In this document: positions 1 through 64,000 of the stretch, piece after piece | How the letters are laid out: each line of letters starts with the position of its first letter | Position numbering within the stretch: the stretch's first letter is position 1 | Origin: Candidatus Zhuqueibacterota bacterium | GTDB lineage: Bacteria > Zhuqueibacterota > Zhuqueibacteria > Residuimicrobiales > Oceaniaggregativiventaceae | Assembly: GCA_014728115.1 (NCBI GenBank) | Contig: WJME01000190.1 | Coordinates: 62,001 to 126,000 of the forward strand | Reading direction: 5' to 3' | DNA: 64,000 nucleotides | Translations under genes and position numbers: made by a program | The notes under the pieces: model-generated | Seen by the model: only the letters and a program-made list of their open reading frames with translations | Told to the model about the DNA's origin: nothing | The model's database searches: none

Positions 1-1
1 C

Positions 2-877
2 AAACACGAAATCGATGGTGTTTGGTCCAAGCGAGTCAAAACCAAAGACTTGCTGGGTATTTTCGTTACAGGAGGCCACGGCCATATGCTGGCTTTTGAT
101 GATGATTTTGATATGATCATCCTGCTCAATAGCGATGATCAGGAAATCCACCGGTATGCCAGCAAGATCATCGGTCGAATGCACAGTGAAATCGTGAAAA
201 GCGGTATCATGCCTCATTACCGGCTGTCTGATTATACCACTTCATATATATGTACGTTTGCTCAGTTACAGGAATTACTCGATCAAAATCAGGGCGATCA
301 ATTCATAGACAAATCACAGCTATTGGGCGCCCGGATGATCGTTGGCAGTACTATTTTACAACAGGCCTTTGAAAGCCATTTTATCCAGCGTACCATTTTT
401 GATGATTATAAAAGCTATGCACTGGCAATGATTCAGGAAATCCATGCCAGACACAGACAAATGGAAGATTTTCCCCGCGATTCTATCAATCTAAAAGAGT
501 ATGCCGGAGGATTGCGGGATATTGAAATGTTTTTGTTGATCTGCAGGGCTGTATTCAAAATCAAGGAACATTCCAATTTCAAGCTCTTGCGCTTACTGGC
601 GGGATTGGTGCCCTCGCATTCTGCTTTGTTCAACGAACTTTATAATCATTATGAACTTTTACGCAAAGTCCGCAATCTGAACCGACTGATGATTGCTGCA
701 CGGGACGATGTAGATTGTCAGACCGTGAACAGCCTGTATACCAATCTGTTACATCAAAACCAGGAAACCCGGTCAGATCCAGTGCCATTGTTCGAACGTC
801 TCGTTCAATGCATGAGTTCTGTCATGGTAGATGTCGACACACTGTTGGATGAACTTATCTTGCCGTTAATCAAATAA
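2..877 (+). CDS. GlnD/GlnE-like nucleotidyltransferase, 5' truncated by window edge
   Basis: The frame is open to the first base (upstream codons read KHEIDGVWSKRV...), so the TTG start at 50 in the ORF track is an artefact and the gene begins outside the window. A nucleotidyltransferase signature is visible: a GG pair (TGGHGH) followed by the acidic cluster AFDDDFDMI. A helical region follows with YAGGLRDIEMFLL, the GGLRDIE-type motif shared by PII uridylyltransferases (GlnD) and glutamine synthetase adenylyltransferases (GlnE). By family analogy it would transfer a nucleotide to a protein, perhaps in nitrogen or metabolic signalling. The missing N-terminus prevents assignment to either family. 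The stop lies 9 nt before the next gene, so the two are probably co-transcribed. Family call is good; substrate is unknown. Confidence 0.65.
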   Translation, partial: KHEIDGVWSKRVKTKDLLGIFVTGGHGHMLAFDDDFDMIILLNSDDQEIHRYASKIIGRMHSEIVKSGIMPHYRLSDYTTSYICTFAQLQELLDQNQGDQFIDKSQLLGARMIVGSTILQQAFESHFIQRTIFDDYKSYALAMIQEIHARHRQMEDFPRDSINLKEYAGGLRDIEMFLLICRAVFKIKEHSNFKLLRLLAGLVPSHSALFNELYNHYELLRKVRNLNRLMIAARDDVDCQTVNSLYTNLLHQNQETRSDPVPLFERLVQCMSSVMVDVDTLLDELILPLIK

Positions 878-886
878 GAGGAGATC

Positions 887-1777
887 ATGAACTATAAATA
901 TCATGGTATCATTGTGCCACTTTTAACTCCCTTTCGTAAAGACAAAAGCATTGACTTTACCCTCCTTGCACAGCATGTAGATTGGTTATGCCATAGAGAG
1001 ACAGATATTATTTTTGCCATGGGAGGCTCGGGTGAGTATCAGACGCTGACCCTCGAAGAGAAAAGGGCTGTGGCGGACTGTGTGCTTCAAGCTGCCGGGG
1101 GACGAAAGTATGTCTTTATTGGCAGTGGTTGCGAGACACTTGACCAGACCCTGGAACTCTCCGGGTATGCAGCACAACAGAGGGCAGAAGGCATTGGGGT
1201 GGTTATCCCGACCCACATCCCTGGAACACAAGAGGCTATTTATGATTATTATGAACAGATTGCCAAAACAATCGATGTGCCGCTGATGATATATGATCCG
1301 AGAGGTGAGGGTGGCCATTCTATCGAGCCCGAGACATGTGCCCGGCTTTTGGATGAATACCAAAATATTGTCGCCATCAAGTACAGAACAACCGATGGTG
1401 AGCGAATGGGAGCCATGGCGAAAACCATCAGCCACCGCATGAGTCTTTTTTCCGGAGCAGAAACCGTTTTTTTGCAGGATCTTTGCGTGGGAGCGGTAGG
1501 CTGTGTTGGCGGCGGCGCAAATTTTTATCCGGGCTTGATGCGGTCACTGCAGCAAGCCTTTGAGAACAGGGATCTGGCTCGAGCTAAAGAGATTCAATTC
1601 GAAATTCTAAATGCCATCGAGGTCCTCTTGGCCGTGGCCTGGCCTCTTGGAGGTAAAATTGCCATGAGAGCTCTCGGATTCGATTATCCTTTGGCCACTC
1701 GGGTCGAGAATGACCTGCCAACCGAACACGTTGTCGAGTCTATTATCCGTTTCTATCAACGTTATCGCTTACCTTGA
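887..1777 (+). CDS. Dihydrodipicolinate synthase/N-acetylneuraminate lyase family protein, copy A
   Basis: A 296-residue class I aldolase/dehydratase of the DapA-NanA superfamily, the usual length for the family. The Schiff-base lysine is Lys165 in IVAIKYRT and the catalytic tyrosine is Tyr136 in MIYDPRG. The substrate loop normally GTTGE reads GGSGE. Family members cleave or dehydrate 2-keto sugar acids, often yielding pyruvate. The IYDPRG and GGSGE variants differ from biosynthetic DapA, so a catabolic role is more likely. A GAGGAG sequence directly precedes the ATG. The gene sits upstream of a LacI regulator and TonB-dependent receptor and has a distant paralogue at 11151. The exact reaction cannot be read from the sequence. 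Confidence 0.85.
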   Translation: MNYKYHGIIVPLLTPFRKDKSIDFTLLAQHVDWLCHRETDIIFAMGGSGEYQTLTLEEKRAVADCVLQAAGGRKYVFIGSGCETLDQTLELSGYAAQQRAEGIGVVIPTHIPGTQEAIYDYYEQIAKTIDVPLMIYDPRGEGGHSIEPETCARLLDEYQNIVAIKYRTTDGERMGAMAKTISHRMSLFSGAETVFLQDLCVGAVGCVGGGANFYPGLMRSLQQAFENRDLARAKEIQFEILNAIEVLLAVAWPLGGKIAMRALGFDYPLATRVENDLPTEHVVESIIRFYQRYRLP

Positions 1778-1887
1778 ACCCTATTTGAGCCCACCGTAAA
1801 ACGCGACCATTTGGAGCGAGCGGTTAGGGCTCATCCTTCTTTTTTTCCTTTTTCAAAAACCGATCGTTTATAAATCGCATACGACTT

Positions 1888-2069
1888 TAACGCAAAAGAA
1901 TTTACGTTAATTTTATTACGATATAGCAAAAAAAATATAAATATAACGTTACTCCTGTTGCGTTAAGTTATTTAATTACAAATATTAATGTTTGTTTTTA
2001 CAAAGATTTACATTTGATTAAATTTACTTGACAATAACAAATTATTTGTTAAATTCTCAATAGCGTTAT
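1888..2069. repeat. Cluster of five (G/A)CGTTA motifs, possible operator sites
   Basis: Related short motifs occur at TAACGC (1888-1893, inverted), TACGTTAA (1903-1910), ATAACGTTA (1943-1951, containing the palindrome TAACGTTA), TTGCGTTAA (1958-1966) and TAGCGTTAT (2061-2069). CG-centred palindromes are typical LacI-family operators. The cluster flanks the promoter of a LacI gene, so autoregulation is inferred. Confidence 0.4.
2028..2055 (+). promoter_or_regulatory. Sigma-70 promoter with 17-bp operator-like palindrome in the spacer (LacI A)
   Basis: A perfect TTGACA (2028-2033) is followed after 16 nt by TAAATT (2050-2055). The spacer is almost exactly filled by the perfect palindrome TAACAAATTATTTGTTA (2035-2051, 8+1+8). 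A palindrome between -35 and -10 is the classical position for steric repression. The regulator encoded downstream is the obvious candidate, but binding is inferred. Confidence 0.55.
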
Positions 2070-2103
2070 TTAGGAGAGAGAAGAGAGAATCAGCAAAAGT
2101 TCC

Positions 2104-2159
2104 TGATTTGGCCCTTGCCAAATCAATTGGGACGGTATGCTTTTTTGCCAGGTGGCAAA
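2104..2159 (+). promoter_or_regulatory. Two leader hairpins built on TTTGGC/TTGCCA
   Basis: Hairpin 1 has a perfect 9-bp stem TGATTTGGC/GCCAAATCA with loop CCTT (2104-2125). Hairpin 2 is TTTGCCA/TGGCAAA with a 2-nt centre (2144-2159). Neither is followed by a T-run, so they are not ordinary terminators. They could be leader structures or DNA operators. Confidence 0.4.
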
Positions 2160-2255
2160 TATTATCGATGTTATTCATTCCAACGATCCATCGGCCTGTT
2201 CCTGGGCCAGATTTTTTTCTCTCCTAATGACATCAAGCTCGAAATAGGAGCCTTT

Positions 2256-3284
2256 GTGAAGCGCAAAGAAAAGGTGACTCTAAAGACGATTGCCGCGCAA
2301 TTGGGGGTTAGCCAGATCACGGTTTCGAAAGCTCTCCGCGACCGGCCGGATATTGCGCCAGAGACAAAGAGGCAGGTCGTCAAGCTCGCTCAGCAATTAG
2401 GGTATCACAGCAAATCCCATTTGCGTAAAAAGAGTCGTCAAAAGAGTACTCTGCTTATTGGTGCTGTGCTGCCGCAAGTAGAATCGCCTTTTTATGCGGA
2501 TGTGGTCAAAGCTTTCCATCAGATTGCCGGTCAAAAGGGGTATCAAGTCATTCTTATGGTCAGCCACGAGGATATAAAAACAGAGCGCCGGATTTTTGAT
2601 ACCATGTCAAAATTACAGGTAGATGGTATCCTGGCCGCGGTGAGCCAGGAGACAAGAGATCCAAAACCGTTACAGGAACTCGCGCACCAGGGGATCCCAC
2701 TGGTTTTCTGGGAGCGCCAACTCGATGTTCCAGATATTCCCTCTGTCACATTTGATGAACAGCGCGTCGCAGAAATGGTGGTAAAGCATTTAATCGCGCA
2801 GGGAAAGAGTAAAATCGCTTATCTCGGGCCTCAATCCTTCTCATCTCTGGCCAAAAATCGCTACCAGGGATATCGTCAAACCATTGAAAACAATCCCTTT
2901 CTCACTGAATGGACAATTTCCTGTAAAACAAATACAACCAGCAGTTATAGCGCGGTCAGGGCGGTGCTCCGTCATGAGCCATTGCCTGATGCTATCTGCT
3001 GTTATAACGACAGAGTTGCGCTCGGGGCATTTAATGCCATCAAGGAGCAGGGACTCGACATTCCCACTGATATCGCTCTGGCCGGGTTCGGCCGGTTTAT
3101 GGGATCCAATTGGATGAATGTACCGATCACGCAGGTGCAACGATGTGGGTATAAACTGGGGCAAAAAGCTGTTGAATTGCTCATCGAACAGATCAACACC
3201 AGAGGAGCAGCCGAGAAAAATAATGTGGTTTTAAAATCCGACATCAAGGTTTTGCCGGAGTCCTCTGCAGAAAATGAAAAATAG
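2256..3284 (+). CDS. LacI-family transcriptional regulator A
   Basis: The start is set at GTG 2256, which has AGGAG (2246-2250) 5 nt upstream and gives 342 residues, the normal LacI/GalR length. The longer frame from 2115 begins inside a hairpin and adds 47 residues unlike any HTH leader. The N-terminus is a LacI helix-turn-helix with hinge (VTLKTIAAQLGVSQITVSKALR, then RPDIAPETKR), followed by a periplasmic-binding-like effector domain (LLIGAVLP, FYADVV, LVFWER, IAYLGP, AICCYNDRVALGAF, IALAGFG). It probably represses its own gene and the receptor operon at 3455. The effector is unknown, perhaps a sugar acid handled by the adjacent lyase. Residues such as VSQITVSKALR+RP match LacI B at 12410. 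Confidence 0.9.
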   Translation: MKRKEKVTLKTIAAQLGVSQITVSKALRDRPDIAPETKRQVVKLAQQLGYHSKSHLRKKSRQKSTLLIGAVLPQVESPFYADVVKAFHQIAGQKGYQVILMVSHEDIKTERRIFDTMSKLQVDGILAAVSQETRDPKPLQELAHQGIPLVFWERQLDVPDIPSVTFDEQRVAEMVVKHLIAQGKSKIAYLGPQSFSSLAKNRYQGYRQTIENNPFLTEWTISCKTNTTSSYSAVRAVLRHEPLPDAICCYNDRVALGAFNAIKEQGLDIPTDIALAGFGRFMGSNWMNVPITQVQRCGYKLGQKAVELLIEQINTRGAAEKNNVVLKSDIKVLPESSAENEK

Positions 3285-3354
3285 ACATATCGTCTTGATA
3301 ATAAACGGCTTGTTTCATGACAGGGAAGGAGGTGAACTTTTTCGTTTGATATGA

Positions 3355-3392
3355 CTCTGATTTTTTCAGAGCCTGAACATCCCCGATGTTCA
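3355..3392 (+). promoter_or_regulatory. Tandem hairpins between LacI A and the receptor gene
   Basis: CTCTGA/TCAGAG (3355-3371, 5-T loop) is followed at once by TGAACATC/GATGTTCA (3374-3392, CCC loop). The T-run lies in the first loop rather than after a stem, so termination is doubtful. They may insulate the two transcripts or act in RNA stability. Confidence 0.35.
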
Positions 3393-3404
3393 TCAAGTTT
3401 AGCG

Positions 3405-3435
3405 CTTTGACAAAAGTTCAAAGACGGGCAATAAT
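3405..3435 (+). promoter_or_regulatory. Candidate promoter/operator of the cassette A receptor operon
   Basis: TTGACA (3407-3412) and AATAAT (3430-3435) are 17 nt apart. The inverted repeat CTTTGA-N7-TCAAAG (3405-3423) overlaps the -35 box, and AGCGCT lies just upstream. The receptor ATG follows about 20 nt after the -10 with AGGAGAGAG between. It is a plausible target of LacI A. Confidence 0.4.
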
Positions 3436-3454
3436 AACATAGGAGAGAGAATCG

Positions 3455-6400
3455 ATGAAGAGATCGAGCTTTTTCGTACTCGTGGCGACCGTGTTCGCCC
3501 TGGTACTCCTGATGGTCGTTCCTAACACGTTTGCAGCGACGACGGGCAAGATCGCCGGCCGTATCGTTGATGCCGAAACCGGTGAGCCTCTGCCCGGTGT
3601 AAACGTACAGCTGGTTGGCCTGCCTTATGGTGCGGCCACAGATGTGGACGGCTATTTTTACATTATCAATGTGCGTCCGGGACGCTATAAAATCAAGGCC
3701 TCCTACATTGGCTATGAAAGCGTCACCATGGAGAACGTACAGGTCATTGTAGACCGCACGACTCCACTGGATTTCAAGTTGCGTACTACGGTCCTTGAAG
3801 CCGGGGCCGAGGTCACGGTTGTGGCAGAACGGGCTATCGTTCCCCTGGATGTGGCCAACAGTCAGCAGGTCATCGAGCCTGAGGAAATCGAGTCGAATGC
3901 GTTTTCCGATATCGGTTCTGTGGTGTTTGCTCAGGTCGGTATCGAAAGAACCACCAATAATGACCGTCCGTCTATCCGTGGTGCCGGATTCAATGAGTCG
4001 CAATTTGTCGTCGACGGATTGTCTATGGTCGATGAGATTTCCAATGCTCCGGTATACAAGATCCCGCTGGGCGCTATCCAGGAAGTCAATGTCATTACCG
4101 GTGGGTTCAATGCCGAATACGGCAATGTGCGCTCGGGTGTGATCAATATCGTGACCAAAGACGGTGGCGATCAGTTTGCTGGAAGCGTCAATTTCAAATA
4201 CAGCCCTCCCGGATTGAAACATTTTGGTCCGGTGGCCTTTGGCGGCGATTCTCCTTTGGTCGAACCCTTTACCAAAGCTTCGAATGGTGCCTGGACCGGG
4301 TATCTGCCGGATGGAACTGAAAATGACTTTTTCGATGGCTGGTATAGCTATTCCGGTATTGAGGTCGATGAACTGGGTAATCCCATCAAGAATGCCGATG
4401 GCAGCTATCAATTGGGTGAAAACGGTGTGGTCAAACCCGGTGCACCTCATTATGGCAATCCCTATGAAAACCTCGCACTCTATCTGTGGCGCCATCGTTC
4501 CATGGATAATCTGAATCACTTGCGCGAACTCGCGGACAAGGGATTGATCGATGCGGATTTGTCCAATGTGTCGGATGAAGATGCCGTTTTCGAGTATGGC
4601 GATGAACCCGATTATCTGGGCGAGTTTACTCTGGGTGGACCGGTTCCTTTTGTCGACAAGTTGCGCTTCTTTGCCAGTTATGCGTCTGAGCAAACCGAGT
4701 ATTCCACGGCCTTGCCGCAGCCGACGTATAATGACCATAATGCAACGTTTAAACTGACCTATCCCCTCACCGAGGCCATAAAGTTACAGGGTAACTTTAT
4801 GTACAGCTGGGTATACGGTTCCAATTCCAACGAGTCGACTCAGGGTCCGGGAGCCGGTGGATATATTTCGAATAATCCCTTTCAGCGTCCGTTGGGCAAC
4901 AAGCAATGGTATCCGCATTGTCAGGTGCCCGGTAAACAAAACCGCTATTTTGGCGGCTTGAGCATGACGCATGTACTGAGTCCTTCGACGTTTTATGAAC
5001 TCCATTTTCAAACAGCCCTGACCGATTACCAGATGGATCAGTACCATCGCAATACCCAGCCTGTGGCCGGAAGCCCTTATGGAGTTCGCTATCTGGATCA
5101 GGGACGAATCGGCACCGAGGCTGAAGCGAATGAACGTGCTGCCTCTGATGATCCGAAATGGTATGGCTATGAAAACTGGCGCAACTGGGCCAAGGTGCGT
5201 ATCGGTGATTACTGGTATGATGAATCCCCATGGGGATACGGTCCGACCCAGTTCCGCGATCTGACCGGATATTTTCGTATGTCCTCCTGTAATATCCGTA
5301 TCGACCAGTCCATGGCCCGTTGGTATAATCTGAAAGGCTCGATCACCAGCCAGATGAACCGTTTTAATCTGGTCAAGGCGGGATTCGAGATCAAACACGA
5401 TCGCATTCATATGCATTATGATGCCATCGATCCATCGGTCAATGGCGGTAGCCAGCAATTTGCATTTGCCAATCCCTTTCAGGTCAGCGCCTATATTCAA
5501 GACAAGCTCGAGTTCCAGGGCATGATCGCCAATGTGGGTGTGCGTCTGGATTGGCTGCATACCGATGACCGCATTACCTTTAATGATGATCCCACGGATA
5601 AGGAACAAGGCCCTTACAGCATGTACATGGAAGCTGGCCACAGACAGGATTATGAAAAATTCAATTTTGAATCTCATGATCAGGTGACCATCAGCCCGCG
5701 CATCGGAATTTCTCACCCCATCAGTGAAGATGCCAAATTGTTTTTCAATTACGGTCATTTTTACAAATGGGCCGAGACTGATGAAATGTATCGTGTCTAT
5801 CGCAGCACTCGTCGTGGCGACCGCATCGATCGCATCGGCAATCCAATGGTCAGTCCTCCGCGCACCATCCAGTATGAAATCGGCTATGCCCAGAACATCC
5901 TGGATGCCGCTCGCGTGCAGATTACCGGCTATTATCGCGATATTACCGATGAAGTGCGTGAAACCCGCTACTATTACCTCAGTGGCTTTAATTATCGCAC
6001 CTATACCAATAACCGCTACAAAGATGTGCGCGGATTCGAACTTAATGTTGATTTTCCGGGCAACAAATGGGTCAGCGGCTGGCTCAATTACAACTATATG
6101 ATCTCCAGTCGGGGCGAGTACGGGTATGATCGGTTCTATGAAGATCCGACCCGGATACCGCGACGCCGCGGCTTGGGTGTAAGCCAGGCCAAGGTCCGTC
6201 CGGTCTATAAAGCCAATATGACCTTTCATACCCCGGCTGACTTTGGTCCGGGCCTGGCAGGCTATCACCTGTTGGAAGCCATTGATTTCGGATTTTTGTA
6301 CTGGCGCAAAGACGGCCCGACCTTTACCTGGAACCCGGATGGCATTCCTTATGTCGTGGATAACAAACAATGGTCTGCCGACTGGCGAATCGACCTCCGG

Positions 6401-6700
6401 TTCACCAAGCGCTTGTTCAAGTGGAAAAATATCGAACCCGTATTCTATGTCGATGTGTTCAACCTGACCGATCACAAACATTTGCCCTATTGGGGTGATA
6501 ATGACTATTCGAACCGTCGCGTCTGGAATGCTTATAAATGGTTCCGCAATGAACAGGAAGAGTACATGTATTCTCTTAAAGAGGGTGAGAAACCCGGTAC
6601 CATCGAGGGTGATCATATCGATCTTCCTGATTTTACTCCCTGGATGTACTTTAACAAGCGCGACATTTTCTATGGTGTTCGCTTTAACTTTATGTTCTAG
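3455..6700 (+). CDS. TonB-dependent receptor with carboxypeptidase-regulatory domain, copy A
   Basis: A 1081-residue outer-membrane receptor. Residues 1-28 form a signal peptide (MKRSSFFVLV...NTFA). Residues about 30-115 are a CarboxypepD_reg-like domain (GKIAGRIVDAETGEPLPGVNV, ATDVDGYFYI). A TonB-box-like EVTVVAE follows, then a plug domain (RPSIRGAGFNESQFVVDG, GGFNAEYGNVRSGVINIVTK). The rest is a long beta-barrel ending in aromatic F (FNFMF). Family members take up bulky ligands across the outer membrane using TonB energy. No SusD-like lipoprotein gene is adjacent, unlike typical Bacteroidota glycan loci. It probably forms an operon with the next two genes and is paralogous to the gene at 13537. 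Confidence 0.9.
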   Translation: MKRSSFFVLVATVFALVLLMVVPNTFAATTGKIAGRIVDAETGEPLPGVNVQLVGLPYGAATDVDGYFYIINVRPGRYKIKASYIGYESVTMENVQVIVDRTTPLDFKLRTTVLEAGAEVTVVAERAIVPLDVANSQQVIEPEEIESNAFSDIGSVVFAQVGIERTTNNDRPSIRGAGFNESQFVVDGLSMVDEISNAPVYKIPLGAIQEVNVITGGFNAEYGNVRSGVINIVTKDGGDQFAGSVNFKYSPPGLKHFGPVAFGGDSPLVEPFTKASNGAWTGYLPDGTENDFFDGWYSYSGIEVDELGNPIKNADGSYQLGENGVVKPGAPHYGNPYENLALYLWRHRSMDNLNHLRELADKGLIDADLSNVSDEDAVFEYGDEPDYLGEFTLGGPVPFVDKLRFFASYASEQTEYSTALPQPTYNDHNATFKLTYPLTEAIKLQGNFMYSWVYGSNSNESTQGPGAGGYISNNPFQRPLGNKQWYPHCQVPGKQNRYFGGLSMTHVLSPSTFYELHFQTALTDYQMDQYHRNTQPVAGSPYGVRYLDQGRIGTEAEANERAASDDPKWYGYENWRNWAKVRIGDYWYDESPWGYGPTQFRDLTGYFRMSSCNIRIDQSMARWYNLKGSITSQMNRFNLVKAGFEIKHDRIHMHYDAIDPSVNGGSQQFAFANPFQVSAYIQDKLEFQGMIANVGVRLDWLHTDDRITFNDDPTDKEQGPYSMYMEAGHRQDYEKFNFESHDQVTISPRIGISHPISEDAKLFFNYGHFYKWAETDEMYRVYRSTRRGDRIDRIGNPMVSPPRTIQYEIGYAQNILDAARVQITGYYRDITDEVRETRYYYLSGFNYRTYTNNRYKDVRGFELNVDFPGNKWVSGWLNYNYMISSRGEYGYDRFYEDPTRIPRRRGLGVSQAKVRPVYKANMTFHTPADFGPGLAGYHLLEAIDFGFLYWRKDGPTFTWNPDGIPYVVDNKQWSADWRIDLRFTKRLFKWKNIEPVFYVDVFNLTDHKHLPYWGDNDYSNRRVWNAYKWFRNEQEEYMYSLKEGEKPGTIEGDHIDLPDFTPWMYFNKRDIFYGVRFNFMF

Positions 6701-6747
6701 AACCGGTTTATGTCGAGTTTCAACAGAAAACCTTTGGAGGAAACAAG

Positions 6748-8823
6748 ATGAATCGATTTGCCAAGAGTGGCTTGATTCTTTTTCTGGCGGTCCTGGTGCT
6801 TGCCGGGGCGGTGAGCGCTCAGGTCAGTCGCACCCTTACGGGCGGCCGGATGGGGTATACGTCGAATGAGGCGTTTACCGATGACGGGCTAGGCTGGCCC
6901 CTGGGAGAGAACTATATGAACACTTCAATGCTCTCTTCGTTTGGTGTTGATGTTGCGGTGAAGATGACCTGGACGGAAGCTTCTGGAATTTCTCATGATG
7001 TCAAGATCGCCGAAGCTGCCAATAATCGTTTTACCGACCAAGTCAATGTTGTGGTCCCCGTTGAAGGCGCCTTTAAACGTGTTTTCAAGTATCCTCATCC
7101 GAGCAAAGTGATCGATCGTAAAAACTGGCAGGATGTTTTGTCACGTACGGATCCTGTGGATGAGAATATTCCTTCCGGTGCCATGCTTTATCACCATGCC
7201 ACGACATGGGTGGGTATAGACATCGAGCGCTGGACCTATTCATTTATGAGCGACGAGATGGGTGATGTGGTCTATCTGGAGTGGTTATTTACCAATACAT
7301 CATCCGAGGTCAAAAATGATGTGTATATCGGTCTTCGTGCCGAGCCAGCCACAGGCAGCCACTATCCCGGCGACCTGTGGGGCAACTATATCGGTGGTGA
7401 TTTTGCCAGCGGCGGTGACAGCCTGCGTTTGTATTACAACTATGATGCTGATCGTCCTGGCGATGGAGATCGGGATGACCGTGCGAATCCCGGCAATTTG
7501 TATGGTAATTTTACAAAACCCCAGTTCATGTCTTATGTGTTGGTACATGCTGACAAGGATGTCAATGACGAGAGCAATGATGACGGTGCTCCTTTTAAAG
7601 GAGGTTGGTCTCAGCGTCAGTTGTCGCCTGATTTGAATTCCAATACGCATGAAGACGTATATGGATTTTTGAGCAGTCCGTGGGATCCAGTGAATCCGGA
7701 TCTGGTATTGTGGCCTGGCAGTGAAGGTTATATTCGAGGATTTCCTCGCGACTTTGATCTTCGAACCATAGACTCGGGTACTGAGCAGGAAAAGTGTGGA
7801 TTGTTCAGTTTCGGTCCCTTTACAATGCAGCCGGGAGAGGATTTGCGTTTCGTGATGGCGTTTGTCGGCGGTATGCTCGATGAACGTGCTTGTATAGATG
7901 TTGGTTATGCGTATGACTGGGGTGGAGATGCGTTGCGAGAGCGTCGTCCTCTAGACAAGCGTCCTGATGGTACGTCCTATGATTTTACGCATCTTGGAGT
8001 ACCGCAAAACACCCTGTTGGAAAAAGATCAAAAGGATCTGATATTGGATACCGGTCTTGACAGCCTGTTTGCGACAGCGAGCAAAGCGATCAAGATCTGG
8101 GAAAATGCTTCAGTAAAGACCGGAAACGGGAGCTTTAATGTGGATCTCGCTCCTCCGTCTCCTTCTCTTACGGTGACTTCTCGTCCCTATTCAGTGGAGC
8201 TGACCTGGGGAGACGAGGCTGAGAGCTATGGTCAAAACATAGCCGGATATCGAGTTTACCGCAACTATGTAAGACCTCCTTCCATAGAAACGCCGACGGA
8301 TACCTCTTTTGTGATGATAGCCGATATCCCGGGTACATCGACTCATTCGTATACAGATGAGAATGTCAGCCGAGGTCAGGCCTATTATTACTATGTGACT
8401 GCGTATAATGGGCAGGGAGTTGAGAGCAGTGCCTTTTTGAATCGCGGCAGTCGCGGAGTACAAGAACAGGCTGCTTCACCGGTTCGTCCTCCAGCCGCAG
8501 ATTGGAAAGAGTCTGTGGTGGTAGTGCCGAATCCATATCATGTTCGAGGAGCGAACAAGTATTCGGGCTCAGACGGTGGCAAGCTGGTGTTTCTGAATAT
8601 GCCTGCGTATGCGCGTGTGCATATATACACCATGACCGGAGATCTGGTGCAGACATTGTATCACAATGAAGGCTCTGGCGATGAAGCTTATCTCCGTCAG
8701 GATACGTTCAGCACAATGGGTCTGGTAAGTGGGATCTATTTGTTTGTAGTTGAAGAGCTGGATGGTCCTGATGGGAGTGCAACAGGAGAGACAGCTATCG
8801 GCAAGTTCATTGTAGTAAAGTAG
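6748..8823 (+). CDS. Secreted FnIII-containing protein with C-terminal sorting-like domain
   Basis: A 691-residue exported protein with a clear signal peptide (MNRFAKSGLILFLAVLVLAGAVSAQ) and GGAGG-type ribosome site (GGAGG before ATG). The central part is unrecognised. Residues about 475-575 form a fibronectin type III-like module (TWGDEAESYGQNIAGYRVYRN, YTDENVSRGQAYYYYVTAYNGQG). The C-terminus (VVVVPNPYHVRG, ARVHIYTMTGDLVQTLYHNEG, GIYLFVVEE, GKFIVVK) resembles type IX secretion sorting domains. It is probably exposed at or released from the cell surface and may bind the ligand imported by the receptor just upstream. No catalytic motif was seen. Confidence 0.75.
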   Translation: MNRFAKSGLILFLAVLVLAGAVSAQVSRTLTGGRMGYTSNEAFTDDGLGWPLGENYMNTSMLSSFGVDVAVKMTWTEASGISHDVKIAEAANNRFTDQVNVVVPVEGAFKRVFKYPHPSKVIDRKNWQDVLSRTDPVDENIPSGAMLYHHATTWVGIDIERWTYSFMSDEMGDVVYLEWLFTNTSSEVKNDVYIGLRAEPATGSHYPGDLWGNYIGGDFASGGDSLRLYYNYDADRPGDGDRDDRANPGNLYGNFTKPQFMSYVLVHADKDVNDESNDDGAPFKGGWSQRQLSPDLNSNTHEDVYGFLSSPWDPVNPDLVLWPGSEGYIRGFPRDFDLRTIDSGTEQEKCGLFSFGPFTMQPGEDLRFVMAFVGGMLDERACIDVGYAYDWGGDALRERRPLDKRPDGTSYDFTHLGVPQNTLLEKDQKDLILDTGLDSLFATASKAIKIWENASVKTGNGSFNVDLAPPSPSLTVTSRPYSVELTWGDEAESYGQNIAGYRVYRNYVRPPSIETPTDTSFVMIADIPGTSTHSYTDENVSRGQAYYYYVTAYNGQGVESSAFLNRGSRGVQEQAASPVRPPAADWKESVVVVPNPYHVRGANKYSGSDGGKLVFLNMPAYARVHIYTMTGDLVQTLYHNEGSGDEAYLRQDTFSTMGLVSGIYLFVVEELDGPDGSATGETAIGKFIVVK

Positions 8824-8857
8824 AGAAGGACTCTATTTGACGAACAAGGAGGTCAAA

Positions 8858-9883
8858 ATGAAAAGAACGGCGTATGTGCTGGTAGCAGTGATCCTGATCC
8901 TTGGATTGGTTACCATGACGAACGCAGCAGTAAATAAATATGCGCAGGCCGGCATGACGTTTTTAAAGCTGGACGGCAGTGCGCGGGCAGCGGCCATGGG
9001 ATCAGCTTCGACAGCGACGATCATGGATGCCGGTGCCATGTTTCACAATATCGCGGGTCTTGCTCATGTGAGTGGCTTTGATGTCTCATTGGCTCAGACG
9101 AGCTGGATCGCGGATATCAAGCATATGTCAGCGGGACTGGCGTATGGTCATCCGACGTGGGGCACGTTTGGCGTGTCTGTGATCAAGATGGATTACGGGA
9201 TGATGCAGGAAGCGTTTCCGTATATCGAAGGCCGTTCCGATCCCAAGTATTTTGAACAAGGTTATGTACTGGGACGCGAGTTTGAGCCGGATGAATATGC
9301 CATCGGCGTGAGCTATGCTCGCCAGGTGAGCAGCCAGTTCAGCTTTGGCGGTCAGATCAAGGTCGTGCATCAGGATCTGTTCGAGAGTCTGATCGAGCAC
9401 GAGATTGCGGGTCAGATCACGGTGGAGAATACACAGTCGATCCGTGCGTTTGATTTCGGGACGTTGTACTATGCGGGCTGGAAGGATCTTCGGATCTCGA
9501 TGGCTGCGCGCAACTTTTCGAGTCAGGGCAAGTATGTGACCCAGAATTTCGAATTGCCGCTGAATTTCAATATCGGAGCGGCAATGGATGTGTTGTCGAT
9601 CTTTCGCGACAATCCCCAGCAAAAGCTGACGGTCGCATTGGATTGGCAGCATCCGCGTGATTACTCTGAACGGGTCCATCTGGGTGCCGAGTTTTCGCTG
9701 ATGGATATGCTTTTTCTGCGCGGCGGCTACAAGTTTAATTATGATGAAGAGGGCTTGACAGCCGGCGTGGGTCTGGACAAGGCGTTTGGCGGTTACGGAG
9801 TAAAGTTTGACTATGCCTATGGAGATTTTGGTGATTTCTTTGGCAGTGTACACCGTATCTCGCTGGGTCTGTATATGAAATAA
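8858..9883 (+). CDS. PorV/PorQ-family outer-membrane protein
   Basis: The start is ATG 8858 behind AAGGAGG, giving 341 residues with a signal peptide (MKRTAYVLVAVILILGLVTM). The track's TTG at 8837 lies upstream of that ribosome site. The mature N-terminus AGMTFLKLDGSARAAAMG, then MFHNIAGL, is the PorV/PorQ hallmark (GGA-type start and NPAGL-like motif). The rest is a FadL-like beta-barrel ending YGDFGDFFGSVHRISLGLYMK. In Bacteroidota PorV helps deliver type IX substrates to the surface. Its position after a sorting-domain protein fits a dedicated secretion/anchoring helper, which is an inference. A strong terminator follows 11 nt after the stop. Confidence 0.8.
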   Translation: MKRTAYVLVAVILILGLVTMTNAAVNKYAQAGMTFLKLDGSARAAAMGSASTATIMDAGAMFHNIAGLAHVSGFDVSLAQTSWIADIKHMSAGLAYGHPTWGTFGVSVIKMDYGMMQEAFPYIEGRSDPKYFEQGYVLGREFEPDEYAIGVSYARQVSSQFSFGGQIKVVHQDLFESLIEHEIAGQITVENTQSIRAFDFGTLYYAGWKDLRISMAARNFSSQGKYVTQNFELPLNFNIGAAMDVLSIFRDNPQQKLTVALDWQHPRDYSERVHLGAEFSLMDMLFLRGGYKFNYDEEGLTAGVGLDKAFGGYGVKFDYAYGDFGDFFGSVHRISLGLYMK

Positions 9884-9894
9884 AATTGACCAAT

Positions 9895-9938
9895 AAGGCG
9901 GATTGTCCACCTTTGCAGGATAATCCGCCTTTTTTTTT
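9895..9938 (+). terminator. Rho-independent terminator after cassette A
   Basis: AAGGCGGATTGTCC pairs with GGATAATCCGCCTT (14 bp with one G-T pair) around a 9-nt loop, followed by a run of nine T. It ends the receptor/FnIII/PorV transcript. Confidence 0.9.
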
Positions 9939-10309
9939 GTTTGCGATTTTCCTTGTCAGGCCGAAAGGCCCAGACGATCACATACTTTTTTCCTCTATAA
10001 GGCATTTGATCCCCTTTATCATGAACAATAATGCACGTGTTAAAAGCTGGATGTTTACATTCTATAATCGTGTCATTTTTTATGTTGCCCCTCTAATGGC
10101 AAAATAGAAAGTCTTGTTATGTTTTTTTTGAACAAAAGATTTGGAACGGTGAACGCCACCGCAGGAAATGCACGGAAATAAATTCCTTCCTTTTTTTTTG
10201 TTTGGAATTTGCCTCAAGATTTATATCTTAAGGATCAAGAGAAACCGTTTTTATGGTCAGAAATGATATTCCTTGATTTTGTTGAGCGGATAATTATGTG
10301 AGAATGCAT
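9939..10309 (+). other. Gene-free gap before the broken sorting-domain gene
   Basis: No credible ORF is present; the 73-codon ORF at 9886 runs through the terminator. A TATAAT occurs at 10063-10068 without a good -35. GAGCGGATAA at 10284-10293, just before the next gene, matches the core of the E. coli lac operator, possibly by chance. Confidence 0.4.
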
Positions 10310-11149
10310 ATGAAAACCAATATTTTCCTAACCATGGTGTTTGTGTCTATATTTTATAGCTCCGTATATAGTCAATCGGCTCAAGATTTTGATCTGTTTT
10401 ATGACGATGGAACGCCAACCGTGCAGCTCAAATTCCTTTGGAATGCATCGACATTTTTTACGACACGGTTCACTCCACCCTCTGTACCCGCTAAAGTTGT
10501 CAAGGTCAAGTATTATATTGCCGCCCCGCAAGGAAACAATGAATTCGATTTAATGATTTTTTCCGAGACAGGACAAGACATGCCTTCAACCGTCTTGTTG
10601 GATAAAACGCCAATTAGTGGGGGGGCCACCGGTTGGAATACGATTGATGTTAGTGAATTCGAAATTGTGGTGAATGGAGATTTTTATATAGCATTGGTTT
10701 ATAACGGTACACCGATCGTGTTAGGTGCTGAAACAACCCCACCTTTGTCGGGTCGCACCTATGATACAGATTGCTGAAGCTGGTGGTTGTGGGAAGATTA
10801 CGATCTTCTCCTCCGCGCAGTTGTGCGGATTCCAGTGACGCTGGTAGGAAATAACAAACAAAGAGCACATCGGTCTTTTGTTCTCGGTAAAAATTATCCC
10901 AATCCGTTCAATTCATCGACCAGCTGGAAAATCGATCTGAATACCTCAGAGATGATCAGAGCTGAGATCTATGATGTGAGGGGCCGGAAAATCAAAGAGT
11001 TGTGGAATGGACCCATGTCACCCGGTCATCATGTCATGCATTGGGATGGACGAAATCGTTTCGAAATCCATGTTCCATCAGGAATATATTTGCTTTCCGT
11101 ATGGGCAGGTAACAATAAAATGGTACGTAAATTGAATTTGGTTCGCTAA
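10310..11149 (+). pseudogene. Secreted sorting-domain protein interrupted by in-frame TGA
   Basis: Two ORF-track entries (10298-10777 and 10787-11149) lie in the same frame and are separated only by TGA at 10775-10777. Read through, they give one protein of about 280 codons: a signal peptide (MKTNIFLTMVFVSIFYSSVYSQ), a beta-rich domain (FYDDGTPTVQLKF... RTYDTDC*SWWLWEDYDLLLRAVV) and a C-terminal sorting domain (GKNYPNPFNSSTSW, AEIYDVRGRKIKELW, GIYLLSV). The aromatic context suggests TGG (Trp) mutated to TGA. The start could be GTG 10298, ATG 10304 or ATG 10310; the last begins the signal peptide most cleanly. The next gene starts 1 nt after the stop. It may be a pseudogene, a sequencing error or a readthrough gene. 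Confidence 0.7.
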
Positions 11150-11150
11150 T

Positions 11151-12056
11151 ATGAAATCTTTAGACTCGGTTAAAGGTATTGTTGTTCCCATGGTCACCCC
11201 TTTAACAAGTGATGAGACCCTTGATGTTAAAGCCGTAGAGCATCTCTATGAACACCTGGCTCTGGGGGGTGTTCATGGAATTTTTCTCCTGTCCACAACC
11301 GGTGAAGGACTTTGTTTGACCGATAAAGTCCGGAATGACTTTTGTGATCATATGGTAAAAATCAATCACAAAGACATTCCTCTTTATGTGGGTATCAGTG
11401 ATACCTCTACTAAACGCACTATCCAGAATGCCCATGCTGTGGCAGATAAAGGATTTGATATCGCCGTGGCTCACGCGCCGTATTACTTTCCGGCCAATAA
11501 TCAGGATGAACTGATTGCATTTTTCGAATCTGTGGCCACCTCTTCTCCGCTCCCTGTCATGATTTACAATATTCCATCCACGACTCAATCCGCCTTAACG
11601 CTGGATAGTGTGAGTAAGTTGATGCAGGTGGAAAATATCATTGGAATCAAAGACAGTTCAGTTGATTTTGTCTTTTTGCAGTATCTCATCGATTTGAAGC
11701 AAGACCGTCCTGACTTTAAAATTCTCATTGGCAAATCCCACTTTTGGGCTGCTGGAATTTTGGCCGGCGCTGATGGCGGGCTGGATGGTATTTCCAATGT
11801 TATCCCTGGCAAGTGTGTGCAATTATACAATGCCTGTATAAACAAAGAACAAACTATTTTTGAATTACAGAAAACCATCAACCACATTTGGAAAATTTAT
11901 GATGGACATTCATTTCTGGGCGGATTAAAATATACCCTATACCGCCAAGGGCTTATCCAACCCCATTTAAGCGCACCCATCTCTCCAGCGAACGAGGTTG
12001 AGCGCCAGAATATTGAAAATATAATAGATTCCCATGGGTTGAGCACATTGACATAA
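11151..12056 (+). CDS. Dihydrodipicolinate synthase/N-acetylneuraminate lyase family protein, copy B
   Basis: A 301-residue DapA/NanA-superfamily enzyme with the complete motif set: STTGEG near residues 48-53, the YN-IPSTT motif with Tyr139, and Schiff-base Lys167 in IIGIKDSS. These motifs are closer to canonical family members than those of copy A. Expected chemistry is aldol cleavage or dehydration of a 2-keto acid, often releasing pyruvate. It begins 1 nt after the preceding stop and is followed by LacI B and a second receptor, mirroring cassette A. N-acetylneuraminate, 2-keto-3-deoxygluconate and similar substrates are all possible. Confidence 0.88.
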   Translation: MKSLDSVKGIVVPMVTPLTSDETLDVKAVEHLYEHLALGGVHGIFLLSTTGEGLCLTDKVRNDFCDHMVKINHKDIPLYVGISDTSTKRTIQNAHAVADKGFDIAVAHAPYYFPANNQDELIAFFESVATSSPLPVMIYNIPSTTQSALTLDSVSKLMQVENIIGIKDSSVDFVFLQYLIDLKQDRPDFKILIGKSHFWAAGILAGADGGLDGISNVIPGKCVQLYNACINKEQTIFELQKTINHIWKIYDGHSFLGGLKYTLYRQGLIQPHLSAPISPANEVERQNIENIIDSHGLSTLT

Positions 12057-12409
12057 GTATTGATGAATTTATCAATACCGGCTATTCGGGCGTGTCCAAA
12101 CAAGTGCAGATTTCTCTTCATGTTATACACATCCCTTAAATTCCTTCCGTCTCATAGACTAAAGATGTTTACGTTCATTTATTCCTGATCATGCAAAAAT
12201 TTTTGGCGATCACCTGAGAGCCTTGAAAACGGTTGAGGGTAGATCAAGCTCATCATGTGTCTTATGGATCGTAATCAAAATCCGATCGGCTTTGGCGAAA
12301 CGGATTTTTTCGATTAGGTATCAAGAAATATTTGCAGTATTTCAGAACATTCCATTTGATTATTCGTCTGTAATAATAATCAGGTCTTGTATCCACTCTT
12401 GTTGCCGAA
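12057..12409 (+). other. Gap between lyase B and LacI B
   Basis: The 353-nt gap starts with a hairpin directly after the stop (GTATTGAT/ATCAATAC, 12057-12078) that lacks a T-run, then has a better terminator at 12277-12310. The small ORF 12223-12456 runs through that terminator and into LacI B in another frame, so it is not called. No clear promoter was identified. Confidence 0.5.
12277..12310 (+). terminator. Rho-independent terminator upstream of LacI B
   Basis: AAAATCCG (12277-12284) pairs with CGGATTTT (12301-12308) across a 16-nt loop and ends in six T. It separates the lyase B transcript from LacI B. Confidence 0.65.
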
Positions 12410-13342
12410 ATGAAAATGCAAAGAATCACTCAGAAGCAAATATCGCAAGTACTTAATCTTTCCCAAGTAACGGTTTCCCGTGCTCTGCGAGGTCGCCCCG
12501 ATATTTCTGTTGAAACCAAAGAAAAAATTGTCAAAGCGGCCCAAGAGATGGGATTTTATGCCTCCCCCAAGAGCGAACGAAAACCATCTCGACTTTTAGG
12601 TGTTATCCTGCCTACCCTTGATTCGTTTTACATGTCCGTTGTGCAAGGCATGGTACGTGATGCTGAAAAGCGAGGATATCTTTTGACTTTGGGGGCAAGC
12701 AATGACTGTGAAAAAATCGAAAGACGATTGTTAAAATCATTCCTGGAACTGGGAGTCGATGGTATTGTCTTATCTCCTTCAGTCGAAACAAGAGAAGTAA
12801 AATTTCTCCAACGAATCATTACCAAAGGAATTCCTATCGTCTTTTGTGACAGAATCATAGATCAAATATCGGCAAATTCCGTTACCATGAACTATGAAAA
12901 CGATGCTTATTGTCAGGCGAAAAAGCTGTATGAAAGCGGAATATCAAAGATTGTGTTTTTAGGTCCCATTGATGCACCTTCAAGTTCTTACCGTAGATAT
13001 CTGGGATTTCTCAAGGCTTTTAAAGAATTTGATTCCGAGAATGACTCTCCTCTGATTATTACTCTTGGGCAGATTGAAAAATGTTTATCAAGGTCGTCGG
13101 AACCCGTCGCCTTTTTTTGTGCCGATTACAAAACTGCCATGAATTTGGATCCCACATCAGCAGTCGTTGTTGCTCCCTGGACCTCTTTCCCTTTTTCCCG
13201 TAATCCTTTCCCTACCTTGGTAGTATCCATTCTGCAGGAAATGGGTGAACGAACCGTTTCCATACTCGTTCAAGACCTCCAAAATCAAGAAAAGAAAACC
13301 ACATTTAATCATATTATTATGGGTGGTGAAAATATTTGTTAA
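12410..13342 (+). CDS. LacI-family transcriptional regulator B, short effector domain
   Basis: A 310-residue regulator with an intact LacI DNA-binding head (ITQKQISQVLNLSQVTVSRALRGRPDISVETKEKI) closely resembling that of LacI A. The effector domain starts normally (LLGVILPTLDSFYMSVV, GIPIVFCDR, IVFLGP), but the C-terminal lobe is about 25-30 residues shorter than usual. The segment AFFCADYKTAMNLDPTSAVVVAPW replaces the typical ND-x-A-x-G...P-D-V region. Either the ligand pocket is altered or the protein is a natural short variant. It lies just upstream of receptor B and probably controls it and the flanking genes. Start ATG 12410 has only a weak ribosome site. Confidence 0.85.
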   Translation: MKMQRITQKQISQVLNLSQVTVSRALRGRPDISVETKEKIVKAAQEMGFYASPKSERKPSRLLGVILPTLDSFYMSVVQGMVRDAEKRGYLLTLGASNDCEKIERRLLKSFLELGVDGIVLSPSVETREVKFLQRIITKGIPIVFCDRIIDQISANSVTMNYENDAYCQAKKLYESGISKIVFLGPIDAPSSSYRRYLGFLKAFKEFDSENDSPLIITLGQIEKCLSRSSEPVAFFCADYKTAMNLDPTSAVVVAPWTSFPFSRNPFPTLVVSILQEMGERTVSILVQDLQNQEKKTTFNHIIMGGENIC

Positions 13343-13536
13343 ATCACGTGCACGATCCAACCAGTTTTCTTGCCTTTCCTGTTCTTGTTTCTTGCATATG
13401 AATCACGAATTCTTTACTTTATCAAACCTTACTTGTTGTGTTCAATACTGATGTCGCTGTGTTATTTATTTTCATGATTTGGATGTAAAGTCAATTATCC
13501 CTGTTTCTTCATGAATCATTTAAAAAAGGTGATGTT

Positions 13537-16500
13537 ATGTTGAGCAGTAGACATGTACTTTTGGTTATTACCTTGTTGACCGGATTGCAGTTCTCCTGGG
13601 GATATGGGTCGATCAGCGGTGTCGTTCAAAACAGTCAAACTCAACAGCCCATCTCCGGAGCACGTGTATTTTTACGTGGAGGTGCGGATGATCAAACCGT
13701 TACCTCAGTTACGGGGAGGTACCGTTTTGAAAATCTCAGACCGAATGTTTATCACATCATTGTTTTACATGATTCATTTGAAGGTAAAGCGCTCAAGAAT
13801 ATGACTTTGCACGAAAATGAAAACCAGGTCAGATTGTTTGTACTCACGCCCAGGGAATCCGATTTTAAACCAGTCAAAGCTGACGAAAGAAAAATGAATC
13901 GGTCTAGTATACTTGAATCGCTCGATCACTTGCCCACCAAAGATCTTGCATCAATGATTGCCTTGCATGCTTCTATTGATCAAACCCTTGCTGATGACCG
14001 GCCCAAAATTCGAAACGCTGATATGGCTCATTCTCTATTCCTCTTTGGGGATATGGTCTTGTCAGAACCGATATCAGGTCGGCCGCTATACATGCTACCC
14101 ACTATTGCGTTCGAGCATGTAAATATCGATCCTGGTGCGTTTGATGTTCGATATGGGGACCTGAGTTCAGGAGTCGTGCGAGTCATACCCAAAATCGGAA
14201 GAAATCGTTTTTCTCTTGCTGTCGATGTTAAATATAGCCCGCCTGCGTTAAAATATTCAGGCCCCGATGCCTATGGTCAAAATTCACCTATTGTGGCTCC
14301 CTTTACCAATATCGCCAGGGGCGCGTTTTCTGGTTTTGACTCGGATGGTGAACCGAATCCATTTTTCCCCGGATGGTTCAAATACTCCGGTGTCGTTGTC
14401 GATGATAATGGTCAACCCTTAGTCGATGCAAACGGTAATTATCGACTTGGGTATGATGGGATGATTAAGCCTGGAATGCCCCATTACGGCAAACCTTATG
14501 AAAATTTTGCTCTTTATCTATGGCGGCATCGGTCTCCTGATAACTTAAACCTTCTGAAAGAGCTGGTCAGGAACGGCAAGGTTCAGGCGGACATGAGCAA
14601 AATAACCGACAGTGATGCTGTCTTTGCTGATGGGGAGAATCCTGATTATATCGGACAAATCAGCTTGAGCGGCCCACTTCCATTTTTACCAAAAGCAAGA
14701 TTTTACGCTGCTTATTCAACCGAACAAACTGACTATGTAGGCGTGACATCGCGTCAAGCATATATGGATCATTTGGGCAGCGTCCGTCTTTCCTTACCCC
14801 TTTCTTCTGCGATAGATTTTGTGACGCAATTTGTCTATGCGAAACAATATGGATTGGATTTGAATCAAAATACCCTGGGACCGGATCTCAACGGTTATAT
14901 AAGCAATAATGCATTTCAACCCCATACCGGTAACAAGTTCTGGTATCCCCATTGCCAGATACCTGGCATCCAGACTCGTTTATGGGCAGACTTTTCCCTC
15001 TCGCATCGCTTTTCCAATAATTTGTTTTATAAAGTCCGATACTCTTGGCAGCATTCTGAATATGATAATGAATTGACCTTGCGCCAAACAAAGCCTGTCC
15101 CCGGCGCTTCTTTTGGACTGCGTTATCTGGAGGACGGACGGATTGGTTCCGAGGTGGAAATTCATGAACGCATTGCATCCAATGATCCTCGTTGGACAGG
15201 CTATGAGCATTGGCAGAATTGGGCACGCATTAAAATAGGCGAGTATTGGTATGACGAGTCACCATGGGGCTTTGCCCCTGTTCAATTTCGGGATTTAACT
15301 GGCTATTTCCGAATGAGTTCTTGTCCCGTGCGTATGAACGATTCGTTCTCCCACTCACATTCACTTAACGGCGACCTCGAGATCGAAATCAATCAACATC
15401 AAGCACTCAAATTCGGACTGTCTGCCCAAACCGATAACCTGCATATGCACTATTGGAGCATCGATCCTTCTACAAACCAAGGCTCCCATTGGTATGCTTT
15501 TGTGCAGCCGTGGAAATTGAGTTCATATATACAGGATCACTATTCTAAAGGAGAATTTCAGCTCGATGTGGGTTTGCGTTACGATTGTATGATCACCGGT
15601 AAAATGATCTCATTGAATGAAAATATTCGGGATAAAGTGGCCGGACCGTACAGTCTTTATTTGCAAGGTGGGGCCGAAGAAAATTTGACTCAACTGCCTC
15701 ATAAATCCACCCAAATGGGAGTATTCAGTCCCCGTTTGTCAATGTCCTACAGAGTCCGCCATTCGTTGATATATTTTAGATACGGCCAATTTTATCGCTG
15801 GCAACAGGCTGAGAACCTTTATCTGATCAATAAAAGTTCCCTCACAAATGGGAGGGTAAAGTTTTTAGGGAATCCTAAACTCGATCCTCTCAAGACTATT
15901 AAATTCGAATTTGGTATGAGACAAAACCTGTTTAATATGGCGTCGCTGGAATTTGTTGGGTATTATCATGCTGTCGATGGCCTGCCAACCAGCCAGAGCT
16001 ATCGATATCTGGATGGGTTTACCTATCAGACACTTGCCAACGGAGTTTCTATCAATAGGAGAGGCCTTGAGCTCATGCTTGATGTGTCGGGGAATGCCTT
16101 CTTTCGGGCATGGACCAGTTATAACTATAGAATTGAAATGACTACCCTTGCTGATTTTATCTATCGATTCTATGAAGATCCAACTCGCTTTCCACAAAAT
16201 ATTGTTTACGATCAGGATGCAGCTGATGTCAGGCCGGTTCTAAAAGCAAATGTCACTTTGCAAACGCCGGATCGATTCGGTCCCCGTATTGGGAGCTTGC
16301 ATCCCTTGGCTGATTTCAGCTTGTCGTTGCTCTATCAGCGAAAAGAGGGGCCGACTTTTACCTGGAATCCGGATGGTTTGCCGCAATTGCATGACAATAA
16401 ACAATGGCGAGCAGATTGGCGGCTGGATGCACGATTGACAAAGGCCTTATTTAAAACAAGATGGATCGAGAGCGAATTTTATATCGATGTGTTTAATCTT

Positions 16501-16740
16501 ACTGATCAGCAGTATCTGCCATATTGGTACGATCATGAATATCCCAATAGCAATGTCTGGAATGCGTTTAAATGGTATCGAAATGATATTGAAGAATATA
16601 TGCACTCACTGCCGAAAGAGAAAGATCCAGGCAGTACCCAATCTGATGATCCAACCATCGAGATGCCCGGATTTATGCCGTATTGGTACTATGCATCACG
16701 TGATATTTTTTATGGGATACGATTACGAATCATGCTTTAA
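13537..16740 (+). CDS. TonB-dependent receptor paralogue, copy B, with diverged plug
   Basis: A 1067-residue outer-membrane protein collinear with the receptor at 3455. Shared blocks include the YSPPALKYSGP region, APFTN..GAFSG, KPYENFALYLWRHRS, ISNNAFQPHTGNKFWYPHCQ, WGFAPVQFRDLTGYFRMSSC and GPTFTWNPDGLPQLHDNKQW. It has a signal peptide and a CarboxypepD_reg-like domain (GSISGVVQNSQTQQPISGARV). The TonB-box-like stretch of copy A is absent, and the plug is diverged: RPKIRNADMAHSLFLFGD replaces RPSIRGAGFNESQFVVDG. The barrel is fully kept, including the C-terminal DIFYGIRLRIML. It probably imports a related ligand, possibly with altered energy coupling. A modest AAAGGTGAT ribosome site precedes ATG. 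Confidence 0.85.
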   Translation: MLSSRHVLLVITLLTGLQFSWGYGSISGVVQNSQTQQPISGARVFLRGGADDQTVTSVTGRYRFENLRPNVYHIIVLHDSFEGKALKNMTLHENENQVRLFVLTPRESDFKPVKADERKMNRSSILESLDHLPTKDLASMIALHASIDQTLADDRPKIRNADMAHSLFLFGDMVLSEPISGRPLYMLPTIAFEHVNIDPGAFDVRYGDLSSGVVRVIPKIGRNRFSLAVDVKYSPPALKYSGPDAYGQNSPIVAPFTNIARGAFSGFDSDGEPNPFFPGWFKYSGVVVDDNGQPLVDANGNYRLGYDGMIKPGMPHYGKPYENFALYLWRHRSPDNLNLLKELVRNGKVQADMSKITDSDAVFADGENPDYIGQISLSGPLPFLPKARFYAAYSTEQTDYVGVTSRQAYMDHLGSVRLSLPLSSAIDFVTQFVYAKQYGLDLNQNTLGPDLNGYISNNAFQPHTGNKFWYPHCQIPGIQTRLWADFSLSHRFSNNLFYKVRYSWQHSEYDNELTLRQTKPVPGASFGLRYLEDGRIGSEVEIHERIASNDPRWTGYEHWQNWARIKIGEYWYDESPWGFAPVQFRDLTGYFRMSSCPVRMNDSFSHSHSLNGDLEIEINQHQALKFGLSAQTDNLHMHYWSIDPSTNQGSHWYAFVQPWKLSSYIQDHYSKGEFQLDVGLRYDCMITGKMISLNENIRDKVAGPYSLYLQGGAEENLTQLPHKSTQMGVFSPRLSMSYRVRHSLIYFRYGQFYRWQQAENLYLINKSSLTNGRVKFLGNPKLDPLKTIKFEFGMRQNLFNMASLEFVGYYHAVDGLPTSQSYRYLDGFTYQTLANGVSINRRGLELMLDVSGNAFFRAWTSYNYRIEMTTLADFIYRFYEDPTRFPQNIVYDQDAADVRPVLKANVTLQTPDRFGPRIGSLHPLADFSLSLLYQRKEGPTFTWNPDGLPQLHDNKQWRADWRLDARLTKALFKTRWIESEFYIDVFNLTDQQYLPYWYDHEYPNSNVWNAFKWYRNDIEEYMHSLPKEKDPGSTQSDDPTIEMPGFMPYWYYASRDIFYGIRLRIML

Positions 16741-16854
16741 AAGCTCTACGCAAATCCCGAAAATTTTGGTACTTGTTGCTCGTCAAGATTTGCTCAGGGT
16801 TCTATTCTAGTGATAACATTCCAGATAGCTTTCTCATAACCAAAGGGACTAAAA

Positions 16855-17454
16855 ATGAAACCTTTAGCCATTATCGCTGTCTGTCTTGCGCTCATTGCAC
16901 TCGGATTGAGCATTTTTATTCTGACTTTCATCGAGGATATAAAAAAAATCGCACTGTCAGAAATTTCGGTTGAGGAGCATAATTCCCTGATTACACCTGT
17001 TTTCGATCAGGCCAGCGAACAAATGAATTTTGTGGCCATTTATGAACTCGGTGTATCCAATCTCAGCGGTCCGGATATTGTGTTAGAGACCATCGAAAAA
17101 GCCGATGATTTGGATTTTATCGTGGGGCTCAAAGGCCCGGATGTTGTGAACATTGACCTAAAGGGAAAAGCCTTTCTGGTCGAGCCTGCTCTGGGAGAAA
17201 TTCAAAGCAACCCCCGATTGCTGACAAACCTCCATCAGAACCCTATAGCAGAAAAAGCGGACGTCAATACCGCATTACAGGCGGGTAAATCAAAAAAACT
17301 ACGCGTAGGGTTTTACCTGTCTCCTTATCAGGACCAGGAATCACTTGTAAACATGGCGCTTGTCTCTTTTAAACTGACATTCAGCAATGGAAAAACTTCA
17401 TATTTTCGTCGTGGATTTCCAATTCAACCTTTACAGCCTATTCCTAATCCGTGA
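16855..17454 (+). CDS. Hypothetical membrane-anchored protein
   Basis: A 199-residue protein of unknown family. One N-terminal membrane helix (LAIIAVCLALIALGLSIFILTFI) would anchor a soluble, probably beta-rich, periplasmic domain. The end is proline-rich (PIQPLQPIPNP). ATG 16855 follows a weak AAAGGGACT site. It sits 72 nt upstream of the symporter AAGGAG in the same direction, so a link with substrate uptake is possible but unproven. Confidence 0.6.
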   Translation: MKPLAIIAVCLALIALGLSIFILTFIEDIKKIALSEISVEEHNSLITPVFDQASEQMNFVAIYELGVSNLSGPDIVLETIEKADDLDFIVGLKGPDVVNIDLKGKAFLVEPALGEIQSNPRLLTNLHQNPIAEKADVNTALQAGKSKKLRVGFYLSPYQDQESLVNMALVSFKLTFSNGKTSYFRRGFPIQPLQPIPNP

Positions 17455-17492
17455 GCTGGTGTTAAACACAAAGCCATTGAAAGGAGCGTCTT

Positions 17493-18701
17493 CTGAATAA
17501 ACTAACGAATCTGATTTTTGTAGGATTGGGATTGGGTATGCTTGCCGGATGGATTTTCGGAGAGTCGATTCTGCCGATTGCAGAACCCCTGGCTCAAATA
17601 TTTCTTCGACTGTTACGTATGGCGATCATGCCCTTGATCATGACCTCGATCATTTCCGGTGTTTTGTCCATCGGGAATGCCAAAAATCTGGGCCGGCTCG
17701 GCAGCAAAGTGTTTGGCTATTATATCGCCAGCAGCCTCTTGGCCATTTTCGCCGGACAGCTTTTGGTCAATATTTTCCAACCTGGCAAAGGAGCAACACT
17801 CGGTTTGACCAAAACTCCAGACGAACTGGCCGCTGTTGAGCAAGGCGTCTCGGATATTTTACTCCGCATCATTCCGGAAAACCCATTCGCTGCCATGGTC
17901 GAAGGAGATGTCTTGGCTGTCATTTTCTTTAGTCTCTTGTTCGGGTATTTTATTACCACCACCAATGAACCCTATCGTACCCAGCTTTCGGATATTTTTA
18001 ACGGCGCTTTTGAGGTCATGATGAAGTTGGTGCATTTTGTGATCTGGACCGCCCCGCTGGGTGTTTTTGGGATCAATGCCCGTATCGTGGCGACGACCGG
18101 CTTTGAGGCGTTCAAATCTCTTGGATTCTATTCTTTGATCGTCGTGGCCGGGCTCGCTATCCATGCTTTCATCAGCCTTCCTTTGATTTTGAAATTTATC
18201 GCACGGGTCAATCCGTACAAGCATTATCGTAACATGATTCCTGCCCTTATCACCGCTTTTTCCACATCCTCTTCCATGGTGACATTGCCTCTGACCATTG
18301 ACCGGGTCACCCTGAATTCGGGTGTATCCAAAAAAGTGGGTGGGTTCTCTTTGCCCATCGGTGCAACCATCAATATGGATGGCACGGCATTGTACGAGTG
18401 CGTTGCAGCGATCTTTATCGCTCAGGTTTATGGATTCGATCTATCGTTCGGACAGCAATTGATGGTAGTATTGACCGCTTTGCTCGCTTCTATCGGCGCG
18501 GCAGGCGTTCCCATGGCAGGGTTGGTCATGCTCGCGATCATATTGCGTGCCGTGGGATTGCCCCTGGAGGCTGTCGGTATTATCCTGGCTGTTGATCGTA
18601 TTCTGGATATGTTTAGAACAGCGACCAATGTTCTGAGCGACAGCTGTGGTGCAGTAATGGTCGCCCGGCTGGAAGGTGAAGATTTGCCGGAAATCACATG
18701 A
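17493..18701 (+). CDS. Dicarboxylate/amino acid:cation symporter (DAACS family), probable CTG start
   Basis: A multi-helix inner-membrane symporter of the DAACS (GltP/DctA) family. Diagnostic motifs are the serine-rich AFSTSSSMVTLPLT, GATINMDGTALYE, ASIGAAGVPMAG and AVDRILDMFRTATNVLSD. Family members import dicarboxylates, glutamate or neutral amino acids with Na+ or H+. The track starts at TTG 17526, inside the first helix. The frame continues upstream as LNKLTNLIFVGLGLGMLAGW, the expected N-terminus, and the only codon placed properly after AAGGAG (17481-17486) is CTG at 17493 with 6-nt spacing. I therefore propose CTG initiation (402 residues). Confidence 0.87.
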   Translation: MNKLTNLIFVGLGLGMLAGWIFGESILPIAEPLAQIFLRLLRMAIMPLIMTSIISGVLSIGNAKNLGRLGSKVFGYYIASSLLAIFAGQLLVNIFQPGKGATLGLTKTPDELAAVEQGVSDILLRIIPENPFAAMVEGDVLAVIFFSLLFGYFITTTNEPYRTQLSDIFNGAFEVMMKLVHFVIWTAPLGVFGINARIVATTGFEAFKSLGFYSLIVVAGLAIHAFISLPLILKFIARVNPYKHYRNMIPALITAFSTSSSMVTLPLTIDRVTLNSGVSKKVGGFSLPIGATINMDGTALYECVAAIFIAQVYGFDLSFGQQLMVVLTALLASIGAAGVPMAGLVMLAIILRAVGLPLEAVGIILAVDRILDMFRTATNVLSDSCGAVMVARLEGEDLPEIT

Positions 18702-18777
18702 GAATAAGCATCCGATTAGGCGATCCTAAATAGAGATATATCAAGACTGCCCAGCCCCATTCGAATTTGGAGGTTCT

Positions 18778-20082
18778 ATGGTCCTTTTTGCCCTGATTTT
18801 TGTCATTGCCCTGATTGTACTCATGTCCACCAGATTTAAGATCAGCCCATTCCTTTCTTTGCTGGTTGCTGGGCTTGTCATGGGAACGGTCGGCGGACTG
18901 GAATCCGCTCAAATCCTTAAAACGCTTACCCAAGGCTTTGGCAATACCTTGCAAAGTATCGGCATTGTCATCGCTCTGGGGACGATTATCGGTGCTTATC
19001 TGGAAAAGAGCGGCGGTGCACAGCGAATGGCAGAGACCCTGGTCAGGCGTATCGGAGATAAACGATCCGGTTTGGCCATGAATATCACCGGATTTATTGT
19101 ATCGATTCCAGTGTTCTGTGATAGTGGATTCGTGATTCTCTCGACCCTCAATCGTGCCATTAGCCGCAAAACCGGTCTCTCGATGACCGTTCTCGCCGTA
19201 GCGCTCTCGACAGGGTTGTATGCAACACATGTCTTTGTTCCGCCCACTCCAGGGCCGTTGGCCGCAGCTGCGACGTTGGGTGCAGATGTCGGGTTGGTGA
19301 TTATCTTTGGACTGATGGTGGCCGTTCCGTCTGCTCTTGCCGGATGGCTCTGGGCAGAATGGATTGGAAAGCGACTTGTCACTCGTCCGGTTTTGTTCGA
19401 GGACCCAAAGGATACACCTCAGAGCCCACCTAATTTCGCCCGGTCACTCTTGCCGCTCGGGGTACCGATTTTTCTCATTGCACTGGGCTCTCTGAGCTCG
19501 CAAGAGGGTTCTGTTTTTCCCGGGTCTGCCATTCTAGAATTTTTGGGACATCCCGTCATCGCCCTGATGATCGGAGTCATCCTGGCAATGACACTTAAAA
19601 GCTCGGGACCCTCTCACGCCGATTGGATGCAATCCGGTCTGGCGCAAGCAGGCAGTATCATCCTCATCACCGGGGCTGGAGGCGCCTTTGGTACGATTTT
19701 ACGAGAAATTCAGATCGGAGATCTTTTGGGCAATGCGTTTTCGGGCTGGTCTATGGGAATCATTTTGCCATTTATAGTCGCTGCATTTTTCAAAACTGCA
19801 CAGGGGTCTTCAACGGTTGCTATCATCACCACTGCTGCTCTGATATTCCCTTTGCTGCCAACCCTGGGATTGGCCGGCGCAGAGGCACGCGCCTTAACCG
19901 TGTTGGCAATAGGAGCCGGTGCCATGACCGTTTCTCATGCCAACGACAGTTATTTTTGGGTGGTTGCTCAATTTTCCAATATGGATACAGCCACTGCTCT
20001 TAGATCTCATACCATGGCTACCCTGTTTCAGGGGATCACAGGAATTCTGCTCACAAGTATATTGTGGCTTGTTTTTGTATAG
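18778..20082 (+). CDS. GntP-family gluconate/organic acid permease
   Basis: A 434-residue, roughly 12-helix inner-membrane transporter of the GntP family. The start MVLFALIFVIALIVLMSTRFKISPF, the IPVFCDSGFVIL segment, the THVFVPPTPGPLAAA loop and the late HANDSYFWVVAQFS motif are typical. GntP proteins move gluconate and related sugar acids with protons. GGAGG lies shortly before ATG. It follows the DAACS symporter and precedes a secreted esterase-like enzyme, which supports uptake of a sugar acid metabolised by the lyases upstream. Confidence 0.92.
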   Translation: MVLFALIFVIALIVLMSTRFKISPFLSLLVAGLVMGTVGGLESAQILKTLTQGFGNTLQSIGIVIALGTIIGAYLEKSGGAQRMAETLVRRIGDKRSGLAMNITGFIVSIPVFCDSGFVILSTLNRAISRKTGLSMTVLAVALSTGLYATHVFVPPTPGPLAAAATLGADVGLVIIFGLMVAVPSALAGWLWAEWIGKRLVTRPVLFEDPKDTPQSPPNFARSLLPLGVPIFLIALGSLSSQEGSVFPGSAILEFLGHPVIALMIGVILAMTLKSSGPSHADWMQSGLAQAGSIILITGAGGAFGTILREIQIGDLLGNAFSGWSMGIILPFIVAAFFKTAQGSSTVAIITTAALIFPLLPTLGLAGAEARALTVLAIGAGAMTVSHANDSYFWVVAQFSNMDTATALRSHTMATLFQGITGILLTSILWLVFV

Positions 20083-20090
20083 GAGTGATC

Positions 20091-22115
20091 ATGCGACAAT
20101 TTTTGGTATTGTTCATTTCCGCCGTGGCGTTCTATGCCTCCGCCAATGAGCGGATCGTCTATGAGAGCGAGGTCTTTATTGATCAGGAACCGCTTCAGGA
20201 CCAGCGCTTTAAAAGTGTCCGCAGATATCGGGGCATGGATTATACACTGCCCGAATACAAGAGTCTCGATGCATGGGAAAAACGGGCAAAAGACCTGCGG
20301 ACCCGCATCCTGGTAACGACAGGACTCTATCCTGAATTGCCTCGCTTTCCACTCAATGCCCGGATCTTTGATCCTCTCGAGCGAGCCAGCTATACAATAT
20401 ACAAGGTATATTTTGAGAGCTGGCCAGGTTTTTATGTCACAGGCAATCTCTATGTGCCCAAAGGCAAAGGACCTTTTCCTGCCATTCTCTCACCCCATGG
20501 CCATTGGGAGAGCCGTTTAATTGATACTGAAACCAACTCGATACCGGGCCGCGCCATCAATTTTGCGCAGCGAGGTTATGTGGTCTTTTCCTATGATATG
20601 GTCGGATATGCAGACAGTAAACAGGTCTCGCACCGGTTTGCCGATTCCCGTCTCGATCAGCTCTGGGGAATCAACCTCATGGGGTTACAGCTCTGGAACA
20701 GCATTCGTAGCGTTGATTTTCTCTATACTCTCGATACTGTCGATACAACCCGAATAGGATGTACCGGCGCTTCAGGTGGGGGGACCCAGACCTTTATGCT
20801 CACGGCGGTGGACAAAAGAGTCAAAGTGTCGGCCCCTGTCAATATGATTTCTGCTCATTTTCAGGGTGGGTGCCTGTGCGAAAATGCCCCTGGCCTGCGC
20901 ACAGAGACCTTTAATGTGGAAATTGGTGCCCTGGCCGCTCCGCGTCCCTTGTTGATGGTTTCCACGACTCAGGACTGGACGGTCAATACCCCGATAATCG
21001 AATTTCCTATGATGAAATCCATCTATGATCTGTATGATCACCCGGAACGGGTGGACTGGAAACAATTCGATTATCCGCACAATTATAACAAAGACAGCCG
21101 GCAAGCGGTATATACCTGGTTCGAACAATGGTTCAAGGGCCGAAAAGATACCGCTGTTGTCAAAGAAATTCCCTTCATCCTGCCTGCTAAAGACAGCTTG
21201 CTGGTTTTTTCTGATGATTTTCCGCCACCAGGTGAGATGAATGAAACGCGCTTGAAAATGATCATGAGACAAACATTTCAAAAGCAGTTGCTGGAAAATT
21301 GGCCTGACTCTCGAGCGGAATTGCAGGCTTTTAAAAAGCTCTATCAGCCTGCCATGGATCATGTCTTGCAGGTTGCTGCAAATCCCAACGTCGTTTATAA
21401 AAGCATCAACGAGACAAAATTCGCCGGAGGGACCTATACTGCCGCAGTCGTTCGCCGGGACGAAGCAAACGACTGGATACCCGTGATCCGCTATACGCCC
21501 GAGACAACACTGGGGACGGTCATTCTGGTTCACTCACTGGGCAAGCGAGAAACCATTACAGGCTATGGATCATGGATCGAGGACCTGACGCATAACGGAT
21601 ATGAGGTTATTTGTTTTGATCCGTTCCGCATGGGCGAGCATACCGTCCCTCAAAAAGAGGATTCTACCCTGTTGGAATTGCGTCATTTTGAGACCTTTAA
21701 CAAGAGCGATGCCCAATTCCGCATTCAGGATATTCTGACTCTGGATGGCATGGTTACCGGAAAATCCCTGTGGGTGGGTCTCGATCGTCAGGCCAGTTTA
21801 TGGCTGATACTCGCCAGCACCCAGCATCACGATATGCAAATGATCTGCAGGGATCTTGTCTTACCGGGCTCTGTCTCTGATCTGATGCAAATTTTTATGC
21901 CAGGTCTGGCCCGCATCGGGGGCATGCAGACCGCCATGGCCTGGGCTGCCCCTCGTGTAACGGTTTATGAAAGCGATGACTCTTTATGGCAATCTTTTAA
22001 TGTAAACTCTATGGCCATCTGGCAAGGCGCCGACAGAGAATCACTGTTTTCAAACGCTGTGCTGGATGCGGATGAAATTATCAAAAGGTATCGCTCTTTT
22101 TCCAAAATAGATTAA
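20091..22115 (+). CDS. Secreted alpha/beta-hydrolase, acetyl-xylan-esterase-like
   Basis: The start is ATG 20091 (AGGAGTGATC-ATG), giving a 674-residue protein with signal peptide MRQFLVLFISAVAFYASA. The N-terminal half is an alpha/beta-hydrolase: ILSPHGHWESR, a nucleophile elbow GASGGGTQTF, AAPRPLLMVSTTQDWT with a likely acidic residue, and DYPHNYNKDSR carrying the probable catalytic His. This pattern is typical of bacterial acetyl-xylan-esterase-like or cephalosporin-deacetylase-like hydrolases. The C-terminal half looks like a second, degenerate hydrolase domain (GTVILVHSLGKRET, GYEVICFDPFRMGEH) without a convincing nucleophile. It may de-esterify a polysaccharide or sugar ester whose acid is taken up by the adjacent transporters. 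Confidence 0.78.
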   Translation: MRQFLVLFISAVAFYASANERIVYESEVFIDQEPLQDQRFKSVRRYRGMDYTLPEYKSLDAWEKRAKDLRTRILVTTGLYPELPRFPLNARIFDPLERASYTIYKVYFESWPGFYVTGNLYVPKGKGPFPAILSPHGHWESRLIDTETNSIPGRAINFAQRGYVVFSYDMVGYADSKQVSHRFADSRLDQLWGINLMGLQLWNSIRSVDFLYTLDTVDTTRIGCTGASGGGTQTFMLTAVDKRVKVSAPVNMISAHFQGGCLCENAPGLRTETFNVEIGALAAPRPLLMVSTTQDWTVNTPIIEFPMMKSIYDLYDHPERVDWKQFDYPHNYNKDSRQAVYTWFEQWFKGRKDTAVVKEIPFILPAKDSLLVFSDDFPPPGEMNETRLKMIMRQTFQKQLLENWPDSRAELQAFKKLYQPAMDHVLQVAANPNVVYKSINETKFAGGTYTAAVVRRDEANDWIPVIRYTPETTLGTVILVHSLGKRETITGYGSWIEDLTHNGYEVICFDPFRMGEHTVPQKEDSTLLELRHFETFNKSDAQFRIQDILTLDGMVTGKSLWVGLDRQASLWLILASTQHHDMQMICRDLVLPGSVSDLMQIFMPGLARIGGMQTAMAWAAPRVTVYESDDSLWQSFNVNSMAIWQGADRESLFSNAVLDADEIIKRYRSFSKID

Positions 22116-22120
22116 AAGAT

Positions 22121-22156
22121 AACGGCAGAGGTTACAGAGGAACACAAAGAAAAAAA
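22121..22156 (+). repeat. Degenerate CAGAGG/ACAAAGA-type dispersed repeat
   Basis: CGGCAGAGGTTACAGAGGAA followed by CACAAAGA and an A-run resembles the GCAGAG-rich element near 36745. Such elements are scattered between genes in many genomes. There is no coding capacity. Confidence 0.35.
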
Positions 22157-22195
22157 CGTGAAAATTTTTCTGACTCGAAAGTACCGTATCACACA

Positions 22196-22227
22196 AAAAA
22201 ACCCTGTCCAGATGGACAGGGTTTTTT
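22196..22227. terminator. Bidirectional terminator between converging operons
   Basis: CCCTGTCCA and TGGACAGGG pair around a 2-nt loop, flanked by an A-run on one side and six T on the other (15-bp stem in total). It would stop both the + strand esterase transcript and the - strand transhydrogenase operon. Confidence 0.92.
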
Positions 22228-22245
22228 AATTGGTTATAGAGATGT

Positions 22246-23649
22246 CTAGAGTTTTTTGATTTCCGAGACCAGTTCCTGGACTTTGTCTCTTGCACTTCCA
22301 AAAAACATGCTGGTATTGGTCTCGTAGAACAGGGGATTGTCAATGCCTGCAAAACCGACATTAAGACTGCGTTTGATGATGATCACCTGGCGGGCCTTGT
22401 CCGCATCCAGAATCGGCATGCCGTAGATGGGACTGTTGGGATCGTTTCGGGCTGCAGGATTGATCACATCGTTGGCTCCTATCACGAGCACGACATCGGT
22501 ATGAGGAAATTCCGGGTTGATATCATCCATATCAAGAAGAAGATTATAAGGGACATTGGCTTCGGCCAGAAGTACATTCATATGTCCGGGCATTCTTCCG
22601 GCCACGGGATGTACTGCAAATTTCACTTCCACATTGCGTTTTTGCAATAGCTCGGTCAGTTCTCTGACAGCATGCTGGGCCTGGGCTGCAGCCATGCCAT
22701 AACCGGGCACGATGACCACAGACTGGGCATACCCCATCATCATCGCCACTTCTTCAGAATCGACCGATCGTGCAGTTTTATCACCTACGGCTGTGGTCGA
22801 GCCGGCAGCCTGGTCGCCGGTTCCAAAAGCCCCAAAGATCACATTGGTCAAAGAACGATTCATGGCTTTGCACATGATTTGCGTTAGAATCAGTCCTGCA
22901 GCGCCGACAAGCGCACCTGCAATGATGAGGATATTGTTCGAAACCACAAATCCTGCAGCACAGGCAGCCAATCCGGAAAAAGAGTTGAGTAAGGAAACGA
23001 CCACAGGCATATCTGCTCCGCCGATGGGGATCACCAGATTGACACCGATAATCAGAGCGATGATGACCACGAGCAAAAACAAGAGTGATGAAGCATTAAA
23101 CGCGACAATAACCACACCGAGTACCAATACGGCGATCAGCATGAGAAAATTAAAAATTTGTTGTCCGGGAAAGGTGATCGGTGAACCGCTGATGAATCCC
23201 TGCAATTTGCCAAAGGCGATAAAACTTCCAGAGAAGGTAACTGCACCGATCAAAACGCCCAGTATGATGGTAATAGAGACATCCATGGTCATGATGGCAG
23301 TGGTCTCGGGAGAAAGATAGCTGTAAAATTCAGCGATGGCAACGAGTGCGCTGGCACCACCACCGAGTCCGTTAAAGATACCCACCATCTGTGGCATGGC
23401 TGTCATTTGTACTTTTTTTGCTGAAAATGCACCGATCACCGCACCCACTATCATGGCTACGATAATCCAGGTAAAGCTGATAATTTGTTTGTCCAACAAG
23501 GTAACAACAATGGCGATGAGCATACCAATCGATCCCAGCATATTGCCGCGACGGGCCGTAGCGGGTGAGCCCATATACTTTAATCCCAGGATAAAAAGGG
23601 CTGCTGCTACCAGATAGGACAGGCCAATAAAAGTAGACAAAGCATCCAT
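22246..23649 (-). CDS. pntB: NAD(P) transhydrogenase subunit beta
   Basis: The membrane and NADP(H)-binding subunit of proton-translocating transhydrogenase, which couples the proton gradient to hydride transfer from NADH to NADP+. I start at ATG 23649 (467 residues, MDALSTFIGLSYLVAAALF); the TTG at 23679 overlaps the upstream stop. Eight to nine helices are followed by the dIII NADP domain with VIVPGYGMAAAQAQHAV, HPVAGRMPGHMNVLLAEA and VVLVIGANDVINPAAR. It is the last gene of a three-gene operon (pntAA-pntAB-pntB) and ends at the bidirectional terminator. Confidence 0.96.
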   Translation of the reverse strand: MDALSTFIGLSYLVAAALFILGLKYMGSPATARRGNMLGSIGMLIAIVVTLLDKQIISFTWIIVAMIVGAVIGAFSAKKVQMTAMPQMVGIFNGLGGGASALVAIAEFYSYLSPETTAIMTMDVSITIILGVLIGAVTFSGSFIAFGKLQGFISGSPITFPGQQIFNFLMLIAVLVLGVVIVAFNASSLLFLLVVIIALIIGVNLVIPIGGADMPVVVSLLNSFSGLAACAAGFVVSNNILIIAGALVGAAGLILTQIMCKAMNRSLTNVIFGAFGTGDQAAGSTTAVGDKTARSVDSEEVAMMMGYAQSVVIVPGYGMAAAQAQHAVRELTELLQKRNVEVKFAVHPVAGRMPGHMNVLLAEANVPYNLLLDMDDINPEFPHTDVVLVIGANDVINPAARNDPNSPIYGMPILDADKARQVIIIKRSLNVGFAGIDNPLFYETNTSMFFGSARDKVQELVSEIKKL

Positions 23650-23675
23650 AAGAGCTCTCTCTTTCAAGTCAGTAA

Positions 23676-23969
23676 TCAATTATCATCGGATTTCTTTTTA
23701 AACATTTGTAGCATTCGATCGGTGACCAGAAACCCACCAACCACATTGACCATCGCAAACACGATGGCTACAAATCCCAATATGACTTCGAGTTGCACGG
23801 CATTTCGGCCGGTCACCAGGAGGGCTCCGATGATGGCAATCCCTGAAATGGCATTGGCACCGGACATTAATGGCGTATGAAGTGTGGGGGGGACTTTGGT
23901 GATCACTTCAAAACCAGTAAAGGAGGCCAGTAAAAAGATCGTCAATCCGACGAGAAGGTCTTGAGGCAT
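23676..23969 (-). CDS. pntAB: NAD(P) transhydrogenase subunit alpha, membrane part
   Basis: A 97-residue protein with three membrane helices, corresponding to the C-terminal membrane part of PntA as a separate polypeptide. Motifs include FLLASFTGFEVITKVPPTLHTPLMSGANAISGI and FAMVNVVGGFLVTDRML. The split alpha subunit (PntAA plus PntAB) is common outside enterobacteria. It lies 12 nt after pntAA and 26 nt before pntB. Confidence 0.96.
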   Translation of the reverse strand: MPQDLLVGLTIFLLASFTGFEVITKVPPTLHTPLMSGANAISGIAIIGALLVTGRNAVQLEVILGFVAIVFAMVNVVGGFLVTDRMLQMFKKKSDDN

Positions 23970-23981
23970 GACATCTCCTTT

Positions 23982-25109
23982 CTATGTTAGCATTTCTTTA
24001 ATACGTTCACTGATAATTTCACCGTCATGGGTCACGCAGGATTCATTGATGATCTGATCTTCAAAGTTGAGATTCAGTTCGCCTTCTTTGATCAAGAGTT
24101 TCAAAAGTGAATGAACGTTGCGACCAAACATCATGGTGGTGTCGATCGCCATTGTACTGGGCAGATTGACCGGGCCAATGATCCTGACACCATTGATTTC
24201 AACTTCTTTGTCGATTTCAGAGCCTTCTACATTGCCTCCCTGTTCAACAGCCATATCGACAATGACAGATCCGGGTCGCATGGCCTCGACCATGGGTTTT
24301 GTAACCAATACCGGTGCTTTTTTGCCGGGCACCTGTGCTGTCGTGATCACGATATTGGCTTCAGAGACATGTTTGAGAAGGGTTTTTTGAATGAGGGCAG
24401 TGGTATCCTGAGATACTTGTTTGGCATATCCGCCTTCTGTGGCGGTTTCTTCTTCCAGTTTGATTTCTACAAACCTGGCCCCCAGACTCTCGACTTCGCC
24501 TTTTGCAGCCTCGCGAATATCGAATGCTTCCACATTCGCGCCCAGGCGTTTGGCAGTAGCGATGGCTTGCAAACCGGCAACCCCTGCTCCCAGAATGAAA
24601 ACCTTTGCCGGTGCAATCGTTCCGGCAGCAGTGGTGAGCATGGGAAAGAATTTATGCAGGGATGCTGCTGCCAGGAGAACCGCTTTATAACCAGCGGCTG
24701 AAGCTTGAGATGAGAGCACATCCATGCTTTGAGCGCGGCTGATTCTCGGCACCATTTCAAGGGCAAAACTGGTGATTTTCTGTTCTGCGAGATTTTTTGC
24801 CAATTCCGGAGTACGTAACACATCCAACAAGCATACGAGAACGCTTTTCTCGGGCAGGGCTTTGACTTCGTTTTCCTGAGGCGGACGCACTTTGGCGATA
24901 ATTGTCGCATCGCGATAGAGATCCGTGGCGGAGGATGCGATTTCGGCTCCGGCATCTTTATACTTTTCGTCCGGGATAAAAGACAATTTGCCAGCATCTT
25001 TTTCCACCACGACCTTGTTGCCTGCTTCGACCAGTCGTTTCACGACATCTGGTCCCATGGCAACACGTCGTTCACCCGCTATGGTTTCTTTGGGAATTGC
25101 GATTTTCAT
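23982..25109 (-). CDS. pntAA: NAD(P) transhydrogenase subunit alpha, NAD-binding part
   Basis: A 375-residue soluble NAD(H)-binding subunit, related to alanine dehydrogenase. MKIAIPKETIAGERRVAMGPDVVKRL is the family N-terminus. The nucleotide-binding fold is VFILGAGVAGLQAIATAKRLGA with AFDIR at the end of the second strand, and DMAVEQGGNVE is a further family motif. An AGGAGAGGCA site precedes ATG. It is the first gene of the pnt operon, with a sigma-70-like promoter and a perfect palindrome upstream. Confidence 0.96.
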   Translation of the reverse strand: MKIAIPKETIAGERRVAMGPDVVKRLVEAGNKVVVEKDAGKLSFIPDEKYKDAGAEIASSATDLYRDATIIAKVRPPQENEVKALPEKSVLVCLLDVLRTPELAKNLAEQKITSFALEMVPRISRAQSMDVLSSQASAAGYKAVLLAAASLHKFFPMLTTAAGTIAPAKVFILGAGVAGLQAIATAKRLGANVEAFDIREAAKGEVESLGARFVEIKLEEETATEGGYAKQVSQDTTALIQKTLLKHVSEANIVITTAQVPGKKAPVLVTKPMVEAMRPGSVIVDMAVEQGGNVEGSEIDKEVEINGVRIIGPVNLPSTMAIDTTMMFGRNVHSLLKLLIKEGELNLNFEDQIINESCVTHDGEIISERIKEMLT

Positions 25110-25138
25110 TGCCTCTCCTGAGGATTGTGGTAAAAGTT

Positions 25139-25201
25139 TTGAACCGGTTCAAGTGTTGTATTTACTTGGAACAATATAGCCTTTTTCTGTATAAAAATCA
25201 A
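25139..25201 (-). promoter_or_regulatory. Promoter and 14-bp palindrome upstream of pntAA
   Basis: On the - strand TTGATT (25201-25196) and TATATT (25178-25173) are 17 nt apart. The perfect palindrome TTGAACCGGTTCAA (25139-25152) lies just downstream of the predicted transcription start, about 30 nt before the ATG. That is a suitable position for a repressor site. Confidence 0.5.
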
Positions 25202-25286
25202 GTTCTTTGCGGAATGATTATGATGCATTTGGATAGGATACGCTTACAGCCCCCTGGAAGGGGGAAATACAAAAGAGCACAAGCGA

Positions 25287-25544
25287 TCAAGAGATTTTTC
25301 TTTTACTTTTGATTCTGCCCAATACAAAAAGTAAGATCCAGGCCCCGATAACCGCAGCAATCACGTCAGTAAAAAATCCCCGCGTGGCAACCCCGATAAA
25401 CCTGAATAAAAATCCCCCAAACAACGCGCCTGCAACCCCGATGATCAGGTTGTTCAATAGCCCCAATCCCTGACCGAATTTGAGCTTTCCTGCAAGCCAA
25501 CCTGATATCAGGCCGATTACCAAAAATACCAAAACATTGATCAT
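25287..25544 (-). CDS. GlsB/YeaQ/YmgE-family small membrane protein
   Basis: An 85-residue protein with three hydrophobic segments and the glycine-rich pattern of the transglycosylase-associated/YeaQ family (LISGWLAGKL, NLIIGVAGALFGGFLF, ITDVIAAVIGAWILLFVLGRI-like end). The family is linked to envelope or acid stress, and its biochemical role is not settled. It sits alone between pntAA and nadA on the same strand. Confidence 0.85.
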   Translation of the reverse strand: MINVLVFLVIGLISGWLAGKLKFGQGLGLLNNLIIGVAGALFGGFLFRFIGVATRGFFTDVIAAVIGAWILLFVLGRIKSKRKIS

Positions 25545-25728
25545 GACTCCACCCTAAATATAATGCCGCAATCATCCCCCATGAACCGCTGCACCCGGGA
25601 CCATCGCATGTTCGAGAAACTTGTTTGTCATCATAAAAAATTCGCCGACACTGTTTCCAATTGACCTGCTTTGGCGATAACGTTATAGCAGACTGTGGAA
25701 TTCCCATGAGCTGGATTGCTGAGAACTA

Positions 25729-26784
25729 TCAGACAATCTCCAACATTCTTTCCACAGCACGACGGGCCTTGATACGAATATCTTCAGGAACCTCGATTTG
25801 ATACTGCATGTTTTGCAGAGATGCCAATGTATCTTCCAGTGTAATTTCATTCATATGTGGACAGCGAACACTGCATAAACGCAGCATCTCTTTTTGCGGA
25901 TTTTCTGCCGCGATATTATCGCCCATACTGCATTCGGTCAGTAAAAGATAACGATCTGCCTTGACATCTTGCACATATTTGATCATGGCAGAGGTACTGC
26001 CGGAAAAATCGGATGCGGCTGTGACCTCGGGACTGCATTCGGGATGGGCCAGAATAACCACATCTGGAAATTGCTTTCGAACATTTTCAATATCTTCCAC
26101 AGTAAACTGTTCATGAACTTCACAACGTCCCTTCCAGCCGATCATGGCATATTCTATATTTGATTCCGGCTTTCGTAGGCCCGTGGCTCCCTTGACAGGA
26201 AAAACAATGGTTTTGCCTGTCTCTTTGGCCACATTTCCGGCAAGGTATTCGTCGGGTAAAAAGATGACCTTGTCCGCATCGATATGCTCTATCACCTTGT
26301 GGGCATTGCCGGATGTACAACAATAATCACTCTCTGCCTTGACATCGGCATATGTATTCACGTACGTGACCACCGGAACCCCGGGATATAGTTTTTTCAG
26401 TTCCCGCACATCCTCGGCTGTGATGCTTTCTGCAAGCGAACAGCCCGCTTTTTTCGCCGGCAGCAAAACGGTCTTGTCCGGACTGAGGATTTTTGCGGTT
26501 TCAGCCATAAAGCGTACACCACAGAACACAATGACATCTTTGTCTGTCTCGGCAGCTTTGCGGCTCAGTTCCAAAGAATCCCCGGCAAAATCCGGGATGG
26601 TGGTATAGAGCGCAGGTTCCATATAGTTATGGCCCAGAATGACAGCATTGCGTTCCTTTTTAAGTCGATTGATCTCATATACGAGACGTGCTTTTTCATA
26701 CAACTCTGCCTTGGGTAGCAATTTAGCCAGTCGCTTTTGCATTTGCTCAAAAGTTGCTTGAATAGTTGGTTCATCGATGGGCAT
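25729..26784 (-). CDS. nadA: Quinolinate synthase A
   Basis: A 351-residue quinolinate synthase, condensing iminoaspartate with dihydroxyacetone phosphate in de novo NAD synthesis. Family motifs are AVILGHNYMEPALY, FAGDSLELSRKA, VFCGVRFMAETAKIL, MVTYVNT-type VVTYVNTYADVKAESD, HPECSPEV and LLTECSMGDNI. Cysteines in FCGVRFM, SDYCCTS and TECSMG are candidate ligands of the oxygen-sensitive 4Fe-4S cluster. No nadB or nadC is adjacent. A 14-bp palindrome lies upstream of the start. Confidence 0.96.
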   Translation of the reverse strand: MPIDEPTIQATFEQMQKRLAKLLPKAELYEKARLVYEINRLKKERNAVILGHNYMEPALYTTIPDFAGDSLELSRKAAETDKDVIVFCGVRFMAETAKILSPDKTVLLPAKKAGCSLAESITAEDVRELKKLYPGVPVVTYVNTYADVKAESDYCCTSGNAHKVIEHIDADKVIFLPDEYLAGNVAKETGKTIVFPVKGATGLRKPESNIEYAMIGWKGRCEVHEQFTVEDIENVRKQFPDVVILAHPECSPEVTAASDFSGSTSAMIKYVQDVKADRYLLLTECSMGDNIAAENPQKEMLRLCSVRCPHMNEITLEDTLASLQNMQYQIEVPEDIRIKARRAVERMLEIV

Positions 26785-26803
26785 GATCAGGTCCGTTATT
26801 TAT

Positions 26804-26817
26804 ATGATATTTATCAT
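26804..26817 (-). promoter_or_regulatory. Palindrome upstream of nadA
   Basis: ATGATATTTATCAT (6+2+6, perfect) lies 20 nt upstream of the nadA ATG. NAD biosynthesis genes are often repressed by NAD-sensing regulators, so this is a possible operator. A matching regulator is not visible in the window. Confidence 0.3.
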
Positions 26818-26869
26818 TTACTAAATTGAACATTATTGGTTGATCTATCTATTCGCCATTTTTGTTCCC

Positions 26870-28288
26870 CTATCGAACCAGATGAAAATAGTGGGGGAGA
26901 TGTATCTTTGAATATCCTTTGAACAGAGACATGGAGGTAATGATTTTGCCGTCTATGGCAAGGGCAAAATATCCATTGCGCTGATCTTTTAGATGTATAT
27001 TACCGGTACGAAAGAGCTGCATGACCTTTTTCTCGTCGAGTTCAATGATAGATTTGTTAATATCCTGGCTCAGCAGCTGAACAGCTGCGCCCATAAGTTT
27101 CAGCGTTCTGCCTTTGATTTCAACGAGCGGAATTCCCGGTTTGATCATTTTGTGTTCAGGGATTTCTTGCCATTCCTTTGCAAGCATGTAAATTCGTTTC
27201 TTGGTCTTGTAATAGCGAAAATCTTTCAGTTTGTCCAAAGCGATACCCCACCTTTGAGAGATTCTTTCCAGATAATCTGAAATTTCAGGATGGGTGGCAG
27301 AGCGTGTTTGCATCATTTTGACAGTATCTGAGGGACGGACAGGAAACGAATCGAGTTTTTTCAGCCTCACCATAAAGAATCCTTCTACAGGATGGGGAAA
27401 GGGAGGGATTCTGCATGCTTTTTCCAGGTCCGGGTGAAAGGCACGCCCGCCATGAGAGGTAAGGCCTGGTTTAAGCCACTCGTGCAAAGGCAGAGGAATG
27501 GATTCGATTTTGACGCGGTCCCCGGTTTTTTGCAATACCTGGTGCACGAGGTGTTCATTTTCTTCGACAGAGACCGAACACGTAGAATAGACCACTGTTC
27601 CCCCGACACGGACCGTTTTGAGCGCCGATATCAGCAACAATTCTTGCAGATTTGTATGTCCGTTCAGACGAGCGGGTGTCCATTTTTCAGAGTCGAGAAA
27701 CAGATTCGGGTTTTTGCCCAGGTTACTGCAAGGTGCATCGATCAGCACCTTGTCGAAAAAATCAGGCAAAAGTCTTCCCCAACGTTGACCGATCATAAAA
27801 TAGACAACGCTATTCATGGCACCTGCCCGGTCGAGATTTGTCATGAGCGGCTGCAGCCGCTTGAACGAAGAGTCTGCGGAAAAGAGCTGTCCCTGATTCT
27901 GCATCAAATCGGCGATCTGAGTCGTTTTTGATCCTGGTGCCGCCGACATGTCCAGAACGGTTTCACCTGGTTGGGGATTCAGGGCCAGGGCAGGCAATTG
28001 CGAGGAGATACCCTGATAAAAAAAGGAACCGGTATAGAATGCCAGCGTATGACTCATGGGCAAGGGATCGTGTAAAATAATCGCCCCTCTGGAATTGAGG
28101 GGATGCGGTTTAAATTCGATGCCCTTTTGTTGCATGAATTCCGTGATCTCTTGAACTGAAGACTTTATCGTATTGATTCTCAAACAGGGTGGCTCTGGGG
28201 CAAACCACTCGCTTTGCATCCTGGCGTGTCCATAGAGTTCGCTGAAATAAGAATTCAAAGCAGTATTTTCGTGTTGGCTCGATTTCAT
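26870..28288 (-). CDS. RsmF/NOL1/NOP2/Sun-family RNA (cytosine-5) methyltransferase
   Basis: A SAM-dependent m5C RNA methyltransferase. The SAM-binding motif is VLDMSAAPGSKTTQIADLM. Motif IV DAPCSNLG and motif VI YSTCSVSVEENE carry the two cysteines of this family. The C-terminal third resembles the PUA-like region of YebU/RsmF proteins (YMLAKEWQEIP, GIPLVEIKGRTLKLMGAA, GYFALAIDGKIITSMSLFKGYSKIHLP). The track starts at TTG 28324; I prefer ATG 28288 (472 residues), which begins MKSSQHENTALNSYF. Neither start has a good ribosome site. The target is probably rRNA. Confidence 0.88.
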   Translation of the reverse strand: MKSSQHENTALNSYFSELYGHARMQSEWFAPEPPCLRINTIKSSVQEITEFMQQKGIEFKPHPLNSRGAIILHDPLPMSHTLAFYTGSFFYQGISSQLPALALNPQPGETVLDMSAAPGSKTTQIADLMQNQGQLFSADSSFKRLQPLMTNLDRAGAMNSVVYFMIGQRWGRLLPDFFDKVLIDAPCSNLGKNPNLFLDSEKWTPARLNGHTNLQELLLISALKTVRVGGTVVYSTCSVSVEENEHLVHQVLQKTGDRVKIESIPLPLHEWLKPGLTSHGGRAFHPDLEKACRIPPFPHPVEGFFMVRLKKLDSFPVRPSDTVKMMQTRSATHPEISDYLERISQRWGIALDKLKDFRYYKTKKRIYMLAKEWQEIPEHKMIKPGIPLVEIKGRTLKLMGAAVQLLSQDINKSIIELDEKKVMQLFRTGNIHLKDQRNGYFALAIDGKIITSMSLFKGYSKIHLPHYFHLVR

Positions 28289-28418
28289 AGCTTTTAAGAT
28301 ATGAATTTTATTACTATTATTCAAGTCAAATGCAGATGATTGGTTTTAGGCCGGCATTACGGAATAACTGTTTATGAAAATTGTTTTACATTTTACATTC
28401 AGAGGTAAAGGAGTAGAT

Positions 28419-28775
28419 ATGGATCATCATAAACAACATACAGCTGAACCGCCTGTCAAGATCAGCTCTAGAGCGAGAAAAGAATTAATCAAGCTCTTGA
28501 ATAACGAGAACAAAGAATTTTCATATTTGCGCATCGACGTACGCGCAGGCAATGGTCATTCATTGTCCTATGCACTGGGACTGGTTGACCGGGTATCTGA
28601 TAAGGATTCTGTATATCATGTCGATGGCATCGATATCGCCATCGCCCAAAGCGCACTCTCTTTTGTTCGGGGCAGTGAACTGGATTATCGCCGTGAGCAG
28701 GATCAGGAGGGTTTTGTCTTTAGTCAATCTGCTGTTCATCAGGGCTGCGGCTGTGGAGACGGATGTGGTTGCTAA
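28419..28775 (+). CDS. IscA/HesB-like protein lacking the first conserved cysteine
   Basis: The start is ATG 28419 behind AAAGGAG (118 residues). The fold matches A-type iron-sulfur carriers: VKISSRARKELIKLL, YLRIDVRAGNGHSLSYALGLVD, VDGIDIAIAQSALSFVRGSELDYR and GFVFSQSAVHQGCGCGDGCGC. Canonical IscA/ErpA proteins use three cysteines, one in a GGCSG loop and two in a C-terminal CGCG. Here the loop reads AGNGHS with no cysteine, while the tail is enriched to CGCGDGCGC. It may carry iron or a cluster differently, or bind another metal. It lies upstream of a radical SAM/ferredoxin operon. Confidence 0.78.
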   Translation: MDHHKQHTAEPPVKISSRARKELIKLLNNENKEFSYLRIDVRAGNGHSLSYALGLVDRVSDKDSVYHVDGIDIAIAQSALSFVRGSELDYRREQDQEGFVFSQSAVHQGCGCGDGCGC

Positions 28776-28947
28776 AATTTATTTGCTGCAACATCCTGGG
28801 GTAGGGGGGGCACTGATTTTCAAGAACAAAGATGGATGACTATCAGTCCCTATCATAACCCGCCCCTGTCTTTTCTCCGCGAATACTTTTTTTTGTGGTA
28901 TGGTTTAGGAAATTATATGTTTATATGTCCCCGAATACGAGGTTATC

Positions 28948-30147
28948 ATGCATCGGTACCGGAAGCTTTTAAAACTCGCCGTACAAAATCCACAGTTGGC
29001 TGCCTACAAGGCCAAAATCACATATAAAAACAATATCGTTGCCAAACAGGATTTCAAGAAAAACACAGGCACTGCCCGTCCCCCTTTGTGTGTTTGTATC
29101 AAGCTTACCAATGCTTGCAATTTACGCTGCAAAATGTGTGGCCAACCGCGAGAAGGCCATAAAGAAGGCGATGCCAAATATGCCCCTCTGTCATTTTTTC
29201 AGCAAATAGTAGAATCGCAGGATTATGCAAACTTGATCAGGGAACTGGCACCGCATAGACCGAATATTTATCTGTGGGGTGGCGAACCCTTTATGTATAA
29301 AGATATTTTTGACCTGGTGCGCACGATCAAAGACCATAAAATGACCTGCCAAATCAATACCAATGGTATGTATCTTAAAAAATATGCCCAGGAAATCATG
29401 GATTCAGGGATCGATGATTTGATTATTTCCATCGATGGACCTCAGGAGGTTCATGACGAGGTTCGTGGCCTCAAGGGCACATTTCATCTGGTCAAGACCG
29501 GCATTCAGATGATTCAGCAGATGAAAAAAAAGCGAGGAGTCAAAAAACCCATTATTCGGGTCCGCGGTACGATCAGTCCCTGGAATTTCGAATATATCCA
29601 TTCCCTGATCGATATCTCTGAAGATCTGGGTGCCAACAGTTTAAATTTCAACTGGACCTGGTTCACGACCAAAGAGACCGGCACAGCCCACCAAAATTTG
29701 ATGAAGCATTTATTCGATACCGATGCACAATCCTGGATTCCCTATGAAATGGATGTCATCATGGATAAGGAAAAACGTGAAAAATTCGATGGAATCAAAC
29801 ATGAACTGCAAAAGATCTATAACAACAACTCTTCACTTCCCATTTCAATGTCGCCCTTTCTCAAACCGGATCAGGTGGACGACTATTATTCCAATATCCG
29901 GGAGACATTTGGTCATAAGGACTGTTTTTCGATTTATACCAAATCCTATATCCTGCCTAATGGCGATGTAACCCCATGTCCTGATTTTCCGGACTTTATT
30001 GCCGGAAATATTCTTGAAAAACCGTTTTTGGATATCTGGAACGGTGAGCGATATCGTAACTGGCGTCTGGAAATCAAAAAGCGCGGTCTGTTTCCCATAT
30101 GTTATCGGTGTTGCGATCTGTTTCTCTCTGATGTGGGGTTTGTATAA
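28948..30147 (+). CDS. Radical SAM protein with SPASM-like C-terminus
   Basis: A 399-residue radical SAM enzyme. The 4Fe-4S/SAM motif CX3CX2C appears as KLTNACNLRCKMCGQ, and the SAM-binding GGEP as LWGGEPFMYKD. INTNGMYL and ISIDGPQEVHD complete the barrel pattern. The C-terminus (YILPNGDVTPCPDFPDFIAGNI, then CYRCCDLF) has a SPASM-type cysteine arrangement for auxiliary clusters. Such enzymes modify peptides or small molecules. It overlaps the next radical SAM gene by one base (TAATG), so the two are translationally coupled. The substrate is unknown. Confidence 0.88.
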   Translation: MHRYRKLLKLAVQNPQLAAYKAKITYKNNIVAKQDFKKNTGTARPPLCVCIKLTNACNLRCKMCGQPREGHKEGDAKYAPLSFFQQIVESQDYANLIRELAPHRPNIYLWGGEPFMYKDIFDLVRTIKDHKMTCQINTNGMYLKKYAQEIMDSGIDDLIISIDGPQEVHDEVRGLKGTFHLVKTGIQMIQQMKKKRGVKKPIIRVRGTISPWNFEYIHSLIDISEDLGANSLNFNWTWFTTKETGTAHQNLMKHLFDTDAQSWIPYEMDVIMDKEKREKFDGIKHELQKIYNNNSSLPISMSPFLKPDQVDDYYSNIRETFGHKDCFSIYTKSYILPNGDVTPCPDFPDFIAGNILEKPFLDIWNGERYRNWRLEIKKRGLFPICYRCCDLFLSDVGFV

Positions 30148-31706
30148 TGCGTATTCAATTTATCAATCCACCTTTTCTGGGCCGGTTTAGCAGGGCCCAG
30201 CGCAGCCCGGGCGTGATAAAATCCGGTACCATGTATTATCCGTACTGGCTCGCTCATGCTGCAGCCTATGCCGAAACACAAGGTCATGAAATCGATCTTA
30301 TCGATTGCCCTGCCGCAGGATTAGGACGCACTGATCTGGAGCCCCGTATCACACAGTTTCGTCCTGACCTCATCGTTATGGAAACCGTAACCGCCAGCTG
30401 GCAATCCGATTGCGAGACAGCCGGATGGATAAAATCTTTTCTGCCTGAATCCCTTATTTGTATGGCTGGCACACATGTGACTGCGCTATGGCGAGAAACC
30501 CTGGAAGAGCATCCTGCTGTCGATGCTGTTGCTGTCGGCGAATACGATATCACCATCTCTGAACTCGCCACGGAACTGGAGAATTCGGGACCGCAATACT
30601 CCAGGGTGTTGGGACTGGCCTATCGGGAAAACGGACAAGTTCGGCAGACCCAACCCCGTCCCCTGATGCAAAATCTCGATGACCTGCCCTGGATCGCACC
30701 GATCTACAAGCGCTTTTTGAATCCGGAACACTATTATTTCAACCTGTCTCATTATCCCATGGTCATGTTGATCGGAGGACGGGGATGCAATGCCATGTGT
30801 TTCTATTGCGTCTATCCTCAGGTGGTGCACGGTCATCGCTATCGGCATCGTTCGCCGGAACACATTATCGGTGAAATTGTGTGGATTCAGGAAAATATGC
30901 CCCAGATCAAAGAAATAACCTTTGAAGACGATAATTTCGGGGCGGATCGCCGTTTTGCCCGGGATTTTGCGGAAAAAGTCAAAGCGAGTTCTGTCAAGTT
31001 GCCCTTTTTTGCCAATCTCAGAACCACGGTTGATTTTGAGACCTTGAAGGCCTTGAGAGAAGCGGGATTGAGAAACTGCGCAGTGGGATTCGAATCAGCA
31101 GATAATATGATCTTGAAAAATATGCGCAAAGGACAGAATAATGATATCCAGGAACGCTTTGTCAGAGATGCACACCAACTGGGCCTCCTGGTACACGGCT
31201 GTTTTATGGTAGGCTTTCCCGGAGAGACCCGCGAAACCATGCACAAGACCCTGGCCATGGCAATGAAAATTGCTCCGGACAGCGCCCAGTTTTACCCGGT
31301 GATGCCGTATCCGGGAACAGGAGCTTATGCCTATTATAAGGAAAAAGGTTATCTTGCCACTGAAAATTTCCGGGAATGGCTGACCAGTGATGGCGGACAC
31401 AAATGTGTTCTCAATCTGCCTGAATTGACACCCAAAGAGATCGAGGACTTTTGTGAAAAGGCCTTTCGAAAATTTCATTTTCGTCCCCGTTATCTCGGCT
31501 ATAAATTAAAGCAGGCGTTCAGAACACCAACCGAAGGCTGGAGATCTTTACAAGCCGGATTAAAATTTGTACTATATCTTTTTACCAATAAACGCCAAAC
31601 CGAAAAATCGTTCGAGGTGAATCGAATGCCCTCAGCAGAAGGGTGGCGTGATTTTATTCGTGTACCGATGGGCCGTATGGAACGGCTGAAAAAGGAGTCG
31701 TCATGA
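30147..31706 (+). CDS. B12-binding-type radical SAM protein
   Basis: A 519-residue protein with an N-terminal cobalamin-binding-like Rossmann domain (FRPDLIVMETVTASW, CMAGTHVTALWRET, VDAVAVGEYDITISELATEL) and a radical SAM core with the CX3CX2C motif in GGRGCNAMCFYCVYPQ. FEDDNFGADR, VGFESADNMILKNMRKG and CFMVGFPGET are typical of the BchE/HpnJ-like class. Family members do methylations or ring and carbon-skeleton chemistry. The canonical DxHxxG cobalamin motif is not obvious, so B12 use is inferred from architecture. The gene overlaps both neighbours, indicating one operon with the SPASM enzyme and ferredoxin. Confidence 0.87.
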   Translation: MRIQFINPPFLGRFSRAQRSPGVIKSGTMYYPYWLAHAAAYAETQGHEIDLIDCPAAGLGRTDLEPRITQFRPDLIVMETVTASWQSDCETAGWIKSFLPESLICMAGTHVTALWRETLEEHPAVDAVAVGEYDITISELATELENSGPQYSRVLGLAYRENGQVRQTQPRPLMQNLDDLPWIAPIYKRFLNPEHYYFNLSHYPMVMLIGGRGCNAMCFYCVYPQVVHGHRYRHRSPEHIIGEIVWIQENMPQIKEITFEDDNFGADRRFARDFAEKVKASSVKLPFFANLRTTVDFETLKALREAGLRNCAVGFESADNMILKNMRKGQNNDIQERFVRDAHQLGLLVHGCFMVGFPGETRETMHKTLAMAMKIAPDSAQFYPVMPYPGTGAYAYYKEKGYLATENFREWLTSDGGHKCVLNLPELTPKEIEDFCEKAFRKFHFRPRYLGYKLKQAFRTPTEGWRSLQAGLKFVLYLFTNKRQTEKSFEVNRMPSAEGWRDFIRVPMGRMERLKKESS

Positions 31707-31990
31707 CCTATGTGATTACCGAACCCTGCAAAGGGGTACTGGATCTGGGATGTATCGATGTATGTCCGGTCGACTGTATTCATGGACCTTTTGATCCCAC
31801 AGGCAAAGGGCAGGAAGTGAAAAACCTGGATAATTATGAAGGATTGATGCTCTATATCAATCCCGTTGAATGTATCGATTGCGCTGCGTGTGTATATGTG
31901 TGTCCGGTCAAAGCCATATTTGCAGATTATGAAGTGCCTGAAAAATGGCAGGATTATATCCAACTCAATGCCGATTTTTTCAAAGACTAG
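31703..31990 (+). CDS. Seven/eight-iron ferredoxin
   Basis: A 95-residue low-potential ferredoxin with two cluster-binding sets: C9-x7-C17-x3-C21-x3-C25 (EPCKGVLDLGCIDVCPVDC) and C57-x2-C60-x2-C63-x3-C67 (ECIDCAACVYVCPV). The C-terminus VPEKWQDYIQLNADFF matches Azotobacter-type ferredoxins. It overlaps the upstream radical SAM gene by ATGA, so it is very likely the dedicated electron donor that reduces their clusters. Confidence 0.93.
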   Translation: MTYVITEPCKGVLDLGCIDVCPVDCIHGPFDPTGKGQEVKNLDNYEGLMLYINPVECIDCAACVYVCPVKAIFADYEVPEKWQDYIQLNADFFKD

Positions 31991-32112
31991 TGGTGCACAC
32001 TATCACAACCCCTTTTGTCGATATGTGCACCTTGTGCTCTCTTTAAGTGCATGATTATTCTTCCATTAATCCCCATAATTTTTCAAGTAATTGTTAATAA
32101 TAGGTTTGGTTG

Positions 32113-32135
32113 TAGTGTGGTTCTCTGGCACACTA
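32113..32135 (+). terminator. Hairpin after the ferredoxin gene
   Basis: TAGTGTG (32113-32119) pairs with CACACTA (32129-32135), followed by a short TTTGTTG. It is a weak terminator or a leader element of the next gene. Confidence 0.35.
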
Positions 32136-32189
32136 TTTGTTGTTGTTACGGCCTCAGTATTATAATCGTAATAATAAAAGGAGAATCAT

Positions 32190-32636
32190 ATGAGACTGTC
32201 TCTGATACTATCTCTAATCATTTTGATGCTTGTCCCGGGTCTGTTTGCAGCTGATCCGGGGATCAGGATTGGTACATACACCGATGCCGGGGAGTTTTTT
32301 GCCGGTGTCGAAATACTTACCCCGTTGAGTCCCCAGGTGTATTTTAATCCGAATATAGAATATTTGTTTATTGATTACGGCGATCTCATGACGCTTAATC
32401 TGGATGTACACTATGATTTTCCTACCCGGAGTAACATGCTTTATTGGGTAGGGGCCGGACTGGGTGTGCAATATTTTGATCCCGCAGAAGGCGGCGAAAG
32501 CGGAACCGATGCCGGACTCAATATCCTCGGAGGTCTCGGTCTTGTGACCAGGGGAGGAATCATACCCTATACCCAGGCCAAGGTCGTCGTTGGTGATGTG
32601 GAAGAGTTTGTTTTGGCAGTGGGTCTGCGATTCTGA
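32190..32636 (+). CDS. Small outer-membrane beta-barrel protein (hypothetical)
   Basis: A 148-residue exported protein with signal peptide MRLSLILSLIILMLVPGLFA. Alternating hydrophobic strands (VYFNPNIEYLFIDYG, MTLNLDVHYDF, MLYWVGAGLGVQYF, NILGGLGLVTRGG) and a terminal LAVGLRF indicate a small beta-barrel. AAGGAG precedes ATG. The function is not recognisable. It is paired with the next gene of similar build. Confidence 0.7.
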   Translation: MRLSLILSLIILMLVPGLFAADPGIRIGTYTDAGEFFAGVEILTPLSPQVYFNPNIEYLFIDYGDLMTLNLDVHYDFPTRSNMLYWVGAGLGVQYFDPAEGGESGTDAGLNILGGLGLVTRGGIIPYTQAKVVVGDVEEFVLAVGLRF

Positions 32637-32688
32637 TTTACGAGTATACGAAGATAAAATTTATCAAGATTAAAAAAAGGAGAAAAAG

Positions 32689-33246
32689 ATGAAAAAATTG
32701 CTATTGTTGGTGGTAATATTGTCGTTCGGTTCCACAGGACACACTCAGGGTATCGGATTCGGTCCACAGCTAGGTTATCAAAAATCTGCTGAAGCGGATG
32801 AAGGAAGCTTTTTCGGTGGAGCTGCAATTCGGCTAAAGCTTTCTCCTGCCCTGGCAGTGGAAGCAAATATTCTTTACCGAACTGAAGAATATTTTGATTC
32901 TGAAGGAATTACCACATCTCAAGTAAAGGTTAAAAATTGGCCGGTTATGGTCACAGGTATGTTTTATCCGATCCCCATCGCATATGGTCTGATCGGCGCT
33001 GGCTGGTATCATTCAACGATTGAATACGAGTTTGATGGACTGGATCAGGTGGTTGATGAAGAGTCCACAGAAACCGATTTTGGCTGGCATTTTGGTGGAG
33101 GGGTGGAATTACCAGTGAGCTCAAAGGTAAAGCTTGCCGGAGATATTCGCTATGTATTTTTGGATTATGATTTTAGCGCTGTCCCTGGCCAGGATGTGGA
33201 AAATAATTTCTATATGATCAATGTCGGATTGCTGTTTGGTTTATAA
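32689..33246 (+). CDS. OmpA/OmpX-like beta-barrel protein (hypothetical)
   Basis: A 185-residue exported protein with signal peptide MKKLLLLVVILSFGSTGHT and an outer-membrane beta-barrel pattern (FGPQLGYQKS, AIRLKLSPALAVEANILYR, GLIGAGWYHSTIEYEF, DIRYVFLDYDF, YMINVGLLFGL). It resembles porin-family beta-barrels of Bacteroidota-type genomes. A purine-rich AAAAAAGGAG site precedes ATG. No ligand or enzymatic motif was seen. Confidence 0.72.
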   Translation: MKKLLLLVVILSFGSTGHTQGIGFGPQLGYQKSAEADEGSFFGGAAIRLKLSPALAVEANILYRTEEYFDSEGITTSQVKVKNWPVMVTGMFYPIPIAYGLIGAGWYHSTIEYEFDGLDQVVDEESTETDFGWHFGGGVELPVSSKVKLAGDIRYVFLDYDFSAVPGQDVENNFYMINVGLLFGL

Positions 33247-33567
33247 TCCAAAGGGATAAGACAAAAGCATCACACCAATAGATACCAATTTAAATGGGAT
33301 AGCTACGAGTGTACCCCTCGTCGCTCTTTGCAGAATTGCGACCCTTTTCATTTTGGGTGTCAAATTCAATTCTTTATCTTGCTCATCTCACTTTTGCTTT
33401 TCATGAGAGCTTGAGAATAGATCGATATGATCCCGAAAAGGATTTGCTTTTTCGGGATCATTTTCGATTTCAATATATTTCGTAACCGGCTTGCAAATCT
33501 GAAAGAAAACCTGGAAGAGGAAATTTTTCCGCATCCTCCCGGGTTTTATTGTTTGACAGGTTAATCT
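33247..33567 (+). other. Intergenic gap with terminator
   Basis: The 321-nt gap contains a strong terminator at 33428-33464 and otherwise no ORF or clear promoter. A GACCC...GGGTGTC imperfect repeat lies near 33340-33360. Confidence 0.4.
33428..33464 (+). terminator. Rho-independent terminator
   Basis: TGATCCCGAAAA pairs perfectly with TTTTCGGGATCA (12 bp) around GGATTTGCT-like loop bases, followed by TTTT. It ends the small beta-barrel transcript. Confidence 0.8.
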
Positions 33568-33750
33568 ATGAAAGTAGGGTTTATGATTGCTTGGGCGATT
33601 GTGTTTTTTGCCATTTCACTCATTGCTGGCTATTATGGCTTTTTCCGACAACAGGTGGTTTCAAAGACCGTTCCCAGAACACTCTTTTATGTCTTCCTGT
33701 CAGTTTCTATTCTTGCCTTATTAATCCATCTCTTTCGGGTCGAGATCTAG
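33568..33750 (+). CDS. Small two-helix membrane protein, DUF1328/YtjA-like
   Basis: A 60-residue protein with two hydrophobic helices (MIAWAIVFFAISLIAGYYGFF and TLFYVFLSVSILALLIHLF). The WA-IVFF-ISLIAG-YGF pattern and the late FYVFL recall DUF1328 (YtjA/UPF0391), although the usual central GxA-rich part differs. The ribosome site is weak (CAGG). The gene ends 22 nt before the sulfatase stop on the opposite strand. Confidence 0.55.
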   Translation: MKVGFMIAWAIVFFAISLIAGYYGFFRQQVVSKTVPRTLFYVFLSVSILALLIHLFRVEI

Positions 33751-33772
33751 GCTTCATTCGAAACGGTTTTGA

Positions 33773-35362
33773 CTAGTCGAGCGGCTTGGGTTCGAAATCG
33801 CTTTTATTGACCCATCCTGCATCGAGCTTTTGACCCTCCATATATTTTTCATAAAAATTCTGGTGTTTGGTATCGGCATAGAGATATTCGTCGAAAATAT
33901 GTCCGTTGCCAAACATGCGGGGATCGTTTTGTTCCTCGAGTTCTTTAAAGAGCTGTTCTTTTAGAGCTGTTTTCAGCTCTGTATACTCTTGTTGCTCTGC
34001 CAGATTGTTCATACATTCGCGATCTTTGGCGATATGATAGAGCTCTTCCTGAGGACGCTTGCCAAACGACCACGTCCAATATCCGATGGTATCCGGATTT
34101 TTGCGCGCATCCAGGCACACCGTTTTTGTTGGGCTCCCATCACAGTTGAGATAACCTGTTTCCGGATTACCCGCCGGCCAACGCCCAGGTTCGAAATTGT
34201 GGATGTAGAGATAGCCATCCTTGATAATGCCCCTGATCGGGTAACCCTGATCCTTTGGCCGCCCCACATCGTGCCGCTCCTTACCGATCAAGACATGATC
34301 TCTGCCGGACGAGACATGTCCGGCTTTTTCGGATTGAAAAATATCAAACAGGTCTTTGCCCTGAATAGGCTGCATGCTCTTTTCCTCGCCATCGAGACCC
34401 GCTGCTTTGAGAAATGTGGGTGCAAAATCAATAAAGCTGATATAATCATGCACTGTGCGTCCGGGATTCTTGATGCCCTTTGGCCACATGATGGCAAGAG
34501 GCAGGTGGTTGGATAGCTCATACTCTTGCCCTTTGATTCTGGGAAAGGGCATACCATTGTCTGCCGTAACCACGACTATGGTGTTCTCCAGTTCTCCCCT
34601 TTCTTCCAGGAGATTCAGCATTCGTTGCAGGTGTGCGTCAAAATACTCGATTTCAAAGGCATAATCGAGAAGATCATTGCGAACGATTTCGTTATCCGGC
34701 CAAAATGAAAAGACGCGGCTGATCTCTTTTATTGACTTTTTGCCCTTTTTGACCCCACTTCCGTATTCGTAACGGCGGTGTGGTTCGGTGCTGCCATACC
34801 AGAAACAAAAGGGCTGATCTGCCGGCTTGTCGGCGAGAAAATCGGCAAAATTGGCTGCATAATCACTGGAATTGATCGCCCCGGTAGGAGGTGTGGTCTT
34901 TTTGTCATTATAAGGAGTTCCGGTGAGCTGTCGCGGTTTGCCATCGATCTCACCCACGACTCCGGGTGCCCAGCCTTTGGCAACATAGCCGACATGATAG
35001 CCGTTTTCTGTCAGGACTTCTGCATAGGTTTTGTATTTATCCGGAAAAGTGCACCAGTGATTGGCCGCCTGCTCCAGTTGCCAGGAATTGCGCCCTGTAA
35101 GGATACACGACCTCGAAGGAGCACATTTGGCATTGGGAGTATAACAGTTGGTGAAAAGAATCCCTTGCCTGGCCACCCGGTCAAATGCGGGTGTCTTTAC
35201 CCAGTCGCAGCCATAGGCGCCCATGTGGGGAAAAGAAGCATCATCAGCGATACAAAAAAGAATATTGGGCCGGGATTTTTGGGGGGGTTGAGAAAGACAG
35301 CCGTTGATGGTCAGGGAACTGGCTGTCAGGGTCAAGGCTTTTAAAAACTGTCGGCGGTTCAT
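33773..35362 (-). CDS. Sulfatase (type I, formylglycine-dependent), Tat-exported lipoprotein
   Basis: A 529-residue arylsulfatase-family enzyme. Cys80 in [13 protein letters not shown] is the CxPSR formylglycine site, and metal ligands are suggested by FCIADDAS (Asp40/41) and TADNGMPFP. The N-terminus has a twin-arginine-like [10 protein letters not shown] and a lipobox-like INGC (Cys22), so it may be a Tat-exported, lipid-anchored periplasmic or surface enzyme. It would remove sulfate esters, perhaps from polysaccharides. A formylglycine-generating or anaerobic maturase is needed; none is adjacent, although two radical SAM enzymes lie nearby. It is the only - strand gene in this part. Confidence 0.9.
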
Positions 35363-35616
35363 AGCGAATCCTTTAAAGATAATTTGTCAGTTTTTTTTGT
35401 GCGAGGTTTGAATCCCGTGCTATGAAAAAATGAAAAGTGTATGCCGGTATTCTACCATCTTTTAAGAAAAATACAAATTTTATATCATTTTGCCAGTACT
35501 ATTTTAGTCTCGATCGATTTTAATTTGCGCACACCAGGAATGAGTGGGGGGTTGGCGATCCCAGATGTATATAGTCCCGCATGATAACTTTTTCGGCTTG
35601 CGTGTTTGGGAAAAAA

Positions 35617-35638
35617 TTTGTAAAATTAATTTTACAAA
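35617..35638. promoter_or_regulatory. 22-bp perfect palindrome upstream of the HlyD-like gene
   Basis: TTTGTAAAATT (35617-35627) is directly followed by its reverse complement AATTTTACAAA (35628-35638). It ends 12 nt before the ATG at 35651. Its length and position suggest an operator for a dimeric regulator. Confidence 0.5.
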
Positions 35639-35650
35639 CAATCAGAGTTT

Positions 35651-36703
35651 ATGAAGGATTTTCGACAACAGTTGATCATTTTGACGGTGGCTTTGCTTTT
35701 TTTGTTGCTATTGTTTATTCCTTTGCCCAGAAAAATTAAAGCTCCCTGCTTGATTTTTGCGCGTCATCAGTGGCGTTTGCAGAGCGATCAACCCGACAGA
35801 ATTGTTGCAACTTGGCAGGATCATCTCAAACGATCGGTCGTGCAGTTTGACCTTTATCAGTTTGACAGACCCGATTTTGTGCATTTTAGGCCTCAGATGT
35901 TGTTTTCAGCAGATCAATCGATACAAGAAAATCAAGTCGTCGGCGGTTTTTATTCTTTTGAAACCCAACGTTTGCTCGAATCATTGGAATCAGATTTGGC
36001 TGTGGCCAGGGCTAAATTGGCGGTGTTACAGAGTGGAGCAAAAACTGCTTTGCTGAAACAAGCAGAGCAGGCCGTCAGGCTGGCCCGACGGTCTCTTGAA
36101 TCCGTTAAAACACAAACTCAACGTGTCCAATTCCTCGCTGAACAACAACTTGTCAGTACCCAAGAATTGGAAGATGCCCTCAGCCGTATGGAGCTGGCCG
36201 AGATAAAACTGGCTCTTAAAGAGTCCGAACTCAATGTGATAAAAACAGGAGCCAAGCCTCAGGAAATTAAGGTGGTTCTGTCTGATATCAAGGGCTTGCA
36301 AAGCCAGATCGAATTGCTAAAGAAAAAAGAACAGAATCACATGCTTAGAGCGCCATTTTCAGGCATCCATTTTCCTTCCGGAGATCAGCAGACCTTGATA
36401 AACATTCAAAATATCGATACGTTGGTGGCACAAATTCCATTACTTGCAAACCGGAAAAAGGCCATTGTCCGGGGGCACAAAGTCGCTCTGGTTTTTGACG
36501 ATATACGGGTCTATTCCAGAGTGGCGATTATTTCTCGTAATGCGGAAATGATCGCTCAACAACCACGCTTTATTATCTCCTGTCTTATTTCGGGTAATGA
36601 CAATCTGAGGCCAGGGATGTCGGGACAAGCTTTTTTTCAATTACCCAGCCGGCCCCTTTGGCGACACTTTGCGGATTGGATACCACAAATTTATTCGAGG
36701 TAA
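35651..36703 (+). CDS. HlyD-like membrane fusion/adaptor protein
   Basis: A 350-residue protein with one N-terminal membrane helix (IILTVALLFLLLLFIPL), a long helical hairpin (SDLAVARAKLAVLQSGAKTALLKQAEQAVRLARRSLE... and ELAEIKLALKESELNVIKTG) and flanking beta segments ending in NLRPGMSGQAFF. This is the layout of periplasmic adaptors of efflux or secretion systems, although the N-terminal lipoyl half looks diverged. No pump or outer-membrane channel gene is adjacent. It precedes the VTC/DUF4956 pair and may belong to the same surface-related locus. Confidence 0.7.
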   Translation: MKDFRQQLIILTVALLFLLLLFIPLPRKIKAPCLIFARHQWRLQSDQPDRIVATWQDHLKRSVVQFDLYQFDRPDFVHFRPQMLFSADQSIQENQVVGGFYSFETQRLLESLESDLAVARAKLAVLQSGAKTALLKQAEQAVRLARRSLESVKTQTQRVQFLAEQQLVSTQELEDALSRMELAEIKLALKESELNVIKTGAKPQEIKVVLSDIKGLQSQIELLKKKEQNHMLRAPFSGIHFPSGDQQTLINIQNIDTLVAQIPLLANRKKAIVRGHKVALVFDDIRVYSRVAIISRNAEMIAQQPRFIISCLISGNDNLRPGMSGQAFFQLPSRPLWRHFADWIPQIYSR

Positions 36704-36743
36704 AATCACTTTTGTCCAAAACAGACTTTTGAAAAGCAAAATC

Positions 36744-36983
36744 AACGCAGAGAACGCAGATTAATCGCAGAGCTCGCAGAGAAAAGAAAAATAGTTAAAT
36801 CCATCAACCAGGATGCGTTGGTTGTATCTTTTCCTTGATGAATGCTATTGAATAGTGCTAGCAAATTAAAATATTTAAAAACAACACCATCTACAAGGGG
36901 TATCGAGGGCGCGAGTTATGCAAGAGTTATCAATATTTATCTTTCTTTGCGGTCTCATTTTTTATCATTTCGATCTCTGCGTT
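36744..36983. repeat. GCAGAG-type repeat with inverted copy
   Basis: AACGCAGAGAACGCAGA then TCGCAGAG and CTCGCAGAG run from 36744 to 36782. The inverse CTCTGCGTT occurs at 36975-36983. The two could form a large hairpin with a loop of about 190 nt, or are remnants of a dispersed element. Confidence 0.4.
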
Positions 36984-37065
36984 CCGGTTTCGATGAATTC
37001 ATTACAAGGAGGACCTGTTATGATAGTTTAGTTTTGAAAATGCATAAATCGATTATTTTTAAGGG

Positions 37066-37086
37066 AAATAATTGTCACAATTATTT
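37066..37086. promoter_or_regulatory. 21-bp perfect palindrome upstream of the VTC gene
   Basis: AAATAATTGT and ACAATTATTT flank a single C. The palindrome ends 23 nt before the ATG at 37110. It probably acts as an operator; its sequence differs from the palindrome at 35617. Confidence 0.5.
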
Positions 37087-37109
37087 ACTTTGGACAGCAG
37101 TGAGGTATA

Positions 37110-37859
37110 ATGATAGAAAAAGCGATAGATACCCCTGGAAAGATGCGTTCAGAATTAAAATTTTGGGTTCCTCTTGTTCAAATGCAGCAGATCAAGCAAA
37201 CTATCGCGCCTTATGTACGCCGGGATCCTTATACGTTCTCTTTGCGTTATCCCAGATACTCTGTGCACACTATATATTTTGATTCCCCACAACTGGATTT
37301 TTATTATGAAAAGATGGATGGCTTGAAGGTCAGGAAAAAAGTCCGGTTGAGAACCTATAACCGGGCTCAAGATCATGCCCCCTTTTTCCTGGAAATCAAG
37401 CGACGGCATGACCGCGCAATCATCAAGGAGCGATGCATGATGAGTCATGAGGAGATCCAAGATTGGTGGCAGAAAAAGGATGGAAAGAACTTAAATAAAA
37501 AACACATAACACTTGAAAGAATCGATTATCTCATGAATGCTTATCGTTTGCGGCCTCAAATACTGGTGACCTATGACCGGGACGCATTTATTGATCGCGA
37601 TTTTTCGACTGTACGTCTTACATTGGATACAAACCTGGCCTTCACATCAGATCCGGAATTGAAAAATATCTATAGGGATGGGGAACTATCTTATTCCAAA
37701 GAGGGCGAAGGAATACTGGAATTTAAATTCAACGGATTGATGCCGAGATGGATGCGGCAGCTGACAACTCGCTTTTCATTAAGGTTCTTATCGATTTCAA
37801 AATATTGTATCGGTGTTGAACATGCACTGAGGAGCTCTCATGCCCACATCGCCCTTTGA
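37110..37859 (+). CDS. VTC-domain protein (polyphosphate polymerase-like)
   Basis: A 249-residue VTC (vacuolar transporter chaperone) domain protein. The tunnel-fold landmarks are present: MRSELKFWVP, YSVHTIYFDSPQLDFYYEKMDGLKVRKKVRLRTYN, FFLEIKRRHDRAIIKER, ILVTYDRDAFI, VRLTLDTNL and GILEFKFNG. The many basic residues and the conserved glutamates match the triphosphate-binding tunnel seen in yeast Vtc4. Bacterial homologues paired with DUF4956 are widespread, and whether they make polyphosphate is not established. It overlaps the next gene by 20 nt. Confidence 0.88.
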   Translation: MIEKAIDTPGKMRSELKFWVPLVQMQQIKQTIAPYVRRDPYTFSLRYPRYSVHTIYFDSPQLDFYYEKMDGLKVRKKVRLRTYNRAQDHAPFFLEIKRRHDRAIIKERCMMSHEEIQDWWQKKDGKNLNKKHITLERIDYLMNAYRLRPQILVTYDRDAFIDRDFSTVRLTLDTNLAFTSDPELKNIYRDGELSYSKEGEGILEFKFNGLMPRWMRQLTTRFSLRFLSISKYCIGVEHALRSSHAHIAL

Positions 37860-38532
37860 TCCTCTCTTTACCAATACAACAGATTCCATGTGGATGGCTG
37901 GTTTGGCAAATATGCTTACGGCACTCTTGTTTGGTCTTTTGGTTGCTGCAGTTTATAGATTGACTTTCAAAGGAGCGAGCTATTCGGCTTCTTTTGTCAT
38001 TACCCTGATTATGATTACGCTCGTCACCTCGATGGTGATTATGGTCATCGGCAGCAATCTGGCCCGGGCTTTTGGACTTGTGGGTGCCATGTCTATTATT
38101 CGTTTCCGGGCTGCCATCAAAGAAATCCGGGATATCGGCTATGTGTTTTTTGCGCTTGCCGTGGGTATGGCTGCAGGTTCCGGAAATCACGCTGTTGGTA
38201 TTGTCGGCGTCATCACCATTTCGATTGTTTTATTAGGGCTATATTTGGTCAGGTTCGGTCAGCATGACGATCACATGTTTTTTTTAAAATTTTGGATCAT
38301 GCCGGATCAACAAACAATGCAAATTTACCATCCTGTTTTTAGCAAGTACCTTTCCCACCACCAGCTACTCGCTGTGCGCTCGGCACGATTGGGTGAATAT
38401 TTAGAGTGCTCTTTTCGAGTGACATTCAGAGAATCTTTTCGTCGTTCAGAGTTTGTCTCGGATCTGAGTCGGCTGGAAGGAATTGAAAGAGTAGCATTAT
38501 TAATGGGTGAAGAGATTAATGATGCCCTATAA
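37840..38532 (+). CDS. DUF4956 membrane protein, VTC partner
   Basis: A 230-residue inner-membrane protein with about four helices (MLTALLFGLLVAAVYRLTF, FVITLIMITLVTSMVIMVI, DIGYVFFALAVGMAAGS, VGVITISIVLLGLYLV). The cytoplasmic motif ARAFGLVGAMSIIRFRAAIKE is the DUF4956 signature. The C-terminal soluble domain is MgtC-like in size. DUF4956 genes regularly follow VTC genes, suggesting a two-protein membrane complex. The start overlaps the VTC end by 20 nt. Confidence 0.88.
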   Translation: MPTSPFDPLFTNTTDSMWMAGLANMLTALLFGLLVAAVYRLTFKGASYSASFVITLIMITLVTSMVIMVIGSNLARAFGLVGAMSIIRFRAAIKEIRDIGYVFFALAVGMAAGSGNHAVGIVGVITISIVLLGLYLVRFGQHDDHMFFLKFWIMPDQQTMQIYHPVFSKYLSHHQLLAVRSARLGEYLECSFRVTFRESFRRSEFVSDLSRLEGIERVALLMGEEINDAL

Positions 38533-38723
38533 ATCACCCTCAAAAATCTGATACCTCTATCAAAATTCCACACGTACGCCCGACCAATACCAATTGTGTC
38601 ACTCTTTTTTTAATTCCAAGCTGTTGTTTTTTAATTGAGCTGGCTTGTTTCTTTTTTTGGTATGCAATTTGTACGGTTTCTTTTTCTCAGTACTGCAATG
38701 AAAACGACTTGAAAGGAGAGAAA

Positions 38724-41700
38724 ATGAAACGTTTATTTATTTTATTTTTCATGTCACAGCTGGTACTTTTTGCCTGGGCTGATGACGACTCTGTCGGAAT
38801 GCAGCACACCCGTCAGCTGATCCAGTCCGTGGCCATCTCTCAACTGACCCCGGGTGATATTCGTGCTGCTTTGCGACACCAACCGGGTACCGAACAAACC
38901 GGTGTCATCACCGGACAGCTTTATAATCTGGATGATGAGGCCTGGGAGTCTGCTTATGTCAAAGCCTTTACTGCAGATTCTTTGATCGGAGGTCCTGATC
39001 AGTTCGAATGGGTTGTCCCTGTCGAACCGGACGGACACTATCGTATCGACGGAGTTCCGGAAGGATCATATTATGTTTTTGCTGTTGCCAAAGGATACCA
39101 GGCCGTGTTTTATCCGGATGTGACCGACATCAGTGAGGCCAAACTTTTGCAAGTCGATGAAGGGCAAGAGATCACCGGCATCGATTTTCGTATGCGCATT
39201 TTACAGCCCGCAAAAGGTGCCATTGCCGGTCAGATCAGAGATAAAGAAACAGGGGATCCGCTCTCCAATGTCAGCATCTCTGTCTTTAGTTCTGATGGCG
39301 CCTCGCGACATGGATTTGCGACCAGTGATCGTGAGGGAAAGTATAGGGTGTCTGACTTGTCTTCCGGCTCTTATTATGTGAGTGCCTGGAGCAAAGATTA
39401 TATCCATGAATTCTATGACGGCGTGAATAACCAGGCACAGGCGACTCTTGTTCAGGTCTCGGATCCCGATACCACCCGGGAGATCGATTTTTCTCTGACC
39501 CTGGGAGGTGTGATCAGCGGATTTGTAACTGACAACGAAGGCAATCCTCTTGCCGATGTCTATATGTTGGCAACGGCTTTTCCCGATTCCACACTTGCCA
39601 ATCCGGAAGATTTTATCTGGAATGCCTATGGCAAAGCGGTGACGGACGAGTCCGGTCGCTATAAAATCAAGGGTTTGCCCGGTGCCGATTATTATGTCCT
39701 TGCCGAATCTCACACACCTTATGGCCAGGCATTCCGCTGGTATGAGAATGCGCTTACCCAAAGCGATGCCACTCCCATTACCCTGGCGGTGGGCGAACAG
39801 GTGACTGACATCGACTTTCAGATGCCGCTGGATCAACCGGATGGCTTTATTGCCGGTCATGTCACCTCAACAGACGGGCATCCGATAGAGGGCGCTTCTA
39901 TTCGCGTTCAGAGTTACGAGTCTTTTCCCGGGGACCCTTACTATTGGCAGGAAACCAAGACCAACGATGATGGTTATTATATCGTTAAAAATTTAATGTC
40001 CGGATGTCCCTATCTGGTGTCGGTTTGGATTCTGAATGGGAACCAAAAAATTCATCGCTGGTGGCCGGACAGTAAAGACCGGGTAATGGCTGAACCTGTC
40101 ATTGTCGGTGCACCGGATCATCCGGAAAATATCGATTTCAGGTTGACCATAGACCGGCAATCGGCCTCGATTTCAGGTCAGGTTTTGGATCTCAACGATC
40201 AGCCCCTGGCAGATGCACGCGTTCAGGTGAGTCCGGCTCCTGTGAGCTCAGACAGTTCGGTTTCTACCGAGATTTGGGCCAGTGGATACACTGATAAAGA
40301 GGGAGTTTATCGAATCGATAACCTGCCGGCCGGACATTACCGCGTCCATGCTCAGCATTGGCAAGACAATGCCTTTGGCGAACAGTGGTATGATCAGGTC
40401 GATGATCCTGAAAAAGCGACTCTGGTGACCCTGAGCAAGGATGAACAGCGTACCGGCGTTGACTTTAATCTCGATGTTCGTCCTCGTTATGGCGCCATCG
40501 TGGGACAGGTGCTGGATCAGGAGAGCGGTGTACCGCTGGAGCGTTGTTACGTCCAGATTCAGGTTCAGGGAGAATCGGAATCCACCAACGCCTCGTTTGC
40601 TCCCCGCATGTGGAATCGTTTTGCTGTTACGGATGCGAATGGCCGGTTCAATGTGGATTGGCTATACGAAGGAGAGTATCTGGTCTCGGTGTATGCAAAT
40701 AAAGGATTTACGTTTTATGAACAGGGTATCGTGCCTGACCAGGCCACCCCTGTTACGGTGAATGGGGGTGAACGCACGGAAATTACAGTCAACATGCCGC
40801 TTGAAACGGTTGGCAGTGGAGTCATCACTGGAACAGTGCAGAGCGTGATGACGGATTTGGTTTTCGAACCGTTTTCTCCTCTGCCATATGATATTGCCAT
40901 TGTCATCGCTCGGCCTGCCATCACGATTCTGTCCTGGCCCGAATCAGCCCGATTTTATTGCGCTGTGGTCAATCCTGACGGTTCATATGAGCTGGCAGGA
41001 TTACCTGCGGGAGAGTATTATATCATGAGTTTTGCGCCCTGGAGCGTTGCAAAATACTATGATGATAGTTATGATCCCGCCAAAGCCACCCTGGTAAAGG
41101 TGGGTGATGGTGAAACCGTCCCGGGAATTGATTTTCATCTCGATCCTATCCGCTGGCTCGAACTGGATCAACGTATGGCGCCGCAGCCAGGAACCAGTAC
41201 AATACATGGTATGGTCACCTCGCAAAAGGGCGAGGCGATTCCCAATGCATTGGTGTATGTGCTGGATGAAAACGAACAGCCGATTTCTTATGCTGTTAGC
41301 GATGAAAACGGATATTATCGTATCAGCGGACTCTTGGCCGGGGAATATGTGGTGCAAGCCGGGAATTTTGGATATTCCAGTGCATACAATGGTTCATCCA
41401 AAACGTTCAACGATACAGAGCCCATTACTGTCAGCGGGGAAAAAGAGATCAACTTTGTTCTGTCGCCCAATTCATCGACGTCTGTTGATGAAAAAAAACA
41501 GCCCCGGCATATTCGGCTTGTCGGTAACTATCCTAATCCGTTCAATCCCGAGACAACGATTATTTACCACACCGACAGATCCGCCAAAGTTCAACTGGAT
41601 ATTTACAACATAAAAGGTGAGCAGATCAATCGACTGGTCGATCAAACACAATCAGCAGGTGAATATCGTGTGGTTTGGCAAGGTGTCGACCATAAAGGTG

Positions 41701-41783
41701 AACAGGTTGCAAGCGGTATCTATTTTTACCGGCTCGAGATTGACTCTTTTCAGTTGCATGGCAAAATGATGCTGCTCCGGTAA
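38724..41783 (+). CDS. Large surface protein with about eight carboxypeptidase-regulatory-like repeats and sorting domain
   Basis: The start is ATG 38724 behind AAAGGAGAG (1019 residues), beginning with signal peptide MKRLFILFFMSQLVLFAWA. About eight tandem modules each have a G-x-I-x-G-x-V...PL..V strand set and YRI..L..G.Y-type centres. They end with an aromatic/aspartate segment such as FYDGVNNQAQATLVQV, WYDQVDDPEKATLVTL or YYDDSYDPAKATLVKV, followed by IDFxL. This is a CarboxypepD_reg or prealbumin-like beta-sandwich array. The last 80 residues are a type IX sorting domain (GNYPNPFNPETTI, LDIYNIKGEQINRLV, SGIYFYRLE). It is probably an extended stalk or adhesin on the cell surface. A strong terminator follows. 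Confidence 0.85.
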   Translation: MKRLFILFFMSQLVLFAWADDDSVGMQHTRQLIQSVAISQLTPGDIRAALRHQPGTEQTGVITGQLYNLDDEAWESAYVKAFTADSLIGGPDQFEWVVPVEPDGHYRIDGVPEGSYYVFAVAKGYQAVFYPDVTDISEAKLLQVDEGQEITGIDFRMRILQPAKGAIAGQIRDKETGDPLSNVSISVFSSDGASRHGFATSDREGKYRVSDLSSGSYYVSAWSKDYIHEFYDGVNNQAQATLVQVSDPDTTREIDFSLTLGGVISGFVTDNEGNPLADVYMLATAFPDSTLANPEDFIWNAYGKAVTDESGRYKIKGLPGADYYVLAESHTPYGQAFRWYENALTQSDATPITLAVGEQVTDIDFQMPLDQPDGFIAGHVTSTDGHPIEGASIRVQSYESFPGDPYYWQETKTNDDGYYIVKNLMSGCPYLVSVWILNGNQKIHRWWPDSKDRVMAEPVIVGAPDHPENIDFRLTIDRQSASISGQVLDLNDQPLADARVQVSPAPVSSDSSVSTEIWASGYTDKEGVYRIDNLPAGHYRVHAQHWQDNAFGEQWYDQVDDPEKATLVTLSKDEQRTGVDFNLDVRPRYGAIVGQVLDQESGVPLERCYVQIQVQGESESTNASFAPRMWNRFAVTDANGRFNVDWLYEGEYLVSVYANKGFTFYEQGIVPDQATPVTVNGGERTEITVNMPLETVGSGVITGTVQSVMTDLVFEPFSPLPYDIAIVIARPAITILSWPESARFYCAVVNPDGSYELAGLPAGEYYIMSFAPWSVAKYYDDSYDPAKATLVKVGDGETVPGIDFHLDPIRWLELDQRMAPQPGTSTIHGMVTSQKGEAIPNALVYVLDENEQPISYAVSDENGYYRISGLLAGEYVVQAGNFGYSSAYNGSSKTFNDTEPITVSGEKEINFVLSPNSSTSVDEKKQPRHIRLVGNYPNPFNPETTIIYHTDRSAKVQLDIYNIKGEQINRLVDQTQSAGEYRVVWQGVDHKGEQVASGIYFYRLEIDSFQLHGKMMLLR

Positions 41784-41822
41784 ATCGCCAGCTGTTTTTC
41801 AAGCGTGAATAACCAAAACTGA

Positions 41823-41849
41823 CCTCCGGCAGGAAACTGCCGGAGGTTT
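41823..41849 (+). terminator. Rho-independent terminator
   Basis: CCTCCGGCAG and CTGCCGGAGG form a perfect 10-bp stem closed by GAAA, followed by TTT. It separates the repeat protein from the two-component genes. Confidence 0.85.
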
Positions 41850-41963
41850 ATCGTTAAGGGGTTTTTCAGAGAGAAAAGCATATTGCATAAAAAGGTTGAT
41901 TTTTTTTCCAGAGTTGTGTAATAGAACGAGTGTCCATGTTTGCAAGATAGATTGGAGTGACGA

Positions 41964-43361
41964 GTGATACAAAGGCGGCTCATTCTTTTCTTTTTTTTAA
42001 ATACCCTGGTTGTTTTATTGTTGGCGGGGTTCTATTTGCAATACCGGGTGAGTGAGCATTTGGAGCGCCAGCTTGGTGACAAGCTTAAAGGCATTGCCAC
42101 AGCTGTTGCAGTACAAACAGATGCCCAGCTGGTGGCTTTGCTGACGCCGGGTGACGTGCAGACACGTACCTATCAGTTACTAAAAGTCAGGCTTGAGCGT
42201 ATCAAAGAACAAACCGGTATGCAGCGCCTGCTCATTTTATCTCCCAGCGGAGAAATCTGGCTTGATACCCAGACAGATGCCATCGGCGAACCCTATGCTC
42301 GATATCAATTCGACCAGTACGAAATCGAACAGGCTTTGTCGGGATCTCCTGCAAGTTCTGTGCTTTTTAGTGATGAACAGAAAAGATTGTTCAAGTCCGC
42401 ATATGCTCCTTTGCGAAAAAACAGCATCCAAGGGGTGGCTGTGGTGCAGGGAAGTGCCGCCTCGCTGGATGCGGTTCGGGATATTCAAGCCACGATATTC
42501 AAAATCGGGCTGGCCGGTCTTTTTTTCTCGATTATACTGGCGATGATTGTTTCGCGTCCTATCACTCGTCCTATTTTAGAATTGCAAAAAGCTGCACGCC
42601 GTATTGGTAAAGGACGCTGGGATCGACCCGTTCCCAGCCAAAAGGGGCCGAGGGAAATCGTGTTTTTGGCCCACACCATGGATGAAATGCGACGGGAATT
42701 GTTGGCCAGAGATGAGCAACAAAAAGCCATGCTCGCCGGCATAGCCCATGAAATTCGCAATCCTCTCGGAGGCATCGAACTGTATGCAGGGATTCTGAAC
42801 GACGAAATATCTGACGTCGATATACAGAAAAATGTGGATAAAATACTCAAAGAGAGTCAAAATCTCAAAATTTTGATCGATCAGTTTATCGACTATGCCA
42901 GGCCACTCAAACCACAGCAAGAACAGACGAGTGTCAAAAAGATCTGGCTGGATGTGGCCATGATGATCGAACCTGAATGTGAAAAGTTTGGTATTCGTCT
43001 GGAAATATGGGATGATGTGACCATTCTCATGGATCCACAACATCTCCGACAAGTGTTTCTGAATCTCGCTTTAAATTCTATACAGGCAATGGCTGAACCG
43101 GCTGATCAACAAAAGATAATCTCTATCGAGGTTATTTCTCATGATCCTGTAAAGATCGAATTCAAAGATACCGGACCGGGCATCCCCGAGTCGATCCGGG
43201 AACGGATATTTGAACCCTTTTTTACCCAAAAAGCCAGCGGTATGGGGCTCGGTCTGACTATGGTCAAAAAATTGATGGAAGCCAATAAAGCGAGTATTTT
43301 CTTGTCCTCTAGCGGCAATACGGGAACCTGTTTTATATTGAATTTTCCATCTCAGAGATGA
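41964..43361 (+). CDS. Sensor histidine kinase (NtrB/AtoS-like)
   Basis: A 465-residue membrane kinase starting at GTG 41964 behind TTGGAGTGA. The first helix (LILFFFLNTLVVLLLAGFYL), a periplasmic sensor of about 150 residues and a second helix (IGLAGLFFSIILAMIV) are followed by a HAMP region (RPITRPILELQKAARRIGKG). The transmitter has an H-box GIAHEIRNPLGG, N-box LNLALNSIQAMA, G1 FKDTGPGIPE, F-box FEPFFTQK and G2 GMGLGLTMVK. It phosphorylates the response regulator 10 nt downstream. The sensed signal is unknown. Confidence 0.95.
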   Translation: MIQRRLILFFFLNTLVVLLLAGFYLQYRVSEHLERQLGDKLKGIATAVAVQTDAQLVALLTPGDVQTRTYQLLKVRLERIKEQTGMQRLLILSPSGEIWLDTQTDAIGEPYARYQFDQYEIEQALSGSPASSVLFSDEQKRLFKSAYAPLRKNSIQGVAVVQGSAASLDAVRDIQATIFKIGLAGLFFSIILAMIVSRPITRPILELQKAARRIGKGRWDRPVPSQKGPREIVFLAHTMDEMRRELLARDEQQKAMLAGIAHEIRNPLGGIELYAGILNDEISDVDIQKNVDKILKESQNLKILIDQFIDYARPLKPQQEQTSVKKIWLDVAMMIEPECEKFGIRLEIWDDVTILMDPQHLRQVFLNLALNSIQAMAEPADQQKIISIEVISHDPVKIEFKDTGPGIPESIRERIFEPFFTQKASGMGLGLTMVKKLMEANKASIFLSSSGNTGTCFILNFPSQR

Positions 43362-43371
43362 GGCAATCATT

Positions 43372-44733
43372 ATGCATCAACTCATGATTATCGAAGACAA
43401 TGAGACATTGCGCGAAGGCATGGCTCATGTACTGAAAAAGCTGCCGGTCAAAATTCGCTCCTTTGATGATCCTGTCAAGGCTTGTGAATGGTTTGAGCAG
43501 AACCATGTCGACCTGGTAATTACAGATTATCGTATGCCCGGAATGGATGGCATGCAGGTGCTTGAAAAAATCAAATCCGCTTCACCGGAAACGCTGGTGC
43601 TCTTGATCACTGCATACGGAACCATTGATTTGGCTGTAGACGCAATGAAACGTGGTGCTTCGGATTTTATCACCAAACCGTTTTCGAATCAAGAGTTCAG
43701 CGCGCAAGTTGAAAAGTTGTGTCAACAACTCGATCGCTATAAAGAGATGAATCGATTACTGGAAGAAAATGTCTATCTGCGTCAAGAGCTGGAAGGAGAA
43801 TTTAACTTTGGCGAGATCATCGGCCAGACAGAAGCGATAAAATCGTTATTCCGTACGATCACCAAGGTTGCACGTACAGATTCCTCTGTACTGATCTATG
43901 GTGAAAGCGGCACTGGAAAAGAACTCGTGGCAAGAGCAATTCATAAATCCAGTCCGCGACAGGATAAACCGTTTATCCGTGTCAACTGTGGTGCCCTGGC
44001 AGAAGGGGTGTTGGAATCCGAACTCTTTGGTCATGAAAAGGGCGCCTTTACCGGTGCGATCAAACAGCGCAAAGGACGATTCGAGCTGGCAAATGACGGC
44101 ACTCTTTTTCTCGATGAAATCGGAGAGTTGCCGTCAGGATTGCAAGTCAAATTGTTGCGGGTATTGCAGGAACAGGATTTCGAGCGGGTAGGGGGAGAAG
44201 AGACGATTCGAGTCAATGTGAGAATGATTACCGCGACCCACAGAGATCTGGAAAAACTCGTCCGAGAAGGTGGGTTTCGGGAAGATCTGTATTACCGCTT
44301 GCATATCATTCCCATTCATGTGCCCCCTTTGCGGGAGCGGAGTGATGATATTCCGTTATTAAGCCACTACTTTTTGGAGCGCATGAGCAAGCGATTGGGT
44401 CTGGGAGAGATTTCCCTGTCCAGAGATGCGCTGCAACGTCTGCAATCTTATACCTGGCCGGGTAACGTGCGCGAACTGGAAAATGTGCTGGAACGGGCTT
44501 GTGTCCTGGCCGAAAATAACGTGATCCATGCCGATGATCTGCCCATATCTGTTAAAGATCAGCGAATACCGGCCAGCCAAAATCTCAATGATATTTTGGC
44601 GTTTGTGGAAAAGCAAACCATTGAAAAAGCCATGCACAAGGCACATGGTGTCAAAACACGAGCCGCCCGATTGCTGGGGATCAAAACGAGTGCTCTGTAT
44701 TATAAATTGGAAAAATATGGCATGATCGAATGA
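43372..44733 (+). CDS. NtrC-family sigma-54-dependent response regulator
   Basis: A 453-residue regulator with three domains. The receiver has phospho-acceptor Asp52 in VITDYRMPGMDG and Lys in ITKPF. The AAA+ domain has Walker A GESGTGKE, ESELFGHEKGAFTGAI (the GAFTGA loop that contacts sigma-54) and GTLFLDEIGELP. The C-terminus is a Fis-type HTH (AMHKAHGVKTRAARLLGIKTSALYYKLEKYGM). When phosphorylated it should activate a sigma-54 promoter; one lies just downstream at 44904. It forms an operon with the kinase. Confidence 0.97.
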   Translation: MHQLMIIEDNETLREGMAHVLKKLPVKIRSFDDPVKACEWFEQNHVDLVITDYRMPGMDGMQVLEKIKSASPETLVLLITAYGTIDLAVDAMKRGASDFITKPFSNQEFSAQVEKLCQQLDRYKEMNRLLEENVYLRQELEGEFNFGEIIGQTEAIKSLFRTITKVARTDSSVLIYGESGTGKELVARAIHKSSPRQDKPFIRVNCGALAEGVLESELFGHEKGAFTGAIKQRKGRFELANDGTLFLDEIGELPSGLQVKLLRVLQEQDFERVGGEETIRVNVRMITATHRDLEKLVREGGFREDLYYRLHIIPIHVPPLRERSDDIPLLSHYFLERMSKRLGLGEISLSRDALQRLQSYTWPGNVRELENVLERACVLAENNVIHADDLPISVKDQRIPASQNLNDILAFVEKQTIEKAMHKAHGVKTRAARLLGIKTSALYYKLEKYGMIE

Positions 44734-44787
44734 TCCTGCTACCGGGGCCGGATCAGGAATTTTGCCACCAGCGAGCGGTCGATCGGA

Positions 44788-44814
44788 TATCAGATATCTG
44801 AGAGTTTTATCAGA
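44788..44814 (+). promoter_or_regulatory. Candidate upstream activator site for the NtrC-type regulator
   Basis: The perfect palindrome TCAGATATCTGA (44790-44801) overlaps two TATCAGA repeats spaced 20 bp apart (44788 and 44808), about two helical turns. The site is centred about 130 bp upstream of the predicted sigma-54 start, the usual distance for NtrC-family enhancers. Binding is inferred. Confidence 0.5.
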
Positions 44815-44903
44815 CCTTTGATATCCAGAGACCAGACAAAGGTTAAACGAGATTACAAGTTCAATAAAAATAGTTATGAAATTGTGGGAAATCATGATTT
44901 TTC

Positions 44904-44919
44904 TGGCCTCCTTTTTGCA
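44904..44919 (+). promoter_or_regulatory. Sigma-54 promoter
   Basis: TGGCCTCCTTTTTGCA has GG and GC separated by exactly 10 nt, with T-rich TTTTTGCA at -12, matching the TGGCAC-N5-TTGCA consensus well. The transcription start would be near 44930, with AGGAG and ATG 44954 downstream. It lies inside the extended ORF from 44876, which supports the later start. Confidence 0.7.
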
Positions 44920-44953
44920 AAGAGATTACCGGGTGCAATATAGGAGAATTGCA

Positions 44954-46771
44954 ATGAAGCGAATGTTCACTGTCATGCTGGTCCTGTTCTCGACCCTGAT
45001 GGTGCAGGCACAGTATCACAATCAAAGGGTTTTGCAAAAATCTTTCGAACAAACCGATTTCTTTTTTCGGTCAAATATACCAAATCCCTATGGATTGGGT
45101 GAGTTTGGAAGCTCTGCTATCGGACTCGTCGATGATCCTTTGTTAAATATTCAACTCAATCCGGCTTTTATGAACCTTTCTCTCAAGGGAAATCACTGGG
45201 TCTATCTCAACTTTCGCAACGACCTGGAAAAAAAGGAACACCAGTCCTATTATTTTTATCCCATGTACCGGGACTATATCTGGTATCCCCGGTATTACCA
45301 GCAATCCCGCTCGGTTTTAAATCCCATCTTTTCAGGTGCCTATATGGCTCGGGTGATTCCCGAAAAGGTCGCCCTGGGTGTGTCTTATCAGCTCTTGCTC
45401 AGCGACGAAGCCTATTATGATATCCCCCAGGATATCTATAAATCAGAGTTGGGATATGATTATTCCGGCACCCGCATGAGCGCAGAGGACAAGGATATCC
45501 CGATTGTTGACAAGTATAAAGGGGCGGATGAAATGCATCATCGCGCTCATTTTCTTAATGCCTATGCGAACTGGCGAATACATTCCAGGGTGACCCTCGG
45601 GGCCAGGGTGGGGCTTACCACCTTTGACAGACAAGGTGAGTGGGGCAAGCTGAATCAAGATGACCGAAATATCTATTATAACCAGTTTTCCAAGCATATG
45701 GATTGGCAAACCCGGAATCAAAATTACGATCACATCGACGCCAGTGGCGGTATATCCTTAAAAGTGAGCTCTAAAACACGATTGGCTGCACAGGGGGGGT
45801 ATCTGCGGGGCGATGTCGATCAGGACTATACCAAAGAAAACGAATTTTTGTATCAGCATGGCGAAAGAAATACCGGCACTGACTGGAGTTACCGCGATGG
45901 CTTGGGTTCGAAAATACAAACCTGGAAGATGAATGGCCATGCCTGGAGTGGCGGAGTGAGTCTGCTATCCGATTTGTCAGATCAGCATCGGCTCGTGATC
46001 TATGGCCAAACCCGGCAACACGAATCGGATATCGATCTGGCTTCTGCTATTCATGACACCTCTTTTTACTCTTATCATAATGAATACGAATACGATAATG
46101 TGTACAGAATTTATGACTCGGAATCACGATATGGTTTGCAGGATAATCGAACCGGATTGGGAGCCCAGGAAGAACATTATTATCGCCTGGCTGTTGCGTT
46201 ACAATGGCAGTTGACCAAGAGTTCACGACTCTCGTTCGGGCTGAACTGGACATCTCTGGCACGAACGATTGAAACCATCGAATCGGTTCGATCCTATCGC
46301 GAGTCCTATCATGTGTGGAGCCGACAAGAGGTAAGTGAGGTGGACAAGAACGAATATATTTCGGAAACACAAGAGATCAAGGATCTGAAATGGGATTTTG
46401 AGGCCAACATGCTCGATTTTCAGATCCCGGTTTACTATCAACAAAAGATTGGCGACCATGTTGAACTCGTATTGGGATTCAATCGTCGGATGCGGGATAA
46501 TGACATCCGTGATGTCACTCTGGCGATATATGACTATTTTTATCAACGCCACAACGGTTCCGAGACAGAGAAAACGAATTTCGGGGAACGCTATACAGAG
46601 CCCGCTGAACATCGATCAGAGGTGACCACAACAGTGCTGGCCGGACTGGTCATCAAACCTTCTGAAAGGGTGGAAATCCGATTGCTGGCGTCACCAATTT
46701 ATCGCGACACCTATGAAGGATCTGAACTGGACGAAATCCAGTGGTGGCTGGATTTTAGCCTGACCCCCTGA
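44954..46771 (+). CDS. Outer-membrane beta-barrel protein under sigma-54 control (hypothetical)
   Basis: The start is ATG 44954 (AGGAGAATTGCA before it), giving 605 residues with signal peptide MKRMFTVMLVLFSTLMVQAQ. The track's start at 44876 lies upstream of the sigma-54 promoter. The N-terminal part (PYGLGEFGSSAIGLVDDPLLNIQLNPAFMNLS) resembles the PorV/FadL-type 'D-NPA' opening. The rest is a long beta-barrel with many aromatic/charged strands. The function is unknown. Placement after the kinase/NtrC pair implies it is the main regulated target, perhaps a signal-responsive porin or surface structure. Confidence 0.75.
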   Translation: MKRMFTVMLVLFSTLMVQAQYHNQRVLQKSFEQTDFFFRSNIPNPYGLGEFGSSAIGLVDDPLLNIQLNPAFMNLSLKGNHWVYLNFRNDLEKKEHQSYYFYPMYRDYIWYPRYYQQSRSVLNPIFSGAYMARVIPEKVALGVSYQLLLSDEAYYDIPQDIYKSELGYDYSGTRMSAEDKDIPIVDKYKGADEMHHRAHFLNAYANWRIHSRVTLGARVGLTTFDRQGEWGKLNQDDRNIYYNQFSKHMDWQTRNQNYDHIDASGGISLKVSSKTRLAAQGGYLRGDVDQDYTKENEFLYQHGERNTGTDWSYRDGLGSKIQTWKMNGHAWSGGVSLLSDLSDQHRLVIYGQTRQHESDIDLASAIHDTSFYSYHNEYEYDNVYRIYDSESRYGLQDNRTGLGAQEEHYYRLAVALQWQLTKSSRLSFGLNWTSLARTIETIESVRSYRESYHVWSRQEVSEVDKNEYISETQEIKDLKWDFEANMLDFQIPVYYQQKIGDHVELVLGFNRRMRDNDIRDVTLAIYDYFYQRHNGSETEKTNFGERYTEPAEHRSEVTTTVLAGLVIKPSERVEIRLLASPIYRDTYEGSELDEIQWWLDFSLTP

Positions 46772-46810
46772 TCAAATTCGGACAGGAAATGCTGAGACCT
46801 GAGATATCAT

Positions 46811-46839
46811 TTGACATGCACCGTTTAATTTAATAAATT
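46811..46839 (+). promoter_or_regulatory. Sigma-70-like promoter for the coiled-coil/barrel pair
   Basis: TTGACA (46811-46816) and TAAATT (46834-46839) are separated by 17 nt. The ATG at 46862 follows 22 nt later. This suggests transcription independent of the sigma-54 gene upstream. Confidence 0.55.
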
Positions 46840-46861
46840 TTTATTTCTAGTGTAGTGATTT

Positions 46862-47851
46862 ATGGAAAAACATATCGTCTTGAAATCAATTTTCCTTTGC
46901 TGTGTGTTGTTACTTTGTGCTTTATTCAGTAACTCACATGCTCAAACGTTGACTCTGAGTCGTTTGGATTCTTTGCGTTCAGAACGAATGCAAGCACGAC
47001 TGGAGAGGGATTCTCTGCAACAACGGATCGATAGTCTTGCTGTCGTGATTTATGAATACAAATCTCTCAAGAGTCAGGGCTATTTTGAAAAACGAAAATT
47101 GCAGAATTACTTACGCGAGTCCATACAACTCTCTGATCAGTTACAAGATGTTCAGTTAAAAACGAATCATCTGGACGAGCGAATATCAAAGCTGAGCGAT
47201 CGTCTGCTTTTGCGCTATGATCGACAAATCGATTCGTTGATGCAACATCCCTCTCATGAGGCAGAGTGGGTCCAGGAGATATCGGAATTACAACAAAAGC
47301 GCCAACAGTTACAAAAATGGCTGGAACCCGATCAACCCGTACAATCGGTTTACGATATTGAAATTTTGGAAACCGACACACCGGAAGAAATCGATCTCAA
47401 AGTTTCATTTTATCGGGATCAGGCGCAACGCCTCGTTGAACAGGCCGGTCAGATGAACGAGCAAATCGACCGGATCCGACAAGAAAATCGAATCCGCCAA
47501 CGGATGTCCGATTTGGTAGATGATGTGACACTCTTTGCCCAGAATGATGAATCGATTGTGGTAGAGAATCCTCCTGAAAGAGTAACAACCGAATATGCCG
47601 GCCCCATTGGTAATCCCGATGATTCTTTTCGGGAATCCGATGAAAACAAAATCTTTGATCAGAGCTTGAATGCCGAGCCGGCGCGCACACCGGATATACA
47701 AAATATGGCACCCCAGGAACTGGATCGCTATATTCGCATCCTCGAGAATCAAGAACAAAGATACAGCCGTCTGGCGGACAGTCTGCGTCAGATGGCTGAT
47801 AAATATGAAAAAGAGGCTGAAAAACTGAGGAACAGTCTGAAACCTTACTAG
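46862..47851 (+). CDS. Secreted coiled-coil protein (hypothetical)
   Basis: A 329-residue exported protein with signal peptide MEKHIVLKSIFLCCVLLLCALFSNSHAQ. Most of it is charged, leucine/glutamine-rich coiled coil (LDSLRSERMQARLERDSLQQRIDSL, ISELQQKRQQLQKWL, YIRILENQEQRYSRLADSLRQM). No enzymatic motif is seen. There is no ribosome site of note. The stop is followed at once by the ATG of the barrel gene, so the two likely act together, the coiled coil perhaps spanning the periplasm. Confidence 0.72.
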   Translation: MEKHIVLKSIFLCCVLLLCALFSNSHAQTLTLSRLDSLRSERMQARLERDSLQQRIDSLAVVIYEYKSLKSQGYFEKRKLQNYLRESIQLSDQLQDVQLKTNHLDERISKLSDRLLLRYDRQIDSLMQHPSHEAEWVQEISELQQKRQQLQKWLEPDQPVQSVYDIEILETDTPEEIDLKVSFYRDQAQRLVEQAGQMNEQIDRIRQENRIRQRMSDLVDDVTLFAQNDESIVVENPPERVTTEYAGPIGNPDDSFRESDENKIFDQSLNAEPARTPDIQNMAPQELDRYIRILENQEQRYSRLADSLRQMADKYEKEAEKLRNSLKPY

Positions 47852-48892
47852 ATGAGCCCTTTATCCGTACGGATTTTTCTTATTTTTTTTGGTCTATACG
47901 CCTCCGGTCTTGCTCAAATCAGAGCACAAAATCGTGTTCAAATCGGACTGGAACAGGATAATAACGTCCTGGAATCGCTATCGCATGCCCAAAGCGATCA
48001 ATCTGCCCGTCTGTTGATTTCTACCCGCGCCTGGTGGCAGCACTCCCATGGTCAGGTCACGCTTAGCGGGCAGGCCGGAGTGCAAGGATATCGCCAGGTC
48101 ACCCGGGACCACAAATCCATTCAGCAGCTGATGCTGACCTCCCGGATTAATGTGTCCGGAACCCGCCTGGGTATGAAAGGATGGGTGCGGAACAAGGTCT
48201 ATTTCAACAAGAATCATGATTATACGATTCTGGGTGGGGCTCCATTTTGGTCTGTCCCTTTTTTCGATATTCATACCATCAGTGTGGGTGTGGAAACCGA
48301 GAGACTGGCCTATTCCTCTTTTCCAAGGTATAATTACCATCGTCTGGGAATCACAGGTCTCGTGCGCACGCGTCTATCCCGCCAGCTTTTGATCTCTGCG
48401 ATGATCATCAACGATCGGTATCAGGTTAATCGTCCCGCCTTGCGATACCATCCCACCTCATTTACCTGGCAGACCCTCGGGGAGGATATTGAGAACCGCG
48501 AAATGAGAATAGGAATGTCTGTGGATTGGTTTAGTGGCTGGCTCCTGCAAGCCTCTGTGTTTTATGGCAACAATCGTTCCAATAGCCAGGGATTTGCGTT
48601 TCGGCGCTGGATACTCTCCCTCAATACGAGTCGGGAGATCAATACGGTTCTTGTTCGTCTTTTGATCCATCTGCAGCACAAGACCTATACCGATGATCAT
48701 TTCCCGGACCTTCCTGTGGATATCGATAGCGAAAGGGAAGAGAGTAATTTTGTTATTTTTGACCTTTCTTTTCCGATTTTTCCTGCAATCACACTTTTGA
48801 GTCGGATATCCTGGTACCGCAATGCCTCACCTTTCCCGATGTATTATTATGACAAAGTATTGTTCGATATTGGATTGGAATATCGGTTTTGA
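47852..48892 (+). CDS. Outer-membrane beta-barrel protein (hypothetical)
   Basis: A 346-residue exported protein with signal peptide ending near ASGLAQIRAQ and a beta-barrel pattern throughout (ISTRAWWQHSHGQVTLSGQAGVQGY, GMKGWVRNKVYF, LLQASVFYGNNRSN) that ends LFDIGLEYRF with C-terminal Phe, as expected for BAM-assembled proteins. It directly abuts the coiled-coil gene. The family is not recognised. Confidence 0.7.
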   Translation: MSPLSVRIFLIFFGLYASGLAQIRAQNRVQIGLEQDNNVLESLSHAQSDQSARLLISTRAWWQHSHGQVTLSGQAGVQGYRQVTRDHKSIQQLMLTSRINVSGTRLGMKGWVRNKVYFNKNHDYTILGGAPFWSVPFFDIHTISVGVETERLAYSSFPRYNYHRLGITGLVRTRLSRQLLISAMIINDRYQVNRPALRYHPTSFTWQTLGEDIENREMRIGMSVDWFSGWLLQASVFYGNNRSNSQGFAFRRWILSLNTSREINTVLVRLLIHLQHKTYTDDHFPDLPVDIDSEREESNFVIFDLSFPIFPAITLLSRISWYRNASPFPMYYYDKVLFDIGLEYRF

Positions 48893-48933
48893 GCTATATA
48901 GGTCTTGCAAAAGTGAATATTTTTTTGCAGCTT

Positions 48934-48966
48934 TTAACTCTTTCAATTACCAGAGAGTTAATTTTT
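48934..48966 (+). terminator. Rho-independent terminator
   Basis: TTAACTCT (48934-48941) pairs with AGAGTTAA (48954-48961), followed by five T. It ends the coiled-coil/barrel operon. Confidence 0.7.
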
Positions 48967-49042
48967 CCGATAATCTCATGCTTTGATAAAAGACTGTACT
49001 CTTGGCGTATACTGTTTTTTTATCCATTGGGGAGTGCTTTAT

Positions 49043-50311
49043 ATGCCAGCCACGGCGCACGAATTGTATGCATTTCTTAAAACCATTCCTATACTCGACA
49101 CATTCACCCGGGTTCGTGTCGATCATCCTTTTGCCCGAACTCCGTTTGATATTCTCGGGCATCCCATGATCACGTCTCTTTGCCATGCAGCGGGTATGGA
49201 TCCAGATGCCATTAAATACACGGTTCCTGACCGGGAACGCACCCGGGCGGTTCTCTCTTTTTTACCTGCCTTGGAAAATACCCGTATTTTTCAACTGGTC
49301 CTTGAGATTGCCCAAAGATTCTGGAAAATCGATCCCGGGCAATTGTTACATGGAAATGTGGATGATTTATACGATCAAGTGGAAATTCTATCTGAACAAC
49401 CCAATCGTCTGGGAGATCTGCTGAAAGAATCAAATATCCACAGAATCATTGCAGCCATCGATTTCGATCATGAGATCGAAAATGATCTGTCCTATGCCCG
49501 CTATTCTATGCAATTGGACGACCTTATCGATTGGGACGCCAAAGAGATCCGAGACCGGTTTGTTACTATCACGGATATCCAGGTTACAAACGCTTCGAGT
49601 TTCAAATTAGCTCTATTCAAGCTTTTCGATCGTCTCACCCGGCACCATGGCGCTTCTGTACATTTGCGTATTCCTCCTGACCTGGTGCTCGAGCGTGTCT
49701 CTGACAATCGTATCGATACTCTGATCGCCAAGGCCAATCGCGGCGACCGGTTTAATCTTTTGGAAAGAAATCAGTTGGCGACATTTATGCTTTTCAAAGT
49801 CTGTGCAAGCTGCCAGGAAAATCAGCTGCCTCTGCAGTTGCTGATGGGCACTCTGCGTGATGTCTATGATCACGGTGTGCCCGGTGGCGGCAATTTGTGG
49901 GATCAGCGTTTTTCAATGATGAATTTGCATGAAATGTTCAATGCCTATCCCGGGGTCACATTTTTGGTCAGTCCTATCAATAGCAACCAAAATGGTGAAC
50001 TCGTTTCTTTTGCTTCAGTCTATCACAATGTAATCGCCAGTGGTCATTGGTGGTTTAGCAATATACCTGTGCTCGTGGAAAAAGACCTCAGGGCCAGAAT
50101 TCAGGCCATTCCACGCAACAAAATTCATCCGTTTTTTAGCTCTGCATCACATCTTGAATGGATATTGCCGAGTTTTTCCCAATACCATCAGGTGCTTGTG
50201 GATGTCTTGAGCGATGAGTTCATCGCCACACGGGGATGGAGTATCGATAAAACAATAGAGTGGAGTCGCAAGGTTCTCTATGAACAACCCAAATCAATAT
50301 TTAACCTGTGA
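49043..50311 (+). CDS. Divergent glucuronate isomerase (UxaC)-like protein
   Basis: The start is ATG 49043 behind GGGGAG (422 residues). Several UxaC-family features can be aligned: LFHG-like QLLHGNVDDLYD, the LQLLMGTLRDVYDHGVPGGGN core, LVSPINSNQNGELVSFAS, SGHWWFSNIP (UxaC has GWWFxD) and a terminal YHQVLVDVL. UxaC isomerises glucuronate and galacturonate using a metal site with an N-terminal HxH. Here the corresponding N-terminus ILDTFTRVRVDH lacks HxH, so catalysis is uncertain. It precedes a microprotein and a sodium:solute symporter, which suggests a sugar-acid-related role. The assignment to the family rests on motif resemblance only. Confidence 0.6.
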   Translation: MPATAHELYAFLKTIPILDTFTRVRVDHPFARTPFDILGHPMITSLCHAAGMDPDAIKYTVPDRERTRAVLSFLPALENTRIFQLVLEIAQRFWKIDPGQLLHGNVDDLYDQVEILSEQPNRLGDLLKESNIHRIIAAIDFDHEIENDLSYARYSMQLDDLIDWDAKEIRDRFVTITDIQVTNASSFKLALFKLFDRLTRHHGASVHLRIPPDLVLERVSDNRIDTLIAKANRGDRFNLLERNQLATFMLFKVCASCQENQLPLQLLMGTLRDVYDHGVPGGGNLWDQRFSMMNLHEMFNAYPGVTFLVSPINSNQNGELVSFASVYHNVIASGHWWFSNIPVLVEKDLRARIQAIPRNKIHPFFSSASHLEWILPSFSQYHQVLVDVLSDEFIATRGWSIDKTIEWSRKVLYEQPKSIFNL

Positions 50312-50322
50312 TTGGAGGAAAA

Positions 50323-50436
50323 ATGTTCGATTGGTTTATATGGGGATTGGAACTTGTCGGATTGGTGATTCTCGTTGCCTGGATCATCCTTCCTATTAAA
50401 GAAGTAAAGCATATCATTCAACAAATGCGGAAATAA
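50323..50436 (+). CDS. 37-residue single-helix membrane protein
   Basis: This ORF is too short for the track: ATG 50323 to TAA 50434-50436, preceded by GGAGG with good spacing. The protein has an aromatic N-terminus (MFDWFIWG), one membrane helix (LELVGLVILVAWIILPI) and a basic cytoplasmic tail (KEVKHIIQQMRK). It lies 11 nt after the UxaC-like gene and 45 nt before the symporter. Small accessory subunits are known next to several SSS-family symporters, so a helper role is plausible. Confidence 0.7.
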   Translation: MFDWFIWGLELVGLVILVAWIILPIKEVKHIIQQMRK

Positions 50437-50481
50437 TTCGGCGTGGAAATGAATCAATGACAATCAGGAGCAAGCGGCGAA

Positions 50482-52131
50482 ATGGTAACCATCGATTATG
50501 TTGTCTTTATCAGTTTTTTGGTAGGTCTCTTTATTGTTGGCTCTATATTATACAAGTGGGTTGGGGAACCGGATGACTATTTTGTCGCCGGAAGAAATTT
50601 ACCGCCTTTTATCCTCGCTGCCACGCTGGTGGCAACGAATGTCAATCTTTATAGCTTTATCGGTCAAACCGGTGCCGCCTATCAGGAGGGCATTTCTATT
50701 GTCTGGCAGGCCTGGACCGGTAATATGGCTATCGTCTTTTCCGGTCTGTTTATACTGCCCATTTTTAGGCGTTTGCGAGTTCGCACCGTCCCCGAATATC
50801 TGGAACTGCGCTATAACCGGCTGGTGAGGTCGCTGGTGGGCTTGCTGTGGGTATTCCGTTTGGCTTTTTGGCTGGGTGTAACCATGTACACCGGCGCAAT
50901 CGCAGCAGAAACATTGACCGGAATTCACTCTTTTACTCTGTGGCTTTTTGTTTTTGGGATTATTGCCATAACCTTTACCACCCTGGGCGGAATGTGGTCA
51001 GTAGCCCTAACCGATGCCTTGCAGTTTGTCTTGATGCTCGGTGGTGCACTGATCCTGTTACCTCTGGCCATGAAAAGTGTGGGGTGGACACCCGGCTTGA
51101 TCGATAAACTGCCCCAAGGACATTTCGAGTTTGTCAAGCAACACGGAAATTATAACTGGCAATTCATGCTCGCCATCCTTGTGCTCGGTATTCAATGGGC
51201 CAGTACCGATCAGGGAATGATTCAGCGTACCTTTAGTGCCAATAGCGTACGAACCATTGTGAAAGGCATGGTATGGGCAGGGATTATTACCACGCCTTTT
51301 ATTCTCATCATCCTCCTGCCAGGCCTGGTGGCGGCTGTCAATACGCCGGGATTGGAGAATATCGATGTGGCTTATCCCATGATGATGGCTAAAACTCTGG
51401 CTCCTTTTCTTTTGGGATTGATGGTATGCGGACTCTTTTCCTCCCATCTTTCCACGGTCGATTCCAATCTCAATGCTGTGGCCACAGTGTTTACCGCTGA
51501 TATCTATCAGGCTGTATTTAACCGCCAGGCGAGCAAAAAAAATGTGCTATGGGTCGCCCGATTAACCACTATTTTGGCGGGTGTTTTGATGATTTTGGTG
51601 GCTTATATCGTCCCTCTCCTGGGCGGAGCTGTACAAGCTTATCTGACCATCATCAGCATTATGGACATGCCGCTTTTTGTGGTTGCCGTGATTTACGGAC
51701 TCTTGTGGCGCCGCAGTAACTGGCAAGGCGCTCTTGCAGGATATCTCGCCGGCGCATTGGCCGGGATCGTCGCACGATTCGGATTTGGGGTCGATGTCAA
51801 TGTCACCACCTTCATCAGTGCCGGTGCTGCGCTGGTGGTGTGCCCAATCGTTTCCCTGCTGACACCGCTCACTGACGAGAACCAGTTGCTGACGATCTGG
51901 AAAGCGAAAAAAGCGGATCAGGAAGAACATACTCTGGGCCAGGCTTATCATATTTTTCCACACTCTTTTTGGGCCAAAACCGGCACATTGGTGCTTGGCC
52001 TGGGATTGGTATCGTTTGTCACCGGCGCCTTGATCGGGTCAACCGGACATTCGTTTCTGGCCAGTATCTTTGCCATCGGGGGAATGCTGGTCTTTTTTGC
52101 CGGAGGACTGATCAAAGTGTATGCCCGCTGA
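50482..52131 (+). CDS. Sodium:solute symporter (SSS family)
   Basis: A 549-residue inner-membrane symporter of the SGLT/SSS family with about 14 helices. Motifs include DDYFVAGRNLPPFILAATLVATNVNLYSFIGQTGAAY, GMWSVALTDALQFVLMLGGALILLPLA (the conserved 'TDxxQ' region) and LFSSHLSTVDSNLNAVATVFTADIYQ. Such proteins import sugars, sugar acids, amino acids or vitamins with Na+. GGAGC precedes ATG. The UxaC-like protein and microprotein upstream suggest a carbohydrate substrate. Confidence 0.93.
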   Translation: MVTIDYVVFISFLVGLFIVGSILYKWVGEPDDYFVAGRNLPPFILAATLVATNVNLYSFIGQTGAAYQEGISIVWQAWTGNMAIVFSGLFILPIFRRLRVRTVPEYLELRYNRLVRSLVGLLWVFRLAFWLGVTMYTGAIAAETLTGIHSFTLWLFVFGIIAITFTTLGGMWSVALTDALQFVLMLGGALILLPLAMKSVGWTPGLIDKLPQGHFEFVKQHGNYNWQFMLAILVLGIQWASTDQGMIQRTFSANSVRTIVKGMVWAGIITTPFILIILLPGLVAAVNTPGLENIDVAYPMMMAKTLAPFLLGLMVCGLFSSHLSTVDSNLNAVATVFTADIYQAVFNRQASKKNVLWVARLTTILAGVLMILVAYIVPLLGGAVQAYLTIISIMDMPLFVVAVIYGLLWRRSNWQGALAGYLAGALAGIVARFGFGVDVNVTTFISAGAALVVCPIVSLLTPLTDENQLLTIWKAKKADQEEHTLGQAYHIFPHSFWAKTGTLVLGLGLVSFVTGALIGSTGHSFLASIFAIGGMLVFFAGGLIKVYAR

Positions 52132-52178
52132 GTCAGGCTTTTGGGCATCAGGCCTGACCGGGAACAAAATAATCGTAT

Positions 52179-54152
52179 ATGCCATTAACAGCATTATCCT
52201 CTCTTTCATTATTTGGAGTTTCTATCAATAAAAAGCGTAAAATGTGGGGGATTTTGTTCTGCTCGAGTTTGGTTTTATTGAGCCTGTATCTCGGTTGTGC
52301 AGGACGATCCTCCTGGACAGATCCTTTACCGCCTGAGCTGGTCAGCAATCTCGATGACAAAGAATACCAGGATTATGGTGCCGTGATCCTCCTGGATGAG
52401 GCCGAATTGCAGATTATGCGAGGCGACATCCGATTATCAGAACGAGAACGGCACAGGATTGTAAAAATCCTCAATGATCGCGGCTATGGATTTGCGAATG
52501 TAACCATTCCTTTCAGCAGTCAGACAGAAATATCGAATATCCGTGGTCGTACGATCACACCGGATGGCGGGATACAGCCCCTTGACCCTTCTGAAATCTA
52601 TGAGATCACAGCTCATCCTGAATTTATCTTTTATTCTGATGTGAAAGCCAAGCGGTTTACCTTGCCGGCAGTACAGGATGGAAGTATCATCGAATACCGG
52701 TGGAATGAACGGGTGAGCGGTTACACCAACTGGAATACATGGACTTTTCAATCCAGTGTACCGGTATTGCAATCGCGATATCGGCTTTCTATGCCTTCGG
52801 AATGGGATTTCAAATGGACCAGTCAGAATATTCAGGTAGAGTTTGACTCTATTCCGGCTCCACAGGGATTCAATCGTGTTTACGAGTGGCGGGCAGAAAA
52901 TATTGCGCCTTTGATCCCCAAAGTGGGTATGCCGTCTCTGAATAAAGTAATGGGTTCCCTGACTTTTTCACCTGTGGGGATTTCTGACTGGCAGGATGTG
53001 GCTCGATGGTACCATGGGCTTGTCAAAGAACGAATAAAGCCGACCCACAGAATCGCCCGCAAAGCCCGGGAACTGATTGCAGGAGCTGAGAACCAGCGTG
53101 AACAGTTAGAGCGGTTGGCCGAGTTTGTCAGAGATCATGTGCGCTATGTCGCCATTTCAATCGGTATAGGCGGATATCAACCCCATTTTGCTCAAGAGGT
53201 TTTAACCAAGCGCTACGGAGATTGTAAGGACAAGGTAACCTTGTTGATCGCCCTTGCGCAATCGGTGAATATTAAAGTCGAGCCGGTCATCATTTCCACC
53301 TGGCAGAATGGAAAAGTGGATACCACGGTCGCGAGTCAAACCCATTTTAATCACTTGATCGCTCGTGCAACTCTGGATGACAGCAGTCGAGTGTGGGTGG
53401 ATGCCACAGATAAAATGACACCGTTTGGAGAGTTGCCCTGGTATGATCAGGACAGATTGGTATGGATTGTAAGAGATGATGGCTCGGGGGTATGGGAGCG
53501 CACACCTGCCAATGCTGCATCAGACAATATGACGGTCCGCCATTGGCAACTCGCCCTGGATGGTAGAGGCGCAGCAGGGTCATTGGAGATTCGGTATGCA
53601 GGCGCAGAAGCACACGATTTCAGACGTCTGTTTTGGTCCCATTTACCCAAACAACGCCGCGAATGGGTCGAACGTCAGATTCGTTCACGATTTCCTCAGG
53701 CCAGAATCACAGATGTGCGAATCGACTCGGTAAGAAAGATAGAGCAGCCCGTGCGCATAAGAGCTCAATTCAGAACGAGATTCGAATATCCATTGCACCT
53801 TCCGCTGGATCGTTTTTTTGCCAGCGATTGGCATCTTTTATTGGCGGATTCAAGCCGGGTATATCCCATCGATATTCGCTATCCTTCGGTGAGTAAAGAT
53901 CAGCTTTATATGCAATGGCATGATGAATATCATATCGAACACAATATCGAAAATTCGGCTATTCAAGACTCGATATTGCATTGGCACCAGACGGTCAATA
54001 CGACCCAGGGACTGCACCTTGCCCAGGAGCTACGGCTTTTTCGGCGACGAATCGATACACTCGAACTAGCTGATGTGAAAGCAGTGTTTGATGACATTGC
54101 ACAACAGCAGCAACAGTGGATTTTGATTCGTAAAACAGACAAAAGTAATTGA
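52179..54152 (+). CDS. DUF3857/transglutaminase-like lipoprotein
   Basis: An exported protein with a hydrophobic N-terminus ending in the lipobox-like LYLGCAG, a DUF3857 domain (LLDEAELQIMRGDIRLSERERHRIVKILNDRG, ITPDGGIQPLDPSEI, GSIIEYRWNERVSG) and a transglutaminase-like core. Cys is in RYGDCKDKVTLLIAL, His in THFNHLIARA and Asp in VWVDATDKM. Such proteins may be peptidases or crosslinkers acting outside the inner membrane; the substrate is unknown. The start is uncertain: ATG 52179 has no ribosome site and ATG 52242 is 23 nt from GGAG. KKRK just before the hydrophobic stretch favours a start upstream of 52242. Confidence 0.85.
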   Translation: MPLTALSSLSLFGVSINKKRKMWGILFCSSLVLLSLYLGCAGRSSWTDPLPPELVSNLDDKEYQDYGAVILLDEAELQIMRGDIRLSERERHRIVKILNDRGYGFANVTIPFSSQTEISNIRGRTITPDGGIQPLDPSEIYEITAHPEFIFYSDVKAKRFTLPAVQDGSIIEYRWNERVSGYTNWNTWTFQSSVPVLQSRYRLSMPSEWDFKWTSQNIQVEFDSIPAPQGFNRVYEWRAENIAPLIPKVGMPSLNKVMGSLTFSPVGISDWQDVARWYHGLVKERIKPTHRIARKARELIAGAENQREQLERLAEFVRDHVRYVAISIGIGGYQPHFAQEVLTKRYGDCKDKVTLLIALAQSVNIKVEPVIISTWQNGKVDTTVASQTHFNHLIARATLDDSSRVWVDATDKMTPFGELPWYDQDRLVWIVRDDGSGVWERTPANAASDNMTVRHWQLALDGRGAAGSLEIRYAGAEAHDFRRLFWSHLPKQRREWVERQIRSRFPQARITDVRIDSVRKIEQPVRIRAQFRTRFEYPLHLPLDRFFASDWHLLLADSSRVYPIDIRYPSVSKDQLYMQWHDEYHIEHNIENSAIQDSILHWHQTVNTTQGLHLAQELRLFRRRIDTLELADVKAVFDDIAQQQQQWILIRKTDKSN

Positions 54153-54350
54153 CTTTTGATATTAATAATATTATATTCAGTTCTTTGAGGAAAAAATCCG
54201 ACCTGTTATCGATTCATCATTCTATCACAAACCGATCTTTTAATATAGCACCCTTTGTTTTATGCCTGGTCTGACCGGGGCCGGAGCAATCCGTTTGTCC
54301 ATTCAATGGTGATAAATATAACTAAAGATTTAAACATTATGGAGGTTGTT

Positions 54351-55142
54351 GTGGCAGAAAGTGATTCTCGGGAACGAATCATCAAAGGCCCCATTCATAG
54401 TCTGCGTTTTGGCGCAACAGCAGTGATTAATATTCTGGCTAAAGACTTTATTATCTGTCCTTTTAAACCGGTTTATTGTTCCTCTTCATTGCCTTTTAGA
54501 GAGCCCAGCCAAAACGATTACAAATCTGCACTGCCTACGCCAAAACAGATTTCTGATGCAGTGGCGAGTTTCCTGGATCAGCAATTGGCTATCGACTATA
54601 TCGTTATCGCAGGTAACGGAGAACCCACACTGCATCCCTATTTCGATAAAGTCGTTGACCGGATTTTGGCTGTGCGCGACGATTTCGCTCCGCATCTCGA
54701 TGTGGCACTGATTTCGAGTGCGTTTAATGTGGAAGACGAAAAGATCAGGACCACATTGGAAAAAGTCGAAGTCCCGATATTAAAACTCGATGCCGGAGAT
54801 AGCGTGCTGTTTCGTAAAATCAATCGACCTGTTGATTCGGTGTCATTTAAATCTGTTGTCAATGGCTTGAAAAAAATGGACCGGCTTTATATTCAAAGCG
54901 TTTTTATGAGCGGAAAAATCTCGAATACGGGTGAAAATAGTCTGGAGCGTTGGCTCAAAGTGATCAAAGAGATCAAACCGACGACTGTACATCTCTTTAC
55001 CATCGCGCAAGAAAAAAGTGATCTCGGACTCTTGCCTGTCGACAATAATGATTTGACGGAAATTGGGGAAAAACTACAAGCCTTTGCCAAGGTCCCTTAT
55101 TGTGTTTACGGGAATTCCCTTGATGATTTGTGCTATGTCTGA
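54351..55142 (+). CDS. Radical-SAM-fold protein with degenerate cluster motif (Cys to Pro)
   Basis: I start at GTG 54351, which has GGAGG 5 nt upstream (263 residues). The track's 54255 start adds 32 unlikely residues. The family is that of small radical SAM proteins opening with GPVPSRRLGxSLG: here KGPIHSLRFGATAVINI. The SAM motif GNGEPTLHPYF is intact. The cluster motif, normally C-x3-C-x2-C, reads C36-PFK-P40-VY-C43, so the middle cysteine is proline. That should prevent normal 4Fe-4S binding, so the protein may be inactive, regulatory, or use a different cofactor. It ends directly against the stop of the HAD gene on the other strand. Confidence 0.78.
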   Translation: MAESDSRERIIKGPIHSLRFGATAVINILAKDFIICPFKPVYCSSSLPFREPSQNDYKSALPTPKQISDAVASFLDQQLAIDYIVIAGNGEPTLHPYFDKVVDRILAVRDDFAPHLDVALISSAFNVEDEKIRTTLEKVEVPILKLDAGDSVLFRKINRPVDSVSFKSVVNGLKKMDRLYIQSVFMSGKISNTGENSLERWLKVIKEIKPTTVHLFTIAQEKSDLGLLPVDNNDLTEIGEKLQAFAKVPYCVYGNSLDDLCYV

Positions 55143-55895
55143 TCAGGGATAATTTTGTTTCCAAAAATCTTCCAGTTCCCATCCAGGAATATTATTTTTC
55201 CGAGCTGTCTTTTGTTGTTCAGGGGTGTTATAACCCCATAAGGCCAGAATACATTTCACTTGCACCGGCTTGACTTTGATCAATGTATCTACCTGATCAT
55301 CTATAAACACAAATTCAGATGGCTCGATTTCATATCGCTGTAAAAGCGAGGCAATAATATCCTTTTTGGGGTGTTTTGGAGATGCATGATAGAGTGCCTC
55401 GCTTTTGAGAATAATGTCATGAAATTTTAAAATCTCGGCGACATATTCGGTCTTTTTTGTCGTAATGATGACCAGTCGATCTTTGTGTGGATAATTTTGT
55501 AACCAGGACTGCATTCCCGGATAAAGGGGATTGAGTTTGAGCCACAGCTCACGGTGATGATCGAGAAAACGCTGTCTTTCGCTGTAAAATACCTCGAAAA
55601 AACGATCGCGCAAAGAGCTGAACGTTTGGGTGAATGCATCAAAATCATCCTGGGAGAGGATCGGGGCTTTATTTTCCAGTGCATGATAAATATACACATA
55701 ATCTTCGCCGGAACGAATGTAATTTCTTATTGCGCGGGCTTGTTCAATACTCCCGGGATTCAGTTCCTCAAATGAATATACCTTTTTATTTGTGCCCAGG
55801 TATTGTTGATACGCATTAAACCCCACCACAAGGCATTCATGAATGCTGTCGCCGATCACCCCATCAAAGTCCAATGCCAAAAAGCGAGTATTCAT
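55143..55895 (-). CDS. HAD-superfamily hydrolase
   Basis: A 250-residue haloacid-dehalogenase-type phosphatase. Motif I is FLALDFDGVIGDS (nucleophile Asp and acid/base Asp), motif II VIITTKK, motif III lysine in SPKHPKKD, and motif IV FVFIDDQVDT. A helical cap lies between motifs I and II. Members hydrolyse small phosphate esters; the substrate cannot be inferred. It has its own promoter on the - strand and converges with the radical SAM-like gene with no spacer. Confidence 0.88.
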   Translation of the reverse strand: MNTRFLALDFDGVIGDSIHECLVVGFNAYQQYLGTNKKVYSFEELNPGSIEQARAIRNYIRSGEDYVYIYHALENKAPILSQDDFDAFTQTFSSLRDRFFEVFYSERQRFLDHHRELWLKLNPLYPGMQSWLQNYPHKDRLVIITTKKTEYVAEILKFHDIILKSEALYHASPKHPKKDIIASLLQRYEIEPSEFVFIDDQVDTLIKVKPVQVKCILALWGYNTPEQQKTARKNNIPGWELEDFWKQNYP

Positions 55896-55927
55896 CGTTG
55901 TCCTCAGTTCTGTTTTTCATAAACTTT

Positions 55928-55956
55928 AATATAGCATTTATTTTTACTCTTTGCAA
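55928..55956 (-). promoter_or_regulatory. Extended -10 promoter for the HAD gene
   Basis: On the - strand TTGCAA (55956-55951) and TATATT (55933-55928) are 17 nt apart, and TGC directly precedes the -10 as an extended element. The start codon is at 55895. Confidence 0.6.
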
Positions 55957-56161
55957 GAGACCCTGTGAGTTTTTTCTCATATCAATTATGGAATGACCTG
56001 GATGAGCAAGATGTATTTAAAATATATAGTCGAGTATTTTTAAAGGTTTTACTTGCAATTGATGTGCGGACTTGATATTTTCTTATTACCAGGGATTGTT
56101 ATTTTGCCTCGCTCTATTGACGAGCCTGGATTTAAATAGACTGAGGATATTCAGGAATGAT

Positions 56162-56848
56162 ATGTTGCTAACCGTCGATGCCCCAATCGCAGACAAAGTT
56201 TCCCTGCTGGCCATGCATTTCTCCGACCTACAAAACGGAGAGCATTCGGCTGAATTGTGGAAGATTATCGAATCATTATCCGAGGATATTCGATCCTCTT
56301 ATACCACTCCTTCTCAAGCTCATGATCTTTTAAAGCCTGCCCGGCAGCTCTATCGCCGCTTGGGCATGGATCCGACGCACTCACGGCCTTCTTCGGAGGC
56401 CCTGATACGACGCATCATTCAAAAAAAAGATCTCTACAGAGTCAATACACTTGTGGATATTGGGAATCTGGTGTCCCTTGCCATACAATTGCCTATCGGG
56501 ATCTATGATAAACAATGCATATCCGGTGATGTCAGTTGTCGACTGGGCCGAAAAGGTGAATTTTTTAAAGGGATCGGAAAGAGCCAGGTAAACCTCGACG
56601 AACGAATTTGCTTGGCTGACCAAAAAGGGCCTTTTGGTAATCCCTCGAGCGATTCTTTTCGAACCAGGGTGACCCTGGATACCAGGAATATATTATTTGT
56701 GGTATTCGCCCCGACTAACCTGTTTGAACTCTCTGTATTTGAAACCATAATATTTCTGGTGCAAACCTCCATGGACTTTTATGCCCATGGTAAACTCGAA
56801 TCGGTACAATGTATCAGTGAATTGACTGATAAACAATACACAAACTAA
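56162..56848 (+). CDS. B3/B4 tRNA-binding-domain protein
   Basis: The start is ATG 56162 with AGGA 5 nt upstream (228 residues); the extension to 56072 looks random. It consists of a stand-alone B3/B4 domain, the editing-type module of phenylalanyl-tRNA synthetase beta: LKPARQLYRRLGMDPTHSRPSSEALIRRII, LVDIGNLVSLAIQLPIGIYD, GKGE-like GRKGEFFKGIG and GNPSSDSFRTRVT. Free-standing forms are thought to clear mischarged tRNAs or bind amino acids. It heads a run of closely spaced genes in which most stops and starts nearly touch. Confidence 0.85.
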   Translation: MLLTVDAPIADKVSLLAMHFSDLQNGEHSAELWKIIESLSEDIRSSYTTPSQAHDLLKPARQLYRRLGMDPTHSRPSSEALIRRIIQKKDLYRVNTLVDIGNLVSLAIQLPIGIYDKQCISGDVSCRLGRKGEFFKGIGKSQVNLDERICLADQKGPFGNPSSDSFRTRVTLDTRNILFVVFAPTNLFELSVFETIIFLVQTSMDFYAHGKLESVQCISELTDKQYTN

Positions 56849-56860
56849 CTGGAGGAAGCT

Positions 56861-57370
56861 ATGAATCAGCAAAGCAAGTTTATGCCGGCGTTATGGGGTG
56901 GATTGCTTATCGGTGTGATTAGTGGAGTCCCCGGACTGAATTTGATCAATTGTGCGTGTTGCGCAGGAGTTATTGGAGGCGGTATATTTGCCGTATATAT
57001 GTATCGCCGTGATACCGGTCCATATGCTCAAATCACCTCGACAGATGGGGTTGTGTTGGGATTAATTGCCGGTCTGATAGGCGCGGTACTGGCAAGTATT
57101 TTGTCTGCTTTGTTTGGAACTGCCAGCATGGAAATGCTGGAACAGGCAAAGCAATACATCGATGATCCCGATGCCCGGCAAATACTCGATCAGCTGAGCG
57201 GTCAGGGCATGTCTGCAGGACTATTTTTCATTTCAATGATGCTCAATGTGGTCATATATGCCATATTCGGTCTGATCGGGGGGCTTGTCGGTGCTTCATT
57301 GTTTGGCAAAAACAAACCCAAACCGGAAACCAGTTTGGATGAGCCCCAACCTCCTGTTGAAAATCCGTGA
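56861..57370 (+). CDS. Four-helix glycine-rich membrane protein (DUF5518-like)
   Basis: A 169-residue membrane protein with about four helices (LWGGLLIGVISGVPGL, CACCAGVIGGGIFAVYMY, VLGLIAGLIGAVLASILSALF, FISMMLNVVIYAIFGLIGGLVGASLF) and a proline-rich end (DEPQPPVENP). The pattern recalls DUF5518/DUF4199-type proteins with unknown role. TGGAGG precedes ATG. Its TGA overlaps the GTG start of the next gene (GTGA). Confidence 0.6.
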   Translation: MNQQSKFMPALWGGLLIGVISGVPGLNLINCACCAGVIGGGIFAVYMYRRDTGPYAQITSTDGVVLGLIAGLIGAVLASILSALFGTASMEMLEQAKQYIDDPDARQILDQLSGQGMSAGLFFISMMLNVVIYAIFGLIGGLVGASLFGKNKPKPETSLDEPQPPVENP

Positions 57371-58731
57371 TTTTTATGGCGTGCGACCTGATCTCATTTT
57401 TGCGCGAAAAGGGCGGAGCTGCCACAACAGAAGAGATTGCGGCTGACTTGCTCAAAATGCCAAATGCACCTTTGGCTGTCGCCGAATCATTGGTTCAGTC
57501 CATGTGTAAAGATCAAGCGATCAAACAAACATCTCCTCATGTCTGGGAAATTTGTGGCGAACCGGTCAAGACAACGCCTGCAAATGATGAATGGGTTTTG
57601 CTCACTACTGTACCTGTTTCTTGCCCACATTGGCGTTCGGTTCAGGCGATATTAATGGCCGAAATGAGCGGAATTGAATGTGTCGAACGGCATATCGTTA
57701 TCCGTTCACAAGGCCTGACAGAGCAGGATTGGCTGCATCTTTTGGATCTCCTGGATGAGAAATGGGTGGTGATAGAGGGACTGGGTAACCAGGTTAACAC
57801 CTTAAAATCCGGATTGAAAAATTTTGCAAAAAGCGAACCTGTCATCCATTCTCTTGCAAAGAGTGTGAAAACGCTTATAGCCGACCAGCCTTTGCGAACA
57901 AGCAATGATATGGCGCAGCTTTTAAAAGCCGAATGCTATGAATGGCCAGAACCGGAAAAAAAGCTGGATCAACTCATCCAGAATGCACAAGCTTTTATGG
58001 ACATTCTGAATGTCAATCATCCAGAGCAGTTAATGTCCCTTTGGGTCGAATCCAAAAGGGAATTCACGTTCGATCGTTTCAATTTTGATCGTGATGATGT
58101 AAATGCCGTACCTGCAACACCGGGGATCTATTTGATAAAGGATGCTCGTCAAAACATCATTTATGTCGGCAAGGCAAAAAATTTGGCTCGCCGATTAATG
58201 TCTTACTTTTTACCAGGTGCGCAAAATAGTGCCAGGATTCAGGCCATCCATCAACAAATGGCAGATTTTGAATTCGAGAGTCTGGGCTCTGAACTCGAAG
58301 CATTGCTCTCAGAGTGGGAAATGATCCAAAACTATGATCCGCCCATTAATCGGCAACTGCGTGTTCATCAACGCTCCCATCGACAGGCGGAACGCTATGA
58401 GAGAATACTGTTTTTGCCTGCCAAAGATCCGCAAGACGTGCAGATTTATTTTTTACATCCAAGGGGTGCATTTGCCCGGTGCCGCTATCGTGACCATAGA
58501 CAAATGAACCGGCTGGCAAACTGTGTCAAAAGTGTTTTTTTTACATCTCTGCCTGTCTCTGATATAGATAAAACCAGATGTGAAATCTCCTGGTCGTGGT
58601 TATCAGAGACAAAGAGCCCTGTGCATTCTCTGGATATGAGAGGTATCACTCTGGAACGTGAGGCCCTTCGTTTGATCAAAGATCATGTCAAAAGTTTTCG
58701 GTCAGATACAGAACGGGTAATACAGACTTGA
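57367..58731 (+). CDS. GIY-YIG nuclease related to UvrC/Cho, with a divergent N-terminus
   Basis: A 454-residue protein that starts with GTG overlapping the previous stop (ATG 57376 is an alternative). Residues about 1-65 look like a winged helix (LISFLREKGGAATTEEIAADLL). Residues about 75-190 form an alpha/beta region that could be a degenerate exonuclease fold, without the DEDD residues. The GIY-YIG nuclease follows (TPGIYLIKDARQNIIYVGKAKNLARRLMSYF, then SELEALLSEWEMIQNYDPPIN) with catalytic Tyr, Arg and Glu in place. UvrC's UVR and HhH domains are missing, so it is more like Cho or exonuclease-UvrC fusions. It may incise damaged DNA. Confidence 0.8.
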   Translation: MIFMACDLISFLREKGGAATTEEIAADLLKMPNAPLAVAESLVQSMCKDQAIKQTSPHVWEICGEPVKTTPANDEWVLLTTVPVSCPHWRSVQAILMAEMSGIECVERHIVIRSQGLTEQDWLHLLDLLDEKWVVIEGLGNQVNTLKSGLKNFAKSEPVIHSLAKSVKTLIADQPLRTSNDMAQLLKAECYEWPEPEKKLDQLIQNAQAFMDILNVNHPEQLMSLWVESKREFTFDRFNFDRDDVNAVPATPGIYLIKDARQNIIYVGKAKNLARRLMSYFLPGAQNSARIQAIHQQMADFEFESLGSELEALLSEWEMIQNYDPPINRQLRVHQRSHRQAERYERILFLPAKDPQDVQIYFLHPRGAFARCRYRDHRQMNRLANCVKSVFFTSLPVSDIDKTRCEISWSWLSETKSPVHSLDMRGITLEREALRLIKDHVKSFRSDTERVIQT

Positions 58732-60470
58732 AGAAACGATTAACAGTGTTCTTTCTCTTTTTCAACTCGCTTTTACTTTATGCAGAACCCTTGCATTATA
58801 CTCTGAGTTTCGATACGGAACTGTTTTCATCCGTGCACGTGAGAGTGCAGATACATGAACCGGCCAAACGGTTTGTTCTTTCTATGCCTGTCTGGGTCCC
58901 GGGCTCGTATTATGTAGGAAGTTTTGGGCAGTATGTCAAAAACATCCGAGCCAGTTCCGGGAGCGAAGAGGTCACGTTGAGGCCATTGAATCAAAACAGC
59001 TGGGAGGTCTTGAACAGTCGAGCTGCCAAAGTGACCGTCGATTATGATGTACAGATGGTACCCACCGGTTTTCTGAAGACGGTTCTCGATTCAAGCGGTG
59101 CAATCCTCGAAGGAGCGACCATCTGGCTTGAGGTGCGCGGCCTGGAAGAAACTCCTGCCCGGATCACTATTGAGGTTCCTTTTCAATGGGATGTTTCAAC
59201 CGCATTACCCTCTGTTGAGCACCATGTATATCGTGCCGCGGACTATGATCAGCTCGTGGATAGTCCCATCATGCTGGGTGAACTGGATGTTTATCGCTTT
59301 ACTGTGCAGAACAAGCTTCATGAGGTGGCCATAAAGGGCAAGGGAGATTTTGACCGCACCGGCTTTGTAGAGATGATCCAGAAAATCGTTCGTTATCAAA
59401 CAGCCTTTTTTGACCAGGCTCCTTATGAGCGATATGTGTTTCAAGTCGATCTGTTGCCTGAAATGCGGGGAGGGGGTGGGCTCGAGCACAGATCCTCCAC
59501 AACAATAACGTTTCCGGTGCTGTCTTTGATGGAGGATGTAAAAAATGCGGCCAATCTTATTGCGCATGAATTTTTTCATCTTTGGAATGTCGAGAGAATC
59601 TATCCTGAACAACTCTCGCCCGTCCCCTATCATCGAGAATTTCGCCTTCGTTCTTTATGGTGGCTCGAAGGGGTAACGAGTTATTATGCGGATTTGACTC
59701 TGGTCAGAACCGGCATCTGGTCTGTTGATGAGTTTTTTAGGAATCAAGAAAAACAGATCCAGATATTACAGTCGAATCCGGATCGTCTGAAAACGAGTGT
59801 TGCACAATCGAGCTGGGATATCTGGGAAACCGGGTATTTTAGCACCGGAATATCCTATTACGTTAAAGGCCAATTACTTGCCCTGCTTTTCGATTTGTCG
59901 ATTCGGATGCAAACCGGTCAACAAAAGAGCCTGGATGATGTCGTGATTTATTTGAACGAGACATTTGCCCGGCAAGGAAGAGCCTATGCCGAAGATGAAC
60001 TGGTCGAGATCTTTCAAAGAGTCACAGGAATTGATTTTCAGCCATTTTTCGATCGATATATTACCGGCACTCGGGAATTGCCTTTTGGAAAGGTTTTTTC
60101 CAAAGCGGGGTTGGCCTTTGACATGGAGACTCGACCCGTTCCCACGATTGGAAACGTGAGGTTTGTGGGCGATCGATTCCGCGTATTCAGTATCGATCCC
60201 GCCAGTCCTGCTGCCATGGCGGGTCTTCGCCGTAATGATCGCATGGTTGCTATTGATGGCATTAAGTTGAGAGAGCGGGAACAATTTGAAAATATGATCA
60301 AAAATAAAAATATTGGAGATAGGGTCGATATTGAAATCGAGCGGAATCGGACACGTATCACTGTTCCTGTACCTGTCAAGCCGTCTGAGCAAGTCATTGT
60401 CCAGCTTGGGATGGGCAGTCACCACACAAACGCGCAGAAAAATCTGCTAGAAAATTGGTTGCATCAATGA
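58728..60470 (+). CDS. M61-family peptidase with C-terminal PDZ domain
   Basis: A 580-residue exported zinc peptidase starting at TTG 58728, which overlaps the upstream stop (TTGA). A signal peptide (KKRLTVFFLFFNSLLLYA) is followed by the M61 N-domain. The catalytic part has GGGGLEHRSS, zinc motif AHEFFHLWNVERI (HExxH-like, HEFFH) and WWLEGVTSYYADL with the glutamate ligand. The C-terminus is a PDZ domain (IDPASPAAMAGLRRNDRMVAIDGIKL). Known family members are glycyl aminopeptidases in the periplasm. Confidence 0.92.
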   Translation: MKKRLTVFFLFFNSLLLYAEPLHYTLSFDTELFSSVHVRVQIHEPAKRFVLSMPVWVPGSYYVGSFGQYVKNIRASSGSEEVTLRPLNQNSWEVLNSRAAKVTVDYDVQMVPTGFLKTVLDSSGAILEGATIWLEVRGLEETPARITIEVPFQWDVSTALPSVEHHVYRAADYDQLVDSPIMLGELDVYRFTVQNKLHEVAIKGKGDFDRTGFVEMIQKIVRYQTAFFDQAPYERYVFQVDLLPEMRGGGGLEHRSSTTITFPVLSLMEDVKNAANLIAHEFFHLWNVERIYPEQLSPVPYHREFRLRSLWWLEGVTSYYADLTLVRTGIWSVDEFFRNQEKQIQILQSNPDRLKTSVAQSSWDIWETGYFSTGISYYVKGQLLALLFDLSIRMQTGQQKSLDDVVIYLNETFARQGRAYAEDELVEIFQRVTGIDFQPFFDRYITGTRELPFGKVFSKAGLAFDMETRPVPTIGNVRFVGDRFRVFSIDPASPAAMAGLRRNDRMVAIDGIKLREREQFENMIKNKNIGDRVDIEIERNRTRITVPVPVKPSEQVIVQLGMGSHHTNAQKNLLENWLHQ

Positions 60471-60480
60471 CGAGGGAGAT

Positions 60481-61203
60481 ATGGAAACCATAAGCTCATT
60501 TGTTCGTATGAATAAAGCATGGTATTTACGAAAAGCAATTGCAGATTATGCTCGTGCTAAAAATATGTTCTATCACTATGATCGTAATTATCTTGCAGGC
60601 CGGGATGTGACGTTTGACCATCTGAAAAAGCTCTCAGAATTGCTGTTTGTGATCAAGGAAGATTTTCATTTGATTTTCAAACGGGTTATCGATCCCAAAG
60701 CCAGAAAATTTGAAGATTCCATGCGCTCGACACCCACTATCCTGGAGATTGAATGGATCAATAATGTCGGGTTGCTCTTTCACAAGACATTGGTCACCCG
60801 CGAGATCAAATATGTCATGCAACAATATGCCACAGATAGCGAAGACTATGCCGAGATGCAGGTCTCCTTTGATAGCTATTGGGGAAAGTTGAAAAAATTA
60901 TTTAATGAAGGAACAGAGATTTTGCGAACTTTATTGGTCGATTATAGTACAAACGATATCGTCTTGTCTTATTTGTTTGAAAACGATGATTATATTCAAG
61001 ATACCCTGGCTGTAGATATTAAAAGTCTCTTGCAGGAGTCAGGCCAAAGATCATTGGACGATGCTTATGTCCGAGCTGGCGATTACTGCTTAAAGAGCGG
61101 CTGGACGGACAGAGCTCGGCGTTTGCTCCATGAAGCATTGCGGGTGAATTGTGAAAACGAGCAGGCAAAAATTCTGAGTCATGAATTGAATTCCGGGCAT
61201 TAG
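60481..61203 (+). CDS. Helical protein with TPR-like C-terminus (hypothetical)
   Basis: A 240-residue, probably all-helical cytoplasmic protein with no signal peptide. A long N-terminal helical region (AWYLRKAIADYARAKNMFYHYD) ends with a TPR-like pair (SLDDAYVRAGDYCLKSGWTDRARRLLHEALRVNCENEQAKIL). The family is not recognised. GAGGGAGAT precedes ATG. It follows the M61 gene by 10 nt and probably belongs to the same operon. Confidence 0.65.
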   Translation: METISSFVRMNKAWYLRKAIADYARAKNMFYHYDRNYLAGRDVTFDHLKKLSELLFVIKEDFHLIFKRVIDPKARKFEDSMRSTPTILEIEWINNVGLLFHKTLVTREIKYVMQQYATDSEDYAEMQVSFDSYWGKLKKLFNEGTEILRTLLVDYSTNDIVLSYLFENDDYIQDTLAVDIKSLLQESGQRSLDDAYVRAGDYCLKSGWTDRARRLLHEALRVNCENEQAKILSHELNSGH

Positions 61204-61340
61204 GCTTGCTCACTTTTTGTTAGCTAAAGGGAAACCATGGAAATGACATATTAGAGCAATCTGATCAAAAATAGGTATTGCGTTGTATGCAAGAATATCC
61301 TATTTTTAGTGATCTAAAACCAATTATCAGGAGGAGAGTT

Positions 61341-61682
61341 ATGCAGATCAAAGAGCAGATGAAAGGTGACGTGGCCGTAATTGCACTCAAGGGTAAACTG
61401 ATGGGGGGACCCGAGACCATGGCCATTCACACCAAAGTAAAAGAGCTGATCGAGAGTGGTGTCAATAAAGTCGTGATCGATTTAGGCAAAGTGTCCTGGA
61501 TGAACAGTACAGGCCTGGGTGCGCTCATGAGTTCAATGACCTCGTTGCGCAATGCCGACGGCGACTTGAAACTGACCCATGTCACCGATAAAGTAAAAAG
61601 TTTGTTCATGATCACAAAACTCATTACTATTTTTGATACCTTTGATACAGAGGAGGAAGCAATCGCCTCATTCGAAAAATAA
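61341..61682 (+). CDS. STAS-domain anti-sigma factor antagonist
   Basis: The start is ATG 61341 behind CAGGAGGAGAG (113 residues); the track's 61278 start lies upstream of that site. The fold matches SpoIIAA/RsbV: VAVIALKGKLMGGPE, KVVIDLGKVSWMNSTGLGALMSSM and DTEEEAIASF. The phospho-acceptor region, usually DSSGLG, reads NSTGLG, so Ser or the adjacent Thr is the likely site. Such proteins release sigma factors or regulators by binding a kinase/anti-sigma. No kinase or phosphatase partner is in the window. Confidence 0.92.
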   Translation: MQIKEQMKGDVAVIALKGKLMGGPETMAIHTKVKELIESGVNKVVIDLGKVSWMNSTGLGALMSSMTSLRNADGDLKLTHVTDKVKSLFMITKLITIFDTFDTEEEAIASFEK

Positions 61683-61713
61683 GCATCTTGTATCAGTATC
61701 TGGAAGGAGTACC

Positions 61714-64000
61714 ATGCGTCATTTGATATTTATTATACTCGTATTTGGATTTTTTAATTCCGCTTTTGCCGCAATTGATCGCCAATATGATCCGGTGGTG
61801 ATTTCCGGGGAAGCGCTCTCTGCATTGTTCGGTGCACCCGTCGATGAACTCGTTGTGCAGAAATACGATGCCTCCGGTGATTCCTGGCAATCGATCCCGT
61901 TCCAAATCGACGAACGCGATATGAATGGTAATTATTTCGGCACCTTTGACGGCGTTTTGGATGCCAACGATGAGTTGCTTGTGATGGCCAGAGATTTGGG
62001 AGATCGTGCGACAAATGATGCATGGCCCGATGATGCTCAGGCCCAGGGCCGATTCCGTGTCGAATTGACGGTAACCGATACCGGCACCGATCAGAAAGGC
62101 TATGCCTACCTGCTCTGGTCGACTGTGTTGGGAAAAAGTCCGGTCTCTTACTTGTCTTACCAACCAGGCTATGTGGATCAGGTTATAGGCGAAACCTACT
62201 ATTTAGGCCATGACCCTGATCAGGCCAGTGGGTTACCTACATCGCTTTTCGTTCCCAGAGCTCTTGGGGGGGATCCTGATAGTGTCGATCTGTTGAAATA
62301 CCAGCGGGTACGTTTACAGGTCAGGGGCAATATAAGCGGTTTTTCATTGACTGTTGATTTGAAGGAAAAGATGAATCAATCCATACTTGGGCTTGTTGAT
62401 ATTGTTGTAAAACAAAAAGCTGCACCTGATGTCCTTCAAGGCCCGATAAGGATTATTCGTAATAATACTCTTGATATAAGCCTCAAAGGAGATCTGCAGG
62501 GCACAACGATAGATGAACAAATTGATTTCCCACTGAGAATGTATTACTTGCCAAATTATTACGAGTTTTCCGGTGAGGGAAAAGCTATTCCCGAAATTGA
62601 ACCCACTTCTAATGCTGAAGCCAGACTGGCAAGAGCAGAATTTAGCCAGGTGATGAGTTCGAGCGGATTCGGTATGATTTATTATAACCCGGTGAATGCT
62701 GATGAGGGTATCAGGGTGAATGATGTCATCCATTCCAATTCCGGGGGATATACGATAGATCAATCAGGATGGCCGGGAAAACACTGGTATGCTCTTGTGT
62801 CGGATCCGGCTTGGCCGACAGGAACGCCCAATTATAATGGACTGGCCACAATTTTTTCTCTGACTGAGCTGAATGGCTCTCCCATCGGAGATGCGCAAGC
62901 GATTACCTTTACCGAATATGACAATGATGATGTCGAACGTCTGTATGCTGATGCCGGTTTACGTCTCCTTGCAAATGACAATAACACCATTGCAGGTGTA
63001 TTGGATGTCATTCTGCGGCATTATGTGATTCCCGAGACCATGACATACCCTGAACTGCAAGGATTTTTTGATACTTATAAAACAAAATTTCAGATCACAC
63101 CTTTGGCTTCTACTCTGGATGTCGTGCAACCCGCTCAGGTGCTGGATCTTGCGGTGGAACAAGTCAACGATAATTCTATGACCCTGTCCTGGACCGCAGT
63201 GGGCGATGACGGGTCGAGCAATGGCCCTGCATCGAGTTATCAGATGCGGTACAGTACTCAGCCATTGACCGAAGCAAATAAGCTGCAATGGTGGGCAGCA
63301 GCCACTCCCGTGCAGAGCTTGCCTGCGCCGGCTGACCCGGGTACACTACAAAATGTGACCATCACGGGCCTGGATATCGAACAGCAGTACTTTTTTGTTC
63401 TGCAGGTCGGTGATGATGTAGGGAATCTGTCAGAACTCTCTCAGGTGGCCAGCGGATCCACGACTCCGGTGGAATTGCAGTCTTTTGTGCTTGCTGCTGA
63501 GAAAGATCAGGTTTTTATCGATTTTTCCACAGCCAGTGAATCACAAAACTGGGGATTTGAAATCCAGCGAAGAATTGCGGATGACCAGAATTGGCAAACC
63601 GTTGCCTTTTTGAAAGGCCATGGCACCACCAGCGAAACGCAAACCTATTCCTATGTGGATAAACCCGGGCAATTTGGTACTCTGGAATATCGTCTCAAAC
63701 AGATCGATCTGGATGGCCGGTCCATGATGTTCGATGCGGTTTCGGTGACCTTGACGGCTCCGCGTGAATTTATGTTGGCACAAAATTATCCGAATCCTTT
63801 TAATCCGACAACCCAGATTGCCTTTGAAATTCCGGAAAATGTTTCCGGTGAAATGTCATTGATCGTGTATGATATGCTCGGCCGCCGTGTGCGTACCCTG
63901 GTGGAACAGCCCGCACAAGCTGGCTTTTATCAGATCGTGTGGAACGGCCGTGACAGTAATAACCGGCTCGTTAGTTCGGGTATATACTTTTATGTGTTGC
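61714..64000 (+). CDS. Secreted multidomain protein with sorting domain, 3' truncated by window edge
   Basis: This ORF is absent from the track because it runs off the window. It starts at ATG 61714 behind GGAAGGAG and stays open to 64000 (762 codons). It has a signal peptide (MRHLIFIILVFGFFNSAFA), a large N-terminal domain of unknown type and an FnIII-like module (LDLAVEQVNDNSMTLSWTAVG, YQMRYSTQPL, QYFFVLQVGDDVGN). A second beta module (FIDFSTASESQNWGFEIQRR) is followed by a sorting domain (AQNYPNPFNPTTQIAFEIP, LIVYDMLGRRVRTLVEQ, SSGIYFYVL) missing only its last strands. It is probably a type IX-secreted surface protein of unknown function. Confidence 0.85.
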   Translation, partial: MRHLIFIILVFGFFNSAFAAIDRQYDPVVISGEALSALFGAPVDELVVQKYDASGDSWQSIPFQIDERDMNGNYFGTFDGVLDANDELLVMARDLGDRATNDAWPDDAQAQGRFRVELTVTDTGTDQKGYAYLLWSTVLGKSPVSYLSYQPGYVDQVIGETYYLGHDPDQASGLPTSLFVPRALGGDPDSVDLLKYQRVRLQVRGNISGFSLTVDLKEKMNQSILGLVDIVVKQKAAPDVLQGPIRIIRNNTLDISLKGDLQGTTIDEQIDFPLRMYYLPNYYEFSGEGKAIPEIEPTSNAEARLARAEFSQVMSSSGFGMIYYNPVNADEGIRVNDVIHSNSGGYTIDQSGWPGKHWYALVSDPAWPTGTPNYNGLATIFSLTELNGSPIGDAQAITFTEYDNDDVERLYADAGLRLLANDNNTIAGVLDVILRHYVIPETMTYPELQGFFDTYKTKFQITPLASTLDVVQPAQVLDLAVEQVNDNSMTLSWTAVGDDGSSNGPASSYQMRYSTQPLTEANKLQWWAAATPVQSLPAPADPGTLQNVTITGLDIEQQYFFVLQVGDDVGNLSELSQVASGSTTPVELQSFVLAAEKDQVFIDFSTASESQNWGFEIQRRIADDQNWQTVAFLKGHGTTSETQTYSYVDKPGQFGTLEYRLKQIDLDGRSMMFDAVSVTLTAPREFMLAQNYPNPFNPTTQIAFEIPENVSGEMSLIVYDMLGRRVRTLVEQPAQAGFYQIVWNGRDSNNRLVSSGIYFYVL

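Follow-up and report, generated by a model that had tools for sequence, protein, structure and literature searches.

The spacer upstream of OM605, a gene for a 605-residue outer-membrane protein, very probably holds the operator and promoter of a small sigma-54 regulon that would be run by the adjacent two-component pair. It lies in a window of 64,000 nucleotides from a genome of Zhuqueibacterota, which we take to be the same as candidate division KSB1. The spacer measures 220 bp and follows the stop codon of an NtrC-type regulator gene (44733). We regard the sigma-54 promoter in it as real, accompanied by two predicted activator sites in tandem, and this promoter very likely switches on OM605. 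The regulatory elements, the kinase and regulator genes, and the genes OM605, CRD1018, CC329 and OM346 all lie on the + strand.

The elements themselves were read from the sequence. The -24/-12 element TGGCCTCCTTTTTGCA (44904-44919) has the strict GG-N10-GC spacing noted in the preliminary description, stands in a TGGC and TTGC context, and ends about 34-35 nt before the ATG at 44954; it is conserved at the orthologous loci of the genomes L024 and L020. Two TATCAGA copies do start 20 bp apart, at 44788 and 44808, and the second is half of a dyad. The upstream element is better described as two tandem 12-bp dyads of the form TCARN4YTGA than as a palindrome plus repeats: dyad 1, TCAGATATCTGA (44790-44801), is a perfect palindrome, and dyad 2, TCAGACCTTTGA (44810-44821), follows 20 bp from it, a pairing of 20-21 bp that also occurs in other genomes of the class. 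Dyad 1 lies 153-164 bp from the ATG and about 140 bp from the expected transcription start near 44930, and the distance of about 130 bp given for it earlier was slightly short. Dyad activator sites are found within the range of some 80-200 bp upstream that a sigma-54 promoter with an NtrC-type activator requires. The OM605 promoter is among the weaker members of a set of 18, with C at the fifth position where 17 of the 18 have A.

A start codon at 44876, giving 631 residues, would leave the promoter within the coding sequence, so 605 residues (44954-46771) is the right length. Orthologues likewise align from 44954, where the protein opens with a signal peptide, and a likely ribosome-binding site, AGGAG, stands at 44942-44946; the corrected start is therefore upheld. 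The AlphaFold model of OM605 is a confidently predicted beta barrel (mean pLDDT 80.7), consistent with its proposed role as an outer-membrane target. OM605 has no Pfam family match, and a fold search of the PDB gave no close solved relative, all hits being generic barrels of low TM score.

An AT-rich spacer could in principle contain GG-N10-GC and repeats resembling a palindrome by chance, and the pattern TGGCN7TTGCA by itself does occur 114 times in the 7-Mb genome (192 for the off-register TGGCN8TTGCW, searched for comparison), so the -24/-12 element alone is weak evidence. A second copy in the window falls within a coding gene. A -24/-12 score this high appears in 0.5% of Markov-shuffled copies of the 220-bp spacer, the tandem dyad pair at 5e-6 per shuffled spacer, and both jointly in 0 of 200,000. 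Together with the recurrence of the pair across genomes, this makes a chance origin extremely improbable. It is the dyad pair and its cross-genome footprint that carry the case, not the -24/-12 element alone. A scan of the genome for both elements, as the preliminary description had suggested, likewise bore out the tandem pair, which is essentially unique with only one other locus, and not the -24/-12 pattern, which is common; these whole-genome statistics derive from pattern searches. Relaxed matches to the tandem pair other than those at OM605 and CRD1018 lie inside open frames without a strong element, and sequences close to the 14-mer TATCAGATATCTGA at other genomic positions had no adjacent strong -24/-12 element in the six loci checked. 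An Rfam scan of 37000-53000 gave no match.

The footprint was followed through 63 genomes of the class, in the phylum described in PMC11683472. Tandem dyads gave about 42 forward matches, compared with 1 for the reversed-pattern control. A strong GG-N10-GC element (score of at least 13) stands 82-214 bp away from 18 of 23 strict pairs (background 6.5%; P ~1e-17), and TGG and TTGC are invariant in all 18. Strict pairs occur in 15 of the 38 genomes with an orthologue of the window kinase and in 2 of the 25 without one (P 0.008), and such an orthologue lies within 7 kb of 9 of the 23 pairs where about 0.04 would be expected (P ~1e-19, or 1.6e-10 after removal of the four sites from which the motif was defined). 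As these genomes are draft MAGs, and the P values treat related genomes in the class tallies as independent and rest on a motif tightened on the sites found here, they represent strong support rather than exact odds.

Two other lineages preserve the arrangement at OM605 itself. In L024 (KSB1 Bin_298, same family) the genes for the secreted protein, the kinase, NtrC and OM605 follow one another as they do in the window, and a dyad pair at 21-bp spacing and TGGTATCTTTTTTGCT stand at the same position before OM605. In L020, from a different family, OM605 stands behind genes for a coiled-coil protein, a 346-residue barrel and a lipoprotein, and a dyad pair with TGGCACAGAGCTTGCG precedes the lipoprotein-OM605 unit, after the OM346 homologue. 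A vestige would not show such joint conservation of operator and promoter at the same gene. It is very unlikely that the sigma-54 element is vestigial and that OM605 owes its transcription mainly to an ordinary housekeeping-sigma promoter or to read-through of the kinase and NtrC genes, although the genes share one strand, the gaps between them measure about 90-220 bp, and nothing between NtrC and OM605 is convincing as a terminator. Of the OM605 orthologues elsewhere, those in Bacteroidota and Ignavibacteria included, most lack both the NtrC motif and dyads nearby, which also speaks for that reading and indicates that OM605 can be expressed by other means. In three genomes of other genera, imperfect tandem dyads and a -24/-12 element lie directly before the kinase gene (L165 3639-3772, L166 9232-9366, L170 8039-8219, all numbered on the kinase strand), which suggests autoregulation there.

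The pair to which we assign the operator consists of a membrane sensor histidine kinase with HAMP, HisKA and HATPase_c domains (41964-43361), with orthologues above 100 bits in about 38 of the 63 genomes, and an NtrC-type activator (43372-44733) with a receiver, an AAA+ domain carrying the GAFTGA loop, and a Fis-type HTH, KTSALYYKLEKYG. An rpoN gene, on which the whole proposal depends, is present in the genome (Sigma54_DBD, E 3.8e-62). Promoter and dyads could also be real with the dyads bound by a different sigma-54 activator, the adjacent pair being merely a neighbour: the genome has 43 activator-domain matches, more than 30 of them full-strength, and more than half of the strict sites of the class lie far from a kinase orthologue. 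This is nevertheless very unlikely, given the co-location at 9 of 23 sites and the co-variation of the operator with the recognition helix of the window regulator, a helix region found in no other readable sigma-54 activator of the genome. The operator is present in 11 of 17 orthologues with a YYK-type helix and in 0 of 10 with an LYK-type helix (P 0.001); several orthologue genomes with the same helix have no strict pair. What the sequences show, namely the elements with their spacing and conservation, their location near the regulator and the way they co-vary with its helix, points to the adjacent pair, as the preliminary description had proposed. In L185, L190 and L195, strong -24/-12 elements without TCAR dyads precede genes 3' of the OM346 homologue, and the LYK-type regulators of these genomes may use another site. 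In the orthologous NtrC of L024 (10320-11675), GAFTNA replaces the sigma-54-contacting GAFTGA, with operators and promoters intact.

The preliminary description named OM605 as the sole gene placed to respond, but there are other candidate targets. A degenerate second operator (38540-38571), made up of the full dyad TCAAAAATCTGA and, 20 bp further along, half a dyad, precedes CRD1018 (38727-41783), which encodes a secreted CarboxypepD_reg-repeat protein with a T9SS-type C-terminal sorting domain; a possible degenerate -24/-12 element, TGGTATGCAATTTGTA (38658-38673), has GT for GC and lies 118 bp from its dyad. At the corresponding place in L024, before the CRD1018 homologue, there is a perfect pair with TGGTACATGAATTGCA, and in L178 an operator stands upstream of a CRD1018 homologue. 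Two envelope genes come after OM605 on its strand: CC329 (46862-47851), a probable coiled-coil protein with a signal peptide (both judged by eye) and no Pfam family match, and OM346 (47852-48892), a predicted beta-barrel whose AlphaFold model is nearly all beta at moderate confidence (66.5). A sigma-70-like site lies in the gap between OM605 and CC329 (46811-46839). Homologues of CC329 and OM346 stand directly 3' of NtrC in most relatives, and by this synteny they, not OM605, are the constant partners of the kinase-NtrC pair. The description of a complete circuit is not supported. Further along the window are a gene for a 442-residue protein with a weak glucuronate isomerase match (48983-50311; 32 bits against a cut-off of 387) and a sodium:solute symporter gene (50482-52131).

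In the various genomes, the genes that stand behind the operator encode OM605, CarboxypepD_reg/T9SS-type proteins, or lipoproteins with and without a BsuPI domain, or belong to operons with serpins; most of their products are exported, and the Pfam matches seen among them are to T9SS-type tails, serpin and BsuPI. Serpin-domain genes (Pfam Serpin, E <1e-110) repeatedly adjoin OM605-family genes or operator-driven operons (L024:6488-7732, L236:5464-6687, L026:3565-4779, L029:7458-8678); in the window, none was seen next to OM605.

In the proposed mechanism, an envelope signal would lead the kinase to phosphorylate the NtrC-type regulator, two dimers of which would occupy the tandem dyads at a distance of some two helical turns. 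The AAA+ assembly would then contact the sigma-54 polymerase waiting at the -24/-12 element, some 90-115 bp downstream, and OM605 transcription would start near 44930. The secreted protein gene at 38727 would probably be activated too, more weakly, from its own operator, and across KSB1 the same regulator-operator pair would drive changing sets of exported proteins. More tentatively, the block of kinase, NtrC, coiled-coil exported protein and 346-residue barrel might form a trans-envelope surface-sensing system of KSB1, in which barrel and coiled coil relay the state of the surface to the kinase and the regulator responds by renewing barrels, T9SS-type cargo, serpin and protease-inhibitor lipoproteins there. 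Since the genes for the coiled-coil protein and NtrC overlap in L020, both this protein and the barrel may belong to the sensor instead of its output. An uncultured phylum thereby gains a regulator whose predicted binding site on DNA and whose targets can be followed through many genomes, barrels and exported proteins of unknown function are tied to a signalling pair, and envelope regulation in KSB1 becomes testable by reporter assays without cultivation.

Among known systems, AtoS/AtoC and NtrB/NtrC share the receiver, AAA+ and Fis-HTH architecture with the window regulator, and AtoS and AtoC are the best hits of kinase and regulator. The kinase is far below the AtoS equivalog cut-off (160 vs 646 bits), the regulator reaches 472 bits where the AtoC equivalog NF008469 demands 714, and the targets of both differ. 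The PrsK/PrsR PEP-CTERM system (Haft et al. 2006, PMC1569441) likewise combines a histidine kinase with an NtrC-like sigma-54 activator, and a conserved activator motif and -24(GG)/-12(GC) element precede many genes for exported, sorted surface proteins; the end of the -24/-12 element lies on average 71 nt from the start codon there and 34 nt from it at OM605. The two systems differ in that the conserved partner of PrsK/PrsR is the TPR protein PrsT rather than a coiled-coil protein and a barrel, and in that the Pfam matches seen among the KSB1 targets are to T9SS-type tails, serpin and BsuPI. As the window regulator scores below the cut-off of the PrsR model TIGR02915 (420.5 vs 502.6 bits), the pair would work like PrsK/PrsR yet is not classed there. 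Within the library searched, no paper named KSB1 together with sigma-54. Sigma-54 regulons are enriched in envelope and exterior functions, with AtoC-like activators as the dominant group (Francke et al. 2011, PMC3162934), and the proposed KSB1 circuit agrees with this general trend, in which sigma-54 controls the exterior of the bacterium.
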